From Niastella koreensis GR20-10 (GTDB lineage: Bacteria > Bacteroidota > Bacteroidia > Chitinophagales > Chitinophagaceae), in assembly GCF_000246855.1 (NCBI RefSeq), contig NC_016609.1, positions 1,612,001-1,676,000 on the forward strand: a stretch of DNA of 64,000 nucleotides, given 5' to 3'. This document shows positions 1 to 64,000 of the stretch, one piece after another; the stretch's first letter is position 1; each line of letters opens with the position of its first letter. The notes under the pieces were generated by a model. It was not told the origin of the DNA, searched no databases, and saw nothing but the letters and a program-made list of their open reading frames with translations. The translations under genes were made by a program, and so were the position numbers.

Positions 1-1
1 G

Positions 2-1044
<1,043 letters not shown>

Positions 1045-1048
<4 letters not shown>

Positions 1049-1947
1049 AAAAGATAACCTATAACCGCTTTGGCGGAACAGACGTACTGCAACTTACAGA
1101 AGCGCCCATGCCGGCAGGAGAGATCATCGTGAAAGTGAAGGCTGTTTCCATCAATCCGCTCGACTGGAAGCTGTGGCAGGGAGAAATGAAGCTGATGAGC
1201 GGGCGTACATTTCCAAAATCAGTGGGGATCGACTTTGCTGGTATAGTAGAGCAGGGCAATGGGAAATTTCGTACAGGCGATGAAGTGTTTGGGATCGCTT
1301 CTATTTTCAAAGGCGGAGCCCTGGCGGAATATGTGGCGGTAAAAGCATCCGACCTTACCCATAAACCCAAAGCCATCACCTTCGAGGAAGCGGCGAGCCT
1401 TCCGGTGGCGGGTTTGGCCGCTCTGCAGATTTTTGATAAGTTATTGAACATACAACCGGGTATGCAGGTGTTGATCAATGGGGCAGGAGGTGGCATTGGA
1501 CCGTTTGCCATTCAGTTGGCTAAAAAGGCGGGCGCCATCGTTACTGCGGTGGCTGGGCCTGCTGCCCTGGAGCTGGTAACCAAACTGGGAAGTGATGTGG
1601 TTATAAACTATCAGCAGCAGAACGTGCTGACAAGTGGAAAGCGCTTCGATGCCATTATTGACCTGGCCGGTACCATGACTTATAAAACGGCCAAACCAAT
1701 TTTGACAAAGAAGGGAATCTATGTAAACACCTCGCCCGGGCCCAAAGAAATGATTGGCTCCCTGTTTTCCGGCGGCCGCTACAAACTGTTAATGTTAAAA
1801 CCCCTGGCCGCCTCATTGGAAAAACTGGCATCCGCAGGTTTACAGGTAACCATCAGCAAACGGTATGATTTCCGTGATTATAAAAAGGCATATGATGAAG
1901 TGAAAAGGGGTGGGATAGTGGGTAAGGCCGTTTTCGTAGTTAGTTAG
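1045..1947 (+). CDS. NAD(P)-dependent quinone reductase / zinc-free MDR-family oxidoreductase
   Basis: 300-residue medium-chain reductase. It has an N-terminal GroES-like domain (about residues 1-110) with the family stretch VKAVSINPLDWKL, then a Rossmann domain with nucleotide loop INGAGGGIGPFAIQLAK near residue 150. The structural and catalytic zinc cysteines of true alcohol dehydrogenases are absent, pointing to the quinone oxidoreductase or enoyl-reductase branch that uses NADPH. The ATG lies inside the stop region of the upstream ene-reductase (4-bp overlap), so the two are co-translated and probably act on related electrophilic carbonyl or quinone substrates (inference). The gene ends in TAG and is followed at once by a short run of 7-bp repeat units. 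Confidence 0.9.
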
Positions 1948-1988
1948 CAGAAAGCAGAGAAATGAAGAATTAAAAATGAGCAACAGAG
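1948..1988. repeat. Short 7-bp tandem-repeat tract at gene 3' end
   Basis: Directly after the MDR-reductase stop codon the sequence runs in degenerate 7-bp words (CAGAAAG, CAGAGAA, then in a shifted register AATGAAG, AATTAAA, AATGAGC). It resembles in layout the heptamer tracts found at other gene ends in this window but uses a different word. Low copy number makes this one uncertain. Confidence 0.35.
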
Positions 1989-2132
1989 GAATTTGCCATT
2001 TCCCGTGTCGCTGGTTTCCCGGAGCATTTTTTTCACTTAAGTTAAAACGACTGCATGGATTATACTTTTAATTATATGTCTATGGCATCATAATTGTTGA
2101 ACGATGTTGCCACTTTTAAATTATCCGACAAT

Positions 2133-3539
2133 ATGAAAACCAGATTTATTCTTTCTGCCCTGTTGCCTGTAATCATTATGGCCAGCTGTAAAAAAGATAA
2201 CGGTAAAGCACCAGGCCAATTGGGTCCCATCAATTACAATGACTATGCAAATGGAGGCGTTCACCTCGAGATCGTAAATTCCAACCCCACCGATTACAGC
2301 GACGATCAGTTGTATATTGGCGTAATGGGAAAAACCGCCGGCAACAATGGTCAGAGTGCTTATGTTGACCTGAAGACGGGGAAAACCGTACTGCTGAACA
2401 ATCTCAACGCCCTGCCGCAGGTGGTTAATCCAAACAATCCAACAGACGGCGGTAAGTTTATTGTCATCGGCACAAAGATGTCTGATATGCCCATTGATCA
2501 GGCCACAGGCCGCCACTCCATTCCGATCCCTTTTATTCAGAGCGGGCGCATCCTGTTTTCAATTGGCAAGCCGCTTTATTACTATATAAACCCCGGCGGC
2601 ACCAGCCTGGCTGCCCCCACGAAGAGTACCAATCCCAAAGACCAGAATTATGGGACCATCACCGATTTTATGGAATTCACCTATTATTCCACTGGCAGTG
2701 GTGCGCGGGTTTTCGTGAATACTTCCCGGGTTGATGCCTACTCGCTTTCTGTGGGTTTTGAGTTGAATGCATTGCAGGGGGCGAATGGCACCATCCAAAG
2801 AACGGGCGAACTGATGAGCCGTAAAAATACCATTCAGGCGTTTAAGGATTTTAATAAACCGGCAGACTATGACCAATGCATCCGCAGTACTTTTGGGGAC
2901 ATCGTTAACCCCGGTGCCATGGAAGACGCAAATGGTAAGAAAATATTTACCCAGACTGCTTCTTATACGAAGTTTCAAAGCTATATCGATAGCATCTGGA
3001 CGAATTATAAAACCAAAGACCTGTTGCTGGTTTTAGGTACCAATAATGTTGGCAGTACAGATCAAAACCTGGTAATAAAGGGTAGGGTAGACAACAACAA
3101 TGTTTTCAACTTTACCCAAACCCAAATGGTAAATGGAAAAACCGTGGTAAAAAGCGGCACCCTGCCCATCAAGCCTACCACTTCCGATGTTTTAGGCGGC
3201 GACGCCAGTACCGGGGCATTTAATAATTCTTCATTGGATGGACAAACAGGCCATGAGCTGGATAATTCCCTGCGGGTTACATTTGTGGCGGCTTTAAACC
3301 GGCATAGCATTATCACTGATGCTGCGGCCAACCAGATCCAATACCCCGAAGATGTGTCGAAATTCTATAAAATAGCGCCTTACAATTACTATGCGGCATT
3401 CTGGCATGCGCCCGGGGTGTCATATAAACAATTACAATATGGGTTCTCTTATGACGACGTTGCCAACCAGTCTTCCACGATAGTGGGCGATAATCCTGCG
3501 TATTGTACCCTGTATTTTGGGCCGGTTCCAAACAATTAA
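2133..3539 (+). CDS. Outer-membrane or periplasmic lipoprotein of unknown function
   Basis: 468 residues from the ATG at 2133. An earlier in-frame ATG at 2094 would put 13 charged residues ahead of the signal peptide, so it is less likely. The N-terminus is a clear lipoprotein signal, MKTRFILSALLPVIIMASCKK, with lipobox I-M-A-S-C and Lys-Lys after the cysteine. The rest is soluble and beta-rich, without catalytic motifs I recognise. Such proteins in Bacteroidota are often surface glycan-binding or adhesion-related lipoproteins, but that is inference. It stands alone: 185 bp separate it from the gene upstream and a strong terminator follows 26 bp after its stop. Confidence 0.75.
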   Translation: MKTRFILSALLPVIIMASCKKDNGKAPGQLGPINYNDYANGGVHLEIVNSNPTDYSDDQLYIGVMGKTAGNNGQSAYVDLKTGKTVLLNNLNALPQVVNPNNPTDGGKFIVIGTKMSDMPIDQATGRHSIPIPFIQSGRILFSIGKPLYYYINPGGTSLAAPTKSTNPKDQNYGTITDFMEFTYYSTGSGARVFVNTSRVDAYSLSVGFELNALQGANGTIQRTGELMSRKNTIQAFKDFNKPADYDQCIRSTFGDIVNPGAMEDANGKKIFTQTASYTKFQSYIDSIWTNYKTKDLLLVLGTNNVGSTDQNLVIKGRVDNNNVFNFTQTQMVNGKTVVKSGTLPIKPTTSDVLGGDASTGAFNNSSLDGQTGHELDNSLRVTFVAALNRHSIITDAAANQIQYPEDVSKFYKIAPYNYYAAFWHAPGVSYKQLQYGFSYDDVANQSSTIVGDNPAYCTLYFGPVPNN

Positions 3540-3565
3540 TCAGGTTCTTAAGTTATATAATAAAG

Positions 3566-3604
3566 TCCCGGTCCCGGCTCAGCTGAGACCGGGATTTTTT
3601 TTGT
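3566..3604 (+). terminator. Rho-independent terminator after the lipoprotein gene
   Basis: Perfect 8-bp stem TCCCGGTC (3566-3573) pairing with GACCGGGA (3587-3594), with a further CTCAG/CTGAG inner pairing, followed by a run of T residues. It closes the lipoprotein gene and separates it from the ABC exporter operon. Confidence 0.9.
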
Positions 3605-3670
3605 GTTTATTTGAATATTTAAAGGAAGAGTAACCTGATTGGCGTCTAAAAAAACTAATTTTATAGCAAC

Positions 3671-5413
3671 ATGAAAACAAAAGGTGGTGCACCCCCTGCA
3701 AAGCCAAAGATAAATGCGCTGGTTCTCGGGTATAAAAAACTGATTGTGTTGTTAAGTTTTTTTACCGTCAGCGCCAGTCTGTTGGGGTTATTAATTCCAA
3801 AGATCATTGCCAGGGCTATAGACTCGTATGCACAGGCGCATACGATAAAAGAACAGTTGCTGTGGCAATTTGCTATCGTAACTTTTCTGGTGTTTGTTTT
3901 TACCTACCTGCAGTCGGTGGTGCAATCCTATGCATCTGAAGTGGTGGCGAGGGACCTGCGGCAAAAACTGGCAGAAAAGATCGCGCAGCAGAATTATTCG
4001 TATGTAATGGATGTGTCGCCGGCGCGTTTGCTCACCAATCTTACCTCCGATGCAGATGCGGTAAAGCTGTATGTAGGCATGGCCATAGGCAACCTCATTT
4101 CATCTTACTGTTTACTTTTTGGCGCCAGTATTTTGTTATTGTTAACCAACTGGAAACTGGCGTTGGTGGTGCTCGCCCTGATCTCCATTATCTGGGTGGC
4201 CAGGTCTATCATCATGAAAAAGATCAGGAAGTTTTTCCGCGAGGTACAGGGCATTATCGATTGGCTGAACAAAGTGATCAATGAAAGTATCCTGGGCGCC
4301 TCGCTCATCCGGGTGTTGAATACCCAGCACCAGGAAAACAATAAATTCATCGAGGCCAATACAAAGGCCCGCAACATCCGCTTAACCATTATCCGGTATT
4401 TAGCCATCTTAATACCCGTCATTACATTTGTGGCCAGTCTTAGCTCCATGGTCATTCTTTTACTGGGTGGCCATTTTGTGATCACAGACAGTATGTCGCT
4501 GGGTGATTTTTCTGCGTTTTACAGTTATATCGGCATCATGATCTTCCCCATCATCATGATCGGTTTTATGGCCAATATCATTGCCCAGTCTTCGGCTTCA
4601 TATGAACGCATTGTGGCATTGTTGTCGGCCGAAGGTCCAAAAAATACCGGTACCCAGGCTGTTCAGTTAACCGGGCCGGTGCAATTGAATGACATTACCC
4701 TTCGCTTTGGAGAAAAGAAAGTACTGAACGAGATTGCTCTCGCTATCCAACCAGGTACCAAAACGGCCATCATTGGCCCCACGGCAGCCGGCAAAACACA
4801 GTTATTGTATGTGATGAGCGGGCTGGTGCAGCCGCTGCAGGGTAAAGTGCTGTACAATGGCGTGCCGCTGGAAGAGATAGACAAACAATTGTTCCATCGC
4901 CAGATGGGTTTTGTGTTCCAGGATAGTGTGATCTTCAATATGACCATCAGGGAAAACATCGCTTTTGCGGAAGACATTACTTCGGAAGATATGCAGAAGG
5001 CCATTCGCGCGTCAGAGCTAACAGAGTTTATTGAAACGCTGCCCGATAAACTGGAAACGGTGATCTCTGAACGCGGCCTGAATTTATCGGGTGGTCAAAA
5101 ACAGCGCATTATGCTGGCCCGCGCATTGGCGCTGAACCCAAAGGTATTGTTGCTGGATGATTTTACGGCGCGGGTAGATGCACAAACCGAAAAGCGGATC
5201 CTGGAAAATGTAAGCGGGCTGTATCCGGGCATTACGCTGATCTCGGTTACCCAGAAGATCTCATCCGTTACCGGTTACGATCAGTGTGTATTGCTGATGG
5301 AAGGAGAAATTATCGCTACCGGAACGCATGCGCAATTGCTTCAACGCTCACCGGAATATAATCAACTGTTCGAATCACAAAAGAGTACCAGCCAGTATGA
5401 ATTACCAGCTTAA
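3671..5413 (+). CDS. ABC exporter half-transporter, subunit A (degenerate ATP-site member)
   Basis: 580-residue type IV (ABCB-like) half-transporter: six transmembrane helices in residues 20-310, then a nucleotide-binding domain. Walker A is GPTAAGKT (about residue 367, Ala replacing the usual third-position Gly). The signature LSGGQ is intact (about 471). Walker B reads LLLDDFT (about 493), with Asp in place of the catalytic Glu, and the switch His is replaced by Gln (VTQKISS, about 527). These are the hallmarks of the TM287/BmrC-like subunit of heterodimeric exporters. The next gene supplies the complementary set of motifs. Probable role: export of drugs or lipids across the inner membrane; substrate unknown. 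Confidence 0.93.
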   Translation: MKTKGGAPPAKPKINALVLGYKKLIVLLSFFTVSASLLGLLIPKIIARAIDSYAQAHTIKEQLLWQFAIVTFLVFVFTYLQSVVQSYASEVVARDLRQKLAEKIAQQNYSYVMDVSPARLLTNLTSDADAVKLYVGMAIGNLISSYCLLFGASILLLLTNWKLALVVLALISIIWVARSIIMKKIRKFFREVQGIIDWLNKVINESILGASLIRVLNTQHQENNKFIEANTKARNIRLTIIRYLAILIPVITFVASLSSMVILLLGGHFVITDSMSLGDFSAFYSYIGIMIFPIIMIGFMANIIAQSSASYERIVALLSAEGPKNTGTQAVQLTGPVQLNDITLRFGEKKVLNEIALAIQPGTKTAIIGPTAAGKTQLLYVMSGLVQPLQGKVLYNGVPLEEIDKQLFHRQMGFVFQDSVIFNMTIRENIAFAEDITSEDMQKAIRASELTEFIETLPDKLETVISERGLNLSGGQKQRIMLARALALNPKVLLLDDFTARVDAQTEKRILENVSGLYPGITLISVTQKISSVTGYDQCVLLMEGEIIATGTHAQLLQRSPEYNQLFESQKSTSQYELPA

Positions 5414-7136
5414 AACAGGAACAAGCAAACCATTTGCGGCGTTAAGAAAATTAATGCCCATTATAAAAGGCGAGCGTAAGATGATGTCGGTGGCTTTTGT
5501 GGCCCTGATTGCCAATACGCTTACTTCCCTGATAGTGCCGATCATTATTGCCCATACCATCAATACCTCTATTATTACCAAAGATTTTTCCGGGGTGGTA
5601 AAAGCATCGATGCTGGTGTTTGCTTTGTACACGGTAGGGTTTATTGCCAGTTATTTTCAAACCCGGTGGATGGGCGCTGTAGGGCAGCACATATTGTTTT
5701 CGCTGCGCAACCAGTTGTTCTCAAAACTGCAATCGCTGCCGGTTGCCTTCTTCAGCCAGAACAAAGCAGGCGACCTGATCTCGCGCATTAACAACGACAC
5801 CGATAAACTGAACCAGTTCTTTTCACAGGGTTTGCTGCAATTTGTAGGCAACCTGTTTATGATGATAGGCGCTGCTGTTTTTATACTGGCAGTAAATATA
5901 AAGCTGGGTTTGGCTGCATTGGCGCCTGCCGCCATTGTGTTGTTGTTAACCAAACTGCTTTCTCCGTGGATCAAAAAAAGAAATGCCGCCAGCCTGCAAA
6001 CGGTAGGCGGAATGAGTGCCGAAATACAGGAAAGCCTGGATAATTTTAAAGTGGTGGTGGCCTTTAACCGGCGTGATTACTTTACCAAACGGTTTGCAAC
6101 CATCAATAACCAGAATTACCGCCGGGCAGTAGCCGCAGGCATTGCCAATAATATCTTTATTCCGTCGTATGGCCTTGCCGGTAACGTGGCACAGATCATT
6201 GTGTTGTTCTTTGGGATTTTTCTATTGCAGCAGGGACAATTCACCATAGGGTTTATGATCACGTATTTTGTTTACCTGTCCCGCTTTTATGATCCCATGC
6301 GGCAGATAGCCGGCATCTGGCCGGTTTTCCAGGTGGCCATGGCTGGTTGGGACCGTATTTCCGCAGTACTGGCTATGGAATCGGATATGCCGGTGATAGC
6401 GGAAGGAGCGGCCAATGGAAAGGGATTGATGGAATTCCGGGATGTTTCCTTTAAGTATGGCGAGAAGGAAGTATTGCACCAGGTAAATTTTACCCTGGAG
6501 CGTGGAAAGACCTACGCCTTTGTGGGGCCTACCGGCGGCGGTAAAACCACCACTGCTTCGCTGGTAGCGCGGTTGTATGACCCTGTAAGCGGACAGGTAC
6601 TGCTGGATGGAAAAGATATTCGCACCTACAATACCGAAGAACGCACGCAAAAGATCGGGTTTATTTTACAGGAACCATTTTTGTTTACCGGTACCCTGTA
6701 TGATAATATCCTGTACGGTAACGAAAAATACCAGCAGTATAGTCCGGAGCAGTTGAATAGCATCTTACAGCAAAAGGGATTGTTACACATCCTGGAGCGG
6801 TTTGATAAGGGTTTGCAAACACCTGTAACCAGTAAGGGCGAGAGTATGAGCTTGGGGCAGCGGCAGTTGATCGCATTTGTACGGGCATTGCTGCGTGAAC
6901 CGGAATTGCTGATCCTCGATGAAGCTACTGCTAATATAGATACGGTAACTGAACAGTTGCTGGGTGAGATCCTGGATAAGCTGCCTGCGCAAACTACCCA
7001 GATCATCATTGCGCACCGGTTAAACACCATTGAAAAATCGGATGAGATATTTTTTGTAAACGCCGGACAAATCATTCAGGCCGGTTCGTTTGATCATGCC
7101 ATAAAGTTGTTGATGGAAGGGAAACGGGTTAGTTAG
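5397..7136 (+). CDS. ABC exporter half-transporter, subunit B (catalytic ATP-site member)
   Basis: 579 residues from the ATG at 5397, which overlaps subunit A by 17 bp; the longer frame back to 5328 lies wholly inside subunit A and is not needed. Six transmembrane helices are followed by a nucleotide-binding domain with Walker A GPTGGGKTT (about 377), canonical Walker B LLILDEAT (about 505) and switch His IAHRLNT (about 538). The signature is degenerate, MSLGQRQ instead of LSGGQ (about 483). Each composite ATP site takes Walker motifs from one subunit and the signature from the other, so one site is fully canonical and the other degenerate on both faces. That is strong evidence for an obligate heterodimer. 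Confidence 0.93.
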   Translation: MNYQLKTGTSKPFAALRKLMPIIKGERKMMSVAFVALIANTLTSLIVPIIIAHTINTSIITKDFSGVVKASMLVFALYTVGFIASYFQTRWMGAVGQHILFSLRNQLFSKLQSLPVAFFSQNKAGDLISRINNDTDKLNQFFSQGLLQFVGNLFMMIGAAVFILAVNIKLGLAALAPAAIVLLLTKLLSPWIKKRNAASLQTVGGMSAEIQESLDNFKVVVAFNRRDYFTKRFATINNQNYRRAVAAGIANNIFIPSYGLAGNVAQIIVLFFGIFLLQQGQFTIGFMITYFVYLSRFYDPMRQIAGIWPVFQVAMAGWDRISAVLAMESDMPVIAEGAANGKGLMEFRDVSFKYGEKEVLHQVNFTLERGKTYAFVGPTGGGKTTTASLVARLYDPVSGQVLLDGKDIRTYNTEERTQKIGFILQEPFLFTGTLYDNILYGNEKYQQYSPEQLNSILQQKGLLHILERFDKGLQTPVTSKGESMSLGQRQLIAFVRALLREPELLILDEATANIDTVTEQLLGEILDKLPAQTTQIIIAHRLNTIEKSDEIFFVNAGQIIQAGSFDHAIKLLMEGKRVS

Positions 7137-7307
7137 CCGGATTTACAAAATAAGCTACTTTGTAAACCTGTACATATAGCTGCTTTTCTTTATTTTTTGA
7201 TTCGCCCGTAAGCAGGTGATGGAAAACGTAAGATGCTTACGCCTTTTTTTACCTGTAAAAAAGGGTGTTTTAACCTTATTTCCTTATGTAAGGACTTCCT
7301 AATTTTA

Positions 7308-7315
7308 GCTTCTAC
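7308..7315 (+). promoter_or_regulatory. Possible -7 box of the unknown three-gene operon
   Basis: TAATTTTA sits about 20 bp upstream of the chosen ATG at 7335 and resembles the Bacteroidota -7 consensus TAnnTTTG. No convincing -33 TTTG is seen at the usual distance. Confidence 0.3.
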
Positions 7316-7334
7316 CGCAGCTAAATACCTCCAT

Positions 7335-8417
7335 ATGGGAAAGTTCCTTTTACTGACAGCAGTTTTATTTCTTTGTTTGTACAGTTATGGTCAAACGACC
7401 CAGCAAAACAAAGATTCTGTAAAAACGATTCCCGATAGTATTTTATCGATAGCGAATTTAAATTCTCCCAGTGGCGATTCTGCCAGCATAAATGATATTA
7501 TTGCAATAAAGATTCGAACCCAAAAATCATTCTTCGATTTTGATACCCTGTATATAAATGGAATAAAAGTAGAAGGAACTACGCCCTGGAAGAAAAATGG
7601 CAGAGACTCCACCATCTTTTTTCAATTAGATGCTAATGTACAGAATGTGATGAGTTCCTTCTTTATTCAGCATAAATCAGCAGAAAAAAATGTGATACCC
7701 GTTTATTTCTCTGTTGCGGGTAAAAATCAGGGCTGGGCAAAAACGTCCCAATATTTTTACCTGGAAGTAAAGCAGAAAAGCAATACCTACCTGATCTGGA
7801 TTATCGAATTGGCGATCTTAGTGATCGCGGTGGTTGCAGTCAAAAAAAATGTATTAAAGGATGATAATAATTTATATTATAGCCTGTCTCGTGTTCAGTT
7901 ATTTTATTGGACACTGGTGATCGTTTATTGTTATTTGATCTTGAGTTCTCACACAGAAATAATTCCCGATATTCCCGCCTCAGTTATTACGATCCTTGGT
8001 ATAAGCCTGGGAACAACCGCGTTAGGGAAAGTGATAGACAATAACAATAAAGACAAGGTGTCTATTGATCCAAATGCAAAAAGTGAAGGGTTGTTGTATG
8101 ATATCCTATCCGATGGAAGCAGCATAAATATTCAACGTTTTCAAACAGTAGTTTTCAATTTGGTGTTTGGGTTGGTTTTTATTCAAAGAACACTCTCATC
8201 CTGGAAGTTGCCGGCATTTGATGACAATGTGCTTTTGTTATTGGGGATCAGCTCGGGAGCTTATGCAGGGTTAAAAACAACAGAGGCTACGAAAGAGCAG
8301 AATAAACCGCTTCCGCCGGTAGCTACAGATTCTCCGAAAGAACCAGAAAAACCGAAAGAACCAGAAAAGCCAAAACAGCCTGAAAAGGCAACAGATGGTC
8401 AGGCGAAAACTCAATAA
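7335..8417 (+). CDS. Multi-pass membrane protein with internal duplication and Pro/Glu/Lys tail, unknown function
   Basis: 360 residues from the ATG at 7335, which begins a signal peptide (MGKFLLLTAVLFLCLYSYGQ); a start at 7233 would add an unlikely Cys-rich leader. A periplasmic domain of about 130 residues precedes five predicted membrane helices. The membrane part is a tandem duplication: RVQLFYW ... ITILGISLGTTALGK is repeated as RFQTVVF ... LLLLGISSGAYAGLK about 100 residues later. The C-terminus is a PEKPKEPEKPKQPEK low-complexity tail, probably cytoplasmic or spanning the envelope. I recall membrane proteins with the LGISxGTxLG signature in many phyla but know no assigned function. It is the first gene of a three-gene operon. 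Confidence 0.7.
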   Translation: MGKFLLLTAVLFLCLYSYGQTTQQNKDSVKTIPDSILSIANLNSPSGDSASINDIIAIKIRTQKSFFDFDTLYINGIKVEGTTPWKKNGRDSTIFFQLDANVQNVMSSFFIQHKSAEKNVIPVYFSVAGKNQGWAKTSQYFYLEVKQKSNTYLIWIIELAILVIAVVAVKKNVLKDDNNLYYSLSRVQLFYWTLVIVYCYLILSSHTEIIPDIPASVITILGISLGTTALGKVIDNNNKDKVSIDPNAKSEGLLYDILSDGSSINIQRFQTVVFNLVFGLVFIQRTLSSWKLPAFDDNVLLLLGISSGAYAGLKTTEATKEQNKPLPPVATDSPKEPEKPKEPEKPKQPEKATDGQAKTQ

Positions 8418-8431
8418 TAAAATAAATAAGT

Positions 8432-8989
8432 ATGAGCTATTTTGAAATGAACAAACCGAATGCAGCTATTGAAAAGAAAATTTCAGGTTGGTTTTCCCGG
8501 ACTGTTCTTTTAAGTTTTGTTTTCTTTTTTACAGGTTGTGCGGTAAGCCTGGCTCCCAAATATGAACAGAAAATTGTCGATGATCTCTCTGCTTCCGCCA
8601 CTGACGTGTATCAATTGCTTTCAGCGGCTTCTGCCGGAACCTCAAAATCTGATTTTGATAAAAGACAGGAAAATTATGATAAGGTTATTGGTAAGCTGGA
8701 AGCCTTGCAGCTACAAATAAACGCCAGGCCAATACCTAAGAATAAGACGGTAGATAAAATAATCGATAAAGTTAACGGCAGTCTACAAAAGAAAGGGACC
8801 ACGCTGATCTCTGTTAAAGATACTGCTCCAAGTGCCATTGCAGTAAAAAACATAATAGCTAACCTTACAAAAATGAAAGAAGTAGATAAAGCGCAAGGCG
8901 TAACGCAGGGAGAGGTAAAAGCGTTCAAAGGTTTTATAGACATTTTTTTCGATCAGGCGCTTACCTATGAAAGGTACCTGAATTCCTAA
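8432..8989 (+). CDS. Small predicted lipoprotein, helical, unknown function
   Basis: 185 residues. A cytoplasmic stretch of about 25 residues leads into a hydrophobic segment ending in VFFFTGC, which could be a lipobox, so the mature part would be periplasmic and lipid-anchored; an unprocessed membrane anchor is the alternative. An in-frame ATG at 8447 would shorten the leader by five residues. The rest is Lys- and Asp-rich and helical, without motifs I recognise. It starts 14 bp after the membrane protein gene and sits 32 bp before the next small gene, so the three are probably one transcription unit. Confidence 0.6.
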   Translation: MSYFEMNKPNAAIEKKISGWFSRTVLLSFVFFFTGCAVSLAPKYEQKIVDDLSASATDVYQLLSAASAGTSKSDFDKRQENYDKVIGKLEALQLQINARPIPKNKTVDKIIDKVNGSLQKKGTTLISVKDTAPSAIAVKNIIANLTKMKEVDKAQGVTQGEVKAFKGFIDIFFDQALTYERYLNS

Positions 8990-9021
8990 AGATTATTTAT
9001 AAAGTCAATATTAAACATTTT

Positions 9022-9366
9022 ATGATAGTAGATATTAATCAACTTATAACAGACATCAAGCGTACAGTTTCTGACTTACTGAATAAAGATATTGAAACGG
9101 TAAGAGGATTTTCTGCCCGGCAGGTTACCGGGATTGCCAACCAGGCTGCCTTAGTAGCATCCGGTATTACAACAGGCCAGATCACGGAAGCAACAAGGGA
9201 TTTTTTCCTGGATCAATTGGTTGAATTGAGTAAGAATTTTGTTAATGCATTAGTTGGGCTGGTTATCGCAACGATAGAGCGATTATGGAATGCGGTGGTA
9301 AAAGTTATCTGGGATACGATTTCCAGAATAACAGGCACTGTTATTCCGGCGTTCAAACCGCTATAG
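9022..9366 (+). CDS. Small amphipathic protein of unknown function
   Basis: 114 residues, no signal peptide. The first half is polar and helical (DIKRTVSDLLNKDIETVRGF, then a Gln/Ala/Gly-rich stretch). The second half is one long hydrophobic or amphipathic region (about residues 65-110, ALVGLVIATIERLWNAVVKV) that could associate with membranes or form a helical hairpin. Third gene of the unknown operon; a strong hairpin terminator follows 38 bp after the stop. I do not recognise the family. Confidence 0.55.
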   Translation: MIVDINQLITDIKRTVSDLLNKDIETVRGFSARQVTGIANQAALVASGITTGQITEATRDFFLDQLVELSKNFVNALVGLVIATIERLWNAVVKVIWDTISRITGTVIPAFKPL

Positions 9367-9403
9367 CCTTCTTTATAACACATATAATATATTATCAACC
9401 CCC

Positions 9404-9436
9404 ACGCCTGTTTAAATAACAGGCGTTTATCTTTTC
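9404..9436 (+). terminator. Terminator closing the three-gene unknown operon
   Basis: Perfect 9-bp stem ACGCCTGTT (9404-9412) and AACAGGCGT (9418-9426) with a TAAAT loop, followed by a T-rich stretch. Confidence 0.85.
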
Positions 9437-9642
9437 CATTACCCTCATCTACCCGTAGTAAGTAGTGCGGCCTGTCACTGCTTAAGACAAATTATTTATT
9501 TAAACAATGTATGAAAATAAAGTTATCTAGGTTTGACTAATTAAATATAAAAAAAGGTAAATTGAATTATCGGTTGCCCGCCTTATAAAAGAGCCTGTTT
9601 TCCCCCGGCCCACGTTCATATTAAAACCAAAACTCAACTCAC

Positions 9643-12600
9643 ATGAGAAAAGCAAAACTGCTTATGGGCATTGCCATGCTCATAAGTCATTTCCTCTTTG
9701 CAAGGCAAGCTGGTATTACTGGTAAGATCACCGATTCAAAAGACGGAACTCCCATTGCAAATGCGACGGTAAAGGTAAAAGGCGGTGGCGCTACAGTCAC
9801 CGACCCCGATGGGATGTTTACCTTGCCTCATGTGGCTGCCGGCGCCACGCTGGAAGTTTCTTCCATTGGTTATTTAACCAAAATGGTGAAAATTGTTGCC
9901 GGCAAAACCATCTCCATCCAGTTGAATTATGATCCTAAATCGTTAAGTGAAGTAGTAGTTACCGGTGTAGGTGTTGCCACCAGTAAAAAGAAGATAGGTA
10001 TCTCGGTTGAAGCGATTACCGCAGACAAACTACCGGGTGTGCCGTCCGGCTCCATCGATCAGGCGCTGGTGGGTAAAATAGCCGGTGCACAAATCAGCAG
10101 TGTAGACGGAACGCCTGGTGCACGCACGAATATTCTTTTGCGTGGTATCAACTCACTGCAGGCCGGTACCCGTCCCATGATCCTGATCGATGGTATTGAA
10201 GTAAGAGCCACCGACCTGAGCGCCCTTGACCTGAGTAATGTAGAACGGGTGGAAGTTGTGGAAGGCGCTGCTTCCGCAACTATTTACGGTGCGCAGGGGG
10301 CCAATGGCGCTATACAGATCTTTACCAAAAAGGGAAAAGCCGGTAAGATCAGTATTGATGTATCGAGCAGCTACGGTATCGGCACTTACCTCAATACCGG
10401 AAATCTGCATAAGCCCTCCACCCATGGTTTTAAAACCGATGCCAATAACAATGTGGTAGATAATAACGGGGTTATCATCCAGGTTAAACCAGACGGCACC
10501 TATACGGCAGGCGTGAATATCGATGGCATTACACAGGGCGGCATTGTATGGAACAGCACCTCACCCAACACAGACGGCAGCAAACCTTATGGCCAGAACC
10601 TGAAGTATTATGATCACTTCAAACAATTGTTCCGTTCTGCCGCCACCATCAATAACAGTATCAGCGTATCTGGAGGCGCCAATAAAACTGATTTTGCCTT
10701 AACTGCTTCCCGTTCCTATCAGGAAAGCGCTATAAGGAAGAATGGGGCGCTCAACCGGTACAATTTTACTTCCAACGTGGGCACCGAGCTTTTTAAAGGG
10801 TTCAAATTGCGCTCCATTACGCAGCTGATCTACCAAAAGAACAATTTCAATCCCTATTATGCAGGTGGTAGTGATGCTATATACCAGATGTTGAACAGTT
10901 CGCCTTTCTTTGATCTCAACTGGAAGGATGCCAACGGCGACTATGCCTACCGGCTCAATGCAACGCCCGTAAGTATCAACGGCGCCAACCCCAATTACTA
11001 CTTCGAGTATGCACAGGGCACCGATGAAACTGTAGACATCATCCAGAATATCCAGGCGGCTTACCATGTCAATCGCTTTTTGGACCTGGAAGCCAAATAT
11101 GGTATCAACTATGAAAAAGAAGACATCGCAAATATTTATAAAAACCAGTCGCAGAATATCAATGCGCTTAGCAGAAGCGCTTTTATCGGCGGCTTCAGCT
11201 CCAATGCCGGCGGGCTTTCCAATACTACCAACACTACTACCTTCCAAAATGCATTGACGTCGGCCACCTTCCATTTAGATCTTGATAAAGAGCTTCACAT
11301 AAAGTTGCCGATTACGTCTACTACTTATGCCGCCTATGACTATCGCAAAAATGTTTATAAACAATATACCACTACAGGCGATGCGCTGCAGTTATACCCG
11401 ATCTACAATATGCGGCAGACCAATACGCAGCAGGTGACTGTAGATACAAAAAAGCCATTTGTGACATTTGGCTGGCTGGTTGACCAGGCATTTGATTATG
11501 GCAGCATTGCCGGGATAAAAGCCGGGTTAAGAAGTGATTATTCATCAACTTTCGGGCGGGGAGCAACACCTCAGACCTTTTACCACGGCAACGGTTATCT
11601 GCGGGTTTCACAATTTAATTTCTGGGAAGGCCTTTCGGGAATTATTCCCGAGTTCAAGCTTCGTGGCGGTTATGGTGAAGCGGGTATTCAGCCCGGTGCT
11701 TTTGACAGATATGTGGTATTATCAACCAAAAGTATCGGCAGCGCATTGGGGTTTTATACACCCTCTACCCAAAGTAATCCCGACCTGCGCGTAGAGATCT
11801 CGAAGGAGACGGAGATAGGGACCGATGTTACTGTAAATCTGAATAAAGGAGAATGGTTTTCCAGCCTGGGCATAAGCTCTACTTTCTGGAAAAGAAAAAG
11901 CAAAGATGTGATCTATGCAGTAGATGCGCCCCCTTCATCCGGTGGTGGCAGCTATCTTACCAACGCCTTTTCCCTGTCATCTAACGGGTTTCAGTTTTCG
12001 CTAAACCTGAATGTGGCGGCTACCAAAAACCTGACATGGGACTTTACCACTACCTTCGGACATCAAACTTCTAAGATCGATGCCGTATCTACCAACCAGG
12101 ACATTGTATTAACTGCTTCTGCCGGCAATACCAACCTGGTATTAAAAGCTGGTGATAAAATAGGACAGATCTATGGATTGAAAGCTTTCACCAGTGTAGA
12201 GCAAACGCGCAAAGACGGCAGCTCCTATATCAATAAAGCCGATGCAGGTAAATACCAGCTGGTGAATGGCTACCTGGTTGATACGGCTACCCGGGGCATT
12301 ATGTTTACCAACGAAACCTATGCGCTGGGTGATCCTAATCCCAAATTCAACGCTTCATTTATCAACAGTATCCGGTTTAAAGACTTTATCACCCTTGCGT
12401 TCCAGTTCGACTGGATTTACAAGAGTCATTTGTATAACCAGACCAAAGAATGGATGTATCGCGATGGGATACACGGAGATTTTGGGGATAAAGTAACCAT
12501 CAACGGCCAAACGGCTGCCTTCTCCAATTATTACATCAGCGCCTATTCCGATATGTGGGGAAGTATAAACGGTGCACGCAATTCTACCAAGGATTATTTC

Positions 12601-12858
12601 TATGAAGATGCTTCTTTTGTAAGGTTACGGAATGTATCCCTGGCAATAGATGCAGCCCGGTTGGTACATATTAAATACTTCCAGAAACTGCAGTTGGTGT
12701 TGTCGGGCAGAAACCTGTGGACGGTCACCAAATACACGGGCCTGGACCCTGAGATCAACACAAGTACTACCAGCAACTCGTCTTACGAACGGGGAATTGA
12801 TCATAATTCCATGCCTAATATCAAAACCTACCAGATTGGCCTGAACCTTGGTTTTTAA
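9643..12858 (+). CDS. SusC/RagA-type TonB-linked outer-membrane receptor 1
   Basis: 1071-residue outer-membrane importer. It has a signal peptide, an N-terminal carboxypeptidase-D-like regulatory domain (about residues 22-105, GKITDSKDGTPIANATVKVK), the plug domain (about 110-230, with LIDGIEV and TIYGAQGANGAI family motifs), then a 22-strand barrel. The TonB contact region is around LSEVVVTGVGVA. No STN domain is present, so anti-sigma signalling is not indicated. The C-terminus ends on aromatic residues (QIGLNLGF), as usual for barrel insertion. SusD 1 follows 17 bp downstream. The ligand cannot be read directly; the neighbourhood suggests plant cell-wall oligosaccharide. Confidence 0.96.
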   Translation: MRKAKLLMGIAMLISHFLFARQAGITGKITDSKDGTPIANATVKVKGGGATVTDPDGMFTLPHVAAGATLEVSSIGYLTKMVKIVAGKTISIQLNYDPKSLSEVVVTGVGVATSKKKIGISVEAITADKLPGVPSGSIDQALVGKIAGAQISSVDGTPGARTNILLRGINSLQAGTRPMILIDGIEVRATDLSALDLSNVERVEVVEGAASATIYGAQGANGAIQIFTKKGKAGKISIDVSSSYGIGTYLNTGNLHKPSTHGFKTDANNNVVDNNGVIIQVKPDGTYTAGVNIDGITQGGIVWNSTSPNTDGSKPYGQNLKYYDHFKQLFRSAATINNSISVSGGANKTDFALTASRSYQESAIRKNGALNRYNFTSNVGTELFKGFKLRSITQLIYQKNNFNPYYAGGSDAIYQMLNSSPFFDLNWKDANGDYAYRLNATPVSINGANPNYYFEYAQGTDETVDIIQNIQAAYHVNRFLDLEAKYGINYEKEDIANIYKNQSQNINALSRSAFIGGFSSNAGGLSNTTNTTTFQNALTSATFHLDLDKELHIKLPITSTTYAAYDYRKNVYKQYTTTGDALQLYPIYNMRQTNTQQVTVDTKKPFVTFGWLVDQAFDYGSIAGIKAGLRSDYSSTFGRGATPQTFYHGNGYLRVSQFNFWEGLSGIIPEFKLRGGYGEAGIQPGAFDRYVVLSTKSIGSALGFYTPSTQSNPDLRVEISKETEIGTDVTVNLNKGEWFSSLGISSTFWKRKSKDVIYAVDAPPSSGGGSYLTNAFSLSSNGFQFSLNLNVAATKNLTWDFTTTFGHQTSKIDAVSTNQDIVLTASAGNTNLVLKAGDKIGQIYGLKAFTSVEQTRKDGSSYINKADAGKYQLVNGYLVDTATRGIMFTNETYALGDPNPKFNASFINSIRFKDFITLAFQFDWIYKSHLYNQTKEWMYRDGIHGDFGDKVTINGQTAAFSNYYISAYSDMWGSINGARNSTKDYFYEDASFVRLRNVSLAIDAARLVHIKYFQKLQLVLSGRNLWTVTKYTGLDPEINTSTTSNSSYERGIDHNSMPNIKTYQIGLNLGF

Positions 12859-12875
12859 TTAAAAATATTATTCCA

Positions 12876-14513
12876 ATGAAAATAAAGATACTATCCATAT
12901 TGTGTGTGCTGGTAATACTACAGGGAAGTTGCAGAAAAGAAGAACTGAATGTGCAAAATCCCAATTCACCTACACCTGGGAATGCAAAAACAGAAGCCGG
13001 GATTTTGTCATTAGCCCTCGGCGCAGTCTATCAAACCGGTTTTAACGGCATCACGGATACGAAATATTCAGGTTCGTTCCTCGGAAGCAGTTTCTGGTTC
13101 CTGGCGCCTGCTTATCACGACCTGATGGCGGATGTTATTTCAGCCGAAGCTGCCAATAACATCATTAACCAGGTAAGCGTACCTGATTATGTGGTATTTG
13201 ACGATGGCAGCAAGGTTACCAACTCTGCCCCGGCCAAACAGGTGGTGCGGCTCAATAATTCCCGTACGAAGGCCGGGAGTAATATGTTTTATTTTGAATG
13301 GACGTGGATGTATTTTTTAAACAATGCCTGCAACCTGGTGCTTGAAACGGTTGATAAGGTGAGTTTTACCGGTGACGCAGATACCAAAAGAAATGCCTTA
13401 AGGGCATGGGCTTATTTCTGGAAGGGATATGCGTATTCCCGGATTGGCTCTGTTTATTACGCCGGTCTTATAAAAAATGAATCTGCTGTCATCAACGGGC
13501 TTTACAAGTCAAGCGCTGAAATAATAGCAGAGTCCGATGCCAATTACAACAAAGCGCTCGAGGCATTGAACGGCATCAGCACCCTCACTGATTATACCGC
13601 GATGTTAAAAGTGCTGATCCCAACACAATGTCAAACAGGTAAAGGCGGTGTGCTCACGCCGGCCATGTGGATCCATACGATCAACACCATGAAAGCCCGC
13701 AACATTTTAGTGAATAAAAGGATGAAAGACATGACTGCTGCCGATTGGAATAACATACTTACCCTTGTAAATAGCGGCGTTACCAGCAGTGATCTTGTTT
13801 TTACCGGCCGTTCGGCTTCGGCAGGCAGCTTTCTCAGCGCTACTACAGGCAGCGTGGCGGCCATGACAACAGGCGACCCAACCAGTACTACCTATAAGAT
13901 CAGCGAACGCCTGATCCAGGAATATAAAACAGGAGATAAACGGCAGGCAAATAATTTTTCCCAGGTAACCGCCTACCTTAACCAGAAGGGCGGGTTCACT
14001 TTCAGTACGAGATACAGGTTGTTAGATGGCGGCAGCGCGTTAAGCGGTGTACAGATAGTGTCGAGCAGAACAGTAGGAGCGTATGAATTATACCTGGCGG
14101 CCACTTATGAAGAAAACGAACTGATGAAGGCGGAAGCCAATATAAAACTCAATAATATCACTACCGGGCTTGCCAGTGTGGATGCCGTGCGCACCTACCA
14201 GGGTTCAGGACTTTCGGCTGTGTCGGGTGTCATTACAGATCCGGCCCAGGCGTATGAAGAATTGCGCAGGGAAAGAAGGGTGGCGTTGTTATTCCGCAAC
14301 GTTGCCCTGTACGACTACCGCCGGTGGGGATACCTCGATGATGTTTCAGCAGGCGGAGGAAGGACCAATGCAGTGGTGGTAAGCAGTACCGGGGTAGTGA
14401 ACACCAAAGCAACCATCAATTATAATTTTCTCGATTACTGGGATGTGCCGGATGATGAATTGTCGTTAAACCCGCCAATTGCCGGCAGTGCGCCCGTACA
14501 GAATCCTAAATAA
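12876..14513 (+). CDS. SusD/RagB-type surface glycan-binding lipoprotein 1
   Basis: 545 residues with lipoprotein signal MKIKILSILCVLVILQGSC and helical TPR-like SusD fold. Family landmarks include RNALRAWAYFWKGYAYSRIG around residue 170 and the C-terminal LRRERRVALLFRNVALYDYRRWG, where SusD proteins carry their conserved RxxE/RR-Y-D-RRW block. It forms the lid of the SusC 1 transporter on the cell surface. It shows little resemblance to the other four SusD proteins here and lies with an oxidoreductase rather than a lyase, so its ligand may differ from pectin (inference). Confidence 0.95.
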   Translation: MKIKILSILCVLVILQGSCRKEELNVQNPNSPTPGNAKTEAGILSLALGAVYQTGFNGITDTKYSGSFLGSSFWFLAPAYHDLMADVISAEAANNIINQVSVPDYVVFDDGSKVTNSAPAKQVVRLNNSRTKAGSNMFYFEWTWMYFLNNACNLVLETVDKVSFTGDADTKRNALRAWAYFWKGYAYSRIGSVYYAGLIKNESAVINGLYKSSAEIIAESDANYNKALEALNGISTLTDYTAMLKVLIPTQCQTGKGGVLTPAMWIHTINTMKARNILVNKRMKDMTAADWNNILTLVNSGVTSSDLVFTGRSASAGSFLSATTGSVAAMTTGDPTSTTYKISERLIQEYKTGDKRQANNFSQVTAYLNQKGGFTFSTRYRLLDGGSALSGVQIVSSRTVGAYELYLAATYEENELMKAEANIKLNNITTGLASVDAVRTYQGSGLSAVSGVITDPAQAYEELRRERRVALLFRNVALYDYRRWGYLDDVSAGGGRTNAVVVSSTGVVNTKATINYNFLDYWDVPDDELSLNPPIAGSAPVQNPK

Positions 14514-14542
14514 CTGCCTTATCCTTGGATTTTTCTCATGAA

Positions 14543-14566
14543 ATAGCTCCGCGAAAGCGGGGCTAT
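14543..14566 (+). terminator. Hairpin after SusD 1
   Basis: 10-bp stem ATAGCTCCGC / GCGGGGCTAT with one G-T wobble, closed by a GAAA tetraloop. The following sequence is only moderately T-rich, so terminator strength is uncertain. Confidence 0.7.
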
Positions 14567-14656
14567 TGATTTATCAGGAATGATGAACAATTTCACGAAC
14601 GATTTGATTAAATTAGCTTTACTATTATTGTATTCGTAAAAAATCTATCTAACGAT

Positions 14657-15826
14657 ATGCCAAAGCCATACTCCAATCGCCGAAAGTTTTTAAGAGACGC
14701 AGCTACTGTTACAGGAATGGGTTTATTTGCGGGTTTTCCCGGAAACATAATTGCCGCTGACAACTATCATTCAGACATCGATCCCACGCCGGCAAAACAG
14801 TGGGATGAACCACGCATAAAATTCTCAGTAATAGGCATCAACCATGGCCACATTTATGGACAGGTAGGCGCCGTGATCAGGGGTGGGGGACAACTGGTAT
14901 CCCTGTATGCAAAAGAACCCGAGCTGGTGGCGGAATTTACCAAACGATATCCGCAGGTGAAGGTGGCTGCCAGCGAAAAAGAGATCCTGGAAGATAAATC
15001 CGTTCAATTGATCCTGAGTGCTGCTATTCCTGTTGACCGCGCAGGCATTGGCATCCGGGTTATGCAGCACGGGAAAGATTATATGTCAGATAAACCCGGC
15101 ATTACCACCCTGGAACAACTGGAAGAAGTGCGCAAGGTGCAAAAGCAAACCAACCGTATTTATTCCATTATGTACAGCGAGCGGTTCGAGAACAAAGCAA
15201 CGGTTAAGGCGGGTGAGCTGGTGAAAGAAGGCGCTATTGGAAATGTCATTCAAACCGTTGTTATGGCCCCGCACCGCATGGGTGCAAAGGATCGACCCCA
15301 ATGGTTCTTTGATAAAAAATATTTTGGCGGCGTTATTACCGATATCGGTTCTCATCAGTTTGACCAGTTCCTTTATTTCACCAATTCTGACAAGGCAGAC
15401 ATCATCGCCTCCCAGGTTGGCAATGTGGCGCATCCGCAGTATCCCCAGTTTGAAGACTTTGGTGATATTATGTTGCGGGGTAACGGGGGCGCTGGTTATA
15501 TCCGGGTGGACTGGTTTACACCGGACGGGTTAAAAACCTGGGGTGATGGCAGACTGACCATTCTTGGCACCAAAGGGTATATTGAAGTGCGTAAGAACAT
15601 AGACATCGCGGTTCATCCCAATGCCAACCATCTTTATTTAGTGAACGACAAAGACACCCAATACATAGATTGCAATAATGTAGAATTGCCCTACGGCAAA
15701 CTATTGGTTGATGACGTGCTTAACAGAACGGAAACGGCCATGACCCAACACCATTGCTTCCTGGCAACAGAACTGGCCCTGAAAGCCCAGAAAAATGCGC
15801 AGAAGCTCAATTATAATAAGGCGTAA
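14657..15826 (+). CDS. Gfo/Idh/MocA family oxidoreductase, Tat-exported
   Basis: 389 residues. The N-terminus carries a twin-arginine signal (NRRKFLRDAATVTGMGLFAG), so the folded, cofactor-loaded enzyme is probably exported to the periplasm. A Rossmann domain follows (FSVIGINHGHIYG, about residue 57), then SDKPG where the family usually has EKP, and a C-terminal alpha/beta domain (about residues 190-370) with YFGGVITDIGSHQFDQFLYF, a typical GGGxLxDxGxH-like stretch. These NAD(P)-dependent enzymes oxidise or reduce sugars and cyclitols. Position after SusC/SusD 1 suggests processing of its imported ligand. It ends 9 bp before the stop of the convergent permease gene. Confidence 0.9.
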   Translation: MPKPYSNRRKFLRDAATVTGMGLFAGFPGNIIAADNYHSDIDPTPAKQWDEPRIKFSVIGINHGHIYGQVGAVIRGGGQLVSLYAKEPELVAEFTKRYPQVKVAASEKEILEDKSVQLILSAAIPVDRAGIGIRVMQHGKDYMSDKPGITTLEQLEEVRKVQKQTNRIYSIMYSERFENKATVKAGELVKEGAIGNVIQTVVMAPHRMGAKDRPQWFFDKKYFGGVITDIGSHQFDQFLYFTNSDKADIIASQVGNVAHPQYPQFEDFGDIMLRGNGGAGYIRVDWFTPDGLKTWGDGRLTILGTKGYIEVRKNIDIAVHPNANHLYLVNDKDTQYIDCNNVELPYGKLLVDDVLNRTETAMTQHHCFLATELALKAQKNAQKLNYNKA

Positions 15827-15835
15827 GAGCGGAGC

Positions 15836-18247
15836 TTACTCTGCCCGCAAACTCCTGACCGGGCTCGCCAATGCCGCCCTGATAGATTGAAAGCTCACCG
15901 TGATCAATGCGATCAAAAAAGCGATCAATCCGGCGAGCAGGAATATAGTAATGTGTATATGTATCCGGTAGGCAAAATCCTGTAACCATTTATTCATGGC
16001 ATACCAGCCAATGGGGGAGGCAATAAGAATAGCGATGGCTACCAGTTTTACAAAGTCACCAGAAAGCATGTTTATGATTTGGCTGGTGCTGGCGCCGATC
16101 ACTTTGCGAACAGCGATCTCTTTATTCCGTTGTTCAGCGGCATAAGCGCTTAGGCCGAACAGTCCCAGACAGGCAATTACGATCGCCAGTACACTAAATG
16201 AAATGAAGATTTGCTTCATCTGTTGTTCTGTACGATAGGTGGCATCAAAATCATCGTCCATAAATGACCAGGTGAATTGCGCTGTATGGTGGGCAAACTG
16301 ATGCCATTTATTTTCCACCTGCATCATAAGGGCAGGCAGGTTGCTGGTGCTGATCCGTATTGTAACAGCACCGTTGTCATGTTCATTTACCAGCGCCAGC
16401 GGCTTTACATCGTTCCGTAAGGAGCTGTAGTTGAAATCTTTTACCACGCCAACGATATGGTAGGCCTGCAAGCCAAAGCTGTTCCTGTAGATGGTTTTAT
16501 TCAGCGGGTCTGTAAATCCCATTTTTCTTACAAAGGCTTCATTCACTATTACGGCCATTGAATCGGAAGCCAGCTGCTTTGAAAAATTGCGGCCACTTAC
16601 CATTTGCATCCGCATTGTTTTGATATAGTCCTCATCGACCGGCCAAAATTCAGTAAGCACATCCTGTTTTATATCAATGGGTACTTGCGGAAATAATCCT
16701 GTTATATGCCTTTCTTTACCGGTAGGTAGAAAGCGGGAGATGGTTATATCCTGAACACCGGGTAGTTGTTTTAATTCCTGTTTGAAGTTCCCGATGCTGT
16801 TGCCTAACCGGCCGGTATTTTTGATCACCAGCATCTGGCTTCTGTTGTACCCGGTGTCCCTGTTCTGCATATAAGTAAGCTGGTTATATACTACTAGGGT
16901 GCCTATAATAAGAAAGATGGATATTGAAAATTGAAACACCACTAAAAAGTTCCGTAAATAGCTGTTTTTAAAACCGCCGGCTAACCTGCCTTTCAGTACC
17001 AGTATAGGCCTGAAGGCTGATAGATATAAGGCAGGATAGATACCGGCCAGGCAGCCTACTATCCCTGTAACCAGCAACAAAACAGGAAGGGCAGTTAATA
17101 AGATGGCGCCGGTGATGTGAAGCTGCTTGTCGGCAAGCTGGTTGAAGAATGGCAGCATTAACCGAACCATCAACATGGCCAGGAGCGTGGAAATGAGTGC
17201 CATCAAAACCGACTCAGTGAGAAACTGGCCAATTAAGCTTAGCCGGGAAGAACCGATCACTTTGCGCACACCTACTTCTTTTGCCCGGTTGGCAGACCTT
17301 GCCGTTGACAGGTTGATGAAATTGATACAGGCGATCAACAGGATGAAAAAGGCAATCACCGCAAAGATGGTGACGTACCTGATATCGCCGCCCTTCTCCA
17401 ATTCATATTGACTGGTTGAATACAGGTGAATGTTCAAAAGCGGCATTAAAACAACCTCCAGGAAATTATCATTGGCAGTTATAGATGCAGGATAATGCTG
17501 CAATTCAATGCCGCGGATCGCGGCTTCCAGTTTTGGTATATTGGTTCCCGGCTTTAACAGTACGTAATTGTGAATGCCACTGTAGCCCCAACTTGTAACC
17601 TTGCTTTCGGGTAACGAAGAAAACGACAAAAGGAGATCGTACCTGAAATGAGACTGGGTGGGCAGATCTTTAATTACCCCGGTAATTCTATATACGTTAG
17701 AATCGTTGATGGTAAGGGTTTCGCCCACCACGTTCGTACGATTAAAATATTTCCGGGCTGTACTTTCGGTGATCACGGCCGAAAAAGGGTCCGATAAGGA
17801 ATTAGCTTTGTTCCCTTCAATCATTGGTAAGGTAAAAACATCAAACAGTTCCGACTCGGCAAACACGATCTTATTTTCTTCTATCACCTCGTTGTCTTTT
17901 TTTACAAAGAACTTTTTCGGCGAAATAAACAGGCTCGATGCCGGGATGAGGCGGGTGGTCTTTTCAATGTCCGGTAACTCCAGGAGCGCTTCTTTCAGGG
18001 GCTTTTCCGATGTTGCATACAAGGCTTCGTTCCCGTTTAGCCGAACGTGCGAAGTAATGCGGTAGATGCGACTGGCATTTACATTGAATTTATCGTAACT
18101 GAGTTCATCCAGCACGTAGATCACGATCAACAGGCAGGCGGCAATACCGGCCGATAACCCAATGATATTGATAATACTGAAACCTACATTATTCTTAAGC
18201 GACCGTAAAGCAGTTTTAAACCAGGTAGCAAACATAGTGGGCACCAT
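15836..18247 (-). CDS. MacB/FtsX-family ABC transporter permease
   Basis: 803 residues of the large two-module permease type common in Bacteroidota: transmembrane helix 1 near the N-terminus (GFSIINIIGLSAGIAACLLI), a MacB-like periplasmic domain, three helices with the FtsX core (about residues 285-420, RAKEVGVRKVIGSSRLSLIG), a second periplasmic domain, and a second FtsX core near the C-terminus (RNKEIAVRKVIGASTSQII). No ATPase gene is adjacent, so it must borrow one encoded elsewhere. Such permeases usually drive lipoprotein, peptide or antimicrobial extrusion by mechanotransmission. A paralogue fragment survives at 21897-21940. Confidence 0.92.
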   Translation of the reverse strand: MVPTMFATWFKTALRSLKNNVGFSIINIIGLSAGIAACLLIVIYVLDELSYDKFNVNASRIYRITSHVRLNGNEALYATSEKPLKEALLELPDIEKTTRLIPASSLFISPKKFFVKKDNEVIEENKIVFAESELFDVFTLPMIEGNKANSLSDPFSAVITESTARKYFNRTNVVGETLTINDSNVYRITGVIKDLPTQSHFRYDLLLSFSSLPESKVTSWGYSGIHNYVLLKPGTNIPKLEAAIRGIELQHYPASITANDNFLEVVLMPLLNIHLYSTSQYELEKGGDIRYVTIFAVIAFFILLIACINFINLSTARSANRAKEVGVRKVIGSSRLSLIGQFLTESVLMALISTLLAMLMVRLMLPFFNQLADKQLHITGAILLTALPVLLLVTGIVGCLAGIYPALYLSAFRPILVLKGRLAGGFKNSYLRNFLVVFQFSISIFLIIGTLVVYNQLTYMQNRDTGYNRSQMLVIKNTGRLGNSIGNFKQELKQLPGVQDITISRFLPTGKERHITGLFPQVPIDIKQDVLTEFWPVDEDYIKTMRMQMVSGRNFSKQLASDSMAVIVNEAFVRKMGFTDPLNKTIYRNSFGLQAYHIVGVVKDFNYSSLRNDVKPLALVNEHDNGAVTIRISTSNLPALMMQVENKWHQFAHHTAQFTWSFMDDDFDATYRTEQQMKQIFISFSVLAIVIACLGLFGLSAYAAEQRNKEIAVRKVIGASTSQIINMLSGDFVKLVAIAILIASPIGWYAMNKWLQDFAYRIHIHITIFLLAGLIAFLIALITVSFQSIRAALASPVRSLRAE

Positions 18248-18601
18248 TTGTTACTTTTCATTAAACAATATGCCAACTATTAGTCAGGTGGTTATCAAAA
18301 ATTTAAACATATAATTACCGGCCGGGTGTTCGGTTTCGATACGGGCTTGTCCGCATTTATTACAGCGTTTGTAAACAAGCTGATTAGAAATGGCTCTCCT
18401 GTGATCTTTAATCGGTTTTATGGGTCACTTGTTGTCAAAAAACAATTCATTTCCCCTTTTTGGGCAACCCGCCAGGCGTAAATAACGTCTGGTTAACGCG
18501 TATTGTCGAATTTTTAAAAGTAATTGACCAAAATTTAAACCACCTGGTCGTTACACCCAGGTAAGTTTGTTCCTGCAAATTCAAAACACGTTGGATACCA
18601 T
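18248..18601. other. Intergenic region between divergent permease and PL10 genes
   Basis: 354 bp without a plausible gene. It must contain promoters for both divergent genes, but I see no clean -33/-7 pair and no convincing palindromic operator or repeat. Confidence 0.5.
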
Positions 18602-19795
18602 ATGAAATATTCTATCGCATTGTTCGCTGTTTTTTCCCTGTTTGGCGCCGGCCAGGCTGTTAACGGGCAAACAAGCCTGGACCGCATCGATCCCCGGCCG
18701 TTTGGTGACAATTCAGGCCACTGGTATATGGGCAAGGACGATAAACGCATGATCAATCCCATGCCCGGCAAACCGCAGTATCAGCCCAATCAACTGGCTG
18801 AGATCGGCGATAACATCATCCTTTTTCAGAAAGACAATGGAGGCTGGCCGAAGAATTACGACTTCTTTGCTATTTTGACCGATGCCCAGAAAGATTCAGT
18901 AAGCAGAAAGCATAACGAATTAAATACCACATTCGATAATGGAACCACGTATACCCACATCGCCGCGCTTTCGATTATTTATAAGGCCACTCATGTTGAA
19001 AAATACCGCGATGCGGCGATAAAAGGACTGCACTTTTTGTTAAAGGCCCAATATGATAATGGCGGCTGGCCGCAATATTATCCCATCGAGAAGAACAATT
19101 ATAGCAGTGAGATCACTTTTAACGACGGCGCTTTTAATGGCATTATGGTGTTGCTGCGGGATATGATCAATAAAGCACCACAATACGATTACCTGGATGC
19201 GTCAGACCGCTTGAAAGCTGAACAGGCCTATAACAAGGGCATTGACTGTATCATTAAAACGCAGATCAACGACGCGGGTGTTCCTACGGCCTGGTGCCAG
19301 CAATATGATGAGCGTACGCTGCAGCCTGCCTGGGCCCGGAAATTTGAACCGCCAAGTATTAGTAATGGAGAAAGCGCCGACGTGGTCCTTTTCCTTATGA
19401 ATATCGATCATCCCGAACAACGCGTGATCGATGCTGTACAATACGCGGTGAAATGGTTTCAGGACTCGAAGATCTACAATACCCGGGTTGACGTTATTCC
19501 TGCTCCCAGAATGGAAACGCCGTTCCGCACGTCCACTACTGACCGGGTAGTGGTGCGCGATACAACAGCTGCGCCCATCTGGACACGCTATTATGAACTG
19601 AAAACGCACAAGCCGCTGTTCTGTAACCGGGATAGCAAAGTAGTTTATTCACTGGCCGAAGTTGACCGGGAAAGACGTGATGGCTATGCGTGGTATACTT
19701 ATGCCCCACAAAAAGTATTAAACAAGTATCACGACTGGCAAAAGAAATGGTCGCCCGGGAAGGATGTGCTGGCCAAAATCGGGTCAGGTTACTAA
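18602..19795 (+). CDS. pelA: Pectate lyase, polysaccharide lyase family 10
   Basis: 397 residues with signal peptide (MKYSIALFAVFSLFGAGQAVNGQ). It cleaves de-esterified homogalacturonan by Ca-dependent beta-elimination. The PL10 (alpha/alpha)-toroid signature is present as two related elements, KDNGGWPKNYD (about residue 78) and YDNGGWPQYYP (about residue 150), plus ATHVEKYRDAAIKGLHFLL and the C-terminal RRDGYAWYTYAPQKVL stretch. No carbohydrate-binding or sorting domain is attached, so it is probably periplasmic or released. It stands alone with its own promoter and converges on the DUF3179 gene, whose stop codon overlaps its own. Confidence 0.93.
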   Translation: MKYSIALFAVFSLFGAGQAVNGQTSLDRIDPRPFGDNSGHWYMGKDDKRMINPMPGKPQYQPNQLAEIGDNIILFQKDNGGWPKNYDFFAILTDAQKDSVSRKHNELNTTFDNGTTYTHIAALSIIYKATHVEKYRDAAIKGLHFLLKAQYDNGGWPQYYPIEKNNYSSEITFNDGAFNGIMVLLRDMINKAPQYDYLDASDRLKAEQAYNKGIDCIIKTQINDAGVPTAWCQQYDERTLQPAWARKFEPPSISNGESADVVLFLMNIDHPEQRVIDAVQYAVKWFQDSKIYNTRVDVIPAPRMETPFRTSTTDRVVVRDTTAAPIWTRYYELKTHKPLFCNRDSKVVYSLAEVDRERRDGYAWYTYAPQKVLNKYHDWQKKWSPGKDVLAKIGSGY

Positions 19796-20940
19796 TGCGA
19801 TAAATACCTTCCAGTCTGTGGGTTAAACGTTCGCCAGCTATGCCAGAATTCCTGGTAGGCCTGTAACGGTTGTAATGAATAAGAAGTATCAATACCTGTG
19901 CCGTCTATTCTGAAATGTTTGTTGTTTAAAAGAAGGGTATCGTTTTTCAATAATAAGTGGGCATTCGCCGAAGGTAAGCCAAATGCAAAAAAGCTCCTGT
20001 TGTCTGAAGCCAGCACAACAGCCAGGAAAGTACCATCTACGTTATCGTGAATGATCCTTTCTTTTTTTAACAGGTTCCAGTCATAGGCTTTTTGACCGGT
20101 TGCGGTTTTTATGCCTATCACCCATGATTTATCCTTCCAGGAAAGGCTGTCAGTTCCCGTGAGTTTGCTCTTGCTTGCGCCGCTTTCATATTTCAGGGTG
20201 GAATCATAGGAAGTGATAAAAACGGGATCAGCCTGCATAATCTTTGAATCGGGATGCAATTCCAGCCATTTGGCCATCGACGTTTGTGTGCTCAGCACTT
20301 CAGGCAATTGCTGACCTTTTAATTTTCCTGCTACTGCTTTACCGGTTGCCTGCTGCCACCAGCTTTTGGAGCCGGCATCTTCCAGCATGGCATTGAAGTG
20401 GTCCATTCCCACCAGCCTGAACGTTTCTTTTTTTCCATTCATAACCGGCTCATATACCCGCCCGGTGCGGCAGACTGTACAATAGGTAACCAGTATGGGT
20501 TTACCCCCAACTACATCCTGCACGTGATGATGGTAGCCTAAAAACCGGATTGGATAAGCTTTCGATTCGCCGTTTATGGTAACACCGATCACCAGCCGGT
20601 CGCGGTCTACTTTGTTTTCTGCTGTGCCGGCGAATAGTATGTTTTGAGGCTGTTTAAACATAGCGTCGGCCGCCATCTTGTAATTAGCCATATAAATTAC
20701 CGCGGCAAGAATAATAATGGGTACTGCCAGGGCCCATTTTCTGCGCCATGAACCGCGTACAAGTCCAATAATGATCATTACCCCGAATAAGCAGCGAAAT
20801 CCCCAACGCCATCGATATAAGAAATAGGCGGTATCGATGCTGTTCATTCGCTGACTGCCAGGCATTGGCATAATGAAGTAAATAGCGGCTACTTCAAAAA
20901 GGAGTAAGGCTATGCAGCCCAACCAAAAGAGTTTTTTCAT
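19792..20940 (-). CDS. DUF3179 domain membrane protein
   Basis: 382 residues. Three N-terminal transmembrane helices lie in about residues 1-100 (for example KWALAVPIIILAAVIYMANY). The DUF3179 domain (about 115-370) follows, with the characteristic VTYCTVCRTGRVYEP element, GMDHFNAMLEDAG and a SKSWWQQATGKAVAG stretch. The two cysteines in TYCTVC are conserved in the family and could bind metal or form a disulfide; the biochemical role is not established. The reading frame ends inside the stop codon of the convergent pelA gene. It is not obviously linked to pectin use. Confidence 0.85.
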   Translation of the reverse strand: MKKLFWLGCIALLLFEVAAIYFIMPMPGSQRMNSIDTAYFLYRWRWGFRCLFGVMIIIGLVRGSWRRKWALAVPIIILAAVIYMANYKMAADAMFKQPQNILFAGTAENKVDRDRLVIGVTINGESKAYPIRFLGYHHHVQDVVGGKPILVTYCTVCRTGRVYEPVMNGKKETFRLVGMDHFNAMLEDAGSKSWWQQATGKAVAGKLKGQQLPEVLSTQTSMAKWLELHPDSKIMQADPVFITSYDSTLKYESGASKSKLTGTDSLSWKDKSWVIGIKTATGQKAYDWNLLKKERIIHDNVDGTFLAVVLASDNRSFFAFGLPSANAHLLLKNDTLLLNNKHFRIDGTGIDTSYSLQPLQAYQEFWHSWRTFNPQTGRYLSH

Positions 20941-20990
20941 ATGCAGTTGTAGTAATACAATTTACTGAAAAAACTTTAATGTCCGCCTTA

Positions 20991-21761
20991 TTATGCCCTA
21001 TAGGCACTGGCGATAGCGTCCCATAATTTTATCCGGTGTAAAAGGGCATTCTTTACTGCATCGGTGGCCTCTTGCCATTTTGCTGCGTCGGTGCCGTTAA
21101 GCGCTGACGTCATTTTATAGGCCAGCTGAGAGTGGTGTTCGCCATCTACCTCAATATGCCGCTCCAGGTAGTATTTTAACGTACTGAATTTATTGTCCGT
21201 TTGTTTGTTCAGTTCACTTACAAAAGTGATAAACATGCCAGGGATAAGATCTTCTCTTCCAAAAGTAAAAACGGCTGCCTGAACGTGAGGTTTGTTGCTA
21301 TTTACTACAGCAAACGTGCTTTGAACGAAATCAGCTGAAGCCAACGGCGTTTTGGCGGTATGAAGGCTATCTGTCAGGGATGCTTTTTTCTTCAGACTAT
21401 TGATAAACGTGTTGATCGGATCCAGGTTGCAGCCCGCTTCTTCCATGGCTCTTAAATACAACTCGAAATGACTGGTGCGGTTGCCCTGTTCATCTATGTC
21501 AGATTCTTCGCCCAAAACGATCTCATTGATCAGGTACCTGGTTTGCGCATTTCCCACAGGTACCCAGGGAAGTTCAATGCCGGTAAGATTGCGCTGGAGC
21601 GATTTCAACAGGGACATAAAATCCCAGACAGCATAAACGTGGTGCTCCATGAATGTGCTCAGCCGGTTGATATTATTGGTTTCGGCATACAAAGGATGTT
21701 GGATCAATTGCTGGCGCAAAGGTTCAATGTCACGCCTCAATGCATTCAGGTATTCGCTCAT
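20991..21761 (-). CDS. DUF3050 family protein, possible heme-oxygenase-like diiron fold
   Basis: 256 residues from the ATG at 21761, which gives the usual family start ([20 protein letters not shown]); 21779 is an alternative. All-helical, no signal peptide, so cytoplasmic. Clustered acidic and histidine residues occur at about 39-41 ([12 protein letters not shown]) and 200-210 ([14 protein letters not shown]). This resembles ligand patterns of heme-oxygenase-like oxidases, but that is inference from spacing alone. The family assignment is firm; the reaction is unknown. Its upstream region carries the first copy of an 83-bp repeat. Confidence 0.85.
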
Positions 21762-21804
21762 AGTTTTTAAAAGGCGCAAAGATATATAATCGGCAATAGT
21801 ACAT

Positions 21805-21887
21805 ACATTTTAATGTTCCATAAGCAGCATAACCCGCATTTCGACGGCCTTACCCTTATAAACAAGATAAAAATGACCAATAAGAAA
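21805..21887 (+). repeat. 83-bp direct repeat, left copy
   Basis: Begins ACATTTTAATGTTCCATAAG and ends ATGACCAATAAGAAA. It matches 23116-23198 in the same orientation with about 4 mismatches, all in a short central stretch. It lies just upstream of the DUF3050 start on the minus strand. Confidence 0.95.
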
Positions 21888-21896
21888 TTGCGGTCT

Positions 21897-21940
21897 CCTT
21901 GCTTTCGGGTAACGAAGAAAAGACAAAAAGAAATCGTACA
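21897..21940 (-). pseudogene. Remnant of an FtsX-type permease gene
   Basis: About 44 bp are nearly identical (roughly 41 of 45 positions) to 17599-17643 inside the intact permease gene, the part encoding YDLLLSFSSLPESK. Here a single-base deletion splits the frame (YDFFLSF / SSLPESK). It probably marks loss of a paralogous permease gene. Confidence 0.7.
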
Positions 21941-22570
21941 GGCTTACTAACCGCATTTTAAAAGTAACACCATCAAGTTCTACAGCTTATGTGCGGGAAG
22001 GCAGTGGAATGTACTCAGTTTGTATAAAAACTGGCACCGGCGGCCTCTTACGCAAAGCGAAATACACTTATTATGGCCGCAAGCGGTTGGGAATGGTGAC
22101 AACTCATGAGGGACAGGATGCTGTGGTAGTGCAGGGGTGCGGCTTCAACAACGGAACAAGTAGTACCTGTACACGTGGGGAAAAGAAAAAGCCAGTATAG
22201 ATCAAATCGGGAAAAGTTTAAATATTACACATGTAATTTCTTTTTGGGAGATTAGTAATAGCATAACTAACAGTCATATGAGAGGTCATGCCGATGTTGG
22301 AATTGGAATGCGTGCTAATATGTTTCAAAATTTTAAGATCAGTGATGCTTGCAACCGTAGTCCTTTTCAAATTCCTTCGGATACAATTTGTTTTAATTTC
22401 TAACATCCTGAAACTCTCCTCTCATATTTCAATTTACCAATCCCATAAAACATTTAGCTGGCCCAATAATTCGTTTTGCTTGCTCCGTAATCGTTTATAA
22501 CACGTACATAATTAAGTCACTACCTCCGCGATTAACCCGGTACGCTGCTCCCACCTACACCTAGCCTCCC

Positions 22571-23110
22571 ATTTTTACTTTAATACTTCCAAATTCAAAA
22601 ACTATCCTCCACAATTTTAGTGCAAGGCAGCAAATTCTATTTGGAACTCCAGCAATTTTTGCTGAAGCCTGAATAATTTTACTTTGGGACTGCCTATTTC
22701 AATTTTAGGTGATCCGTGCTATATATATCAGACCAAAAGTTAGTTCATGCCTTCCAAAAGTTTCCAGGCAGCCACAAAAAGTTTGTAGACCCCTATAAAA
22801 AATCGATACGAGGCTAGAAAAAATCACCTGGAAGCTTCCAAAAGTTAAAATGATGGTTGCCCAAGTAATTTTCAACTTCGCCTAAGGAATTTTGAACCTG
22901 GCTCAACCTATTGGGAGAACAGCACAATTAGATTGGCGCATCGGGCAATCTATATTGAACTTCCTGGGTGCTATTTGCCTCCTCAGACAATGCAAAGGCG
23001 TCACCCGAAATACTATTCCTGTCATCCCAAAAGCTGAAGTTGCCAAACAATAAGCGGAAGTAGTAAAAAAAATATCATTTCCCTAATAAAATAATCCTCC
23101 CCGCAAATCC
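22571..23110. repeat. Phased AT-tract array, about 21-bp period
   Basis: Short A or AT cores recur every 20-22 bp, separated by unique GC-richer stretches that often end in CC. AATT or T-tract cores start at 22571, 22592, 22613, 22633, 22654 and 22675. A-runs start at 22735, 22756, 22776, 22797, 22818 and 22840. AATTTT occurs at 22867 and 22888, and AAAAG returns in phase at 23029. Spacing of two helical turns would give strong intrinsic curvature. Units are not conserved enough to be a CRISPR or minisatellite. Confidence 0.65.
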
Positions 23111-23115
23111 TGCCC

Positions 23116-23198
23116 ACATTTTAATGTTCCATAAGCAGCATAACCCCCGGTTCAACGGCCTTACCCTTATAAACAAGATAAAAATGACCAATAAGAAA
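23116..23198 (+). repeat. 83-bp direct repeat, right copy
   Basis: Same-orientation copy of 21805-21887, placed about 100 bp upstream of the SusC 2 start. Matching is resumed a few bases beyond the end (GGTCT in both), so the ancestral repeat may have been slightly longer. Confidence 0.95.
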
Positions 23199-23301
23199 AG
23201 GCCCGGTCTTTTCAGGATGGTACAGGATGGCTCAGGATGATTTTAGCATCAGGAAAGGATAACTTACTAATGCTTTTGTAAAATTAAACCGAACTGCTAA
23301 T

Positions 23302-26300
23302 ATGAAACAAACGATTGCTTGCAAGCGACATGTCATACTCATGTCGCTTCTGAATCTCTTTGCTATTTTTTCTTTCGCGCAAACCAATTTCCCCGTAACC
23401 GGTAAAATTACAGACAATGCTGGCAGCCCCCTGCAGGGTGTTACTGTGCAGGTAAAGGGCGGCAAAGTAGTGACCACTACGGCTGCGGATGGAACTTTCT
23501 CCCTTCACGCGCCATCCGGCACATCCATTCTTGTTCTTAGTTCGGTTGGGTTTATTACCAAGGAAGTACCCATTGAAAACAAGGAACAGTTAACGATCAC
23601 CTTAAGCACGGCCGATAACTCGATGGACCAGGTGGTGGTTATTGGTTATGGCGCCGTAAAAAAGAAAGATGTAACAGGGGCTGTTACTGGTATTGGTGAA
23701 AAAGACATTAAGTCAAGACCGGTAGATAATGCCCTGCAGGCCATGCAGGGTAAAGTAGCTGGTGTTGATATTGCTACATCAGAACGTCCCGGTACGGTAG
23801 GTACAATTAACATCCGGGGTGTACGTTCATTAACAGCTTCAAATTCACCCCTGTATGTGGTTGATGGGATCCCCCTTATGACAGGAGGGATCGAATACAT
23901 CAACCCCAGTGATATTGAGTCCATCGATGTATTGAAAGACGCTTCGGCAACGGCCATTTATGGTTCCCGGGGCGCCAATGGGGTAGTGATAGTTACCACT
24001 AAACAGGCCAAGGCCGGCAGAACCTCCCTGAATTTGAACCTGAGTACAACATCTGAAAAACTGATTGACCGGGAGGACATGTTCAATGCCTCCGATTATA
24101 TAACTTTTCGCCGCTGGGCCAGGTATTACCAGGCCCCGGCCACCTATGCGCGTGGTGACCAACCCACTATTGCCAATGATAAAACCATCTTCCTGGCCAC
24201 CAGCGACCCCACAGCCTGGGCAAATATTCAAAAAGGCTGGGCCTCCGGAACCTGGGACGGCTCAAAGGTGGCCACTACCGACTGGCGGGGAATGGTTACT
24301 CAAACCGGCATCACCAAAAACCTGAATATGAGCGTGAGTGGTGGTAGTGAGAAAGCAAAAGCCTACGCTTCATTCGGCTATTTAAATAATACCGGTACAA
24401 CAAAAGGACAGAGCTATACCCGGTATACAGTTAATGTGAATGGTGATGTGAATGCCACCAAATGGCTTCAGTTCGGTACTAACCTTACGGTATCGTACAT
24501 GAAACAGGAATTCGGGCAATCCAAAATAGGTGCTACCACCGTGTCTTCCTCAAACAGCCTGTATGAATCTGCCAGGGCCCTGTTTCCTTATGCGATGCCT
24601 TATGATTCTGCCGGAAACCGGATCTACAACCCCGGTGGCGATATTGCCTTTAAAAATGTAGCCAACGAGTGGAATTTAAACCAGGACCAACGGGTAACGC
24701 TGCGCGCTTTTGCCAGTATTTACGGACAGATTGACCTGGGCAACATTCTCCCGGTTTTAAAGGGTTTAAAATACCGGTTGAATTTCGGTCCGGACTACTC
24801 CAACTACCGGGATGGCACTTATATCGATGCCAATTCGGTTATCAGCAGCGGCTCCAATTCTGCTTCGCTTAACAAACAGCAGACGTTCTCTTATACCCTC
24901 GATAACCTGGTGTATTATAATAAGACCATCGGCCGTCACGACATTGGAGTTACTTTACTGGCCAGCCAGACTAAATTTACAAGTGACAGTAGTTATATTT
25001 CTGCTAACGGTATTCCTTTTGGCAGTCAGAAATGGAATGCGTTATCGAAAAACTATATTCCCGCAGCTAATTTAACAGGATATGCATCGGGTTTGCTCGA
25101 AAGCCAGTTGCAGTCGTTGATGGCCCGCATCAACTACAGTTATAACGACAAGTACCTGTTAACTGTTTCTGCCCGCCGTGATGGCGCCTCCATGCTGGCT
25201 GAAGGGCACAAATATTCCTGGTTCCCTTCAATGGCCATTGCCTGGCGCATCAACAATGAAGACTTTATGAAAAACGCCACCTGGGTAAATGACTTTAAAT
25301 TGCGGTTGGGGGTAGGAACTACCGGTAACTCGGCCATCAAACCATACGCTACCCAAGGTGCTACCACCTCGCTCTTTTATCCATTTACCACATCCACAAC
25401 CGTTATTACGCCCGGCGGTATTCCCCCGGCTACCTTTGCCAACCAATCGCTGGGCTGGGAAAAGACCACGCAATATAACCTGGGTATCGACTTCTCCGTG
25501 CTGAACAGAAGGGTCTTCGGTAGCCTGGATCTGTATAAATCAAGAACCACCGATCTGCTGGTGCAGATGTCTATCCCCACTGTTACCGGTTATACAAACA
25601 CCTTTGCCAATGTGGGCGAAACCAGGAACAAGGGAATGGACCTGAGTTTAACAACGGTCAATATAAACAGAAGAGACTTTACCTGGACAACCACTATGAG
25701 TATCTCCTGGCAAAAAGATGAGATCGTTTCCCTCTCCAACGGCAAGCAGGACGATATCAATAACAACTGGTTCATTGGCCAGTCGATAGGAATGATCTAT
25801 GGGTACCAGAGTGCAGGCATCTGGCAGGTTGCCGATTCAAACACGTACAGGGCATATAATACGAAAGGGAAAACCAATTTTTCACCTGGTAATGCCCGGC
25901 CGAAAGATATCAATGGCGATACCCTTATTGACGCCAACCACGACCGCGTACTTGTTGGCAATTCAAGACCAAGATGGATTGTGGGTATGACCAATACCTT
26001 CACCTACAAAAACTTTGAATTGTCCGTCTTCCTGTATGGCCGGTTGAAATATACCTATAACACAGGTGGCGAAGCAGAAGTTGCCCGTGGTACACAACGG
26101 TCGATCAATTATTGGAATGATAATAATATGCACGCAGATTACCAAAAGCCTATCTATTCTGAAGGAAGCGGCGATTCTTACTATGTGGTATTAGGTTATA
26201 AGAGTGGCTCGTTTATCAAGATCCGCAATATCTCGTTAGGGTATACGCTCGATCACAAAGCGTTAAAGACAAATGCGATCTCCAGCTTAAAAGTATATGC

Positions 26301-26412
26301 ACAGGTGGTGAACCCGGCAATCCTGTTTTCAAAGGTCGGCTGGTTGGATATGGATACACAATCGCCTGTCTATAACAGGGGCATCACCTTTGGTATAAAC
26401 GCAGCATTTTAA
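23302..26412 (+). CDS. SusC/RagA-type TonB-linked outer-membrane receptor 2
   Basis: 1036 residues. Signal peptide ending SLLNLFAIFSFAQ, CarbopepD-regulatory-like domain (about 32-112, GKITDNAGSPLQGVTVQVKG), TonB-box-like DQVVVIGYGAVKKKDVTGAV, plug with PLYVVDGIPL and TAIYGSRGANGVVIVTTK, then the barrel. The plug motifs are close to textbook for the family and close to those of receptor 3, less so to receptors 1 and 4. SusD 2 follows 30 bp downstream. The gene begins just after the repeat-bounded non-coding segment, whose right repeat falls in its promoter region. Confidence 0.96.
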   Translation: MKQTIACKRHVILMSLLNLFAIFSFAQTNFPVTGKITDNAGSPLQGVTVQVKGGKVVTTTAADGTFSLHAPSGTSILVLSSVGFITKEVPIENKEQLTITLSTADNSMDQVVVIGYGAVKKKDVTGAVTGIGEKDIKSRPVDNALQAMQGKVAGVDIATSERPGTVGTINIRGVRSLTASNSPLYVVDGIPLMTGGIEYINPSDIESIDVLKDASATAIYGSRGANGVVIVTTKQAKAGRTSLNLNLSTTSEKLIDREDMFNASDYITFRRWARYYQAPATYARGDQPTIANDKTIFLATSDPTAWANIQKGWASGTWDGSKVATTDWRGMVTQTGITKNLNMSVSGGSEKAKAYASFGYLNNTGTTKGQSYTRYTVNVNGDVNATKWLQFGTNLTVSYMKQEFGQSKIGATTVSSSNSLYESARALFPYAMPYDSAGNRIYNPGGDIAFKNVANEWNLNQDQRVTLRAFASIYGQIDLGNILPVLKGLKYRLNFGPDYSNYRDGTYIDANSVISSGSNSASLNKQQTFSYTLDNLVYYNKTIGRHDIGVTLLASQTKFTSDSSYISANGIPFGSQKWNALSKNYIPAANLTGYASGLLESQLQSLMARINYSYNDKYLLTVSARRDGASMLAEGHKYSWFPSMAIAWRINNEDFMKNATWVNDFKLRLGVGTTGNSAIKPYATQGATTSLFYPFTTSTTVITPGGIPPATFANQSLGWEKTTQYNLGIDFSVLNRRVFGSLDLYKSRTTDLLVQMSIPTVTGYTNTFANVGETRNKGMDLSLTTVNINRRDFTWTTTMSISWQKDEIVSLSNGKQDDINNNWFIGQSIGMIYGYQSAGIWQVADSNTYRAYNTKGKTNFSPGNARPKDINGDTLIDANHDRVLVGNSRPRWIVGMTNTFTYKNFELSVFLYGRLKYTYNTGGEAEVARGTQRSINYWNDNNMHADYQKPIYSEGSGDSYYVVLGYKSGSFIKIRNISLGYTLDHKALKTNAISSLKVYAQVVNPAILFSKVGWLDMDTQSPVYNRGITFGINAAF

Positions 26413-26442
26413 CCCTAACCATTAACGATAAAATACAAGACA

Positions 26443-28395
26443 ATGAACACAAAGAAAATAATATATAGTATATCGCTTCTGGCAGGGTTGATTGCGATGG
26501 CATCCTGCAAGAAAGATTTCCTGAACGAGACATTGACTACCGACAGGAACCTGGAGTATTTTAAAACCGATGCCGGCATTCAGGCATTGGCAGTAGGTAC
26601 TTATTACCAGGTGTTTGCTTTGCCATTTGCTTCTGAGTGGGCTTATTGTACAATGAACTATGGGGTGGATGAGTTTATGGTAGGCGGCGACCCTTCCAAT
26701 GGTTCCTGGAACAACTACGATGCAGGATACAAATCGATAGTTACCATTAATAACGGTAATACGGCAACAGCCAATGTGCAATGGGATACCTTGTATACCG
26801 GCATCGGCGATGCCAACCTGTTGATAAAAAATGCCACTGCCAGCACCTCTACTTCAGATGTTATTAAAAAACAATCGTTGGGCGAAGGATATTTCTTCAG
26901 GGCATATTGCTACCTGCACCTGGTTTCACAATACGGCGGCGTGCCGCTGAAGACAGAGCCCAGCACCACGATTGAAAAGGAATTTACCCGGGCAACACCT
27001 GAAGAGGTGTACAAACAGATCATCGATGATTTTAAACAGGCCTATAACCTGTTGTCCAATGGAAGTTCGCCCGCAAGGATCACCAAAGATGCGGCAGCAC
27101 ACTACCTGGCAAAAGCCTACCTTTTCCGCGCCAGCGAGATCAATGATTCCTGGAACTCAGCTTACAAAGCTGCCGACCTGGCTGCGATTGTGCCTTTGTG
27201 TGACGAAGTAATTTCTCACCATCCGCTCACGCCCCAGTTTGCAGACCTTTGGAAATATACCGGTCCGGACGCTGCTAACGAAAAGCTGCAGGAACTGATC
27301 CTCTCGGCGCAATTCACGGCCGATGTTTCTACCAACGGCGCCAATACCCAGCACCTGTACTGGGGATCCCGTTACGACGATATTTCCCAAATGCAACGTG
27401 ATATTACCGGCGACCGGCCATTCAGCCGTTTGCGCACCAATTATTATATGTTCAGGATCTATGACCAGGTTAATGACTCCCGGTTCTGGAAAAGCTTCAG
27501 AACAAAATGGCGGTTGAATAAATCTGCCGGTTCTTACTATGTAAACGGCGATCTGGGCATTATGTTTGTCATCAATCAGCCTGGCGATAACCGCTTTTCT
27601 GCATACAAGCTGAACGATGTGGTTACGTATAGTAAAACAGGTAAAACCATTCCGAACGTATATGTTGCCTTTCCTACCGGAGTAAATACCGATGGCGCCA
27701 TGTTGGTTGACGTGCGGTTCCCTTCTTTAAGCAAACATTTGGATGGGTCAAGGATAGCATTGAATGAAACCCGGGGTTTACGGGACATGAACCTGGCCCG
27801 CTCCGCAGAAACTTACCTCATGGCGGCTGAAGCCAAGGTGAGGCTGGCAAAGCTGGGGACCGGCGCGTATACCGATGCTCTGACTTATATTAACCCGGTG
27901 AGGGCCCGCGCCCAATATGTATCCGGGGAAGATCGTTCCGCTTATTATGATGGCGGTAATGCGCAGGGAACATCCGGTCAAAGCCCTGCCATCAATTCCT
28001 TCATCGCGGAGAACTCCTATTACGAGTCGAATAATATCGCGGTTACCACGGCTGCTTCCAACAGCCTGGCTATTACAAATATCAATGCCCTGCCAGCTGG
28101 TGATGAATATGTGATCTCCAGGTTGGGATTAACCGGTGATTATGACAGAATGATGGCGCTGGTGCTGGACGAACGTTCAAGAGAACTGGTAGGTGAATAC
28201 AAACGCTGGGAAGACCTGTCGAGAACAAAAACACTGGTATCGAGGGTAAAAGCATTTAATACTCAGGCAGCGCCTAACATCAGGGACATTCACGTGCTGC
28301 GGCCAATTCCGCAAACATACCTCGACGGTATCCAGTTAAACGGTAAGGCATTGTCGGCCGATGAAAAACAATCGCAACAAAATCCCGGATTCTGA
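26443..28395 (+). CDS. SusD/RagB-type surface glycan-binding lipoprotein 2
   Basis: 650 residues, lipoprotein signal with lipobox at AMASC. The long SusD form shows the helical core (GEGYFFRAYCYLHLVSQYGGVPL around residue 150) and the C-terminal binding/TPR region, LVLDERSRELVGEYKRWEDLSRTKTL near residue 570. Length suggests extra surface loops compared with SusD 1, typical of proteins binding larger or branched oligosaccharides. It pairs with receptor 2. The stop codon is followed with no gap by an inverted heptamer-repeat element, then a terminator. Confidence 0.95.
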   Translation: MNTKKIIYSISLLAGLIAMASCKKDFLNETLTTDRNLEYFKTDAGIQALAVGTYYQVFALPFASEWAYCTMNYGVDEFMVGGDPSNGSWNNYDAGYKSIVTINNGNTATANVQWDTLYTGIGDANLLIKNATASTSTSDVIKKQSLGEGYFFRAYCYLHLVSQYGGVPLKTEPSTTIEKEFTRATPEEVYKQIIDDFKQAYNLLSNGSSPARITKDAAAHYLAKAYLFRASEINDSWNSAYKAADLAAIVPLCDEVISHHPLTPQFADLWKYTGPDAANEKLQELILSAQFTADVSTNGANTQHLYWGSRYDDISQMQRDITGDRPFSRLRTNYYMFRIYDQVNDSRFWKSFRTKWRLNKSAGSYYVNGDLGIMFVINQPGDNRFSAYKLNDVVTYSKTGKTIPNVYVAFPTGVNTDGAMLVDVRFPSLSKHLDGSRIALNETRGLRDMNLARSAETYLMAAEAKVRLAKLGTGAYTDALTYINPVRARAQYVSGEDRSAYYDGGNAQGTSGQSPAINSFIAENSYYESNNIAVTTAASNSLAITNINALPAGDEYVISRLGLTGDYDRMMALVLDERSRELVGEYKRWEDLSRTKTLVSRVKAFNTQAAPNIRDIHVLRPIPQTYLDGIQLNGKALSADEKQSQQNPGF

Positions 28396-28493
28396 TAGTG
28401 AGTAGTGAGTAGTCAGTAGTGAGTATGGCTCGCTATTTTTCAAGAGTCTTGTAATGTCGGTAACCCACTCACTACTCACTACTCACTACTAAC
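28396..28493. repeat. Heptamer-repeat palindromic element, copy A
   Basis: Four 7-bp units, mostly TAGTGAG, begin at the base after the SusD 2 stop (28396-28423). A 40-50-bp core follows, then reverse-complement CTCACTA units (28468-28488). Copy B at 48341-48434 has the same arms and a related core (shared CTCGC, GTCT, TCGG, AACCCACTC). Confidence 0.9.
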
Positions 28494-28510
28494 ATAGTTA
28501 TATTAGCAGT

Positions 28511-28541
28511 AAAGCCCCGGTGGTCTCGCCGGAGCTTTTAC
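28511..28541 (+). terminator. Terminator after SusC/SusD 2
   Basis: Stem AAAGCCCCGGTG with CGCCGGAGCTTT, one or two mismatches, TCT-type loop, then TTTTA. It resembles the stronger hairpin at 48294-48339. Confidence 0.75.
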
Positions 28542-28577
28542 ATAAATGACTGTTCCTCAATTTGTAAATTTTTGTAA

Positions 28578-28624
28578 CTGTACTTATTCAAACCATTTCT
28601 GTACAAACAGAAACCTTTTCGTAA
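28578..28624 (+). promoter_or_regulatory. Candidate hybrid-regulator binding site upstream of the GH28 operon
   Basis: Two direct half-sites, AAACCATTTCTGTA at 28590 and AAACCTTTTCGTAA at 28611, are exactly 21 bp apart (two helical turns), as expected for a dimeric AraC-type protein. The whole block matches 35842-35887 upstream of SusC 3 at about 39 of 46 positions. Confidence 0.7.
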
Positions 28625-28635
28625 CCACTAAACAA

Positions 28636-28643
28636 TAGGTTTA
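28636..28643 (+). promoter_or_regulatory. Candidate -7 promoter box of the GH28 operon
   Basis: TAGGTTTA, close to the consensus TAnnTTTG, begins 46 bp after the start of the first half-site, the same distance as in front of SusC 3. It leaves a very short leader before the ATG at 28661. Confidence 0.5.
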
Positions 28644-28660
28644 CACCTCATTCATCGAAT

Positions 28661-29962
28661 ATGAGAATACGAATCGTTGTTCTGTTTGTTTGTGGTTGTA
28701 TCCTGCTCACCAGGGGTGTTGCCCAAACAGGCAATGCAAATACTGCACGCTATAACATTGCTGAACAGGGCGCCCAGGGCGATGGTAAAACGCTCAATAC
28801 ACAAAAGATCCAGTTGGTGATTGACGGGTGCGCCCAAAAGGGAGGAGGGACGGTTGTTATTCCCAAAGGGGTGTTTGTTAGTGGCGCGCTGTTCCTGAAG
28901 CGCGGGGTTAACCTGGAATTGCAGGAAGGAGCGGTGCTGAAAGGATCGACAAATATTGATGATTATCCAAAACTAAACACCCGGATAGAAGGACATTTTG
29001 AACCCTGGCGGGTAGCGTTGATAAACGGCGATAGCCTGGAACATGTGCGCATCACAGGTTCCGGCATTTTAGACGGAAGCGGCGAACCTTTCTGGAAAGA
29101 GTTCTATGCCCGGCGTGATGCTGATAACAAAACGACCAACCTGAACGTTGAACGGCCGCGGCTTACTTTTATTCAGCATTCAAAAGATGTACTGATAAGC
29201 GGCATTACTTTTTTGAATTCCGGTTTCTGGAATCTGCATTTGTATGCCTGCCAGGATGTAACCGTTGACTATTGCCGTTTCCATGCGCCATCGGGTCCCA
29301 AGCCATATCACCAGGCGCCCAGTTCGGATGGCATCGATGTTGATTGTTCACAGCGCATTTTTATTCGTCATAGCTTTTTTTCTGTGGGCGATGATTGCAT
29401 TGCATTAAAAGGTTCAAAAGGGCCATTTGCCATGCAGGACCAGAGCAGCCGGCCGGTAGAAAATATCGAGATCAGTGATTGCATTTTTGAAGCGGGTGGG
29501 GGCATTGTAACGTTTGGCAGTGAAGCCACCATCGTTCGCAATGTAACCATTCAACGCTGCACTACACTTCGCCCCACGTTGTTGCGGTTGAAGCTTAGGC
29601 CCGATACGCCGCAATTGTATGAGAACATAACCATGGACGAGATAACCCTGGTTGACGGGGGTGCTATTTTCAAGGTGTCGCCCTGGACGCAATTCTTCGA
29701 TCTGAAAGGCCAGGCGCCGCCCAAAGCTGTTGTGCGAAACATCAGGATCTCTCATGTACATGGCAAAGGCAGTTCATTGGGCGAGATCACCGGTCATAAC
29801 CAGTCAACCATCAGCGATATTTTAGTTGAAAATGTAGATGTGGACCTAAAAACGACCGACTTCCACCTGACCAACGTACAAAACCTGCGGTTTAAAAATG
29901 TAAAGGTGAACGGTAAGGTTATGCCGGCGCCTGAAACAAAATCCACTATGGCGAAAAACTAA
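28661..29962 (+). CDS. Glycoside hydrolase family 28 (polygalacturonase-like)
   Basis: 433 residues with signal peptide ending GVAQ. Right-handed beta-helix enzyme that hydrolyses galacturonosyl linkages in pectin or its oligomers. GH28 catalytic motifs appear in order: SSDGIDVD (usual NTDGxD, about residue 224), GDDCIALKG (about 244) and LRLKLRPD where the family has RIK (about 310). The usual GHG element is GGG here (AGGGIVTFGSEA, about 283), removing a histidine normally near the active site. Exo-acting or rhamnogalacturonan-directed activity is possible. First gene of an operon with the PL1 lyase (13-bp gap) and the hybrid regulator. Confidence 0.92.
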   Translation: MRIRIVVLFVCGCILLTRGVAQTGNANTARYNIAEQGAQGDGKTLNTQKIQLVIDGCAQKGGGTVVIPKGVFVSGALFLKRGVNLELQEGAVLKGSTNIDDYPKLNTRIEGHFEPWRVALINGDSLEHVRITGSGILDGSGEPFWKEFYARRDADNKTTNLNVERPRLTFIQHSKDVLISGITFLNSGFWNLHLYACQDVTVDYCRFHAPSGPKPYHQAPSSDGIDVDCSQRIFIRHSFFSVGDDCIALKGSKGPFAMQDQSSRPVENIEISDCIFEAGGGIVTFGSEATIVRNVTIQRCTTLRPTLLRLKLRPDTPQLYENITMDEITLVDGGAIFKVSPWTQFFDLKGQAPPKAVVRNIRISHVHGKGSSLGEITGHNQSTISDILVENVDVDLKTTDFHLTNVQNLRFKNVKVNGKVMPAPETKSTMAKN

Positions 29963-29975
29963 TGAATAAAACAGT

Positions 29976-31235
29976 ATGAAAATTATTATAGGATTGCTTG
30001 TCATTGCCGCCTTTTTTGCTAACGAGCTATTTGCCCAGCCGGTGGCGTTCCCGGGTGCATCAGGGTTCGGGAGCCAGGCTACCGGTGGCCGCAGTGGAAC
30101 CGTATATCATGTTACCAGTTTGGCCGATTCAGGGGCGGGAACCTTTCGCGAAGCAGTGAGCGCGCCCAACCGCACTGTCGTGTTTGACGTTTCGGGCGTT
30201 ATACACATCAGTGCTAAAATAAAGGCTGCAGCCAATCTCACCATTGCAGGACAAACTGCTCCCGGCGAGGGCGTGGTGGTGTATGGCAACGGCATTTCGC
30301 TTGCCGAAAATACCATTGTCCGGTACATGCGGTTCCGCGGCAGTATCAATATGGATCGCGGCGCCTGCACCGTAAACATCGACAGTATAAAAAATGTGAT
30401 CCTCGACCATGTTTCCATTGAGTGGGGCCGGTGGGACAACCTGCATATCAAGAACAGCAGCAACGTAACCCTTCAGTATTGTCTTATTGGAGAACCCATA
30501 GACCCACAACGGTTTGGCGCTTTATTCGAACATCCCACCAACATCACCATTCATCATTGTCTTTGGATCGATTGCCAAAGCCGCAATCCCAAGGCAAAGG
30601 CAGCCATTGAATACATCAACAACGTGGTGTACAATTGGGGCGTAAGCGGCCTGGTGGGTGGCCACTCCGAAGCGGATCATTTCCAGGATGTGATCAATAA
30701 CTACTTTATTGCCGGGCCTAACACCAAAGGTAATTTCATTGGTATGTTCACCGCTACCGACCATGTATACCACAGCGGCAATATTGTAGATGATAACAAA
30801 GACGGGGTATTAAACGGCCGGGCTGTAATAGATACCGATTTTGTACATGAAAAGGCGACGCTCGTTACCAAAAAACAAAACCTGCCTTCCCATACCGTAA
30901 CTACAGAAAGTGCGGAGGCGGCTTTCAAAACTGTGATGAACCAGGCTGGCGCTTCTTTACACCGCGATGCCATTGACCAACGCCTCATTGGCTACCTGAA
31001 TTCCCTGGGCGCAGCAGGGAAAATATTTAAAACAGAGGTGGATGCCGGCGGTCAGGGTGAGATGGTTGAAGCCAAAGGGGAGTCCGATTCAGATGGCGAT
31101 GGCATTCCCGATAAATGGGAAACCGCGAATCAGTTAAATTCCAAAGACCCCAAAGACGCCATGCAGGTAAAAAGCAATGGCTATACGCCTTTGGAAGAAT
31201 ATGTAAATCAACTGGTCACAACAGGAAGAAACTAA
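29976..31235 (+). CDS. Pectate lyase-like protein, PL1 family, secreted
   Basis: 419 residues, signal peptide ending NELFAQ. The N-terminal block VAFPGASGFGSQATGGRSG and VFDVSGVIHISAKI, IAGQTAPGEGVVVYG are typical of the PL1 pectate lyases of Bacteroidota, and ILDHVSIEWGRWDN fits the lyase helix. Near the C-terminus DSDGDGIPDKWE is a calcium-binding loop of the thrombospondin-3/EF-hand kind. It is a clear paralogue of the first 400 residues of the giant lyase at 41234. Expected reaction: Ca-dependent beta-elimination of polygalacturonate. Cotranscribed with GH28. Confidence 0.88.
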   Translation: MKIIIGLLVIAAFFANELFAQPVAFPGASGFGSQATGGRSGTVYHVTSLADSGAGTFREAVSAPNRTVVFDVSGVIHISAKIKAAANLTIAGQTAPGEGVVVYGNGISLAENTIVRYMRFRGSINMDRGACTVNIDSIKNVILDHVSIEWGRWDNLHIKNSSNVTLQYCLIGEPIDPQRFGALFEHPTNITIHHCLWIDCQSRNPKAKAAIEYINNVVYNWGVSGLVGGHSEADHFQDVINNYFIAGPNTKGNFIGMFTATDHVYHSGNIVDDNKDGVLNGRAVIDTDFVHEKATLVTKKQNLPSHTVTTESAEAAFKTVMNQAGASLHRDAIDQRLIGYLNSLGAAGKIFKTEVDAGGQGEMVEAKGESDSDGDGIPDKWETANQLNSKDPKDAMQVKSNGYTPLEEYVNQLVTTGRN

Positions 31236-31292
31236 TAGGGGCAATTCTTGTTTAATACACCTTTTTTCATTTCTTTTGGTTACACAATTGAA

Positions 31293-34200
31293 ATGAATTT
31301 GGGTGATATATATCGCGGGATTGCTGGTAAACGTCTTTTGTACGTTTTATTTTTTTGCTTGTTTGCCGAAATCCTTCATGCGCAGCCAAAATACAAGATA
31401 GAACATTATGCTACCGAGCAGGGGCTTTCGCACCGGCGGGTAAATTGTATGATGAAAGACCAGGAAGGCTTTATGTGGTTTGGCACCTGGGATGGCATCA
31501 ACCGCTTCGATGGCCGTACCTTTGTTTCCTTTAAATCATCACCCGAAGAAAAATATCAATTGGGTAACAGCCGCATTGCCCGGATAGTAGAAGATCAGAA
31601 CGGTCATTTATGGGTGCAGGCTTACGACTACCAGGTGTATCGCTTCGACAAAAAAACAGAGCAATTCCTGCCGCTGTCAACCTTGTTGAAATCAGATCAC
31701 AAAATTGAATTCAATAACATTCTGCAGGCGGCTGACGGCTATGTATGGCTCCAAACCAAGAATGATGGAATTTTTCGTGTATCTCAGGCATCCCGCCCAT
31801 CAATATTCCATGAATCAATATCTAATCCATCCCTGATATCCCGTCTTTCCCGGTCATCCTATGCATACTTATCGCAATTATCCCGGTTCAGACTATCCGG
31901 CGATGATCTCACGGCCATTGAAGAGGATACCGATCATGTGTTCTTTGGCCTGTCAGACGGACAATTAATCACTTTTGAAAAGCGCTCCAAATCATTTACC
32001 CAGCGAAAGGTGGCCACCGGCCGCATCAACGCCTTGCTGCGTTCAGCCAAAAGCGATGTATTGTATGCCAGTACTTCGCTGGGTGAAATCGTAATGATAA
32101 GCCTCGGCGATCAGCGAATTGCCACCGCTAACTACGCAACAAAAGAAAGTCTTTCTACATTGTATGAAGATAAAACCGGTGGGTTATGGATAGAACCCGA
32201 AAAAATGGGGGCGCTTCGCTTTGATCCGTCGACCCGGTCATTCCAGTTATTCTCGGTAAACACCGGCACTATCCTGAGCGATAATAACAACCGGTACTTC
32301 TGGGTGCTGGAAGATTATAAAGGAACCGTTTGGGTAAGCATGAAGGGGCGGGGTTTTGGTTATTATAAACCCGGCAGTAAATCACTGGAGAATAATTTAC
32401 AAACACCCGAAGGCGCCAATTACCAGTTACCGGCAAACATAATAGGACATTATTACGACAGCGCCGGCATTCTCTGGCTCACCACAAAGGAAGGCGGACT
32501 GGTTAAAATAATTATCCAGGACAATGATTTTGAACAACAGCATTTAGTTGACCAGGAATCTGCGCGTTCAGGCAATGAAGTGCGGGTGATGTACAACGAT
32601 CAGCAGGGGCGGTTATGGTTGGGAACAAAGATGAGCGGAGTATCCGTGTTTAAAAATAATATCCCCATAAAAGGACTGTTTGAAAATGAACCTGCCGGTG
32701 GGGTAGTAGGGGTATATGCCATTTTGCAGGATAGCAAAGGAAATATCTGGTTAGGTACCAAAGGCAACGGTTTATATAAAGCCACGCCGGTAAACAATGA
32801 ACAAACAAAATACCGGTTGAGTCATTTTCAACGGCATAAAGAAATTACCGATAGTTTACCGTTTAACCAGATCTATGCGTTGCTGGAAGATAAACAGGAC
32901 CGCATCTGGGTCGGTTCTCTCGACAATGGATTGGCATTGATAGAACAGAACCCCGGCGGCACCAGGTGCATTCACAGCGGCAATGCTTTTCAAAATTATC
33001 CAAAGGGTGCGTTTCAGAATATCCGAACCATGTGCCTCGATGCAGCTGGCAATATCTGGTTAGGCACCACAACCGGTTTGCTGGTGCTGGATGCCAACGA
33101 CCAGCATTCCGCTGTTTATAAATACAAAACCTACAGTACCATTCCCGGTAATAAGGAAAGCCTGGGCAATAATGATATCCTGTTTGTTTACCGTGATAGA
33201 AAGAACAGGATGTGGCTCGCCACCAGCGGCGGTGGTTTTTGTGAAGTTATTGGTGATAAACCCTTCGAGACGTTGCGCTTCAGGAATTATACCACCAAAG
33301 ATGGATTGCCAAACGATTACATACTCAGTTGTGCCGAAGACAGCGAGGGCAATTTATGGCTGGCGACAGAAAACGGGTTATCGAAGTTTAATCCCGAAAC
33401 CCGGGTGTTCCGGAACTTTGACAGCTACGATGCCTTGCCGCCTAAGATAACTTTTTCCGAAGCCTCCGTAACAAAAGCGCCTGCGAACAAACAACTCATT
33501 TTTGGTACCGTTACCGGTTATTTATCTTTTAATCCCGATCAGATCAACACCAGCCGCATAAAAGCGAACATTGCTTTTACCGGTTTACAAATCAATAATG
33601 AAGATGCCGGACCCAAAGCAAACACCCAGCTGCTGGCAACAGATATCAATTATGTTTCGCAAATAAACCTACAATACAACCAGGATATCATCAGCATTTA
33701 TTACGCACTCCTCGATCCCCGGGGCAGCGGCGACCGGCAGGGTTTTGCTTATCGCCTGCTGGGGTTCGACAGTACCTGGCACAACGACTGGCAGGTAAGA
33801 AAAGCTACTTATACCAATCTGCCGCCCGGCAATTACGTATTCGAAGTAAAGAGCCTTAGCCATGACCTGTATTCCAATCAACCCTATAAACAACTGGCCA
33901 TTACCATTATGCCGCCACCATGGAAAACATGGTGGGCGTACCTGTTGTATGCATTGGTTATTGGGGTAATATTGTTTTTTATCCGCCGGTACACCCTGGC
34001 CATGATCAGGCTGCGGCATAAGATAGCGGTAGAACAAAAACTGGCGGCGTTGAAGATGCATTTCTTCACCAACGTTTCGCACGAACTGCGAACGCCGCTT
34101 ACCTTAATTGTAAACCCACTGGAACAGGTAGCAAAGAAAGGTGAGTTATCACCTGAAATGAGTGGTTATATAGATGTGGCCCGCAAGAATGCCAGCCGCA

Positions 34201-35618
34201 TGGTACGCTTTATAAATCAACTGCTCGATCTGCGAAAAGTGCAAAGCGAAAAAGCCAGCCTGCGCATCTCCAGGCTGGAAGTAGTGACCTTTGTTAAAAA
34301 AATTACCGGGCATTTTACCGAAGCAGCCCGAAGCAAACGCATACACCTGGAAGTGGTGCCTGACCAGAAGGAATGCATTGCCTGGGTGGATGCGGAAAAA
34401 CTGGATGTGGTGATCTATAACCTGGTAGGCAATGCCATCAAGTTCACCCCTGAGGACAAATCGATCAAAATATTTATTAAGAGCAACCCTGCCACGCAAA
34501 GTTTTACTATTGCGGTGCACGACCAGGGGCCGGGCGTACCCAACAATAAACTGGAACAGATCTTTGACCTGTTCCAGGAAGGGGAGCATACAAATGGCCG
34601 GGAATTGAAAGGCACGGGCATTGGCCTGGCGCTTTCGCGCGAGTTTGTAGCATTGCATGGCGGCGCCATTTGGGCGGAAAATAATGCCGAGGGCGGATTA
34701 ACGGTTACGGTACAACTGCAATCCGGTGCAGAATATTACAAACAGCAGGAAGCGTCGTTTGTGGAACAGCCGCAAACAACACCTGTAATTGGAAAACCAA
34801 TCGAACAACAACTGCTGTCGCAAATTGCGGGCAACGGTTCCAGCCAAAACCCCGAAGCGCCGCTGGTATTACTGGTAGAAGACAATGACGAGCTGCGCAA
34901 TTTTATCAAAACCCAACTGGGCGAGCATTACCGGGTAAAGACTGCCCGGGATGGGGAGGAAGGGTTGCAAAAAGCCCTTGAACTGATCCCTGATCTGATC
35001 GTGAGCGATATCATGATGCCGAAAATGGATGGTCTTCAAATGCTTGACAGGGTTAAGAACGACGTGAACACCAGCCATATTCCGGTGGTATTGTTATCAG
35101 CGAAATATTCCATCGAAAGCCAGATAGAGGGGCTGCGCTATGGCGCCGATCACTACATCACCAAACCATTCAACAACGAATTTTTGATCGCCAGTATCGA
35201 TAACCTGTTGCAGCAGCGAAAGAAATTATTTGAAGCTTTGGTGGAAAAAAAGAAAGCCGTTGACCTTAGTCCCGAACCGGTAGTAATCACTTCCAAAGAC
35301 GAAACTTTCCTGAAAGATGTGATCAGGGTAGTGGAATCAAAAATGGAAGATCCCGACTTTAATATTGACAGCGTGGCTGAAACCATGGCCTTAAGCCGCA
35401 CTAATTTTTATAAGAAATTCAAGAGTCTCACCACCTTAACCCCAATGGAATTTGTACGCGACATGCGCCTGCAACGCGCCAAACAATACCTCGATGCGGG
35501 CGGTCACAATATCTCCGAGGTGGCCTATCTTACCGGCTTCAGCAATCCCAAGTACTTCAGTACTGTATTTAAGGAAAAATACCATGTTTCTCCTTCGGAT
35601 TATATTAAGTCAAAGTAG
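31293..35618 (+). CDS. Hybrid two-component system sensor/regulator (HTCS)
   Basis: 1441 residues from the ATG at 31293 (a TTG-started extension to 31248 is unlikely). Order of domains: signal peptide; two seven-bladed periplasmic sensor propellers with repeated WxGTxxGL-type units (about 40-745); Y_Y_Y domain (about 780-860); one transmembrane helix (about 872-893); HisKA with phospho-acceptor His in NVSHELRTP (about 929); HATPase_c with GTGIGLALSREF; receiver with Asp in IVSDIMMPKMDG (about 1240); AraC helix-turn-helix at the C-terminus. It binds an oligosaccharide, phosphorylates itself and activates the locus. It lies in the GH28 operon, so is probably autoregulated. Confidence 0.96.
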   Translation: MNLGDIYRGIAGKRLLYVLFFCLFAEILHAQPKYKIEHYATEQGLSHRRVNCMMKDQEGFMWFGTWDGINRFDGRTFVSFKSSPEEKYQLGNSRIARIVEDQNGHLWVQAYDYQVYRFDKKTEQFLPLSTLLKSDHKIEFNNILQAADGYVWLQTKNDGIFRVSQASRPSIFHESISNPSLISRLSRSSYAYLSQLSRFRLSGDDLTAIEEDTDHVFFGLSDGQLITFEKRSKSFTQRKVATGRINALLRSAKSDVLYASTSLGEIVMISLGDQRIATANYATKESLSTLYEDKTGGLWIEPEKMGALRFDPSTRSFQLFSVNTGTILSDNNNRYFWVLEDYKGTVWVSMKGRGFGYYKPGSKSLENNLQTPEGANYQLPANIIGHYYDSAGILWLTTKEGGLVKIIIQDNDFEQQHLVDQESARSGNEVRVMYNDQQGRLWLGTKMSGVSVFKNNIPIKGLFENEPAGGVVGVYAILQDSKGNIWLGTKGNGLYKATPVNNEQTKYRLSHFQRHKEITDSLPFNQIYALLEDKQDRIWVGSLDNGLALIEQNPGGTRCIHSGNAFQNYPKGAFQNIRTMCLDAAGNIWLGTTTGLLVLDANDQHSAVYKYKTYSTIPGNKESLGNNDILFVYRDRKNRMWLATSGGGFCEVIGDKPFETLRFRNYTTKDGLPNDYILSCAEDSEGNLWLATENGLSKFNPETRVFRNFDSYDALPPKITFSEASVTKAPANKQLIFGTVTGYLSFNPDQINTSRIKANIAFTGLQINNEDAGPKANTQLLATDINYVSQINLQYNQDIISIYYALLDPRGSGDRQGFAYRLLGFDSTWHNDWQVRKATYTNLPPGNYVFEVKSLSHDLYSNQPYKQLAITIMPPPWKTWWAYLLYALVIGVILFFIRRYTLAMIRLRHKIAVEQKLAALKMHFFTNVSHELRTPLTLIVNPLEQVAKKGELSPEMSGYIDVARKNASRMVRFINQLLDLRKVQSEKASLRISRLEVVTFVKKITGHFTEAARSKRIHLEVVPDQKECIAWVDAEKLDVVIYNLVGNAIKFTPEDKSIKIFIKSNPATQSFTIAVHDQGPGVPNNKLEQIFDLFQEGEHTNGRELKGTGIGLALSREFVALHGGAIWAENNAEGGLTVTVQLQSGAEYYKQQEASFVEQPQTTPVIGKPIEQQLLSQIAGNGSSQNPEAPLVLLVEDNDELRNFIKTQLGEHYRVKTARDGEEGLQKALELIPDLIVSDIMMPKMDGLQMLDRVKNDVNTSHIPVVLLSAKYSIESQIEGLRYGADHYITKPFNNEFLIASIDNLLQQRKKLFEALVEKKKAVDLSPEPVVITSKDETFLKDVIRVVESKMEDPDFNIDSVAETMALSRTNFYKKFKSLTTLTPMEFVRDMRLQRAKQYLDAGGHNISEVAYLTGFSNPKYFSTVFKEKYHVSPSDYIKSK

Positions 35619-35776
35619 CAAGGCAACGAGGCATAAAGGCATAAAGGCAACGAGGAAAACCTGCTGTAAGCTGAACGTCCATAAAGAGGTACATAGTCAA
35701 ATGAGCTGAAAGTGTAGACCGTTCCCTTTGTCTTTATGCAGCTTCTATGCCTTTATGCCTCGGCCCCTCGCTCCCT
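35619..35776. repeat. Octamer-repeat palindromic element
   Basis: Immediately after the regulator stop codon, 8-bp units run GGCAACGA, GGCATAAA, GGCATAAA, GGCAACGA. About 90 bp later the reverse-complement arm TCTATGCC, TTTATGCC, TCGGCCCC occurs (35743-35766). Same layout as the TAGTGAG elements but with a different word and unit length. Confidence 0.8.
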
Positions 35777-35841
35777 AAAAATCAAGAATGCATCACATTG
35801 TCCCCCTAACTAATTGCATATCAATAATCTTTTTTTGATAC

Positions 35842-35888
35842 CTGTACGTATTCAAACCATTTCTGCACAAACCGGAACCCCTTCGCAA
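35842..35888 (+). promoter_or_regulatory. Candidate hybrid-regulator binding site upstream of SusC 3
   Basis: Half-sites AAACCATTTCTGCA at 35854 and GAACCCCTTCGCAA at 35875, spaced 21 bp; matches the block at 28578-28624. The second half-site would overlap the -33 region, suggesting class II type activation (inference). Confidence 0.7.
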
Positions 35889-35899
35889 TGGCTAATAAT

Positions 35900-35907
35900 T
35901 ACGTTTG
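35900..35907 (+). promoter_or_regulatory. -7 promoter box of SusC/SusD 3
   Basis: TACGTTTG is a perfect TAnnTTTG match, 46 bp after the start of the first half-site, giving a leader of roughly 35 nt before the ATG at 35947. Confidence 0.65.
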
Positions 35908-35946
35908 TAGCAATCTCTCTGTTAGAAACCAAAATAGTAAACTGCC

Positions 35947-38900
35947 ATGCACAAGGAAAAAACGATTGCCTTTAAACTGATGCTATTGGTTGCCGCCATA
36001 TTGGTTTGGCAGGCAAGTTTCGCTCAAAATGGAATCCCTGTTTCAGGTACTGTGGAAGACAAAGCAGGACCATTGGAAGGAGCGAATGTGACAGTCACCG
36101 GAACGAACACCGGTACCCGTACTGACAAGAATGGAAAATTCTCCCTCACAGTTCCCGACAAAAAATCGACCCTTACTATTTCTTCAGTTGGCTATGGTAC
36201 CCGCACCGTTCAGGTGGGTAACAGCACTACATTCCATATCACCCTGGACATGCAGGATAAGTCGATGGATGAAATAGTGGTGATTGGTTATGGTACGGCC
36301 CGGAAGAAAGACCTTACCGGCGCCACGGCTTCGGTAAGCGGGGCGGAGATCTCGAAGATCCCCGTAACCTCGGCTGCGCAGGCCATCACCGGTAAGATTG
36401 CCGGAGTAAACGTGGTTACGCAAAGCGGTGCGCCCGGGGCCGACATTAATATTGTGGTACGTGGTGGTACCTCCATTACCCAGGGTAATAAGCCCCTGTA
36501 TATTGTGGATGGGTTTCAAATGGACGATGGGTTGAAAAATATCGATATGAACGACATTGAAACCATCGATGTAATGAAAGACGCGTCGGCAACCGCCATT
36601 TATGGCGCCCGCGGCTCCAACGGGGTAATCCTGATAACGACAAAATCGGGCAAAAGCGGCAAAACGCAGATCACCTACAACGGGTACCAGAGTTTTGAAA
36701 AGCTGGCCAAACAGCTCGATATGATGAACCCTGAGCAGTATGCCGATTACCAGTATGAATTTCAGATCCTGGCTGGTAAACCCGATAAATGGGCGAAGAA
36801 CTTTGGCGATAGCATAACCGATCCTAATTTTTATACCGGCGCCTCCCAACGTACCCATGATACCTATGGTGGCGTACCCGGTATCAACTGGCAGGATGCG
36901 ATGTTTGGCGGTACGGCCAGGTTGCAAAACCACAGCCTCTCTGTAAGCGGTGGCAACGACCGTACCAAATACCTGCTTAACGGAAGCTTCACCGGTCAGA
37001 ATGGGCTTATAAGCCATCACGGTTTTCAGAAAGAGAATGTGCGCTTTAAGTTGAACCACAAGATCAATGACCGCGTTCGGGTAGACTTCAATACCAATTA
37101 TAATAATATGCAGTTGCGCGGCGATGGTTCGCTTGCCGGACAATTGAAACTGAGCCTGCTGCAACCGCCAACCGGTGGCGTACGTTTTTCCAACGATCAA
37201 CTGCTGAATACAGATATCAGTTTGCAGATGCAGAGCGACGATTCGCAATACGATATCTACAACCCCATCATCACCAACGATGCGGTTACCCAAACAAAAT
37301 ATACCCGTCAGTATACCACCAATGCCGGGATAGAGGTAGACGTTCTGAAAAACCTCACCTGGCGTACCCAGGGTACGTTTATGTGGCAACAAACACGCGA
37401 CGATTTATGGGACGATGGCCGTACAAAAACTTCGCAAACCTATAACGGGCCCTGGGGCCACCGGAACAACAGTGAAAACCAGAGCTGGCAGGTAACCAAT
37501 ACCCTGAACTGGAAAAAGTATTTCGGTGAGCACAATCTGAATGTGATGGCCGGACAGGAAGTATATTTTAGCGAAAGCATGAAACTGGATAATACCTATT
37601 CAGATTTTCCTGCTGCCAACTTTGGGTTGAACAATGTGGCCATGGCAAAAACAAACTATTCCCGGGCTTCCGGCACCAGCCAGTTTGCTCTGGCATCGTT
37701 CTTTGGCCGTGTAATGTACAGCTATGCCGACCGCTACCTGTTGACGGCTACGTTGCGTGGCGATGGTGTATCGCGGTTTGCACCCGGCAAACAATGGGGC
37801 ATGCTGCCTTCTATGTCTGCAGCCTGGCGCATTTCGGAAGAAGAGTTCATGAAGGATAATCACATCTTCGACCAGTTGAAATTACGCGTGGGCTATGGTA
37901 CCACCGGTAACAGTAACATCGACGATTATATGTATGTTACCGCATACGGCAGTACGGTGGTGTATGCTATCAACAACCAACAGGTAAGTACTTTAACGCC
38001 CAGTAGTAAGCTGGCCAATACTGACCTGAGATGGGAAAAAACAAATTCCTTTAACGTTGGTCTGGACCTGGCGGTGCTGAAAAACAGGATAAGCCTTTCA
38101 GCAGATTTTTATAACCAGCAATCGAATAACCTGTTACTCGAAAATCAGATCCCAACTTCTACAGGTTACTCTACGCAGTTCCAGAACATCGGTTCTGTAC
38201 GCAACAGAGGGTTTGAATTTGTGTTGAATACCACAAACATCAACACCAAAGAATTCAGATGGACAACCGGTTTTAATATCTCCTTCAACCGCTCAAAAGT
38301 GCTGGCGTTGTATGGCAATACGGTTGCAAACAATCAGCTCATTGATGGTAATTTCATTGTTAAGGTAGGCCAGCGTTTAGGACAGTTTTACGGATATAAA
38401 TACGATGGTGTATACACTACCGATGATTTTAATCAGAATGCAAACGGCACCTATTCATTAAAAGACGGTGTTATCAGACTGAAGGGTGGTAATGTGGCCA
38501 ATGTAAAACCAGGTGATATAAAATTCGCTTCTGCCATTGGTGAAATGGATGCAAAGAACAACCCGGTCTTCAGCACCAACGACAGAGTGCCAATGGGTAA
38601 TGGCGAGCCTAACTTTACCGGTGGCATTACCAACAACTTTGCTTACAAAGGTTTCGATCTGAGTGTTTTCATGAACTTTACCGGTGGTAATAAAGTGTTC
38701 AATGCCAATGCCCGTCGTTTCTACGGTCCCTATCTGCCAAATGAAAATACGTTCACTGCCATGACAAACCGTTTCCGGCTTATAGATCCTGTTACCGGAA
38801 AGGAAACAACGGATCTGGCGCGCCTGGCCGAGTTGAACCCCAATCAATATTCTAAAAAACAGATCTGGAGCCTGCATTCGGACAACAGCAAATCCATCAG

Positions 38901-39177
38901 CGATCCTGCTATTGATTATTTCCTGGAAGATGGTTCATTCCTGCGGTTGAATACCATAACCCTGGGTTATACCTTACCGCATAGCCTGTTGAAAAAAGCA
39001 GGCATCGCGAACGCCAGGTTTTATGGTACCCTGAACAACCTTCACACATTTACCAGGTACAGCGGCTATGACCCGGAGGTGAACAATACGGATAAACCCA
39101 CCAAAAAAGGTGGTTATGACGACTCTGCATATCCCCGGTCAAAAAGTATTGTTGTTGGTTTGAACTTAACCTTCTAA
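35947..39177 (+). CDS. SusC/RagA-type TonB-linked outer-membrane receptor 3
   Basis: 1076 residues. Signal peptide (ending WQASFAQ), CarbopepD-regulatory-like domain (about 30-105, GTVEDKAGPLEGANVTVTG), DEIVVIGYGTARKKDLTGA, plug with PLYIVDGFQMDDG and TAIYGARGSNGVILITTK, and a full barrel ending in VVGLNLTF. This is the importer of the central pectin cluster. A regulator-site-like block and a perfect -7 box lie directly upstream, and SusD 3 follows 23 bp downstream. Ligand by context: oligogalacturonides released by the lyases and GH28 on either side. Confidence 0.97.
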   Translation: MHKEKTIAFKLMLLVAAILVWQASFAQNGIPVSGTVEDKAGPLEGANVTVTGTNTGTRTDKNGKFSLTVPDKKSTLTISSVGYGTRTVQVGNSTTFHITLDMQDKSMDEIVVIGYGTARKKDLTGATASVSGAEISKIPVTSAAQAITGKIAGVNVVTQSGAPGADINIVVRGGTSITQGNKPLYIVDGFQMDDGLKNIDMNDIETIDVMKDASATAIYGARGSNGVILITTKSGKSGKTQITYNGYQSFEKLAKQLDMMNPEQYADYQYEFQILAGKPDKWAKNFGDSITDPNFYTGASQRTHDTYGGVPGINWQDAMFGGTARLQNHSLSVSGGNDRTKYLLNGSFTGQNGLISHHGFQKENVRFKLNHKINDRVRVDFNTNYNNMQLRGDGSLAGQLKLSLLQPPTGGVRFSNDQLLNTDISLQMQSDDSQYDIYNPIITNDAVTQTKYTRQYTTNAGIEVDVLKNLTWRTQGTFMWQQTRDDLWDDGRTKTSQTYNGPWGHRNNSENQSWQVTNTLNWKKYFGEHNLNVMAGQEVYFSESMKLDNTYSDFPAANFGLNNVAMAKTNYSRASGTSQFALASFFGRVMYSYADRYLLTATLRGDGVSRFAPGKQWGMLPSMSAAWRISEEEFMKDNHIFDQLKLRVGYGTTGNSNIDDYMYVTAYGSTVVYAINNQQVSTLTPSSKLANTDLRWEKTNSFNVGLDLAVLKNRISLSADFYNQQSNNLLLENQIPTSTGYSTQFQNIGSVRNRGFEFVLNTTNINTKEFRWTTGFNISFNRSKVLALYGNTVANNQLIDGNFIVKVGQRLGQFYGYKYDGVYTTDDFNQNANGTYSLKDGVIRLKGGNVANVKPGDIKFASAIGEMDAKNNPVFSTNDRVPMGNGEPNFTGGITNNFAYKGFDLSVFMNFTGGNKVFNANARRFYGPYLPNENTFTAMTNRFRLIDPVTGKETTDLARLAELNPNQYSKKQIWSLHSDNSKSISDPAIDYFLEDGSFLRLNTITLGYTLPHSLLKKAGIANARFYGTLNNLHTFTRYSGYDPEVNNTDKPTKKGGYDDSAYPRSKSIVVGLNLTF

Positions 39178-39200
39178 GCCTAATCAAAAAAAGAACGACA

Positions 39201-41036
39201 ATGAAAAAGATTATCTATAATATCTCAATAGTGGTTTTGGCAGCAGGCATACTTACATCCTGCAAAAAATTCCTCGACAGAAAGAACGAAGCCTCGTTCG
39301 ACAGCCAGTCGACCTTCGAGAATTCCTCGAAAGCCGAAATGGCGGTGCTGGGGATTTACAACTATTCCTTCAACAGGGAGTTATACTATCAGTTGGGTAT
39401 GGGTACCGATGAGTGTATTTCTACAGAAGGAAATACCAACTCAAAGAACATGATCGCCAACTATGTATACTCACCCGATAATGTACCCACAGATACCTAT
39501 ACCTCAATGTACCGTGCCATCGAGTATGCCAACATTTGTATAAAGAATGTGAGCGCTATGAAGGGTACCAGCGATGCCGACCAAAAGAAATTGAACATGC
39601 TGTTGGGCGAGTCGTATGCGTTGCGGGCCATGAGTTATTTAAATGTGGTGCGCTTCTTTGGCGATGTTCCATATCCCACCATTCCCGTGCTGGATGCAGG
39701 AACTTTTGCTTCTTCCCGCGTAAGCAGGGATACTATTTATGATGGTTGTGTGGCCGATCTGCAAAAGGCCATCGACCTGTTGCCCTGGAAAAGCGAAGGC
39801 ATGGTGCCAACCCCCGAACGGTTTACAAAGAATGCAGCCTACGGCATTCTGGCCCGTACGGCATTATATGCAGCCGGCTTCTCCTTACGCTGGGACCTGA
39901 ACACCTACGCGGCCTCGTCGGTAAAACTGGCGCAACGGTCAGATGCTGCCCGCATAAGAGAGTTGTACCAGATCGCTTCCGATGCGTGTAATGCAGTGAT
40001 CCAGAAAGGTGAGAATGGCCTGGTGACAACCTACGAACAGGTGTTCCGTGACCTGGTGAGTGGAAAATACAATATTGAATCGATGCTGGAATACGGCCAG
40101 TACGGTACCGATGCAAACGGAACAGCGAACCAATCGGCCATTGGTTATACAAACGGGATGTTCAGCCATACCAGCAGTATGTATGGAAAAGCGCAACCTG
40201 CCATGGGCGTTATGCCAACCTTTTACTACGATTTCCAGGATGGCGATAAACGCCGCGACGTGAGTATTTGTACATATGGTATAACTGATAAAAACGCCCG
40301 CCAGCTGAACAGCTATGGCGCCAATACCATTGGCAAATACCGGGTTACCTGGAAAACATCAGCAGGTACTGCCATCAACAAACGCGATATCGACTGGCCC
40401 TGGCTGCGGTATTCCGATGTGTTGCTGATGTATGCCGAAGCCCAGAACGAATTGAACAATGCACCTACGCCCAGCGGCATAGCTGCCTACGAACTGGTAA
40501 GAAAACGCGGTTTTGGCGGCGATGCCACTAAAATAGGCACTACGCCCACCACCTACCAGGATTTCAGAAATGCCATCATCAATGAACGCAAGCTGGAATT
40601 ATCATTTGAAGGCTGGCGCAGAACAGACCTGGTGCGTTGGGGCATTCAATATGAAACTCTTACCCAGTGTAAACAAAACCTGATCGATATGGCCGGTAAA
40701 ACAGGTAAATATGCCAACATCGACCAGTACCGTACTTATAAACTGGATATTGCTACCACCTGGAGCGATCCGGTGGTAGCCGTTGCGTTCACCGGTTTTA
40801 AAACAAAGCTCACCGCTGCCGACAGCGCCAATGCAAAAGCAAACGGCCTCACCATTCTGGACATGTACAGCAACGTAGCCATAAGCGGCGGTCAGGTGCT
40901 GGACCCTAATCAACAATGGATAAAGGATATTTTCAGGGGGATTGAGAAAAATAAAACCGAACTGTTGCCCCTGAATACAACCACTACCATCAATAATAAT
41001 CCCGGTTTAGCCGGGGAGCAGCATCCGCTGTATTAG
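39201..41036 (+). CDS. SusD/RagB-type surface glycan-binding lipoprotein 3
   Basis: 611 residues with lipoprotein signal MKKIIYNISIVVLAAGILTSC. Helical SusD core with GESYALRAMSYLNVVRFFGDVPYPT (about residue 135) and C-terminal INERKLELSFEGWRRTDLVRWG (about residue 460), the conserved family block. Forms the lid of receptor 3. The stop codon is followed within two bases by a short heptamer tract, and a perfect 13-bp hairpin lies 73 bp downstream, so most transcription probably ends before the large lyase gene. Confidence 0.96.
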   Translation: MKKIIYNISIVVLAAGILTSCKKFLDRKNEASFDSQSTFENSSKAEMAVLGIYNYSFNRELYYQLGMGTDECISTEGNTNSKNMIANYVYSPDNVPTDTYTSMYRAIEYANICIKNVSAMKGTSDADQKKLNMLLGESYALRAMSYLNVVRFFGDVPYPTIPVLDAGTFASSRVSRDTIYDGCVADLQKAIDLLPWKSEGMVPTPERFTKNAAYGILARTALYAAGFSLRWDLNTYAASSVKLAQRSDAARIRELYQIASDACNAVIQKGENGLVTTYEQVFRDLVSGKYNIESMLEYGQYGTDANGTANQSAIGYTNGMFSHTSSMYGKAQPAMGVMPTFYYDFQDGDKRRDVSICTYGITDKNARQLNSYGANTIGKYRVTWKTSAGTAINKRDIDWPWLRYSDVLLMYAEAQNELNNAPTPSGIAAYELVRKRGFGGDATKIGTTPTTYQDFRNAIINERKLELSFEGWRRTDLVRWGIQYETLTQCKQNLIDMAGKTGKYANIDQYRTYKLDIATTWSDPVVAVAFTGFKTKLTAADSANAKANGLTILDMYSNVAISGGQVLDPNQQWIKDIFRGIEKNKTELLPLNTTTTINNNPGLAGEQHPLY

Positions 41037-41038
41037 GC

Positions 41039-41073
41039 GCTGAACGCAGAACGCTGAAGGCGAAGACCGCGAA
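41039..41073. repeat. Heptamer tract after SusD 3
   Basis: 7-bp words CGCTGAA, CGCAGAA, CGCTGAA, GGCGAAG start two bases after the SusD 3 stop codon. No reverse-complement arm was found, so it is a half element compared with the TAGTGAG copies. Confidence 0.55.
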
Positions 41074-41109
41074 ACGGGTAACCGGCGACTGGTATACTGC
41101 TACTTAATA

Positions 41110-41152
41110 AACTATAGACAGGCATTTACTAATCAATCTCCTGTCTATAGTT
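41110..41152 (+). terminator. Perfect 13-bp hairpin between SusD 3 and the giant lyase
   Basis: AACTATAGACAGG (41110-41122) pairs with CCTGTCTATAGTT (41140-41152) across a 17-nt loop. Only two T residues follow the stem, and the stem is AT-rich, so it may be a terminator, an attenuator in the leader of the next gene, or an mRNA-stabilising structure. Confidence 0.5.
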
Positions 41153-41233
41153 CTTGCCTCTCTCCAATCCATCTCCTGGAAAGACCAACCAAACGATTGT
41201 TAACTATTAAACAAAGTTTAATTGTGCATTGCT

Positions 41234-44200
41234 ATGAGAAAAAATTACACTAACAGGGTACCATACCTGTCATGTCTTGTCCTGGTCTTATCTGTCTTTT
41301 CCCTTCAACACCTGCATGCCCAAACATTGGCTTTTCCCGGAGCCGAAGGCTTTGGCAAATATGCTACGGGTGGAAGGTACGGATCTGTTTACCATGTGAC
41401 CAACCTGAACAATTCAGGCGCAGGCTCCTTACGCGATGCTGTAAGCGCCCCCAACAGGATCGTTGTATTTGATGTGGCCGGTGTTATTCGCATTACCACC
41501 CGCATGGTGGTATCGGCCAACATTTATATTGCCGGACAAACGGCGCCCGGTGAAGGCGTAACAGTGTACGGCAATGGCTGGAGTTTCTCCGGCGCCGACA
41601 ATACCATTTGCCGTTACCTGAAGATCAGGATGGGCATTGTGGGTGATGATGGCAAAGATGCCAACGGGCTTGCTGATGGGCAAAACATCATCTTCGACCA
41701 TTGCTCTGTTTCCTGGGGCCGCGATGAGAACTTCTCCATCAACTCTACCACGGCCAAAAACATTACCATTCAGAATTGTATCATCTCCCAGGGTTTGATG
41801 ACCCACTCAGCCGGCGGGTTGATCCAGGCCGACAGCATTACGCTTTATCGTAACCTTTATGCCGACAATACCACGCGTAACAACAAGATAAAAGGCACCA
41901 ACCAGTATGTAAACAACATTGTATACAACTGGAAGGATGGCGCCTATATCATGGGTGGCGAGTCAGAAGGCAACAGCTATGCCAACGCCACCAACAACTG
42001 TTTTATCGGTGGAACGTCTTATGGCGTACCGCCATTTAACCTGGGTAACCTCAATTACCACATCTATCAAACCGACAATATTTTCGACAGCAGCCGCAAC
42101 GGCCTGTTCGATCCCTATACCATTCCGCCGGCGCAGTTTGTAGGCCCGCCCGATTTTCAGTCGGGCCCATATCCCTACCCGGTATTACCAACCCTGCCTG
42201 CCAACTCGCTGGTAAATTCATTATTACCATCGGTAGGCGCCAGCTTGCCTTACCGCGATTATGCCGACTACTATGTAGTGAATGAAGTAAAATCGTTTGG
42301 TTTGAAGGGCGAACTGATCGCCAATGAAAACTCCCTGCCATTCGGGGCGCCCACTGCCTGGAATTTATGGCCAGGTACGCCTCGTCTGGATACTGATAAC
42401 GACGGCATGCCCGATGCCTGGGAATCGGCGAATGGTACCAATCCGGCCGCTAATGATGCCATGGTGATCACTGCTTCCGGGTACACCAATATAGAAAACT
42501 ACATCAACAGCATTACCGGCAGCAATTCGCAGGATTATTTACGTGCGCCGATGAAACTGAAACAGGACTCTGCCACGCAGAACACCGTGTATCTTTCCTG
42601 GCTCGATTATACCGAGAAAGAGCAGGGATATATCATAGAAAGAATGGTGAATGGCGTGTGGACGCAGGTCGGCACTACCGGGGTGAACATAAACTATTAT
42701 GCCATAACCGGCATGCAACCCGAAGAGGTGGATACCTTCCGGGTAAAGGCGTTTAATGCGCTGGGTGAATCAGGTTATGCAAATGAACTGATCGCCAAAA
42801 GCAAACCGGTGGAAGTGCCGGTGTTGAATCCCGGCACCTTTACACCATCTTTAACCTGGACGGGCGCGCTTAGCACTGACTGGGATAAAGCAACAAAGAA
42901 TTGGGTAGACAGCACCAATACGCCATCGCTGTTTACGGATAGCAGCTCGCTTACATTCCCCGAAGCAGGGGCTGGCAGAACAGTGAACATTACCGCGCCT
43001 ATGGCAGCCGGTGACATTTTAGTGAACAGCAACGGCAATTACACCTTCTCCGGTGCGGGCAGTATTACCGGTACCAGATCGGTGAACAAGGCCGGCAGCG
43101 GTACACTGTCATTGCTTACCAATAATACCTATACAGGTGCTACTGTTTTACATGGCGGCGCCATCCGGTTCGGTACACTCGCCAACGGGGGAGTAGCCAG
43201 TTCTATCGGTTCCTCCGCCAACTATGCCTTTAACTGGGTTTGGAAAGGCGGCAGCTGGTTGTATTCGGGCGGCACCACAAGTACCGACAGAAACGCCACG
43301 CTGGATGCAACTACGGAATTCAATGTAAGCAGCCCAACGAGCACAGTAACCTTTACCGGTGTGCTTGCTGGCGATGGCGGATTGATTAAGTCCGGTCCCG
43401 GTAGAATGGTGGTAAAAAATGCCAACCCATACGCCGGTGAAACGGTTATCAATGGCGGTATCCTGGAAGTAAGCCCGGTAAGCGCGGCTACCCTGGCCGG
43501 TGATATCATCGACAACAACCAGGGCATTGGTACCAGCCAGGTACTGCGGCTGCACAATGGTACCTATGTTACCTCCAATGGCAGTGGCACCATTTACGAG
43601 AACTATCCAATGCAACTGTATATCGACGATAGCACTGTGAATGGGTTTACCTGCGACCGCAATGCCAACCTGAACATGACGGTGCATGGGGCCGGAACCC
43701 TGAATTATACCATTCCTTACTTACGGGAAATTATCCAGGGCGACTGGAGCGATTTTACCGGTACCCTGGTAGCAAACGGTGTTAATACCGATGATGTGTA
43801 CAGTTTGCTGCCGATAGACAATGGTACGGGTTTCCCCAACAACCGCATTGTTACAACCGGTAATACCAAAATTGCTGCTTATAGTAACAACAATACATTC
43901 TCCATCGGTGGGTTGAGTGGTAATGCCGGAACCTGGCTCTCCTGCGGTGGCACCAAATCGCCCACCTTTGGCAATGGATTTACTACGTATGTGGTTGGTG
44001 GCTTGGGTACCGATGAAACCTTTAATGGCATCATCAACGACCACCTGTATGGCTCTGCTGCAGATGGCAGCGGTACCAACACCATTGTTAAAAACGGTAC
44101 GGGCTTGTGGCGGTTGACCGGTAACAATACCTACACCGGCACCACCACCGTACAGGCCGGTAAACTGATTATAAATGGAACGCACAGCGGCAACGGAAAA

Positions 44201-47200
44201 GTGACCGTGAACGATGGCGCTACCCTCGCTGGTAAAGGATCTGTTGCTGCTGAAATCTCGGTGGCTGGTACCCTGGAACCAGGCGACAGCTCCATTGGTA
44301 CATTCACCGGTAAGGATAAGCTTACCCTGCAAACTACCGCAATCACTTCTATAGACATTAACAAGAGCAACAGTACCTGGGATAAGGTGGCTGTTACAAA
44401 AGATATCGTATATGGCGGCACCCTGAAGATCAGTTTCACCGGTACCCCGGCTTCAGGCGATAAGTTTAAAATATTCAACGTGTCGGGCGCTACAAGCGGC
44501 GCCATTATGCAGTTTGATCCGGCCACCCCGGCGCCCGGTTTGTTGTGGGTGTTCAAACCTGCCACCGGCGAACTGCAGATTCAATCACCGAATTTTGTAG
44601 AAGCGCCTGCCAATCTTACCGTGAGTGTACCGGTGGCTAAAGCAGGTCAGCCCAGTGTTGTAAATGTGGGCTGGAACGATAATTCGGATAACGAAGATTA
44701 TTTTGTTGTAGAACGCAGTGCGGACAGCTTGAACTTTATGGATGTGGCGCATGTAACTGCCAATACAACTGCCTATGCCGATGGCGGTTTGCAAAGCGGC
44801 GTGAAATATTACTACCGCGTTAAAGCGCACAGTCCGCTGAATGAATCGGCCTACACCGCTATCGTGGGCGTAACCACGCCGGTTGAAGGCACATTGCCTG
44901 TAACAACCACCAACCCATCACCGGTGCAAAATGCTACCAATGTGTTCCTGAACAATCAAACTGCCACATTAAGCTGGGCTGGAAATTATGCGGATAGTTT
45001 CGATGTATACATCGGGACCAGTGTTGATAGTTTAGTGAAAGCAGGGGAGGTAGTTGCATCGTCAGCGACATTTACGCCTGCCAGCTTAAACCCCAATACT
45101 ACCTATTACTGGCGCATAGATGGTAAAAACAGCAATGGTACTACCACCGGTACCGTATGGAATTTCCAGACGGCGAATATTCCTTTAACAGTGGCTGGTG
45201 ATTATCGCTCAAGAGCAAGCGGTAACTGGGGATCCTCAACGGTAGCTACCGACATCTGGGAAACCTTTGATGGCGCCAACTGGCAAAGCACGGCCATGCC
45301 GCCATCCGGTTCAACCCCAACAGTGACCATTAAAACCGGGCATACCGTAGCCTTGAACGCTACAACCGGGGTTAATAATGTGGTAGTAGAAACCGGCGCC
45401 AGCCTGGTTTCCGGAACAAGCGACGGCGCAAGCGGTACCGCTACACAAAGAAACCTGCGCGTAGCCAGCAGCCTCAATAACTTTGGTACGGTAGGCTCCA
45501 GCACGGTTTCTACCAATCGCGTCAACTTTGAAGGGTATCGCGATAACGGTAAAGTGTTTATCACAGGTACAGGTACCAGCTATCTGAATACATTTACCGT
45601 AAACGGCATAGCGCAAACCGTGGAAGTGGTGATTGACAATAACCTGAACCTGGCCAGTTATTTGCGGGCCAATTATTCAACGGCTACCACACTGCCCTGG
45701 ACCACCGCTCCGCAGAACGATGACAACATCACCATCACTATTAAAGAAGGAAAAACGGTTACCATCGGCAGTTCGGGTTATCTGCAAAATGGCAGCAGTC
45801 CAACTACCAACACCATTGGCGAATTTGGTAACTATACTTTCAATATCAATGGTACGCTCGACATGCGTTCAACCGGTACTTCCTGCGTGGTTGGCCATGC
45901 CACCTTACCGGGCGCCACCACCATCAATGTAAACGGCACCTGGTTAATGGGGAATGCCATTCGCTTCATTACTTCTGCCACTACACCTTCAGTTGGTACT
46001 GTAGTACTGAATATTGGCGACAAAGGTGTTGCCGATGCAGGCGCCAGAACAATTGGCAGCAGCAACGCGGCTACTAATATTGTGGCTACCAACGCCAATT
46101 TTACGCCAGGCGTTTTCTTTAACATTACGGGTGGTGGTTTACTGAAAACAAAAGTAACTACCAGTGCGGTGACCTATCAGATTGGCACTGATAAAACCTA
46201 CAGTCCTGTTAAGCTCACCAATACCGGTACCGCCGATATAATTGGTGTGGGTGTTAAAACCGGCGTAAACTTCCCGGTTGCTGACAGTACCAAACTGGTA
46301 AACAAACTCTATACAGTGGTGCCAGCAGCCCCGGCAACAGACAACCTCACTATTGGGTTGGGTTGGTTAACCGCCAGCCAGGGCGTTAACCTGAATCCTG
46401 CGGCGAGCATGGTACAGGGCCGGTATACCAACAATACCTGGACAGAATTCCCGGCCACGGTTTCCGGCGCGGGTACCTATGCCAATCCGTATTATGCAAC
46501 GGCAGCTGGTTACACCACCTTCGGCAGTTTTGCCGCCGGACAAACAGGCGTCATTAAAGATGTAGAAGCTCCGATTGTGCGTACCAAACCGGTAGCAATT
46601 ACTCTCGGACTGGACGGCACAGCTTCCATCACACCTGCACAGGTGAATGACAGTTCTTATGACCATAGCAGTACTGTAACTTTTGGTGTTTCTCCCAACA
46701 GCTTTACAACAGCCAATGTAGGTGTTGATACCGTGACCCTCACCGTGACCGACGCCAGTGGCAACAGTGCCCAGGGCAAAACAACGGTTACCGTAAAACA
46801 GCGTACGGCGCTCATTGCCTATACCGGTGACAGCACCCAACAGTATAGCGACAAACAAATCCTGACCGCTACATTGACCGATTCTGCAACCGGTACCGTT
46901 TTGAAGAGCAAAGCTGTTCGCTTTAGTCTCGGCAACCAGACCGCAGGCGCGTTAACAGATACTGCAGGTAAGGCAGGCGCCAGCATGTTGCTTATGCAGA
47001 ACCCTGCATTGACTTATATGTTGTACACCACGTTTGCAGACAGCTTGTTTGCACCAGCCATTGACAGTGTTCCGTTTGTTGTTAAACAGGAAGATGCCCG
47101 GGCTTATTACACCGGCAACCTATTTGGATCAACCGGCTCCGGCACTACCACTACCATTGTGTTGAGTGCTACAGTGCGCGACATCACAGCTGAAACAACC

Positions 47201-48271
47201 GCTCCGGCCACTGATCCATATGCGGGAGATATCAGCAAGGCAACGGTGAGTTTCATCGACCGCACAACGAATACAGTAATTGCAACGGTGCCGGTAAGTC
47301 TGGTGAACAACCAGGATTCCAAAACCGGAACAGCTACTTATAACTGGTCCGTTGACCTCGGCGCTGACAATGCAAAAGATTTCACTATCGGCGTGCAGGT
47401 AAATGGTTATTACCAACGCGATGCTGCGGTTGACAATACCATTGTTACCGTATCAAAAGCATTGAAGGAGTTGGTAAGCGGCGGTGGCTTTATACAGTTG
47501 GTACATCCAGCCGGACAAATGGCCGGCGATATAGGCAGCAAGAACAATTTTGGTTTCAATGTGAAATATAATAAGAGCAGTAAAAACCTGCAGGGGAATT
47601 TCAATACCATCATCCGCCGTACAGAGGCAGATGGTGTGCATGTATACCAGGTAAAAGGCAATGTACTGAATACCTTATGGACAATCCCTGGCATAGGCGT
47701 TATCCCGGCCTGGGCCAGCTTTAGCGGCAAAGCCAGCATCCAGGATATTACCAATCCATTGGCGCCGGTTTCTGTAGATGGCAACGCCACGGTGAAGGTC
47801 GACATGACCGACCGTACCGATGCAGGTACCGGAGATGCCATCGCCATTACCATCTGGAACAAAACAGGTGCGGTGTTATTCGCCAGTAACTGGAACGGCA
47901 TCTTTAGTGAACAACAGGTATTGGCCGGTGGAAACATCAACATCAATAACGGCGCTTTCTTACTCGAAACCATCATTTCAGCAATTACGGATGCAGGTGA
48001 TAACAAAGGCCAGGGCAGCTTGCTGAGTGTCGCCATGGCGCCCAACCCGGCTGTTGCCTACACCAATCTTACCATTAATGCCGATGCGCAAAAAGGCAAT
48101 GTGCGCATTAAGGTAACCGACTTGTTTGGCAAGGTGATCGAAACGAAAGAGATCGCTGCAGGCAGGAACACCATTCAATTAGGCAATAGCTACAGACCTG
48201 GAATCTATGTGATTGAAGTAACGCAGGGCCAGGATAGAAAAACAGTTCAGTTGATTAAGTTGACTCAATAG
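41234..48271 (+). CDS. Giant secreted multidomain PL1 pectate lyase with T9SS sorting domain
   Basis: 2345 residues from the ATG at 41234. Order as read: signal peptide; PL1 lyase domain (about 30-380, LAFPGAEGFGKYATGGRYG); Ca loop DTDNDGMPDAWE (about 384); fibronectin III-like domain (about 435-520); beta-helical stretch with autotransporter-type repeats (NNTYTGATVLHGGAIRF, about 620; NNTYTGTTTVQAGKLIING, about 960); two more Fn3-like domains (about 1120-1313); a long beta-helix/adhesin-like region to about 1775; HYR-like Ig domain (to about 1855); further Ig-like modules; a post-COAP-like domain (about 2080-2235); and a type IX secretion C-terminal domain (about 2260-2345). It should be displayed or released outside the cell, cutting polygalacturonate near the uptake complex. 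Confidence 0.9.
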   Translation: MRKNYTNRVPYLSCLVLVLSVFSLQHLHAQTLAFPGAEGFGKYATGGRYGSVYHVTNLNNSGAGSLRDAVSAPNRIVVFDVAGVIRITTRMVVSANIYIAGQTAPGEGVTVYGNGWSFSGADNTICRYLKIRMGIVGDDGKDANGLADGQNIIFDHCSVSWGRDENFSINSTTAKNITIQNCIISQGLMTHSAGGLIQADSITLYRNLYADNTTRNNKIKGTNQYVNNIVYNWKDGAYIMGGESEGNSYANATNNCFIGGTSYGVPPFNLGNLNYHIYQTDNIFDSSRNGLFDPYTIPPAQFVGPPDFQSGPYPYPVLPTLPANSLVNSLLPSVGASLPYRDYADYYVVNEVKSFGLKGELIANENSLPFGAPTAWNLWPGTPRLDTDNDGMPDAWESANGTNPAANDAMVITASGYTNIENYINSITGSNSQDYLRAPMKLKQDSATQNTVYLSWLDYTEKEQGYIIERMVNGVWTQVGTTGVNINYYAITGMQPEEVDTFRVKAFNALGESGYANELIAKSKPVEVPVLNPGTFTPSLTWTGALSTDWDKATKNWVDSTNTPSLFTDSSSLTFPEAGAGRTVNITAPMAAGDILVNSNGNYTFSGAGSITGTRSVNKAGSGTLSLLTNNTYTGATVLHGGAIRFGTLANGGVASSIGSSANYAFNWVWKGGSWLYSGGTTSTDRNATLDATTEFNVSSPTSTVTFTGVLAGDGGLIKSGPGRMVVKNANPYAGETVINGGILEVSPVSAATLAGDIIDNNQGIGTSQVLRLHNGTYVTSNGSGTIYENYPMQLYIDDSTVNGFTCDRNANLNMTVHGAGTLNYTIPYLREIIQGDWSDFTGTLVANGVNTDDVYSLLPIDNGTGFPNNRIVTTGNTKIAAYSNNNTFSIGGLSGNAGTWLSCGGTKSPTFGNGFTTYVVGGLGTDETFNGIINDHLYGSAADGSGTNTIVKNGTGLWRLTGNNTYTGTTTVQAGKLIINGTHSGNGKVTVNDGATLAGKGSVAAEISVAGTLEPGDSSIGTFTGKDKLTLQTTAITSIDINKSNSTWDKVAVTKDIVYGGTLKISFTGTPASGDKFKIFNVSGATSGAIMQFDPATPAPGLLWVFKPATGELQIQSPNFVEAPANLTVSVPVAKAGQPSVVNVGWNDNSDNEDYFVVERSADSLNFMDVAHVTANTTAYADGGLQSGVKYYYRVKAHSPLNESAYTAIVGVTTPVEGTLPVTTTNPSPVQNATNVFLNNQTATLSWAGNYADSFDVYIGTSVDSLVKAGEVVASSATFTPASLNPNTTYYWRIDGKNSNGTTTGTVWNFQTANIPLTVAGDYRSRASGNWGSSTVATDIWETFDGANWQSTAMPPSGSTPTVTIKTGHTVALNATTGVNNVVVETGASLVSGTSDGASGTATQRNLRVASSLNNFGTVGSSTVSTNRVNFEGYRDNGKVFITGTGTSYLNTFTVNGIAQTVEVVIDNNLNLASYLRANYSTATTLPWTTAPQNDDNITITIKEGKTVTIGSSGYLQNGSSPTTNTIGEFGNYTFNINGTLDMRSTGTSCVVGHATLPGATTINVNGTWLMGNAIRFITSATTPSVGTVVLNIGDKGVADAGARTIGSSNAATNIVATNANFTPGVFFNITGGGLLKTKVTTSAVTYQIGTDKTYSPVKLTNTGTADIIGVGVKTGVNFPVADSTKLVNKLYTVVPAAPATDNLTIGLGWLTASQGVNLNPAASMVQGRYTNNTWTEFPATVSGAGTYANPYYATAAGYTTFGSFAAGQTGVIKDVEAPIVRTKPVAITLGLDGTASITPAQVNDSSYDHSSTVTFGVSPNSFTTANVGVDTVTLTVTDASGNSAQGKTTVTVKQRTALIAYTGDSTQQYSDKQILTATLTDSATGTVLKSKAVRFSLGNQTAGALTDTAGKAGASMLLMQNPALTYMLYTTFADSLFAPAIDSVPFVVKQEDARAYYTGNLFGSTGSGTTTTIVLSATVRDITAETTAPATDPYAGDISKATVSFIDRTTNTVIATVPVSLVNNQDSKTGTATYNWSVDLGADNAKDFTIGVQVNGYYQRDAAVDNTIVTVSKALKELVSGGGFIQLVHPAGQMAGDIGSKNNFGFNVKYNKSSKNLQGNFNTIIRRTEADGVHVYQVKGNVLNTLWTIPGIGVIPAWASFSGKASIQDITNPLAPVSVDGNATVKVDMTDRTDAGTGDAIAITIWNKTGAVLFASNWNGIFSEQQVLAGGNININNGAFLLETIISAITDAGDNKGQGSLLSVAMAPNPAVAYTNLTINADAQKGNVRIKVTDLFGKVIETKEIAAGRNTIQLGNSYRPGIYVIEVTQGQDRKTVQLIKLTQ

Positions 48272-48293
48272 CAGGTTTAATTACAAAAGCAGG

Positions 48294-48339
48294 CAAAAGC
48301 AAAAAGCTCCGGCGGTTTCGCCGGAGCTTTTTGCTTTTG
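48294..48339. terminator. Strong bidirectional terminator between the giant lyase and GH78
   Basis: Perfect 21-bp stem CAAAAGCAAAAAGCTCCGGCG (48294-48314 without interruption) with its complement at 48319-48339, loop GTTT. A-rich and T-rich flanks allow termination from both sides of this convergent pair. Confidence 0.9.
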
Positions 48340-48340
48340 T

Positions 48341-48434
48341 CAGTAGTGAGTAGTGAGTAGTGAGTAAACTCGCGAATATTCGGGTGTCTGAAAAATCGGA
48401 AACCCACTCACTACTCACTACTGACTACTCACTC
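48341..48434. repeat. Heptamer-repeat palindromic element, copy B
   Basis: Three TAGTGAG units (48344-48364), a core of about 40 bp, then reverse-complement CTACTCA units reaching 48434. The right arm provides the last codons (Met-Ser-Glu) and the TAG stop of the GH78 gene on the minus strand. Confidence 0.9.
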
Positions 48435-50803
48435 ATTTTATTCTCCCCCGCCTTCAACCCAATTACTTTCCCTTTCCACACCAACGTCCCCGTCGTCTTT
48501 GCCGGCAAAGCAATCTCCATCATCCATTTTCCATTTTGTAACTGATAATGCACACTGATCTTCCCATTAGGATGCGGGATCTTACCAGCCAGATCAGTCA
48601 GTTTACCTGGGTGCGGTTCTATTTTAACTTTACTAAATCCCGGCGCATCGCTATCGATGCCCAGTACCGTTCTAAAGAATTCGATATTCGGGCTGCTGCC
48701 CCAGGCATGACAATCGCTGCGGGTATAATCAATATTGCTGTCTTCCGTCCAGGTGGTGAGGCCGGCGGCGATGTTTTTATACCAGATGTCCAGCCAGGTC
48801 ATATAGCCATCGCCCAGGCCTGCTTTTACCAGTGCCTGGTGCAGATAATATTTGAAGTAGATGGTGCATTGGGTAAGTGTGTTATCAGAAAGCATGTGAT
48901 TGGCCACGGTGGTCATGTTGGCTTTGCTGAGCATGCCGGTAAGAATGGCCAGTGAGTTGGTATGTTGCGAAAAACTGTTTTGTTCTTTGGTATCGGCATA
49001 TAAACCATGCGGGGCATTCCAGTATTTGCGTTGAATGGTTTGTTTTAACTGCGCGGCTTTCTGGTTGTACAGGTTTACATAATATGGGATGCCCAGTTTG
49101 CTTTCCAAACCGGCCGCCCATTGGTAAGCCCATAACAATTGCAGGTCAAGAATGGCGGAGCTGCCATCTGTGCCCTTGGGTGGTGACCCTACAAACCAGT
49201 TCTGGCCATTGGCCCAATCAACAAAGGTCCAGTAGGGGGTATTATTTAACGACCCATCTTTACCCTGGTATTTACTGAAGAAAGCGAGAATATCCCGGGC
49301 GCCGGCGAGTTTGCTGCCGATGAAAGCGCTGTCGCCGCGGTATTGCCAGTAATCGTGCAGCATACCAATATACCACAACGAAAAGGTGGAAATGATCTGC
49401 GTGCCTTTGGAGGGGTAACGGCTCAGGGTAACGCCGTCTGTCAACCGGGAATGGTCCATGAGTTCGATGGCATTACGGGGCAGCCGGTTATCGGCGCTGT
49501 TGTAATACGTGATCATGGCCTGCACGCGGGTATCGCCAATGTATTGCAACTGCTCGTAATAAGGACAGTCTGTATACGTTTCCCAGGCGTTCAGGCGGGC
49601 AGTACGCCAGCCTATCTCCAGTATTTTATTGACGCCGGTATCTGTGGTGACAAATTTTGATGGTTGTTGAAAAGGATAACCGGTAAAAGTGCCATACAGG
49701 TCATCGATGATTAATGGCTCCTCATGCGTTTGTACCAGCAATTGAATATAACGGAAGGTACGGAAGTTCAGATTGGTGTATACCTGGTCATCGCTGCCGT
49801 CAGATACCAGGCTGTCTTTACGACCCGAAAAGATCTTGCCTTCCACTTCATTCCGGTTCCCCTTACGGGCGCCATATTTCGTAAATTCCGCCACCAGCGA
49901 TTCTGCATATCGCAAAGAAATACCTGCATGTTTACCTTTACTGAATCGCAGCGTTACATATGCATTGGTTAAAAAAGTTTGATCGAGTATCAGGGTGACT
50001 GTTGTATTTGCCGGAATGGTGAGGGCTGTTTTTGTGGCAGGGAACCCGGCCGGTAATGTAATGCCGGTAGCTTTTCGGCAAACCGGAATGCGTTGATACG
50101 TCATTTCCCGCGGTGGTAATTGCGAAGGCACCAGCATCCAGCCAAATCCGTCTGATAATCCTTTGGGCTGTCCGCTGATCAGGTTATTGGCATTGGGCCA
50201 CGAACTGTCGTCATAAGACCTGTTCATCCAGTGATTGATAGTTTTATTTCTATCAACCAATTCGCCAACCGTAGCCGCGAAAAATCCGCCAATGGGTTGA
50301 TAGGCTTTGTCGCGCATACACTTCCAGCTGTTGTTGGTATTAAGCGCTTCTTCTGCTTTGGAATTGCCCTGTACAATAAAAGCGGTGCGAAAGCTAATCT
50401 GGGCTTCGGGCCGGTAATCGGCTTCATTCCACACCATAGCGGCGATGGTATTTTTCCCGGCCACCAGTAAGGGCGCCAGGTCAACCGTTTCATAATTCCA
50501 GTTGTACAGATCGCCTCTGGCAGGACCCAGCGATACCAGGCTGTCGTTTACATATAACTTATACCGGTTGTCGGCCGAGATATGAATGATAAACGTAGCT
50601 GGTTTAGTGACCAGCTCTAATTGCTTTCTGAAATAATATACTCCGTATTCCCGCCCATCATCACCGGGCGCGGCGATCCAGCTGGCATTCCAGGCTGTTG
50701 GTGATGGATCATTGATTTGGCGGACTGGCCTGGGACTACCGTGCCCCCTTACACTTAAAGCAAAAAACAGTGTGGTGATGATGAGCGTGAATCGGAATAT
50801 CAT
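48425..50803 (-). CDS. Alpha-L-rhamnosidase, glycoside hydrolase family 78
   Basis: 792 residues with signal peptide (MIFRFTLIITTLFFALSVRG). Inverting exo-enzyme that releases terminal alpha-L-rhamnose, here probably from rhamnogalacturonan I side or backbone fragments. N-terminal beta-sandwich with ISADNRYKLYVNDSLVSLGPARG, then a second sandwich and an (alpha/alpha)6 barrel. The GH78 active-site block appears as DCPYYEQLQYIGDTRVQ (about residue 420), equivalent to the usual DCPxxDERLxWxGD, and WAYQWAA plus WTEDSNIDYTRSDCHAWGSSP lie farther on. The final codons and stop come from a heptamer-repeat element. Last gene of the lgt-lnt-propeller-GH78 run. Confidence 0.92.
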   Translation of the reverse strand: MIFRFTLIITTLFFALSVRGHGSPRPVRQINDPSPTAWNASWIAAPGDDGREYGVYYFRKQLELVTKPATFIIHISADNRYKLYVNDSLVSLGPARGDLYNWNYETVDLAPLLVAGKNTIAAMVWNEADYRPEAQISFRTAFIVQGNSKAEEALNTNNSWKCMRDKAYQPIGGFFAATVGELVDRNKTINHWMNRSYDDSSWPNANNLISGQPKGLSDGFGWMLVPSQLPPREMTYQRIPVCRKATGITLPAGFPATKTALTIPANTTVTLILDQTFLTNAYVTLRFSKGKHAGISLRYAESLVAEFTKYGARKGNRNEVEGKIFSGRKDSLVSDGSDDQVYTNLNFRTFRYIQLLVQTHEEPLIIDDLYGTFTGYPFQQPSKFVTTDTGVNKILEIGWRTARLNAWETYTDCPYYEQLQYIGDTRVQAMITYYNSADNRLPRNAIELMDHSRLTDGVTLSRYPSKGTQIISTFSLWYIGMLHDYWQYRGDSAFIGSKLAGARDILAFFSKYQGKDGSLNNTPYWTFVDWANGQNWFVGSPPKGTDGSSAILDLQLLWAYQWAAGLESKLGIPYYVNLYNQKAAQLKQTIQRKYWNAPHGLYADTKEQNSFSQHTNSLAILTGMLSKANMTTVANHMLSDNTLTQCTIYFKYYLHQALVKAGLGDGYMTWLDIWYKNIAAGLTTWTEDSNIDYTRSDCHAWGSSPNIEFFRTVLGIDSDAPGFSKVKIEPHPGKLTDLAGKIPHPNGKISVHYQLQNGKWMMEIALPAKTTGTLVWKGKVIGLKAGENKMSE

Positions 50804-50825
50804 CTGGTGAATTTAATCTTGTTTG

Positions 50826-52760
50826 TTATTGTATTAAAACCTTTGTTACCTGGTTGTATGCTGAATTTTGTACCGTCAGTAAATACGTGCCCGGGTGTAA
50901 TCCCTTTGGTAAGTTTACAGGAATGTTAGCCTCAGCGCCGTTCACCGCTACTTTATTACTGTAAACGATCTGGCCAGCTATAGTACGCAACACCAGGGTC
51001 GCACAATTACCTTTGAACTCTTTCAGTAATACAGTAAGACAGGAGTGACCCGGGTTGGGATATACCGATAACCGGCCGCCGTGAAATGGCGTCACCGCAC
51101 TGCGGGCGCCGGATAAGCTAATGCTGGAATCGATGAGACTCAGCGGTACGCGTAAGCCACGCGGGCGATAATAATCGGGGTTGAACCCGTTATTGATACA
51201 ACTGGGCAAACAGTTGCTGTAACAGTTGATGTCGTAAGTGATCAGCAATTCATTTTTTGAATTGATATACTCGGGATGAATGGCAGGGCCATAAAAGAAA
51301 GGCGTATGACCTAATTCATTATCGGGGATCGTATACAACACTTTTCTATCGGTAAACGGACCGGTAATGCTGTTGCTGGTAGCTACATAAATGCGCGTGC
51401 CGGCATCGCAGCTTACACTGAACTCGGTACTAAGTGCCACGTATTTATTCCGCACCTTGGCTACATATACGCCATTTGAAGCACCCTGGCTAACAGGTGC
51501 AATATGCGAAACGGCAGTATCCCAGGCAGTACCATTCCAGAACGACCAGGGTGCGCGTGGATTGTTCCGGGGAAAGCGTGCTACCACAATGTTACTGGTG
51601 ATAAAAGCGCTTTGGACGCCCCAGGTATAAATATAATTGTCCGGCTCGTTGGTATCAAAGCCAATGCCGAAGGTGACGTCGTTAAAGCTCGGCAGGTTAT
51701 CAAAACCTACTACAGAAAGACTGGGCATTACCATCTTACCCAGGAAGTCGTTACCGCCCCGGGTAAACCCAAGCCCGCCGCTGCTGTTCATAATATTGCT
51801 GCAATACACATATACGGTGTCGCCGTTCTGGTACCCACCGGTTGGCCATAAAAGATAGTTGTCATCGGTATTGTTCTTGAACAAACTGGGAACACCCGAA
51901 CTGCTGCCGATCCGCGTACTGGTGGCTGGCCAGCTCCAGTTGCCCAATGGCTGTACCAATCCCGCATTTCTTACCTGGAACAAACAACCTGTAGTCCCGG
52001 CCACCGTATCCAGGTGATCGATATAACTATCATTCATTGACCAGAACACGCGGCCATCCGAGAGGGGAACGGAGAAGGTGCCATCACTGGCGATCCAGCC
52101 GCTTTTTCTGTCAAAGAAACCGGTCACCAGCGAATCTTTATAGATCCCGGCATTACCGGGAATGCCCGTATTGCTCCGGAGCATCATGTTGGGTAACGGC
52201 GTAACATAGTTAAGCGCATCCTGGCTACCCGTACACAATAATCGAAACTGATAAATGCTGTCTTTCGACAATGAAGAAGTAGGTTTTATACACCATTCAT
52301 ATTCCTTTCGGGCGCCAGCATTGATGGTGTCGGTGAACTGATAAGTATTTACCAGCACCTTCCCCCCGGTAAAGGTACCTGCGCCATCGTCGCGGACCTG
52401 TAAAGTGGTTGGCTGTTTGTCGGTAACAAAAGCACTGGAGCCAGCCATTACAAAATCATGTCCGGCGTTGGTGGTGTTAATGGTTGTCCAGGCGCCGGCG
52501 CTGCCGCGCTGGTACTGCAGGCTAACCGTCCCCATTTCCGTATTGGTAAGACTGTTATACACCTCTATACGAAGGCGTAGGGGCGAACCGGCCACAAAGG
52601 GCAGGGTAGCAGGGAAGTCCTGCGGACTCACCCAGGTGGCTTTCGTTTCAGACCCATTGTCTTTGCGCCAGCGCCAATGCGCCTGGCTGAAGTTGGCAAA
52701 AAGTTGGCTGCTGGTAGCAAACAGCAGGAGGGCAATGACAAGTAATCGTTTTGATCTCAT
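50826..52760 (-). CDS. Secreted beta-propeller protein with T9SS sorting domain
   Basis: 644 residues from the ATG at 52760, which begins a signal peptide (MRSKRLLVIALLLFATSSQLFA) and overlaps the lnt stop by 4 bp. An N-terminal beta-sandwich of about 180 residues is followed by a five-bladed-propeller-like region (DGRVFWSMNDSYID, PSFNDVTFGIGFDTNEPDNYIYTWG, YVALSTEFSVSCDAGTRIYVATS) resembling GH43-like/DUF4185 or DUF5005 proteins, though I cannot decide which. The C-terminus is a type IX sorting domain (SVYPNPGHSCLTVLL to the end). Probably an extracellular glycan-binding or glycosidase-like protein. It lies 22 bp before GH78 in the same direction. Confidence 0.75.
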   Translation of the reverse strand: MRSKRLLVIALLLFATSSQLFANFSQAHWRWRKDNGSETKATWVSPQDFPATLPFVAGSPLRLRIEVYNSLTNTEMGTVSLQYQRGSAGAWTTINTTNAGHDFVMAGSSAFVTDKQPTTLQVRDDGAGTFTGGKVLVNTYQFTDTINAGARKEYEWCIKPTSSLSKDSIYQFRLLCTGSQDALNYVTPLPNMMLRSNTGIPGNAGIYKDSLVTGFFDRKSGWIASDGTFSVPLSDGRVFWSMNDSYIDHLDTVAGTTGCLFQVRNAGLVQPLGNWSWPATSTRIGSSSGVPSLFKNNTDDNYLLWPTGGYQNGDTVYVYCSNIMNSSGGLGFTRGGNDFLGKMVMPSLSVVGFDNLPSFNDVTFGIGFDTNEPDNYIYTWGVQSAFITSNIVVARFPRNNPRAPWSFWNGTAWDTAVSHIAPVSQGASNGVYVAKVRNKYVALSTEFSVSCDAGTRIYVATSNSITGPFTDRKVLYTIPDNELGHTPFFYGPAIHPEYINSKNELLITYDINCYSNCLPSCINNGFNPDYYRPRGLRVPLSLIDSSISLSGARSAVTPFHGGRLSVYPNPGHSCLTVLLKEFKGNCATLVLRTIAGQIVYSNKVAVNGAEANIPVNLPKGLHPGTYLLTVQNSAYNQVTKVLIQ

Positions 52761-54301
52761 GTTAATTTGGTTTTCTGGTGTATGATAATGGTGCTGATAA
52801 GCACGAGGAGACAAAGGCAGACGGGTAGGGCAGGAAAACGCACGGCAATGGTTTCAATAGTATTGGGACGAATAGTAACCAGGTCAGTTTCATCAATGCG
52901 GCCCGATGCATTCACAAGACCGCTCCGGCCATTGTTGCTGTTAATGGCAAGGTCTTTACGGGTTTCCACCGCTCTTACCCGTGCATTATAAAAATGACTG
53001 TTTACGAGATAGGTATTCCGGAACCATCCATCGTTGCTCAGGTTCAACAGAAATTGCGCACCCTGCCGCACCGTGGTGGCCGCGGCTGATGGCAATGCCG
53101 ATTCATTACAGATAAGGATCCCTGCTTTTCCATAGGGCGTATTCAGGGGGAGGTTATTATTGCCAGGTTGTACCGAGTAGCCGTTGGCCGAAAAGAAAGG
53201 GAGTAGCCAGCCCTGCAGGGGTTGTTCAATAAACAGCAAGGGTGTTGCTTTATCATAACGGCCTGCCAGCTTTCCACCGGGCAACAAACAATAAGCCGAG
53301 TTCCCAACAACGTCCTCCGCAATCGCCGTGTTTATGCCCAGGATATGCGAGATCTGAGCAGGATCGGAGTTATGCAGCAGTTCCTTTACCAGGTCATCAT
53401 TGGGCGAGTAGGTCCACGGAATGGCCGACTCAGCCCATAAGATTACATTGGGTTGTTGCGCTATGCATTGCTTTTCTTGCTGCAACAACTGTTGCACCAG
53501 GGCATTGCCATTTTGCTGATCCCATTGTACCTCGGGCGGAATGTTTGGTTGAAGGATGGCCAGTTTAAAAGTGGCTGCCTGGGTGTTGTTGTCCCCGCGT
53601 TCAAACAAAAACAATAACAACCAGCCCCAGCACATAAAACAGATGAATAACGACAAGGGAAGTAACAGTTGTTGATAGCGGCGTTGGGCCAATGCTTTTG
53701 CAACCAGACAATTCACTAACACAATTACAAAGCTGCACCCGGTAATGCCGATCACCGATACCGGTTGAATGGCATACAGATTGGCCGAAAGAGAATTACC
53801 TATATGAAATAAGAACCAGGGCAAACTACCCGCCATCCATTGCAACACCACTTCTGCAAGTGCCCAAACGGAGGCTATAAAAAATGGATTAGGGATGCGA
53901 AATGCGATCCATAAAACACCCGCACAAGCAAAGGAAAAAAGCACAACACACAAAAGGAAAATCGCCATGCCATAACCAATAGACAAACCGGTAAATGAAG
54001 GAATGCCTTTAATCATCCACGCAAAAGCACAGCACGAAAAGCTTCCACCTAAAACAAGTCCGTTGAAAAAAATGCCGCGTTGGTGTTGCCGCGTCGGGGT
54101 GTATTGCTTGTAGCCTGAAGCTTGCAGCTTGCGGCTTGTCGCTTGCGGCTTACCGCTTACAGCTTGCAGCTTATAGCTGAAGATCGGGAGGAGTACCGGT
54201 ACGAGCGCTATCCAGCCCATAAGAAATACGGCTTGTTGCACAGCAACAAACAGGCATAAGCCAGCGATAATAGCTCCTCCAGGTGCGGCGTAACGGTTCA
54301 T
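52757..54301 (-). CDS. lnt: Apolipoprotein N-acyltransferase
   Basis: 514 residues. Inner-membrane enzyme that N-acylates the lipid-modified cysteine of lipoproteins. Multi-pass N-terminal half (about 1-210), then a periplasmic nitrilase-like domain with the catalytic triad visible as Glu in WAESAIPW, Lys in RYDKATPLL and Cys in ILICNESALP (the family usually has CYE). A C-terminal helix follows. Residues about 40-66 are a 7-residue periodic stretch (SYKLQAV, SGKPQAT, SRKLQAS, GYKQYTP) encoded by a DNA heptamer tract at 54104-54180 and not seen in normal family members. It overlaps the propeller gene by 4 bp. Confidence 0.93.
   Translation of the reverse strand: MNRYAAPGGAIIAGLCLFVAVQQAVFLMGWIALVPVLLPIFSYKLQAVSGKPQATSRKLQASGYKQYTPTRQHQRGIFFNGLVLGGSFSCCAFAWMIKGIPSFTGLSIGYGMAIFLLCVVLFSFACAGVLWIAFRIPNPFFIASVWALAEVVLQWMAGSLPWFLFHIGNSLSANLYAIQPVSVIGITGCSFVIVLVNCLVAKALAQRRYQQLLLPLSLFICFMCWGWLLLFLFERGDNNTQAATFKLAILQPNIPPEVQWDQQNGNALVQQLLQQEKQCIAQQPNVILWAESAIPWTYSPNDDLVKELLHNSDPAQISHILGINTAIAEDVVGNSAYCLLPGGKLAGRYDKATPLLFIEQPLQGWLLPFFSANGYSVQPGNNNLPLNTPYGKAGILICNESALPSAAATTVRQGAQFLLNLSNDGWFRNTYLVNSHFYNARVRAVETRKDLAINSNNGRSGLVNASGRIDETDLVTIRPNTIETIAVRFPALPVCLCLLVLISTIIIHQKTKLT
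54104..54180 (-). repeat. In-frame heptamer tandem tract inside lnt
   Basis: Eleven consecutive 7-bp units of the form NNGCTTG or close variants (+ strand) cover about 77 bp. Because three units make 21 nt, the encoded loop has an exact 7-residue rhythm. Confidence 0.85.
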
Positions 54302-54401
54302 AAGCAGGCAATCGGCAGTGATGAGGATCTAAAAGTAAGTGCTAAAACTTGATATTAAGTACTTTTTTATCAGGTTAAAATCGTGCTATGGTAAAATAGT
54401 A

Positions 54402-55436
54402 CTAGTTTTGAAAGGCAGGTTTACGTTTGGAAAGCAGGAGCACAATCAGCCCAGTCAGTATCCAGCCCAGCGCAAGAACCTGTGCCTGGCTTAGCTTCCA
54501 AAAGCCGATCTGGTAACGGGGATTTATGCGGATGAACTCGATGCAGAATCGTTCAGCACCATTCAGCATGGCAAAATAAGCAAAAAGAATTCCTGGTTTT
54601 TTTATGGTGCGGCGTAGTTTCCAAAGCAGTAAAAACAGGCAAAAGCAAATAATAGCCTCATACAATGGAGTAGGATACACGGGTGTTGGCAGCATGGTGC
54701 AATGGCTGCCCGTACAACCGGGAATATATATTCCCTGGTGCACACTGTTATGCGGGTACCGGCTGGCCCACAACCATTGCGGCACCCAGCCTGGTTTCGG
54801 TTGAACGTTTATGATGCCCCAATCACCATCGCCTGCAATATGGCAGCCCATTCTGCCAACGGCGTAAGCCAGCATTATACCCGGACTGCCAATATCCGCG
54901 GCAATAGCGGCGCGGATACCATACCGTTTATTGATATATAAATAAGTAAGCGCGCCGGCGATCAGCCCGCCATAATAATTCAATCCATTGAAGGAAAAGA
55001 AAGGGCTGCCACTTGCCAGGGCATCCAGTTCGGCAAACAGGATGGCCCCGGCAAATCCAAATAACCCGCAATACAACAGCAGGTAATCCATCAATTGATA
55101 CGGGTGCATGGGTTCGGTTCCTGTTCGGGGTGATTGACGCCTGGCTATCAACCATACAACCAGTCCGGCCACCAAACCTGCCACCCAATTACCGCGGGCG
55201 GAATAGATAAAGTCCTGCGGCGTACCTATATACAGGTTACGATGCAGCCACCAGTAAACGATCTTGGCCCCGGCCACAAAACCAAGCAAGCCCCAGCAAA
55301 GCGGATGTACTAACCGGGCAGGTCCGAAAAATGCATGAATAAGTCCTTCCGCCTCTTTTCGCCGGTATTCAACCCGGAAAATATAGTAGGCGGCCACAAA
55401 AGCCAGCAGTAAAAACAATCCAAAGGGCGCAAACAT
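54402..55436 (-). CDS. lgt: Prolipoprotein diacylglyceryl transferase family protein
   Basis: 344 residues from the ATG at 55436; a longer frame to 55550 adds a basic leader without family character. Seven-helix inner-membrane protein. The Lgt signature appears as GRMGCHIAGDGDWG (about residue 205), and ERFCIEFIRINPRY corresponds to the conserved FxIExxR region. NYYGGLIAG aligns with the HGG motif of E. coli Lgt, with Tyr where the functional His stands; this alignment is by eye. The GDGDWG-type subgroup is common in Bacteroidota and Deltaproteobacteria, often alongside a standard Lgt. It heads the minus-strand run lgt, lnt, propeller, GH78. Confidence 0.88.
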   Translation of the reverse strand: MFAPFGLFLLLAFVAAYYIFRVEYRRKEAEGLIHAFFGPARLVHPLCWGLLGFVAGAKIVYWWLHRNLYIGTPQDFIYSARGNWVAGLVAGLVVWLIARRQSPRTGTEPMHPYQLMDYLLLYCGLFGFAGAILFAELDALASGSPFFSFNGLNYYGGLIAGALTYLYINKRYGIRAAIAADIGSPGIMLAYAVGRMGCHIAGDGDWGIINVQPKPGWVPQWLWASRYPHNSVHQGIYIPGCTGSHCTMLPTPVYPTPLYEAIICFCLFLLLWKLRRTIKKPGILFAYFAMLNGAERFCIEFIRINPRYQIGFWKLSQAQVLALGWILTGLIVLLLSKRKPAFQN

Positions 55437-55840
55437 TGTACTATTATAACATTGCTTATTTTGATGGAGGTAGAAAAGTATGAAAAATGGCTTCCTAAAA
55501 CGGTTTTTCTTTTTACTTTTAGTCAGGCAATCACGAATTGCCTGTTCCAAAAGACCAGAAACAATAAGGCCGAAACGCCTGATTTCTTAACGCTAATTGC
55601 TTGTGTATGATAGTAAAACCGCAACTTCACTGCCCCCGGGTACTGGTTCAGGATTGCCCCAGTCACCTGCTGGTTACCCACCGCTCCGCAATTTACCCGT
55701 TCAAACATTATTGTTGCTTCCGGATCAAATTAACACCTCCGGCCGACCATTTTTTAACCTGAACACAAACTTTTTTTCGCCATTTACGGCCTAAAAACCT
55801 GTACAATTTTACCATAAGCTCCGTAAACATCTGCTAAAAA
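55437..55840. other. Intergenic region between divergent lgt and SusD 4
   Basis: 404 bp with promoters for both directions presumably inside. The only structure seen is a perfect 8-bp inverted repeat CAGGCAAT / ATTGCCTG at 55524-55531 and 55537-55544, with no T tract on the correct side, so it is more like an operator than a terminator. Two small frames here lack support. No copy of the 21-bp-spaced regulator site was found. Confidence 0.55.
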
Positions 55841-57592
55841 ATGAAAAAACTTGCCATAGCAGTAATAACAATTTCCGTCCTGATGGCCCTGCTGACTGCC
55901 TGTAAGAAAACGAGTTTTCTTGACCAGACCGTCACTTCCAGCCTGGATGAGAACAGCACTTTCAGTGACAGCTCAAACGCCATGCAATTCCTGAATAACA
56001 TTTATGTAGATATAGGATTTGCCACCGACCCGCGCCGGTTTTCCAATACCGGTGGAACGTATGGAGCTGGTTTGGAAGCTGCGAGTGATGAAGCCGAAGG
56101 GCCCAATTCTGCCAGCACCAATGGCTTTATACAATTTGCCACCGGCTCGGTAAACCCAACCGTTGTACCCGATGATGCCTGGAGGAAATGTTACGCCGAC
56201 ATTCGTGCGGTTAACCAGTTCCTGAAACACATTCCCATTATCCCATTCAACAGCGCCCTGAAAAAACAGGTGGCTGCTGAGGCCCGTTTTCTCCGTGCCT
56301 GGTACTATACCATGCTGATGCAACACTATGGTGGGGTACCGCTGATCGGTGATACCATTTATGCAACGGCCGATCACATCGATGTAAAACGCAATACCTA
56401 TCGCGAATGCGTAAACTATGTACTGGCGGAGCTGGATGCCGCTGCGGCGGATTTACCAACCACCTGGACGGGTGCCCAGTATGGCCGGGCCTGCAAAGGC
56501 GCCTGCCTGGCGGTAAAAGCCCGGGTATTGCTGTTTGCCGCGAGCCCCCTATTTAATAATGGCGGAATGGCGGCCGGCAATGCAGACCTCGCCAGTATTG
56601 TTGCCTATCCCGATGCCGATCCCAAACGCTGGCAACTGGCTGCCGATGCGGCCAGAGCCGTGATAGCGCTCAATGCTTACCAACTGTTTGTTGACTCTAC
56701 CTCAAAACCCGGTGAGCTGGGTTTTGGGTTTACGGAGTTGTTCACCAAACGGTATAATACCGAATACATTCTGCCCCGCATGATGGGCGATAACAAATAC
56801 CTGGAGTCGTTGTGGGATGTGCCTTCACGTGGCGGTTCGGGCGGTTCTTTCCCTTACCAGGAAATTGTGGATGCCTTCCCCATGAGCAATGGGCTGGAGA
56901 TCACTGATCCTGCTTCGGGTTACGATCCCAGCCATCCTTATGCAAACCGCGATCCGCGCCTTGGCTATACGATCATGCACGATTCCACCATGCGCGTAAC
57001 CTTTGGCACCAACCAGCCCTCGCCCTTGCTGTTATACATGAACACGTCCGTTACCCCCGCAGTGGCCGCCAGCGGCGATGCGGTATATAAAGGCACACCA
57101 ACAGGATTATATATCTATAAAATGGTTGACCCGAATGTGATCAACAATAGTGTAGGCAACACCTCCCGCGTGTTACCATTAATAAGGTATGCAGAAGTGG
57201 TGTTGAATTTTGCAGAGGCTACCAATGAAGCGGTAGGTCCAACAACAGAAGTGTATCAATCTTTGGAAGCCATCCGGCAGCGGGCCGGGTTGCGGCCCTG
57301 GCAATTACCTGCGGGCTTAAACCAGGTGCAGATGCGTACGGTTATTCAGAAAGAAAGAAGACTGGAACTGGCCTTTGAAGGATTTCGCTTCTGGGATGTA
57401 CGCCGCTGGCTGATCGCCGATCAAACCGATAACCAAACCATGCATGGCATGGAGGTTGACCGCGGTCCCGGCGTTGTGTACAAACCATTCGTTGTGCGCA
57501 AACACACCTTCAGCAAAGCCATGTACCTCTGGCCGCTGCCTTTGCCGGAAATAGCCAAATCACCCGAACTGTTACAGAATCCTTCATACTAA
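55841..57592 (+). CDS. SusD/RagB-type surface glycan-binding lipoprotein 4 (no SusC directly upstream)
   Basis: 583 residues, lipoprotein signal MKKLAIAVITISVLMALLTAC. SusD core AAEARFLRAWYYTMLMQHYGGVPL (about residue 145; core RAWYYTML) and C-terminal KERRLELAFEGFRFWDVRRW (about residue 510). It belongs to the same clade as SusD 5 (shared CVNY, LLFAASPLFN / LLYAASPLFN and RDPR segments). Unusually it is the first gene of its operon, ahead of DUF5004, DUF4961, SusC 4 and SusD 5, and has no receptor of its own. It may be a second lid or a surface glycan-binding protein for receptor 4. Confidence 0.94.
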   Translation: MKKLAIAVITISVLMALLTACKKTSFLDQTVTSSLDENSTFSDSSNAMQFLNNIYVDIGFATDPRRFSNTGGTYGAGLEAASDEAEGPNSASTNGFIQFATGSVNPTVVPDDAWRKCYADIRAVNQFLKHIPIIPFNSALKKQVAAEARFLRAWYYTMLMQHYGGVPLIGDTIYATADHIDVKRNTYRECVNYVLAELDAAAADLPTTWTGAQYGRACKGACLAVKARVLLFAASPLFNNGGMAAGNADLASIVAYPDADPKRWQLAADAARAVIALNAYQLFVDSTSKPGELGFGFTELFTKRYNTEYILPRMMGDNKYLESLWDVPSRGGSGGSFPYQEIVDAFPMSNGLEITDPASGYDPSHPYANRDPRLGYTIMHDSTMRVTFGTNQPSPLLLYMNTSVTPAVAASGDAVYKGTPTGLYIYKMVDPNVINNSVGNTSRVLPLIRYAEVVLNFAEATNEAVGPTTEVYQSLEAIRQRAGLRPWQLPAGLNQVQMRTVIQKERRLELAFEGFRFWDVRRWLIADQTDNQTMHGMEVDRGPGVVYKPFVVRKHTFSKAMYLWPLPLPEIAKSPELLQNPSY

Positions 57593-57605
57593 TTGCGATT
57601 GACAT

Positions 57606-58025
57606 ATGAAAAAGCTTTTAACACCCATGCTATGCTTACTTGGCTTTTTTGCCTGTAAGCCGGAACTGTTGGTAGCGCCATCAGAACCTGTAAAGAACCT
57701 CACCGGCAGCTGGCAGATCATAAAAGCCACGCGCAATGGTACCGACCTTACCACCCGGTTCAACTTCTCCCAATTCAGAATTCACTTTACCGACAGCAGC
57801 TACACCATCGATAGCCTGGTGCCGTTTATCGTGAACCACAATGGGAAATGGTCATTCGACGATCCTATCTATCCATTTAAACTCAGCTTTCAGGCAACTG
57901 ACAGCAGCGCCAGAACTTCGCCGCTGCAGTATCCTGTTACCGACGGGCAGCGCAATCTCATCATCACCTTCAGCCCCGGTTGCAGCCTGAACACTTATCA
58001 ATACACCCTTCAAAAAGCGAACTAA
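57606..58025 (+). CDS. Small lipocalin-like lipoprotein, DUF5004-like
   Basis: 139 residues with a short lipoprotein signal ending LLGFFACKPE. The single domain fits the lipocalin-like DUF5004 group: NLTGSWQIIKATRNGTDLT start, central YTIDSLVPFIVNHNGKWSFDD and a beta-rich end. Such proteins occur next to SusC/SusD genes and are presumed surface accessory glycan-binding lipoproteins; this is inference. It begins 13 bp after SusD 4 and its TAA shares one base with the ATG of the next gene, so the two are translationally coupled. Confidence 0.72.
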   Translation: MKKLLTPMLCLLGFFACKPELLVAPSEPVKNLTGSWQIIKATRNGTDLTTRFNFSQFRIHFTDSSYTIDSLVPFIVNHNGKWSFDDPIYPFKLSFQATDSSARTSPLQYPVTDGQRNLIITFSPGCSLNTYQYTLQKAN

Positions 58026-59029
58026 TGCAAGATCAGTCAATACAACAAAAAACATCGGGTAAACGCAGGTTTTCAGCCGGTGTGGTATGGAAGCTCCTCG
58101 GCGCGCTGTTGCTGCTGATCATTGCAGCCTGTTCCATCACCATCGACAATGTGGTTATCCCCGCCAGTATCAACGGCGGCGGTACATTGCCCATTACTTT
58201 GAATGTAACCATCACCACCAACCAGGTACAAACCTCCAATTTTATGGTAGCGGTGCTGGTACCCAAAGTTTGGAAGACCGCACAAAATGCCACCATCACC
58301 TTTACCAGCGACATCACTTCCGGTGATCAGCCCATGTCGGTGATCCCGGCAGGAACGCCTGCACCGCAAGGTGGTGGAATGGACTGGCCCACCTTATTGG
58401 CCACTAAAATCGGGAATGGCGGTAACCTGTTGCCCGATTATGAGTGGGTGGCGTTTTATTCCAACGCCAGTTATTCGGTAGATGCCAATGCTACGATACA
58501 CGCCACTGTGAGTATAAAGATCAAAACAAGCCCCGATAACCTGATGTTCAAACTAGGTTACTGCGTGGCCAACAGTACAGATGGCCTCAGCAGTTCTGAT
58601 CGCTATGCATCGGCTACTTCCGGTTGTTTCCAGGTGAATGGCACCGGCGATCTGATCGATTTCTGTAATCCGCAGATCTCTACCGTTGATCCGCGTACCT
58701 CGCTCGACAATGACATCATCACGCTCACTTTTGATGGCGGCGTGCAATCAACAGACCTCGACAATGCATCACAGGTATACCTGTGCATAGCGGGAATCAC
58801 CGATACGGGCGACAGTCTGGGCGTTTGCAACCAAACCGATGCCACGAAGATGATCTCACTGGGTTTGAACAAATGGCAGAAAGACATCTGGCCAAGGAAA
58901 CTCTTCAATCTTACCGATAAACAACACCTCACCGGGCTCCGGTATTGGTTTACCGATGCTACGGGCAGCAAGAAGGTGGGGTATGCCGGTGGATCGTCGC
59001 CCTTCCTGTATACGTTCAAATGCCAATAA
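58025..59029 (+). CDS. DUF4961-like surface lipoprotein
   Basis: 334 residues from the ATG at 58025 (TAATG junction with the previous gene); the frame extends back to 57980 but those codons lie inside the DUF5004 gene. Hydrophobic anchor with lipobox-like LLIIAACSIT. An extracellular beta-sandwich domain with a conserved motif, GGGMDWPTLLATKIGNGGNL, follows, then a C-terminal domain (about 230-330, TLDNDIITLTFDGG-like) resembling an Ig/SusE fold. Family call from overall resemblance to DUF4961 proteins that sit in similar loci. Role probably polysaccharide capture on the cell surface. Confidence 0.7.
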   Translation: MQDQSIQQKTSGKRRFSAGVVWKLLGALLLLIIAACSITIDNVVIPASINGGGTLPITLNVTITTNQVQTSNFMVAVLVPKVWKTAQNATITFTSDITSGDQPMSVIPAGTPAPQGGGMDWPTLLATKIGNGGNLLPDYEWVAFYSNASYSVDANATIHATVSIKIKTSPDNLMFKLGYCVANSTDGLSSSDRYASATSGCFQVNGTGDLIDFCNPQISTVDPRTSLDNDIITLTFDGGVQSTDLDNASQVYLCIAGITDTGDSLGVCNQTDATKMISLGLNKWQKDIWPRKLFNLTDKQHLTGLRYWFTDATGSKKVGYAGGSSPFLYTFKCQ

Positions 59030-59058
59030 CAACTAACTGTACAATTCAACTGCTTTTT

Positions 59059-62000
59059 ATGGTTCATACCAGTTTATATAAAAACATAGTAAAAACAGGC
59101 AGCGTGTTGTTCCTGGCGCTGTTAGTAATGGCTTTGCCGCAGACCAGTCTGGCGCAAACCACTCTGAAAGGAACGGTGTTGGACGACCACGGTTATCCCA
59201 TCCAGGGAGCCATGGTACACCTGAAAGGAGAAAAATTCGCCGAGGTCACCAATAAGGACGGTGCATTTGAATTGGTAGCCACACCGGGTGCTGTATTGGT
59301 GTTTGAATATCCCGGTTATAATACAACAGAATTAAAAGCGGGCAACAGGCAGTCGGTGTTCGTGCGGTTATCGGCCCGCCACCTGCAGCAAACAATGGCC
59401 CCACACAGCAATACCACTCCAGCGGGCGATACCATTTATATTCCTAATAAATCGGTACCCGATCTGCAGGTGTTGTATGGCTCAACCAATGCGGCTACCT
59501 TCTTGGGTTCCATTGCTACAGTAGGCGCGAACCAATTGGCCACCACACCTGCGTCTTCCTATACATATGCCTTGCCCGGTCGGTTGGCCGGTTTGAATGT
59601 GATCCAAACCAGCGGTTTTTATTCGCCGCTAACGGGCAGCCTTACCAGCCGCGACATCTTTGTGGGAAATATTCCCAACAATACCAGCGGGGCCGGACCA
59701 TCTGATAATACCGAGTTCAATATTCAGCTCAGGGGGCACAATGCCAGTGCCGGACAATCACCTATTGTGGTGATCGACGGCGTGCAACGCGAGTTGTATT
59801 CGCTGGACCCTGAAAGCATAGGTTCGGTAAGTGTGTTAAAAGATGCGCTGTCGACCATTTTACTGGGCCAGAACAGCGCCCGCGGCGCCCTGATAGTTAC
59901 CACCAAACAACCGGTGGCCGGTGCACCCCGGGTTTCGTTTACTGCAGAAACAGGACAGCAAACGCCCATGCATTTGCCCAAGCCATTGCCTGCATACCAA
60001 TATGCGTACCTGTTAAACGAGGCGCTGTTGAATGATGGTAAAACGCCTGCCTACAGTGCGGCCGATTTTGCCGCGTATCGCGATCAAAGCGATCCCGTTG
60101 GCCATCCCGATGTGAATTGGTACAATACCATTTTGCGCGATCACAGCAGCATTAACCGGTACAACCTGAACGTTACCGGCGGCGGCAATACCGCCCGTTA
60201 CGTAGTGGGGTTGAACTATATGAACCAGAACGGGATGTTTGTTTCGGACGATGCCAACTCCTATAATACCAATGCGCAGTTGAAACGGTATATGATCAAC
60301 TCCCGCATCGATGTGGATATCAACAAGAACTTCAACGCGCAGTTACAGGTGTTCGGGCGTTTGCAGGATGGTACCCAGCCCGGCGCAACCACCGCTGCTA
60401 TTTTACAGGGTTTGTTAACCACACCCAACAATGCGTATGCTGTTTACAATCCAAATAAATCATTTGGCGGTTCGCCCAATTACACACAGAACTTACTGGC
60501 GCAAACCATTGCTTCGGGATATATGGCCGATCACCTGCACGACGTGATGGTTAACCTCGATCTGAATTATAAACTCGATGACTGGGTAAAAGGCTGGTGG
60601 GTAAAAGCAAAAGGCAATGTGAGTGTGCAGGAAGCCAGCAACCAGGACCGCAGCAAACAGGCGCCGGTATTTTCACGATCCATTTCCAACAGCGGCGATA
60701 CCGCTTATCATCGCTATGGCAGTACGGTAAACCAGGTAAACAATTTCACCAATACCACCTGGGCCCGCTATCGCTTTGTGCAGTTGTCAACCGGGTATAA
60801 CCGCCAATTTGGCGATCATGCGGTGGGCGCGCAGTTGTTGTTCGACCAAAAGAATGTATTGCTGAACTATGATATTCCTTCGGAGCTCACCAACTTTGCC
60901 GGGAAGGCCAGTTACAATTATGCCGAAAAATACTTTATAGAAGGTGCGCTCAACTACAGTGGTTACAACCGCTATGCACCCGGTCACCAGTACGGACTTT
61001 TTTATGCCGGTGGGTTAGGGTGGAATATGGCGAAAGAGAACTGGATGCAATCAGCATCGGGCTGGTTGAATCAACTGAAGTGGCGGGTTACGTATGGCCG
61101 CACGGGTAATGCCAACGTAGATAACTATGGTTATTATATCTGGCGCCAGCATTATCAACAGGTAGCAGGTACTTATCCTATAGGCAGTAATTATCCCAAT
61201 GGGGCAGGTTTGGGCGAACAGGGTGTACCCGGCAGCCAGGTGTTGGCCAACATCAATGCCACCTGGGAAAAGGCCGATAAACTGGATGCAGGCGTTGATA
61301 TGGCTTTCTTTAATAACCGCCTGTTGTTAACGGCCGACTATTACCACGAACGCTATTTTGACGTCATGCAAACGCGCGGCCGCAGCATTGCCTTGCTCGG
61401 TTCTTCTTATCCCGTAGAAAATATCGGGATAGATCTGTATACGGGTGGTGAGTTATCACTCACGTACCAGGACCGCATCGGCAGCCTCAATTACTTTGTA
61501 ACCGGCAATGCCTCCATGCAGCAATCGAAAGTGATCTTTATGGATGAACAATACCAGGCTTATCCCTGGAATGTGCATACCGGTCGTCCTGTAGGACAAC
61601 GGTATGGACTGATTGCAGATGGATTATTTCAAACAGGCGCCGAAGCAGCCGCTGCAGCTACTATTGCAGGTTATGCGCCTCATGCCGGTGATATCCGTTA
61701 CAAAGACCTCAATAACGATCATGTGATCGACCAGTTTGATGTAGCGCCCATAGGGAAGGAGCGGCCCATCATTTATTATGGCCTTACAGCTGGCATCAGC
61801 TACAAAGGTATAGAAGCCAGTATCCTGCTGCAGGGTGTAACCAACCGCGAAAATTATGTGGGCAGTAATGCCATCGATGCCGGTTTCCAGGGACAGAACA
61901 ATGGGTATTCGCAGACCTATGAACAGGCTCTGGGCCGCTGGATCCCTGAAACAGCCGCAACAGCCATCTATCCCCGCCTTACCGCAGGTGGCAATGGCTA

Positions 62001-62256
62001 TAACTATTCCCCGCTTTTTCAATCCAGTTCCTTCTTTCTGCGTAATGGAAACTATATCCGCATAAAGAATGTAGATGTGGGTTACAATCTTCCTTACGCC
62101 TGGATGCGAAAATTAAAACTGCGCGGCATAAAGATCTTTGCCAATGCGCAGAACCTGTTTACGCATTCTGCTTACAAGGGGGTAGATCCCGAAGTGCCGT
62201 TCCCCGCGTATCCCATGCAAAAAGTTATCAATACCGGCATCACTGTAAAACTGTAA
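59059..62256 (+). CDS. SusC/RagA-type TonB-linked outer-membrane receptor 4
   Basis: 1065 residues from the ATG at 59059, which directly precedes a signal peptide (VLFLALLVMALPQTSLAQ); starts at 58945 or 59020 would give an overlong leader. CarbopepD-regulatory-like domain (about 37-110), then a divergent plug: an inserted stretch of about 60 residues before it lacks the usual VVVTGYG box, and the plug has PIVVIDGVQRELYSLDPESIGSVSVL and ILLGQNSARGALIVTTK. It is the most divergent of the four receptors here. SusD 5 follows 5 bp downstream. Cargo unknown; rhamnose-containing pectin fragments are a guess from the GH78 gene nearby. Confidence 0.95.
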   Translation: MVHTSLYKNIVKTGSVLFLALLVMALPQTSLAQTTLKGTVLDDHGYPIQGAMVHLKGEKFAEVTNKDGAFELVATPGAVLVFEYPGYNTTELKAGNRQSVFVRLSARHLQQTMAPHSNTTPAGDTIYIPNKSVPDLQVLYGSTNAATFLGSIATVGANQLATTPASSYTYALPGRLAGLNVIQTSGFYSPLTGSLTSRDIFVGNIPNNTSGAGPSDNTEFNIQLRGHNASAGQSPIVVIDGVQRELYSLDPESIGSVSVLKDALSTILLGQNSARGALIVTTKQPVAGAPRVSFTAETGQQTPMHLPKPLPAYQYAYLLNEALLNDGKTPAYSAADFAAYRDQSDPVGHPDVNWYNTILRDHSSINRYNLNVTGGGNTARYVVGLNYMNQNGMFVSDDANSYNTNAQLKRYMINSRIDVDINKNFNAQLQVFGRLQDGTQPGATTAAILQGLLTTPNNAYAVYNPNKSFGGSPNYTQNLLAQTIASGYMADHLHDVMVNLDLNYKLDDWVKGWWVKAKGNVSVQEASNQDRSKQAPVFSRSISNSGDTAYHRYGSTVNQVNNFTNTTWARYRFVQLSTGYNRQFGDHAVGAQLLFDQKNVLLNYDIPSELTNFAGKASYNYAEKYFIEGALNYSGYNRYAPGHQYGLFYAGGLGWNMAKENWMQSASGWLNQLKWRVTYGRTGNANVDNYGYYIWRQHYQQVAGTYPIGSNYPNGAGLGEQGVPGSQVLANINATWEKADKLDAGVDMAFFNNRLLLTADYYHERYFDVMQTRGRSIALLGSSYPVENIGIDLYTGGELSLTYQDRIGSLNYFVTGNASMQQSKVIFMDEQYQAYPWNVHTGRPVGQRYGLIADGLFQTGAEAAAAATIAGYAPHAGDIRYKDLNNDHVIDQFDVAPIGKERPIIYYGLTAGISYKGIEASILLQGVTNRENYVGSNAIDAGFQGQNNGYSQTYEQALGRWIPETAATAIYPRLTAGGNGYNYSPLFQSSSFFLRNGNYIRIKNVDVGYNLPYAWMRKLKLRGIKIFANAQNLFTHSAYKGVDPEVPFPAYPMQKVINTGITVKL

Positions 62257-62261
62257 ACACC

Positions 62262-64000
62262 ATGAAGCAACTTCTTTATATACTCATTGTATTGTGTTTG
62301 GTTGGCAGCCCGTTCAGTGCTTGTCGCAAGGCGTATGAGACCGTGCCGCTGGGGCAGCAGATAACTGCTGATCTGGCGTTTGATCCCCGCGATTCGCTGG
62401 GCAAACAGGCCATGACGTACCTGCTCACTACCTATCAACAAACCTTTTATAGCGGCCATAACCGCATTGGCGGCAATTACCTGGATGCGGCATCCGATGA
62501 TGCCGTGGCTTCGGCTTCCGGCATTCCTGCGGTGCAGGCCATGGCCACCGGTGCTTATTCAGCCACATTGACCAATGGCGACGATATCTGGTCGCGCAGC
62601 TATGCGGCCATTCGCAATGCCACCGTGTTTATCGTAAACATAAACCAGGTGCCCATGATCGAAAAGCTGCCCAACGGTCAACCGGCCCGCGCAGCCTATC
62701 GCAGCGAAGCCCGCTTTTTAAGGGCCTGGACCTATTTTCAATTGATAAAACGCTATGGCGGTGTTCCGTTGATGGGTGACTCCATTCGCCAGATAACTGA
62801 TAACATCCAGCTGCCCCGTGCCAGCTTTAGCGACTGTGTAAATTATATCGTGAGTGAATGCGATAACATCAAAGACAGTCTGCGTACAGCCGCCATGGTT
62901 ACCCCTAATACCTATGGCCGTATTACGCAGGGCGCCGCGCTGGCGTTGAAAGCGGAAGTGTTGTTGTATGCGGCAAGTCCGTTGTTTAACGGTGGCAATA
63001 TTGAATCGGGCAATCCGCTTACCGGTTATACCAGTTATGATGCCAACCGTTGGAAACTGGCTGCCGATGCTGCCAAAGTCATCATCGATGGCGGGGCTTA
63101 CAAACTAATGCCCAATTTCAACGATGTATTTATTACCCAGGCTGCCCCGGTGGGTCCCAATACAGAAATTATCTGCTGGATGCAGGTGGGTTCGCCCGAC
63201 AACCGGGTAGAACAATCCAATGCCCCGGTTGGCTATACCTCTGCCGGGGGCAACGGCGCTACCAGTCCCACCCAAAACCTGGTAGATGCTTTTGGTTCCG
63301 ATTCAGGGTACGTCATCACCGATCCTGCTGCCCACTTTAATGCAAATGATCCTTATGCGCACCGCGACCCACGATTCAACCTCACCATCTTTCACAATGG
63401 TTCCTTATGGTTGAACCGGCAGGTGCAGACCTATAATAACGGCCTCGATAAACCAGGCGGTACCGTGCAGCAAACAAAAACTTCGTACTACCTGCGCAAG
63501 TTCATGGGTGCATTTGAAAGCGTGAGCAATAACCCTCCTTCTTACTCCGGTACTTACCACGACTGGGTGTATTACCGCTATGCCGGCGTGTTGTTGAATT
63601 ATGCCGAAGCATTGAATGAGTTTTCCGGTCCATCAACGGACGTATATAATGTAATATATGCGCTTCGTAAAAGAGCAGGCATTTTAACCGATGCCGGCAA
63701 TACGTATGGCGTACCGCAGGGCATGAACCAGCAAACGATGCGTAATTTCCTGCGCAACGAACGGCGGATGGAAATGGCGTTTGAAGAACAGCGGTACTGG
63801 GACCTCCGGCGCTGGAAAATTGCTGCACAGGTATATAACGAGGCGCCATTGCGCGGCATAGATCTGCAGCTGAGCAGCAGCGGGCAGCTTTTTTACAACC
63901 CCATCCAGGTGTTGAAAACGGTGTTCCGCGATCCGCAAATGTACCTGTATCCCATTCCATACAGCGAAGTGATCAAGAATACCCAAATGCAGCAAAATCC
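62262..64000 (+). CDS. SusD/RagB-type surface glycan-binding lipoprotein 5, 3'-partial
   Basis: Starts at the ATG at 62262, five bases after SusC 4, and remains open to the right edge (579 codons visible; end not in window). Signal MKQLLYILIVLCLVGSPFSAC. SusD core SEARFLRAWTYFQLIKRYGG (about 148), C-terminal block NERRMEMAFEEQRYWDLRRW (about 505). The length already seen suggests that only a short C-terminal part is missing. Same clade as SusD 4. Sixth-gene context is outside the window. Confidence 0.93.
   Translation, partial: MKQLLYILIVLCLVGSPFSACRKAYETVPLGQQITADLAFDPRDSLGKQAMTYLLTTYQQTFYSGHNRIGGNYLDAASDDAVASASGIPAVQAMATGAYSATLTNGDDIWSRSYAAIRNATVFIVNINQVPMIEKLPNGQPARAAYRSEARFLRAWTYFQLIKRYGGVPLMGDSIRQITDNIQLPRASFSDCVNYIVSECDNIKDSLRTAAMVTPNTYGRITQGAALALKAEVLLYAASPLFNGGNIESGNPLTGYTSYDANRWKLAADAAKVIIDGGAYKLMPNFNDVFITQAAPVGPNTEIICWMQVGSPDNRVEQSNAPVGYTSAGGNGATSPTQNLVDAFGSDSGYVITDPAAHFNANDPYAHRDPRFNLTIFHNGSLWLNRQVQTYNNGLDKPGGTVQQTKTSYYLRKFMGAFESVSNNPPSYSGTYHDWVYYRYAGVLLNYAEALNEFSGPSTDVYNVIYALRKRAGILTDAGNTYGVPQGMNQQTMRNFLRNERRMEMAFEEQRYWDLRRWKIAAQVYNEAPLRGIDLQLSSSGQLFYNPIQVLKTVFRDPQMYLYPIPYSEVIKNTQMQQN

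Follow-up and report, generated by a model that had tools for sequence, protein, structure and literature searches.

The nearest known system to the array described here is BrickBuilt, a minisatellite MITE of Porphyromonas gingivalis with a 23-nt unit and 19 copies in strain ATCC 33277; in the published account the consensus of 23 nt has few ambiguous letters, and the terminal inverted repeats resemble those of known insertion sequences (PMC4596501). The same account describes MITE464/PgRS, also of P. gingivalis, which is built from 41-nt tandem repeats and for which inverted repeats are listed (PMC4596501). Intergenic direct repeats of the heptamer TAACTGA have been described in Beggiatoaceae, Cyanobacteria and Bacteroidetes (PMC4679880), and A/T periodicity tied to the helical pitch, at about 10.5-11 bp, is a genome-wide signal in bacteria (PMC4132750, PMC3372288).

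We analysed a stretch of 64,000 nucleotides from Niastella koreensis GR20-10 (the window), which corresponds to positions 1612001-1676000 of a host genome consisting of one contig of 9,033,684 bp. The window carries a tandem array at 22419..23078 on the forward strand, and this element most resembles BrickBuilt. As the cited account describes BrickBuilt, both belong to Bacteroidetes, consist of abutting tandem units with no spacers (23 nt versus 21), have many intergenic copies at unrelated loci, end in special segments and lack an internal transposase gene. They differ in that Niastella units were only about 30-50% alike within an array and the unit was unlike the BrickBuilt consensus by eye; moreover, terminal inverted repeats are given for BrickBuilt, whereas those of the Niastella copies were only candidates, matched at 13-14 of 15 bases in three of the 13. 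MITE464/PgRS, set beside the Niastella array by description and not by sequence, is likewise dispersed with a tandem core, and we note that 41 nt is close to an integral number of helical turns; it differs in unit length and in its inverted repeats. The TAACTGA repeats are also intergenic direct-repeat arrays, some of them long and some in Bacteroidetes, but their units are 7 bp, and the 7-bp arrays of the host are closer to them than the 21-bp arrays are (PMC4679880). The helical A/T periodicity shares the phasing of A/T with the helix, yet it is a genome-wide signal as opposed to the discrete duplicated 21-bp units of Niastella (PMC4132750, PMC3372288). The open-access literature, for the terms used, returned no article dealing with intergenic arrays of 21 bp in Chitinophagaceae, Niastella included, and no report of a helical-turn preference among unrelated arrays.

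The array was laid out with a circular 21-state model trained jointly on 13 copies. It consisted of 31 head-to-tail units spanning 22419-23065, 27 of 21 bp and four of 20 bp (at 22482, 22586, 22627, and 22710), followed by a 13-bp tail. Since row lengths were partly set by the gap penalty of the model, the proof of units was taken from a cross-species profile instead. A first-pass annotation made from the letters had flagged 22571..23110, which took in some four fifths of the array and extended roughly 30 bp past its end. Its AT-tract coordinates stood, but the start of the array had been placed about 150 bp too late, and the apparent gap at 22675-22735 was occupied in register by the rows at 22689-22709 and 22710-22729. 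The right half (22719..23076, forward strand) aligned with the host copies L039, L040, and L089 and with copies of N. yeongjuensis. The right-end block (22979..23066, forward strand; coordinates converted from alignment columns) was best conserved between species, and the final bases of the window copy, GTAGTAAAAAAAATA, were a decayed form of the family's GTTGTCAAAAAATAA.

To the left of the array lies a gene for a DUF3050 protein (20991..21779, reverse strand; ORF and Pfam), and to the right lies an ORF at 23302..26412 on the forward strand, which we take from its sequence to be SusC-like. A repeat comparison found an 83-bp direct repeat at 21805..21887 and 23116..23198, both on the forward strand and 95% identical, with only these two copies genome-wide. 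The right copy extends into the SusC leader, and the pair brackets the array together with a decayed fragment at 21949..22186 (forward strand). This fragment had 69-74% DNA identity, with four small indels, to the C-terminal part of a gene in two relatives that we read as RHS-like. An overall inverted repeat was absent from 21500-23400. The segment had been called gene-free, and this was borne out: no ORF longer than 70 aa overlapped 22400-23115, and each reading frame of the array, six in all, contained 6 to 19 stops over about 220 codons. It had also been said to be neither a CRISPR nor a normal minisatellite. A tandem-repeat finder reported nothing over 22400-23115, in agreement with the absence of a recognisable minisatellite, and a CRISPR array was rejected on the same silence and because the units abut without spacers and neighbours were only about 46% alike.

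The proposed AT phasing of about 21 bp held against shuffled sequence. Fourier analysis of A/T gave a peak at 20.7 bp with a power of 17.1 over 22571-23110, reached by none of 1000 dinucleotide shuffles (shuffle maximum 13.3), and of 21.6 over 22400-23115, again reached by none of 1000 (maximum 11.6). Over 22560-22900 the power was 15.6, equalled by 1 of 1000 shuffles. A/T autocorrelation over 22400-23115 was 0.32 at lag 21, 0.17 at lag 42, and 0.13 at lags 62-63, versus 0.01 at lag 7 and 0.04 at lag 14 for the whole array. A side peak at 7.0 bp was seen within 22900-23115; a reading of the locus as an array of heptamers (STRR or TAACTGA-like) was rejected because a 7-bp unit was not found and the lag-7 autocorrelation was 0.01. 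As a genomic control, 55 stretches of 20 kb each (1.1 Mb) were chosen by position in the same genome, and the best 400-bp window of each was scored. The median A/T power was 10.7 (n=55), compared with 21.2 for the window array, and values of at least 21 were obtained in 2 of 55 stretches (L134, 23.8; L135, 21.1), both of which themselves carry arrays with periods of 21 or 42 bp. The 20.7-bp peak is thus not a product of chance, yet other places in the genome have one too.

The rhythm had been thought to be all that was conserved. To the contrary, the 21-bp unit itself was conserved across two species. A unit profile trained only on N. yeongjuensis copies (n=8; consensus CTTCCATAAATCAGATGATAG, 21 bp) gave the window array a per-base score of 0.066, whereas 200 shuffles scored -0.116 ± 0.012 (z 15.3); the best of 1995 other windows, from 35 stretches of the host genome, reached -0.059, so that all lay below the window array. 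The host copies L039, L040, L089, and L090 gave z of 14 to 19 under the same profile (200 shuffles each). The high score under a profile from another species indicated conservation of the unit beyond its rhythm. Training a unit on one species and scoring it in another is a simple way to discriminate worn-out tandem repeats from designed bends.

Related copies were found elsewhere in both genomes. The window array matched a second place in the host genome at 70% over 140 bp; this second place in turn agreed with a third at 81% across 367 columns. These three copies served to build R1, a sequence-only model of the right half, which was searched in 39 genomes. It found five host places (three being training copies) with E from 1e-13 to 1e-95, besides one at 0.007, and in N. 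yeongjuensis DSM 17621 it gave 13 matches, distributed over eight places (E <1e-16). Matches at E <=0.01 occurred in 8 of the 39 genomes and were weak in the six besides these two. R2, a broader model derived from 11 copies (four of the host among them), was searched in a draw of 13 genomes that did not contain N. yeongjuensis; at E 1e-4 it reported five host places and six weak ones in a further genome of the genus (G002), and the remaining 11 genomes gave none. By these comparisons the window array is one of five related places in the host, with eight more in N. yeongjuensis. Aligned stretches of the copies were 64-92% alike and their flanking genes were different; L090 had no alignment to other copies, and its place in the family came from the models.

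The neighbours of the copies offered no common partner. Pfam analysis of 20 neighbour genes of 11 copies left 9 of 20 without a family and named, among others, a Clp protease, a HAD hydrolase, RteC, a resolvase, DUF885, and a WG repeat. Read from open frames across 13 copies, neighbour strands were convergent in five, divergent in four, and tandem in four, and by our reading the right-hand frame pointed away from the array in 6 of 13 and towards it in seven. With unrelated neighbours and mixed orientation, the suggested looping or enhancer role for the SusC gene was unsupported, and we dropped it. The first-pass suggestion that fits best is that the array forms the body of a non-autonomous element not yet characterised, since related copies occupy other intergenic sites in both the host and N. 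yeongjuensis.

In a close relative (G008), R1 gave a weak match (E 8.6e-7) some 190 bp long, and R2 reported none at 1e-4. The match sits between the SusC leader and the end of a gene resembling window ORF 18602-19795, which is presumably pectate-lyase-like; in the window, two further genes, the 83-bp repeat, and the RHS-like fragment intervene in the same interval. Because a match stands at the corresponding site while the window interval holds extra genes, the array probably predates the split from this relative, and its surroundings would have been rearranged later.

Unit identity within the window array fell with distance, although not quite steadily: it was 0.46, 0.43, and 0.40 at distances of one, two, and three units, 0.35 at four and five, 0.38 at eight and twelve, and about 0.31 at 16 and 20. 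Units at the same position in two copies of one species (best of nine shifts) were 0.55 alike for the window and L039 and 0.64 for L039 and L040, higher than for neighbours inside a single array; between species the values were 0.41 to 0.50 and, for the window, no higher than between neighbours. Since neighbours were most alike and the order of units was common to arrays, local duplication would have come first and whole-array copying later. In a second array family, one whole 21-bp unit was gained or lost in L041 relative to L057 and L046. We therefore favour, with a probability of roughly 0.7, a decayed, dispersed, non-coding 21-bp tandem-repeat element shaped by unit duplication, whole-array copying, and wear by point mutation. 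The array would have grown through duplication of entire 21-bp units and, once grown, would have been copied whole to other intergenic sites, possibly by a MITE-like route; this dispersal of whole arrays is inferred from the copies. Point mutations would then have worn the units down. The rhythm outlasts the sequence because substitutions leave the register unmoved and indels are rare. Should the element have a function, two features described below, the better conserved right end (promoter-like in several copies) and the frequent dyad symmetry of units in this class, would suggest DNA-protein contact and not an RNA or protein product.

We compared indels with mismatches as a gauge of selection on this register. 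Seven array pairs, which are not independent of one another, held 11 indel events against 314 mismatches. Among the few neutral yardsticks available, two comparisons of the RHS-like fragment gave 4 indels against 57 mismatches and 4 against 68, and an intergenic stretch before SusC gave 1 against 34. Array indels thus showed no clear deficit relative to nearby decaying DNA, and the rhythm can mainly be read as a fossil of worn tandem repeats. Two findings would also fit selection on register: one array pair, 91% identical over 503 bp, had zero indels, and the pair L094 and L097 (68% identity) had gaps of 1, 1, 1, 8, 13, and 1, of which 8 and 13 add up to one unit. Mismatches did not depend significantly on phase along the unit (p 0.15, the model that assigned the phases having been trained on these copies).

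The right end of the array stood out. Between-species identity of the last four full units was 0.64, 0.60, 0.71, and 0.71, compared with 0.40 to 0.53 in the six preceding units, and values of 0.62 to 0.66 were reached farther to the left, in a block where the units are uniform. At the right end, identity between species (0.71) was about equal to that within species (0.70 to 0.76). On the 3' side of the last unit, TTG or CTG followed after 17-18 bases by TA was counted by us on the sequences of 8 of 13 copies, and a scripted search with a spacing of 18-19 bases listed four. This stretch resembles the Bacteroidetes promoter pattern and was decayed in the window copy; the promoter-like end is a lead only. 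An inverted match to the right end, 13-14 of 15 bases and 360-400 bp inside, was present in L092, L093, and L095 (3 of 13 copies). In L091, L094, L096, L040, and L039 the match was only 11 of 15, at 337-443 bp inside, a level near chance that about 8% of 100-base stretches attain, and the other copies had less. Homology often extended to the left of the inverted match, leaving no clean element end.

Arrays of similar unit length recurred in the sampled part of the host genome. A census of segments of at least 220 bp between ORFs of at least 120 aa, with a hit defined as tandem periodicity at z >=5, gave 38 hits among 231 host segments (1.1 Mb) and 0 among shuffled segments. Base periods were 7 (11 segments), 8 (3), 11 (6), 14 (1), 20 (2), 21 (14), and 39 (1), such that 22 of 24 periods above 8 bp corresponded to one helical turn or two. 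Segments with periods of 20-21 bp, 16 in all and one of them borderline (L052, z 5.3), represented about nine unit types as judged by eye with partial BLAST support. The same census gave 19 hits in 84 segments of N. yeongjuensis (480 kb; periods 7 in 12, 11 in five, 17 in one, and 42 in one), a single hit of period 7 in 12 segments of G002 (80 kb), and five hits in 128 segments pooled from three other genera (620 kb; 7 in two, then 8, 14, and 54, with none at 20-21). An earlier 700-kb scan under looser rules gave 26 non-coding hits versus 1 in a Markov control, with a less clean spread of periods (8, 9, 11, 14, 16, 21, 40, 42, 55, 60, and 80). Ten loci inspected on the lead of R2 comprised two 21-bp arrays in G002, of the same genus, six loci with five such arrays in three genomes of two other genera, and L109 and L111, which were not arrays. 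A short match led to L041, a member of the other array family, and non-coding periodicity was not found at two further short matches, L042 and L043.

Several arrays of this survey had features of their own. The second 21-bp family of the host occurs at L041 10395-10892, L133 1564-2060, L057 ~2508-2979, and L046 ~10630-11085, and its members are 80-98% alike. L134 520-800 has a 42-bp period in which a core alternates in direction every 21 bp (TTTTCAGTT / AACTGAAAA). Arrays with 20-bp units lie at L047 8240-8500, L104 8000-8250, and L050 19000-19300, unrelated to the window family by eye, and two of the three are built on GGAA/TTCC dyads. Arrays with 11-bp units occur in the host (L045, L053, L054, L128, L142, and L170) and in N. 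yeongjuensis (L163, L187, L190, L199, and L202), some of them as two halves in opposite direction. In another genus of the family (G276), L106 1482-1946 is a 21-bp array of about 150 open codons with FIEEIDQ-type heptads, a possible coiled coil.

Unit profiles were dyad-symmetric at p <0.05 in 14 of 26 arrays under a null that keeps the A/T-G/C pattern, a column-permutation null being one that would reward mere clustering of A/T columns. The combined p was 2.3e-7 over 17 families, counting the least symmetric member of each and L115 and L117 as one family; the tested arrays were picked from earlier hits, and those with units in both directions inflate symmetry. The window array gave p 0.10. 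Decay alone is no account of the 20-21 bp length in so many unrelated arrays, of the excess dyad symmetry, or of right-end identity between species that equals identity within them. We tentatively propose, at a level of confidence nearer to doubt than to belief, that Niastella has a class of gene-free arrays made from unrelated, dyad-symmetric units with lengths locked to one or two helical turns, either by a duplication machinery that works in whole turns or by selection for one-face platforms for dimeric proteins that polymerise along DNA, and that the window array is an old dispersed family of this class. If the preference for 20-21 (and 11) bp holds genome-wide, tandem-repeat length in bacteria is not arbitrary and something measures DNA in helical turns as repeats arise or are maintained; whether the preference holds is checkable by sequence comparison alone.

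A length of 21 bp is two helical turns, and on that ground the array might serve as a platform on which a dimeric nucleoid or DNA-binding protein lines up, with one dimer per two turns on one face of the helix and the register under selection. The host periods at one or two turns and the dyad symmetry across families speak for such a platform, and mismatch rates at the dyad-paired unit positions 0, 20, 5, and 15 were among the five lowest, although not significantly so. We nevertheless consider it unlikely: unit sequences vary between families, so that one sequence-specific protein does not fit, the looser scan also gave single hits at 9, 16, 55, and 80 bp, and neither the phase test, the indel counts, nor the symmetry of the window array itself lent support. 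A MITE with an internal minisatellite, BrickBuilt-like and moved in trans by a transposase, has a better claim and is a genuine possibility, though still short of an even chance. Dispersal to intergenic sites, a size of about 0.65-0.75 kb, the absence of genes, a tandem core with a conserved end, and the inverted match in L092, L093, and L095 all agree with it, whereas the near-chance match in five copies, the poorer one in the others, and the leftward homology do not.

The array had also been expected to bend DNA strongly as an intrinsically curved scaffold of phased A-tracts. A-tract coherence at 21 bp was indeed 0.41 versus 0.15 at random expectation, but it was 0.10 at 10.5 bp, and in a wedge model under one set of parameters, applied to seven arrays, the ratio of contour to end-to-end length of the window array was 1.23 versus 1.18 ± 0.07 for shuffles, 19 of 100 of which were as high. 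L039, L040, L092, and L096 were likewise shuffle-like (27 to 57 of 100 as high); in other families, L135 was curvier than all 100 shuffles and L055 was not (12 of 100 as high). Bending, as predicted here, is not the common trait of the window family, and we regard the bent scaffold as very improbable. For annotators, phased A/T tracts may be worn tandem repeats and not designed bends. Still less credible is that the array once coded for a coiled-coil protein of heptad repeats, a gene since decayed, in which 21 bp would be seven codons: the G276 array, open over its full length with FIEEIDQ heptads, gives a precedent, but stops were present in all six frames of eight copies, substitutions in seven array pairs had no clear codon-position signal, and indels of 1-3 bp occurred. 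Protein coding was rejected on these grounds, and a structured non-coding RNA was rejected since the RNA fold of the window array and L040 was no stabler than shuffles on either strand (z -0.4 to 0.1) and the array had no Rfam match. The worn, dispersed tandem-repeat element remains our preferred reading.

Other repeats were noted in the window. Three long hairpins, at 28396-28490, 48342-48433, and 35629-35760, have arms made of tandem repeats with units of 7 or 8 bp (TAGTGAG / ACTCACT, for example), and their RNA folds were far stabler than those of shuffles (z -5.2, -9.9, and -4.6, respectively). The hairpin at 28396-28490 starts directly 3' of the stop of ORF 26443-28395, which we take to be SusD-like, and all three may be terminators. 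A heptamer array of GCTTGCA with 9.6 copies occupies 54106-54182, and a period of 21 can also be read in it.
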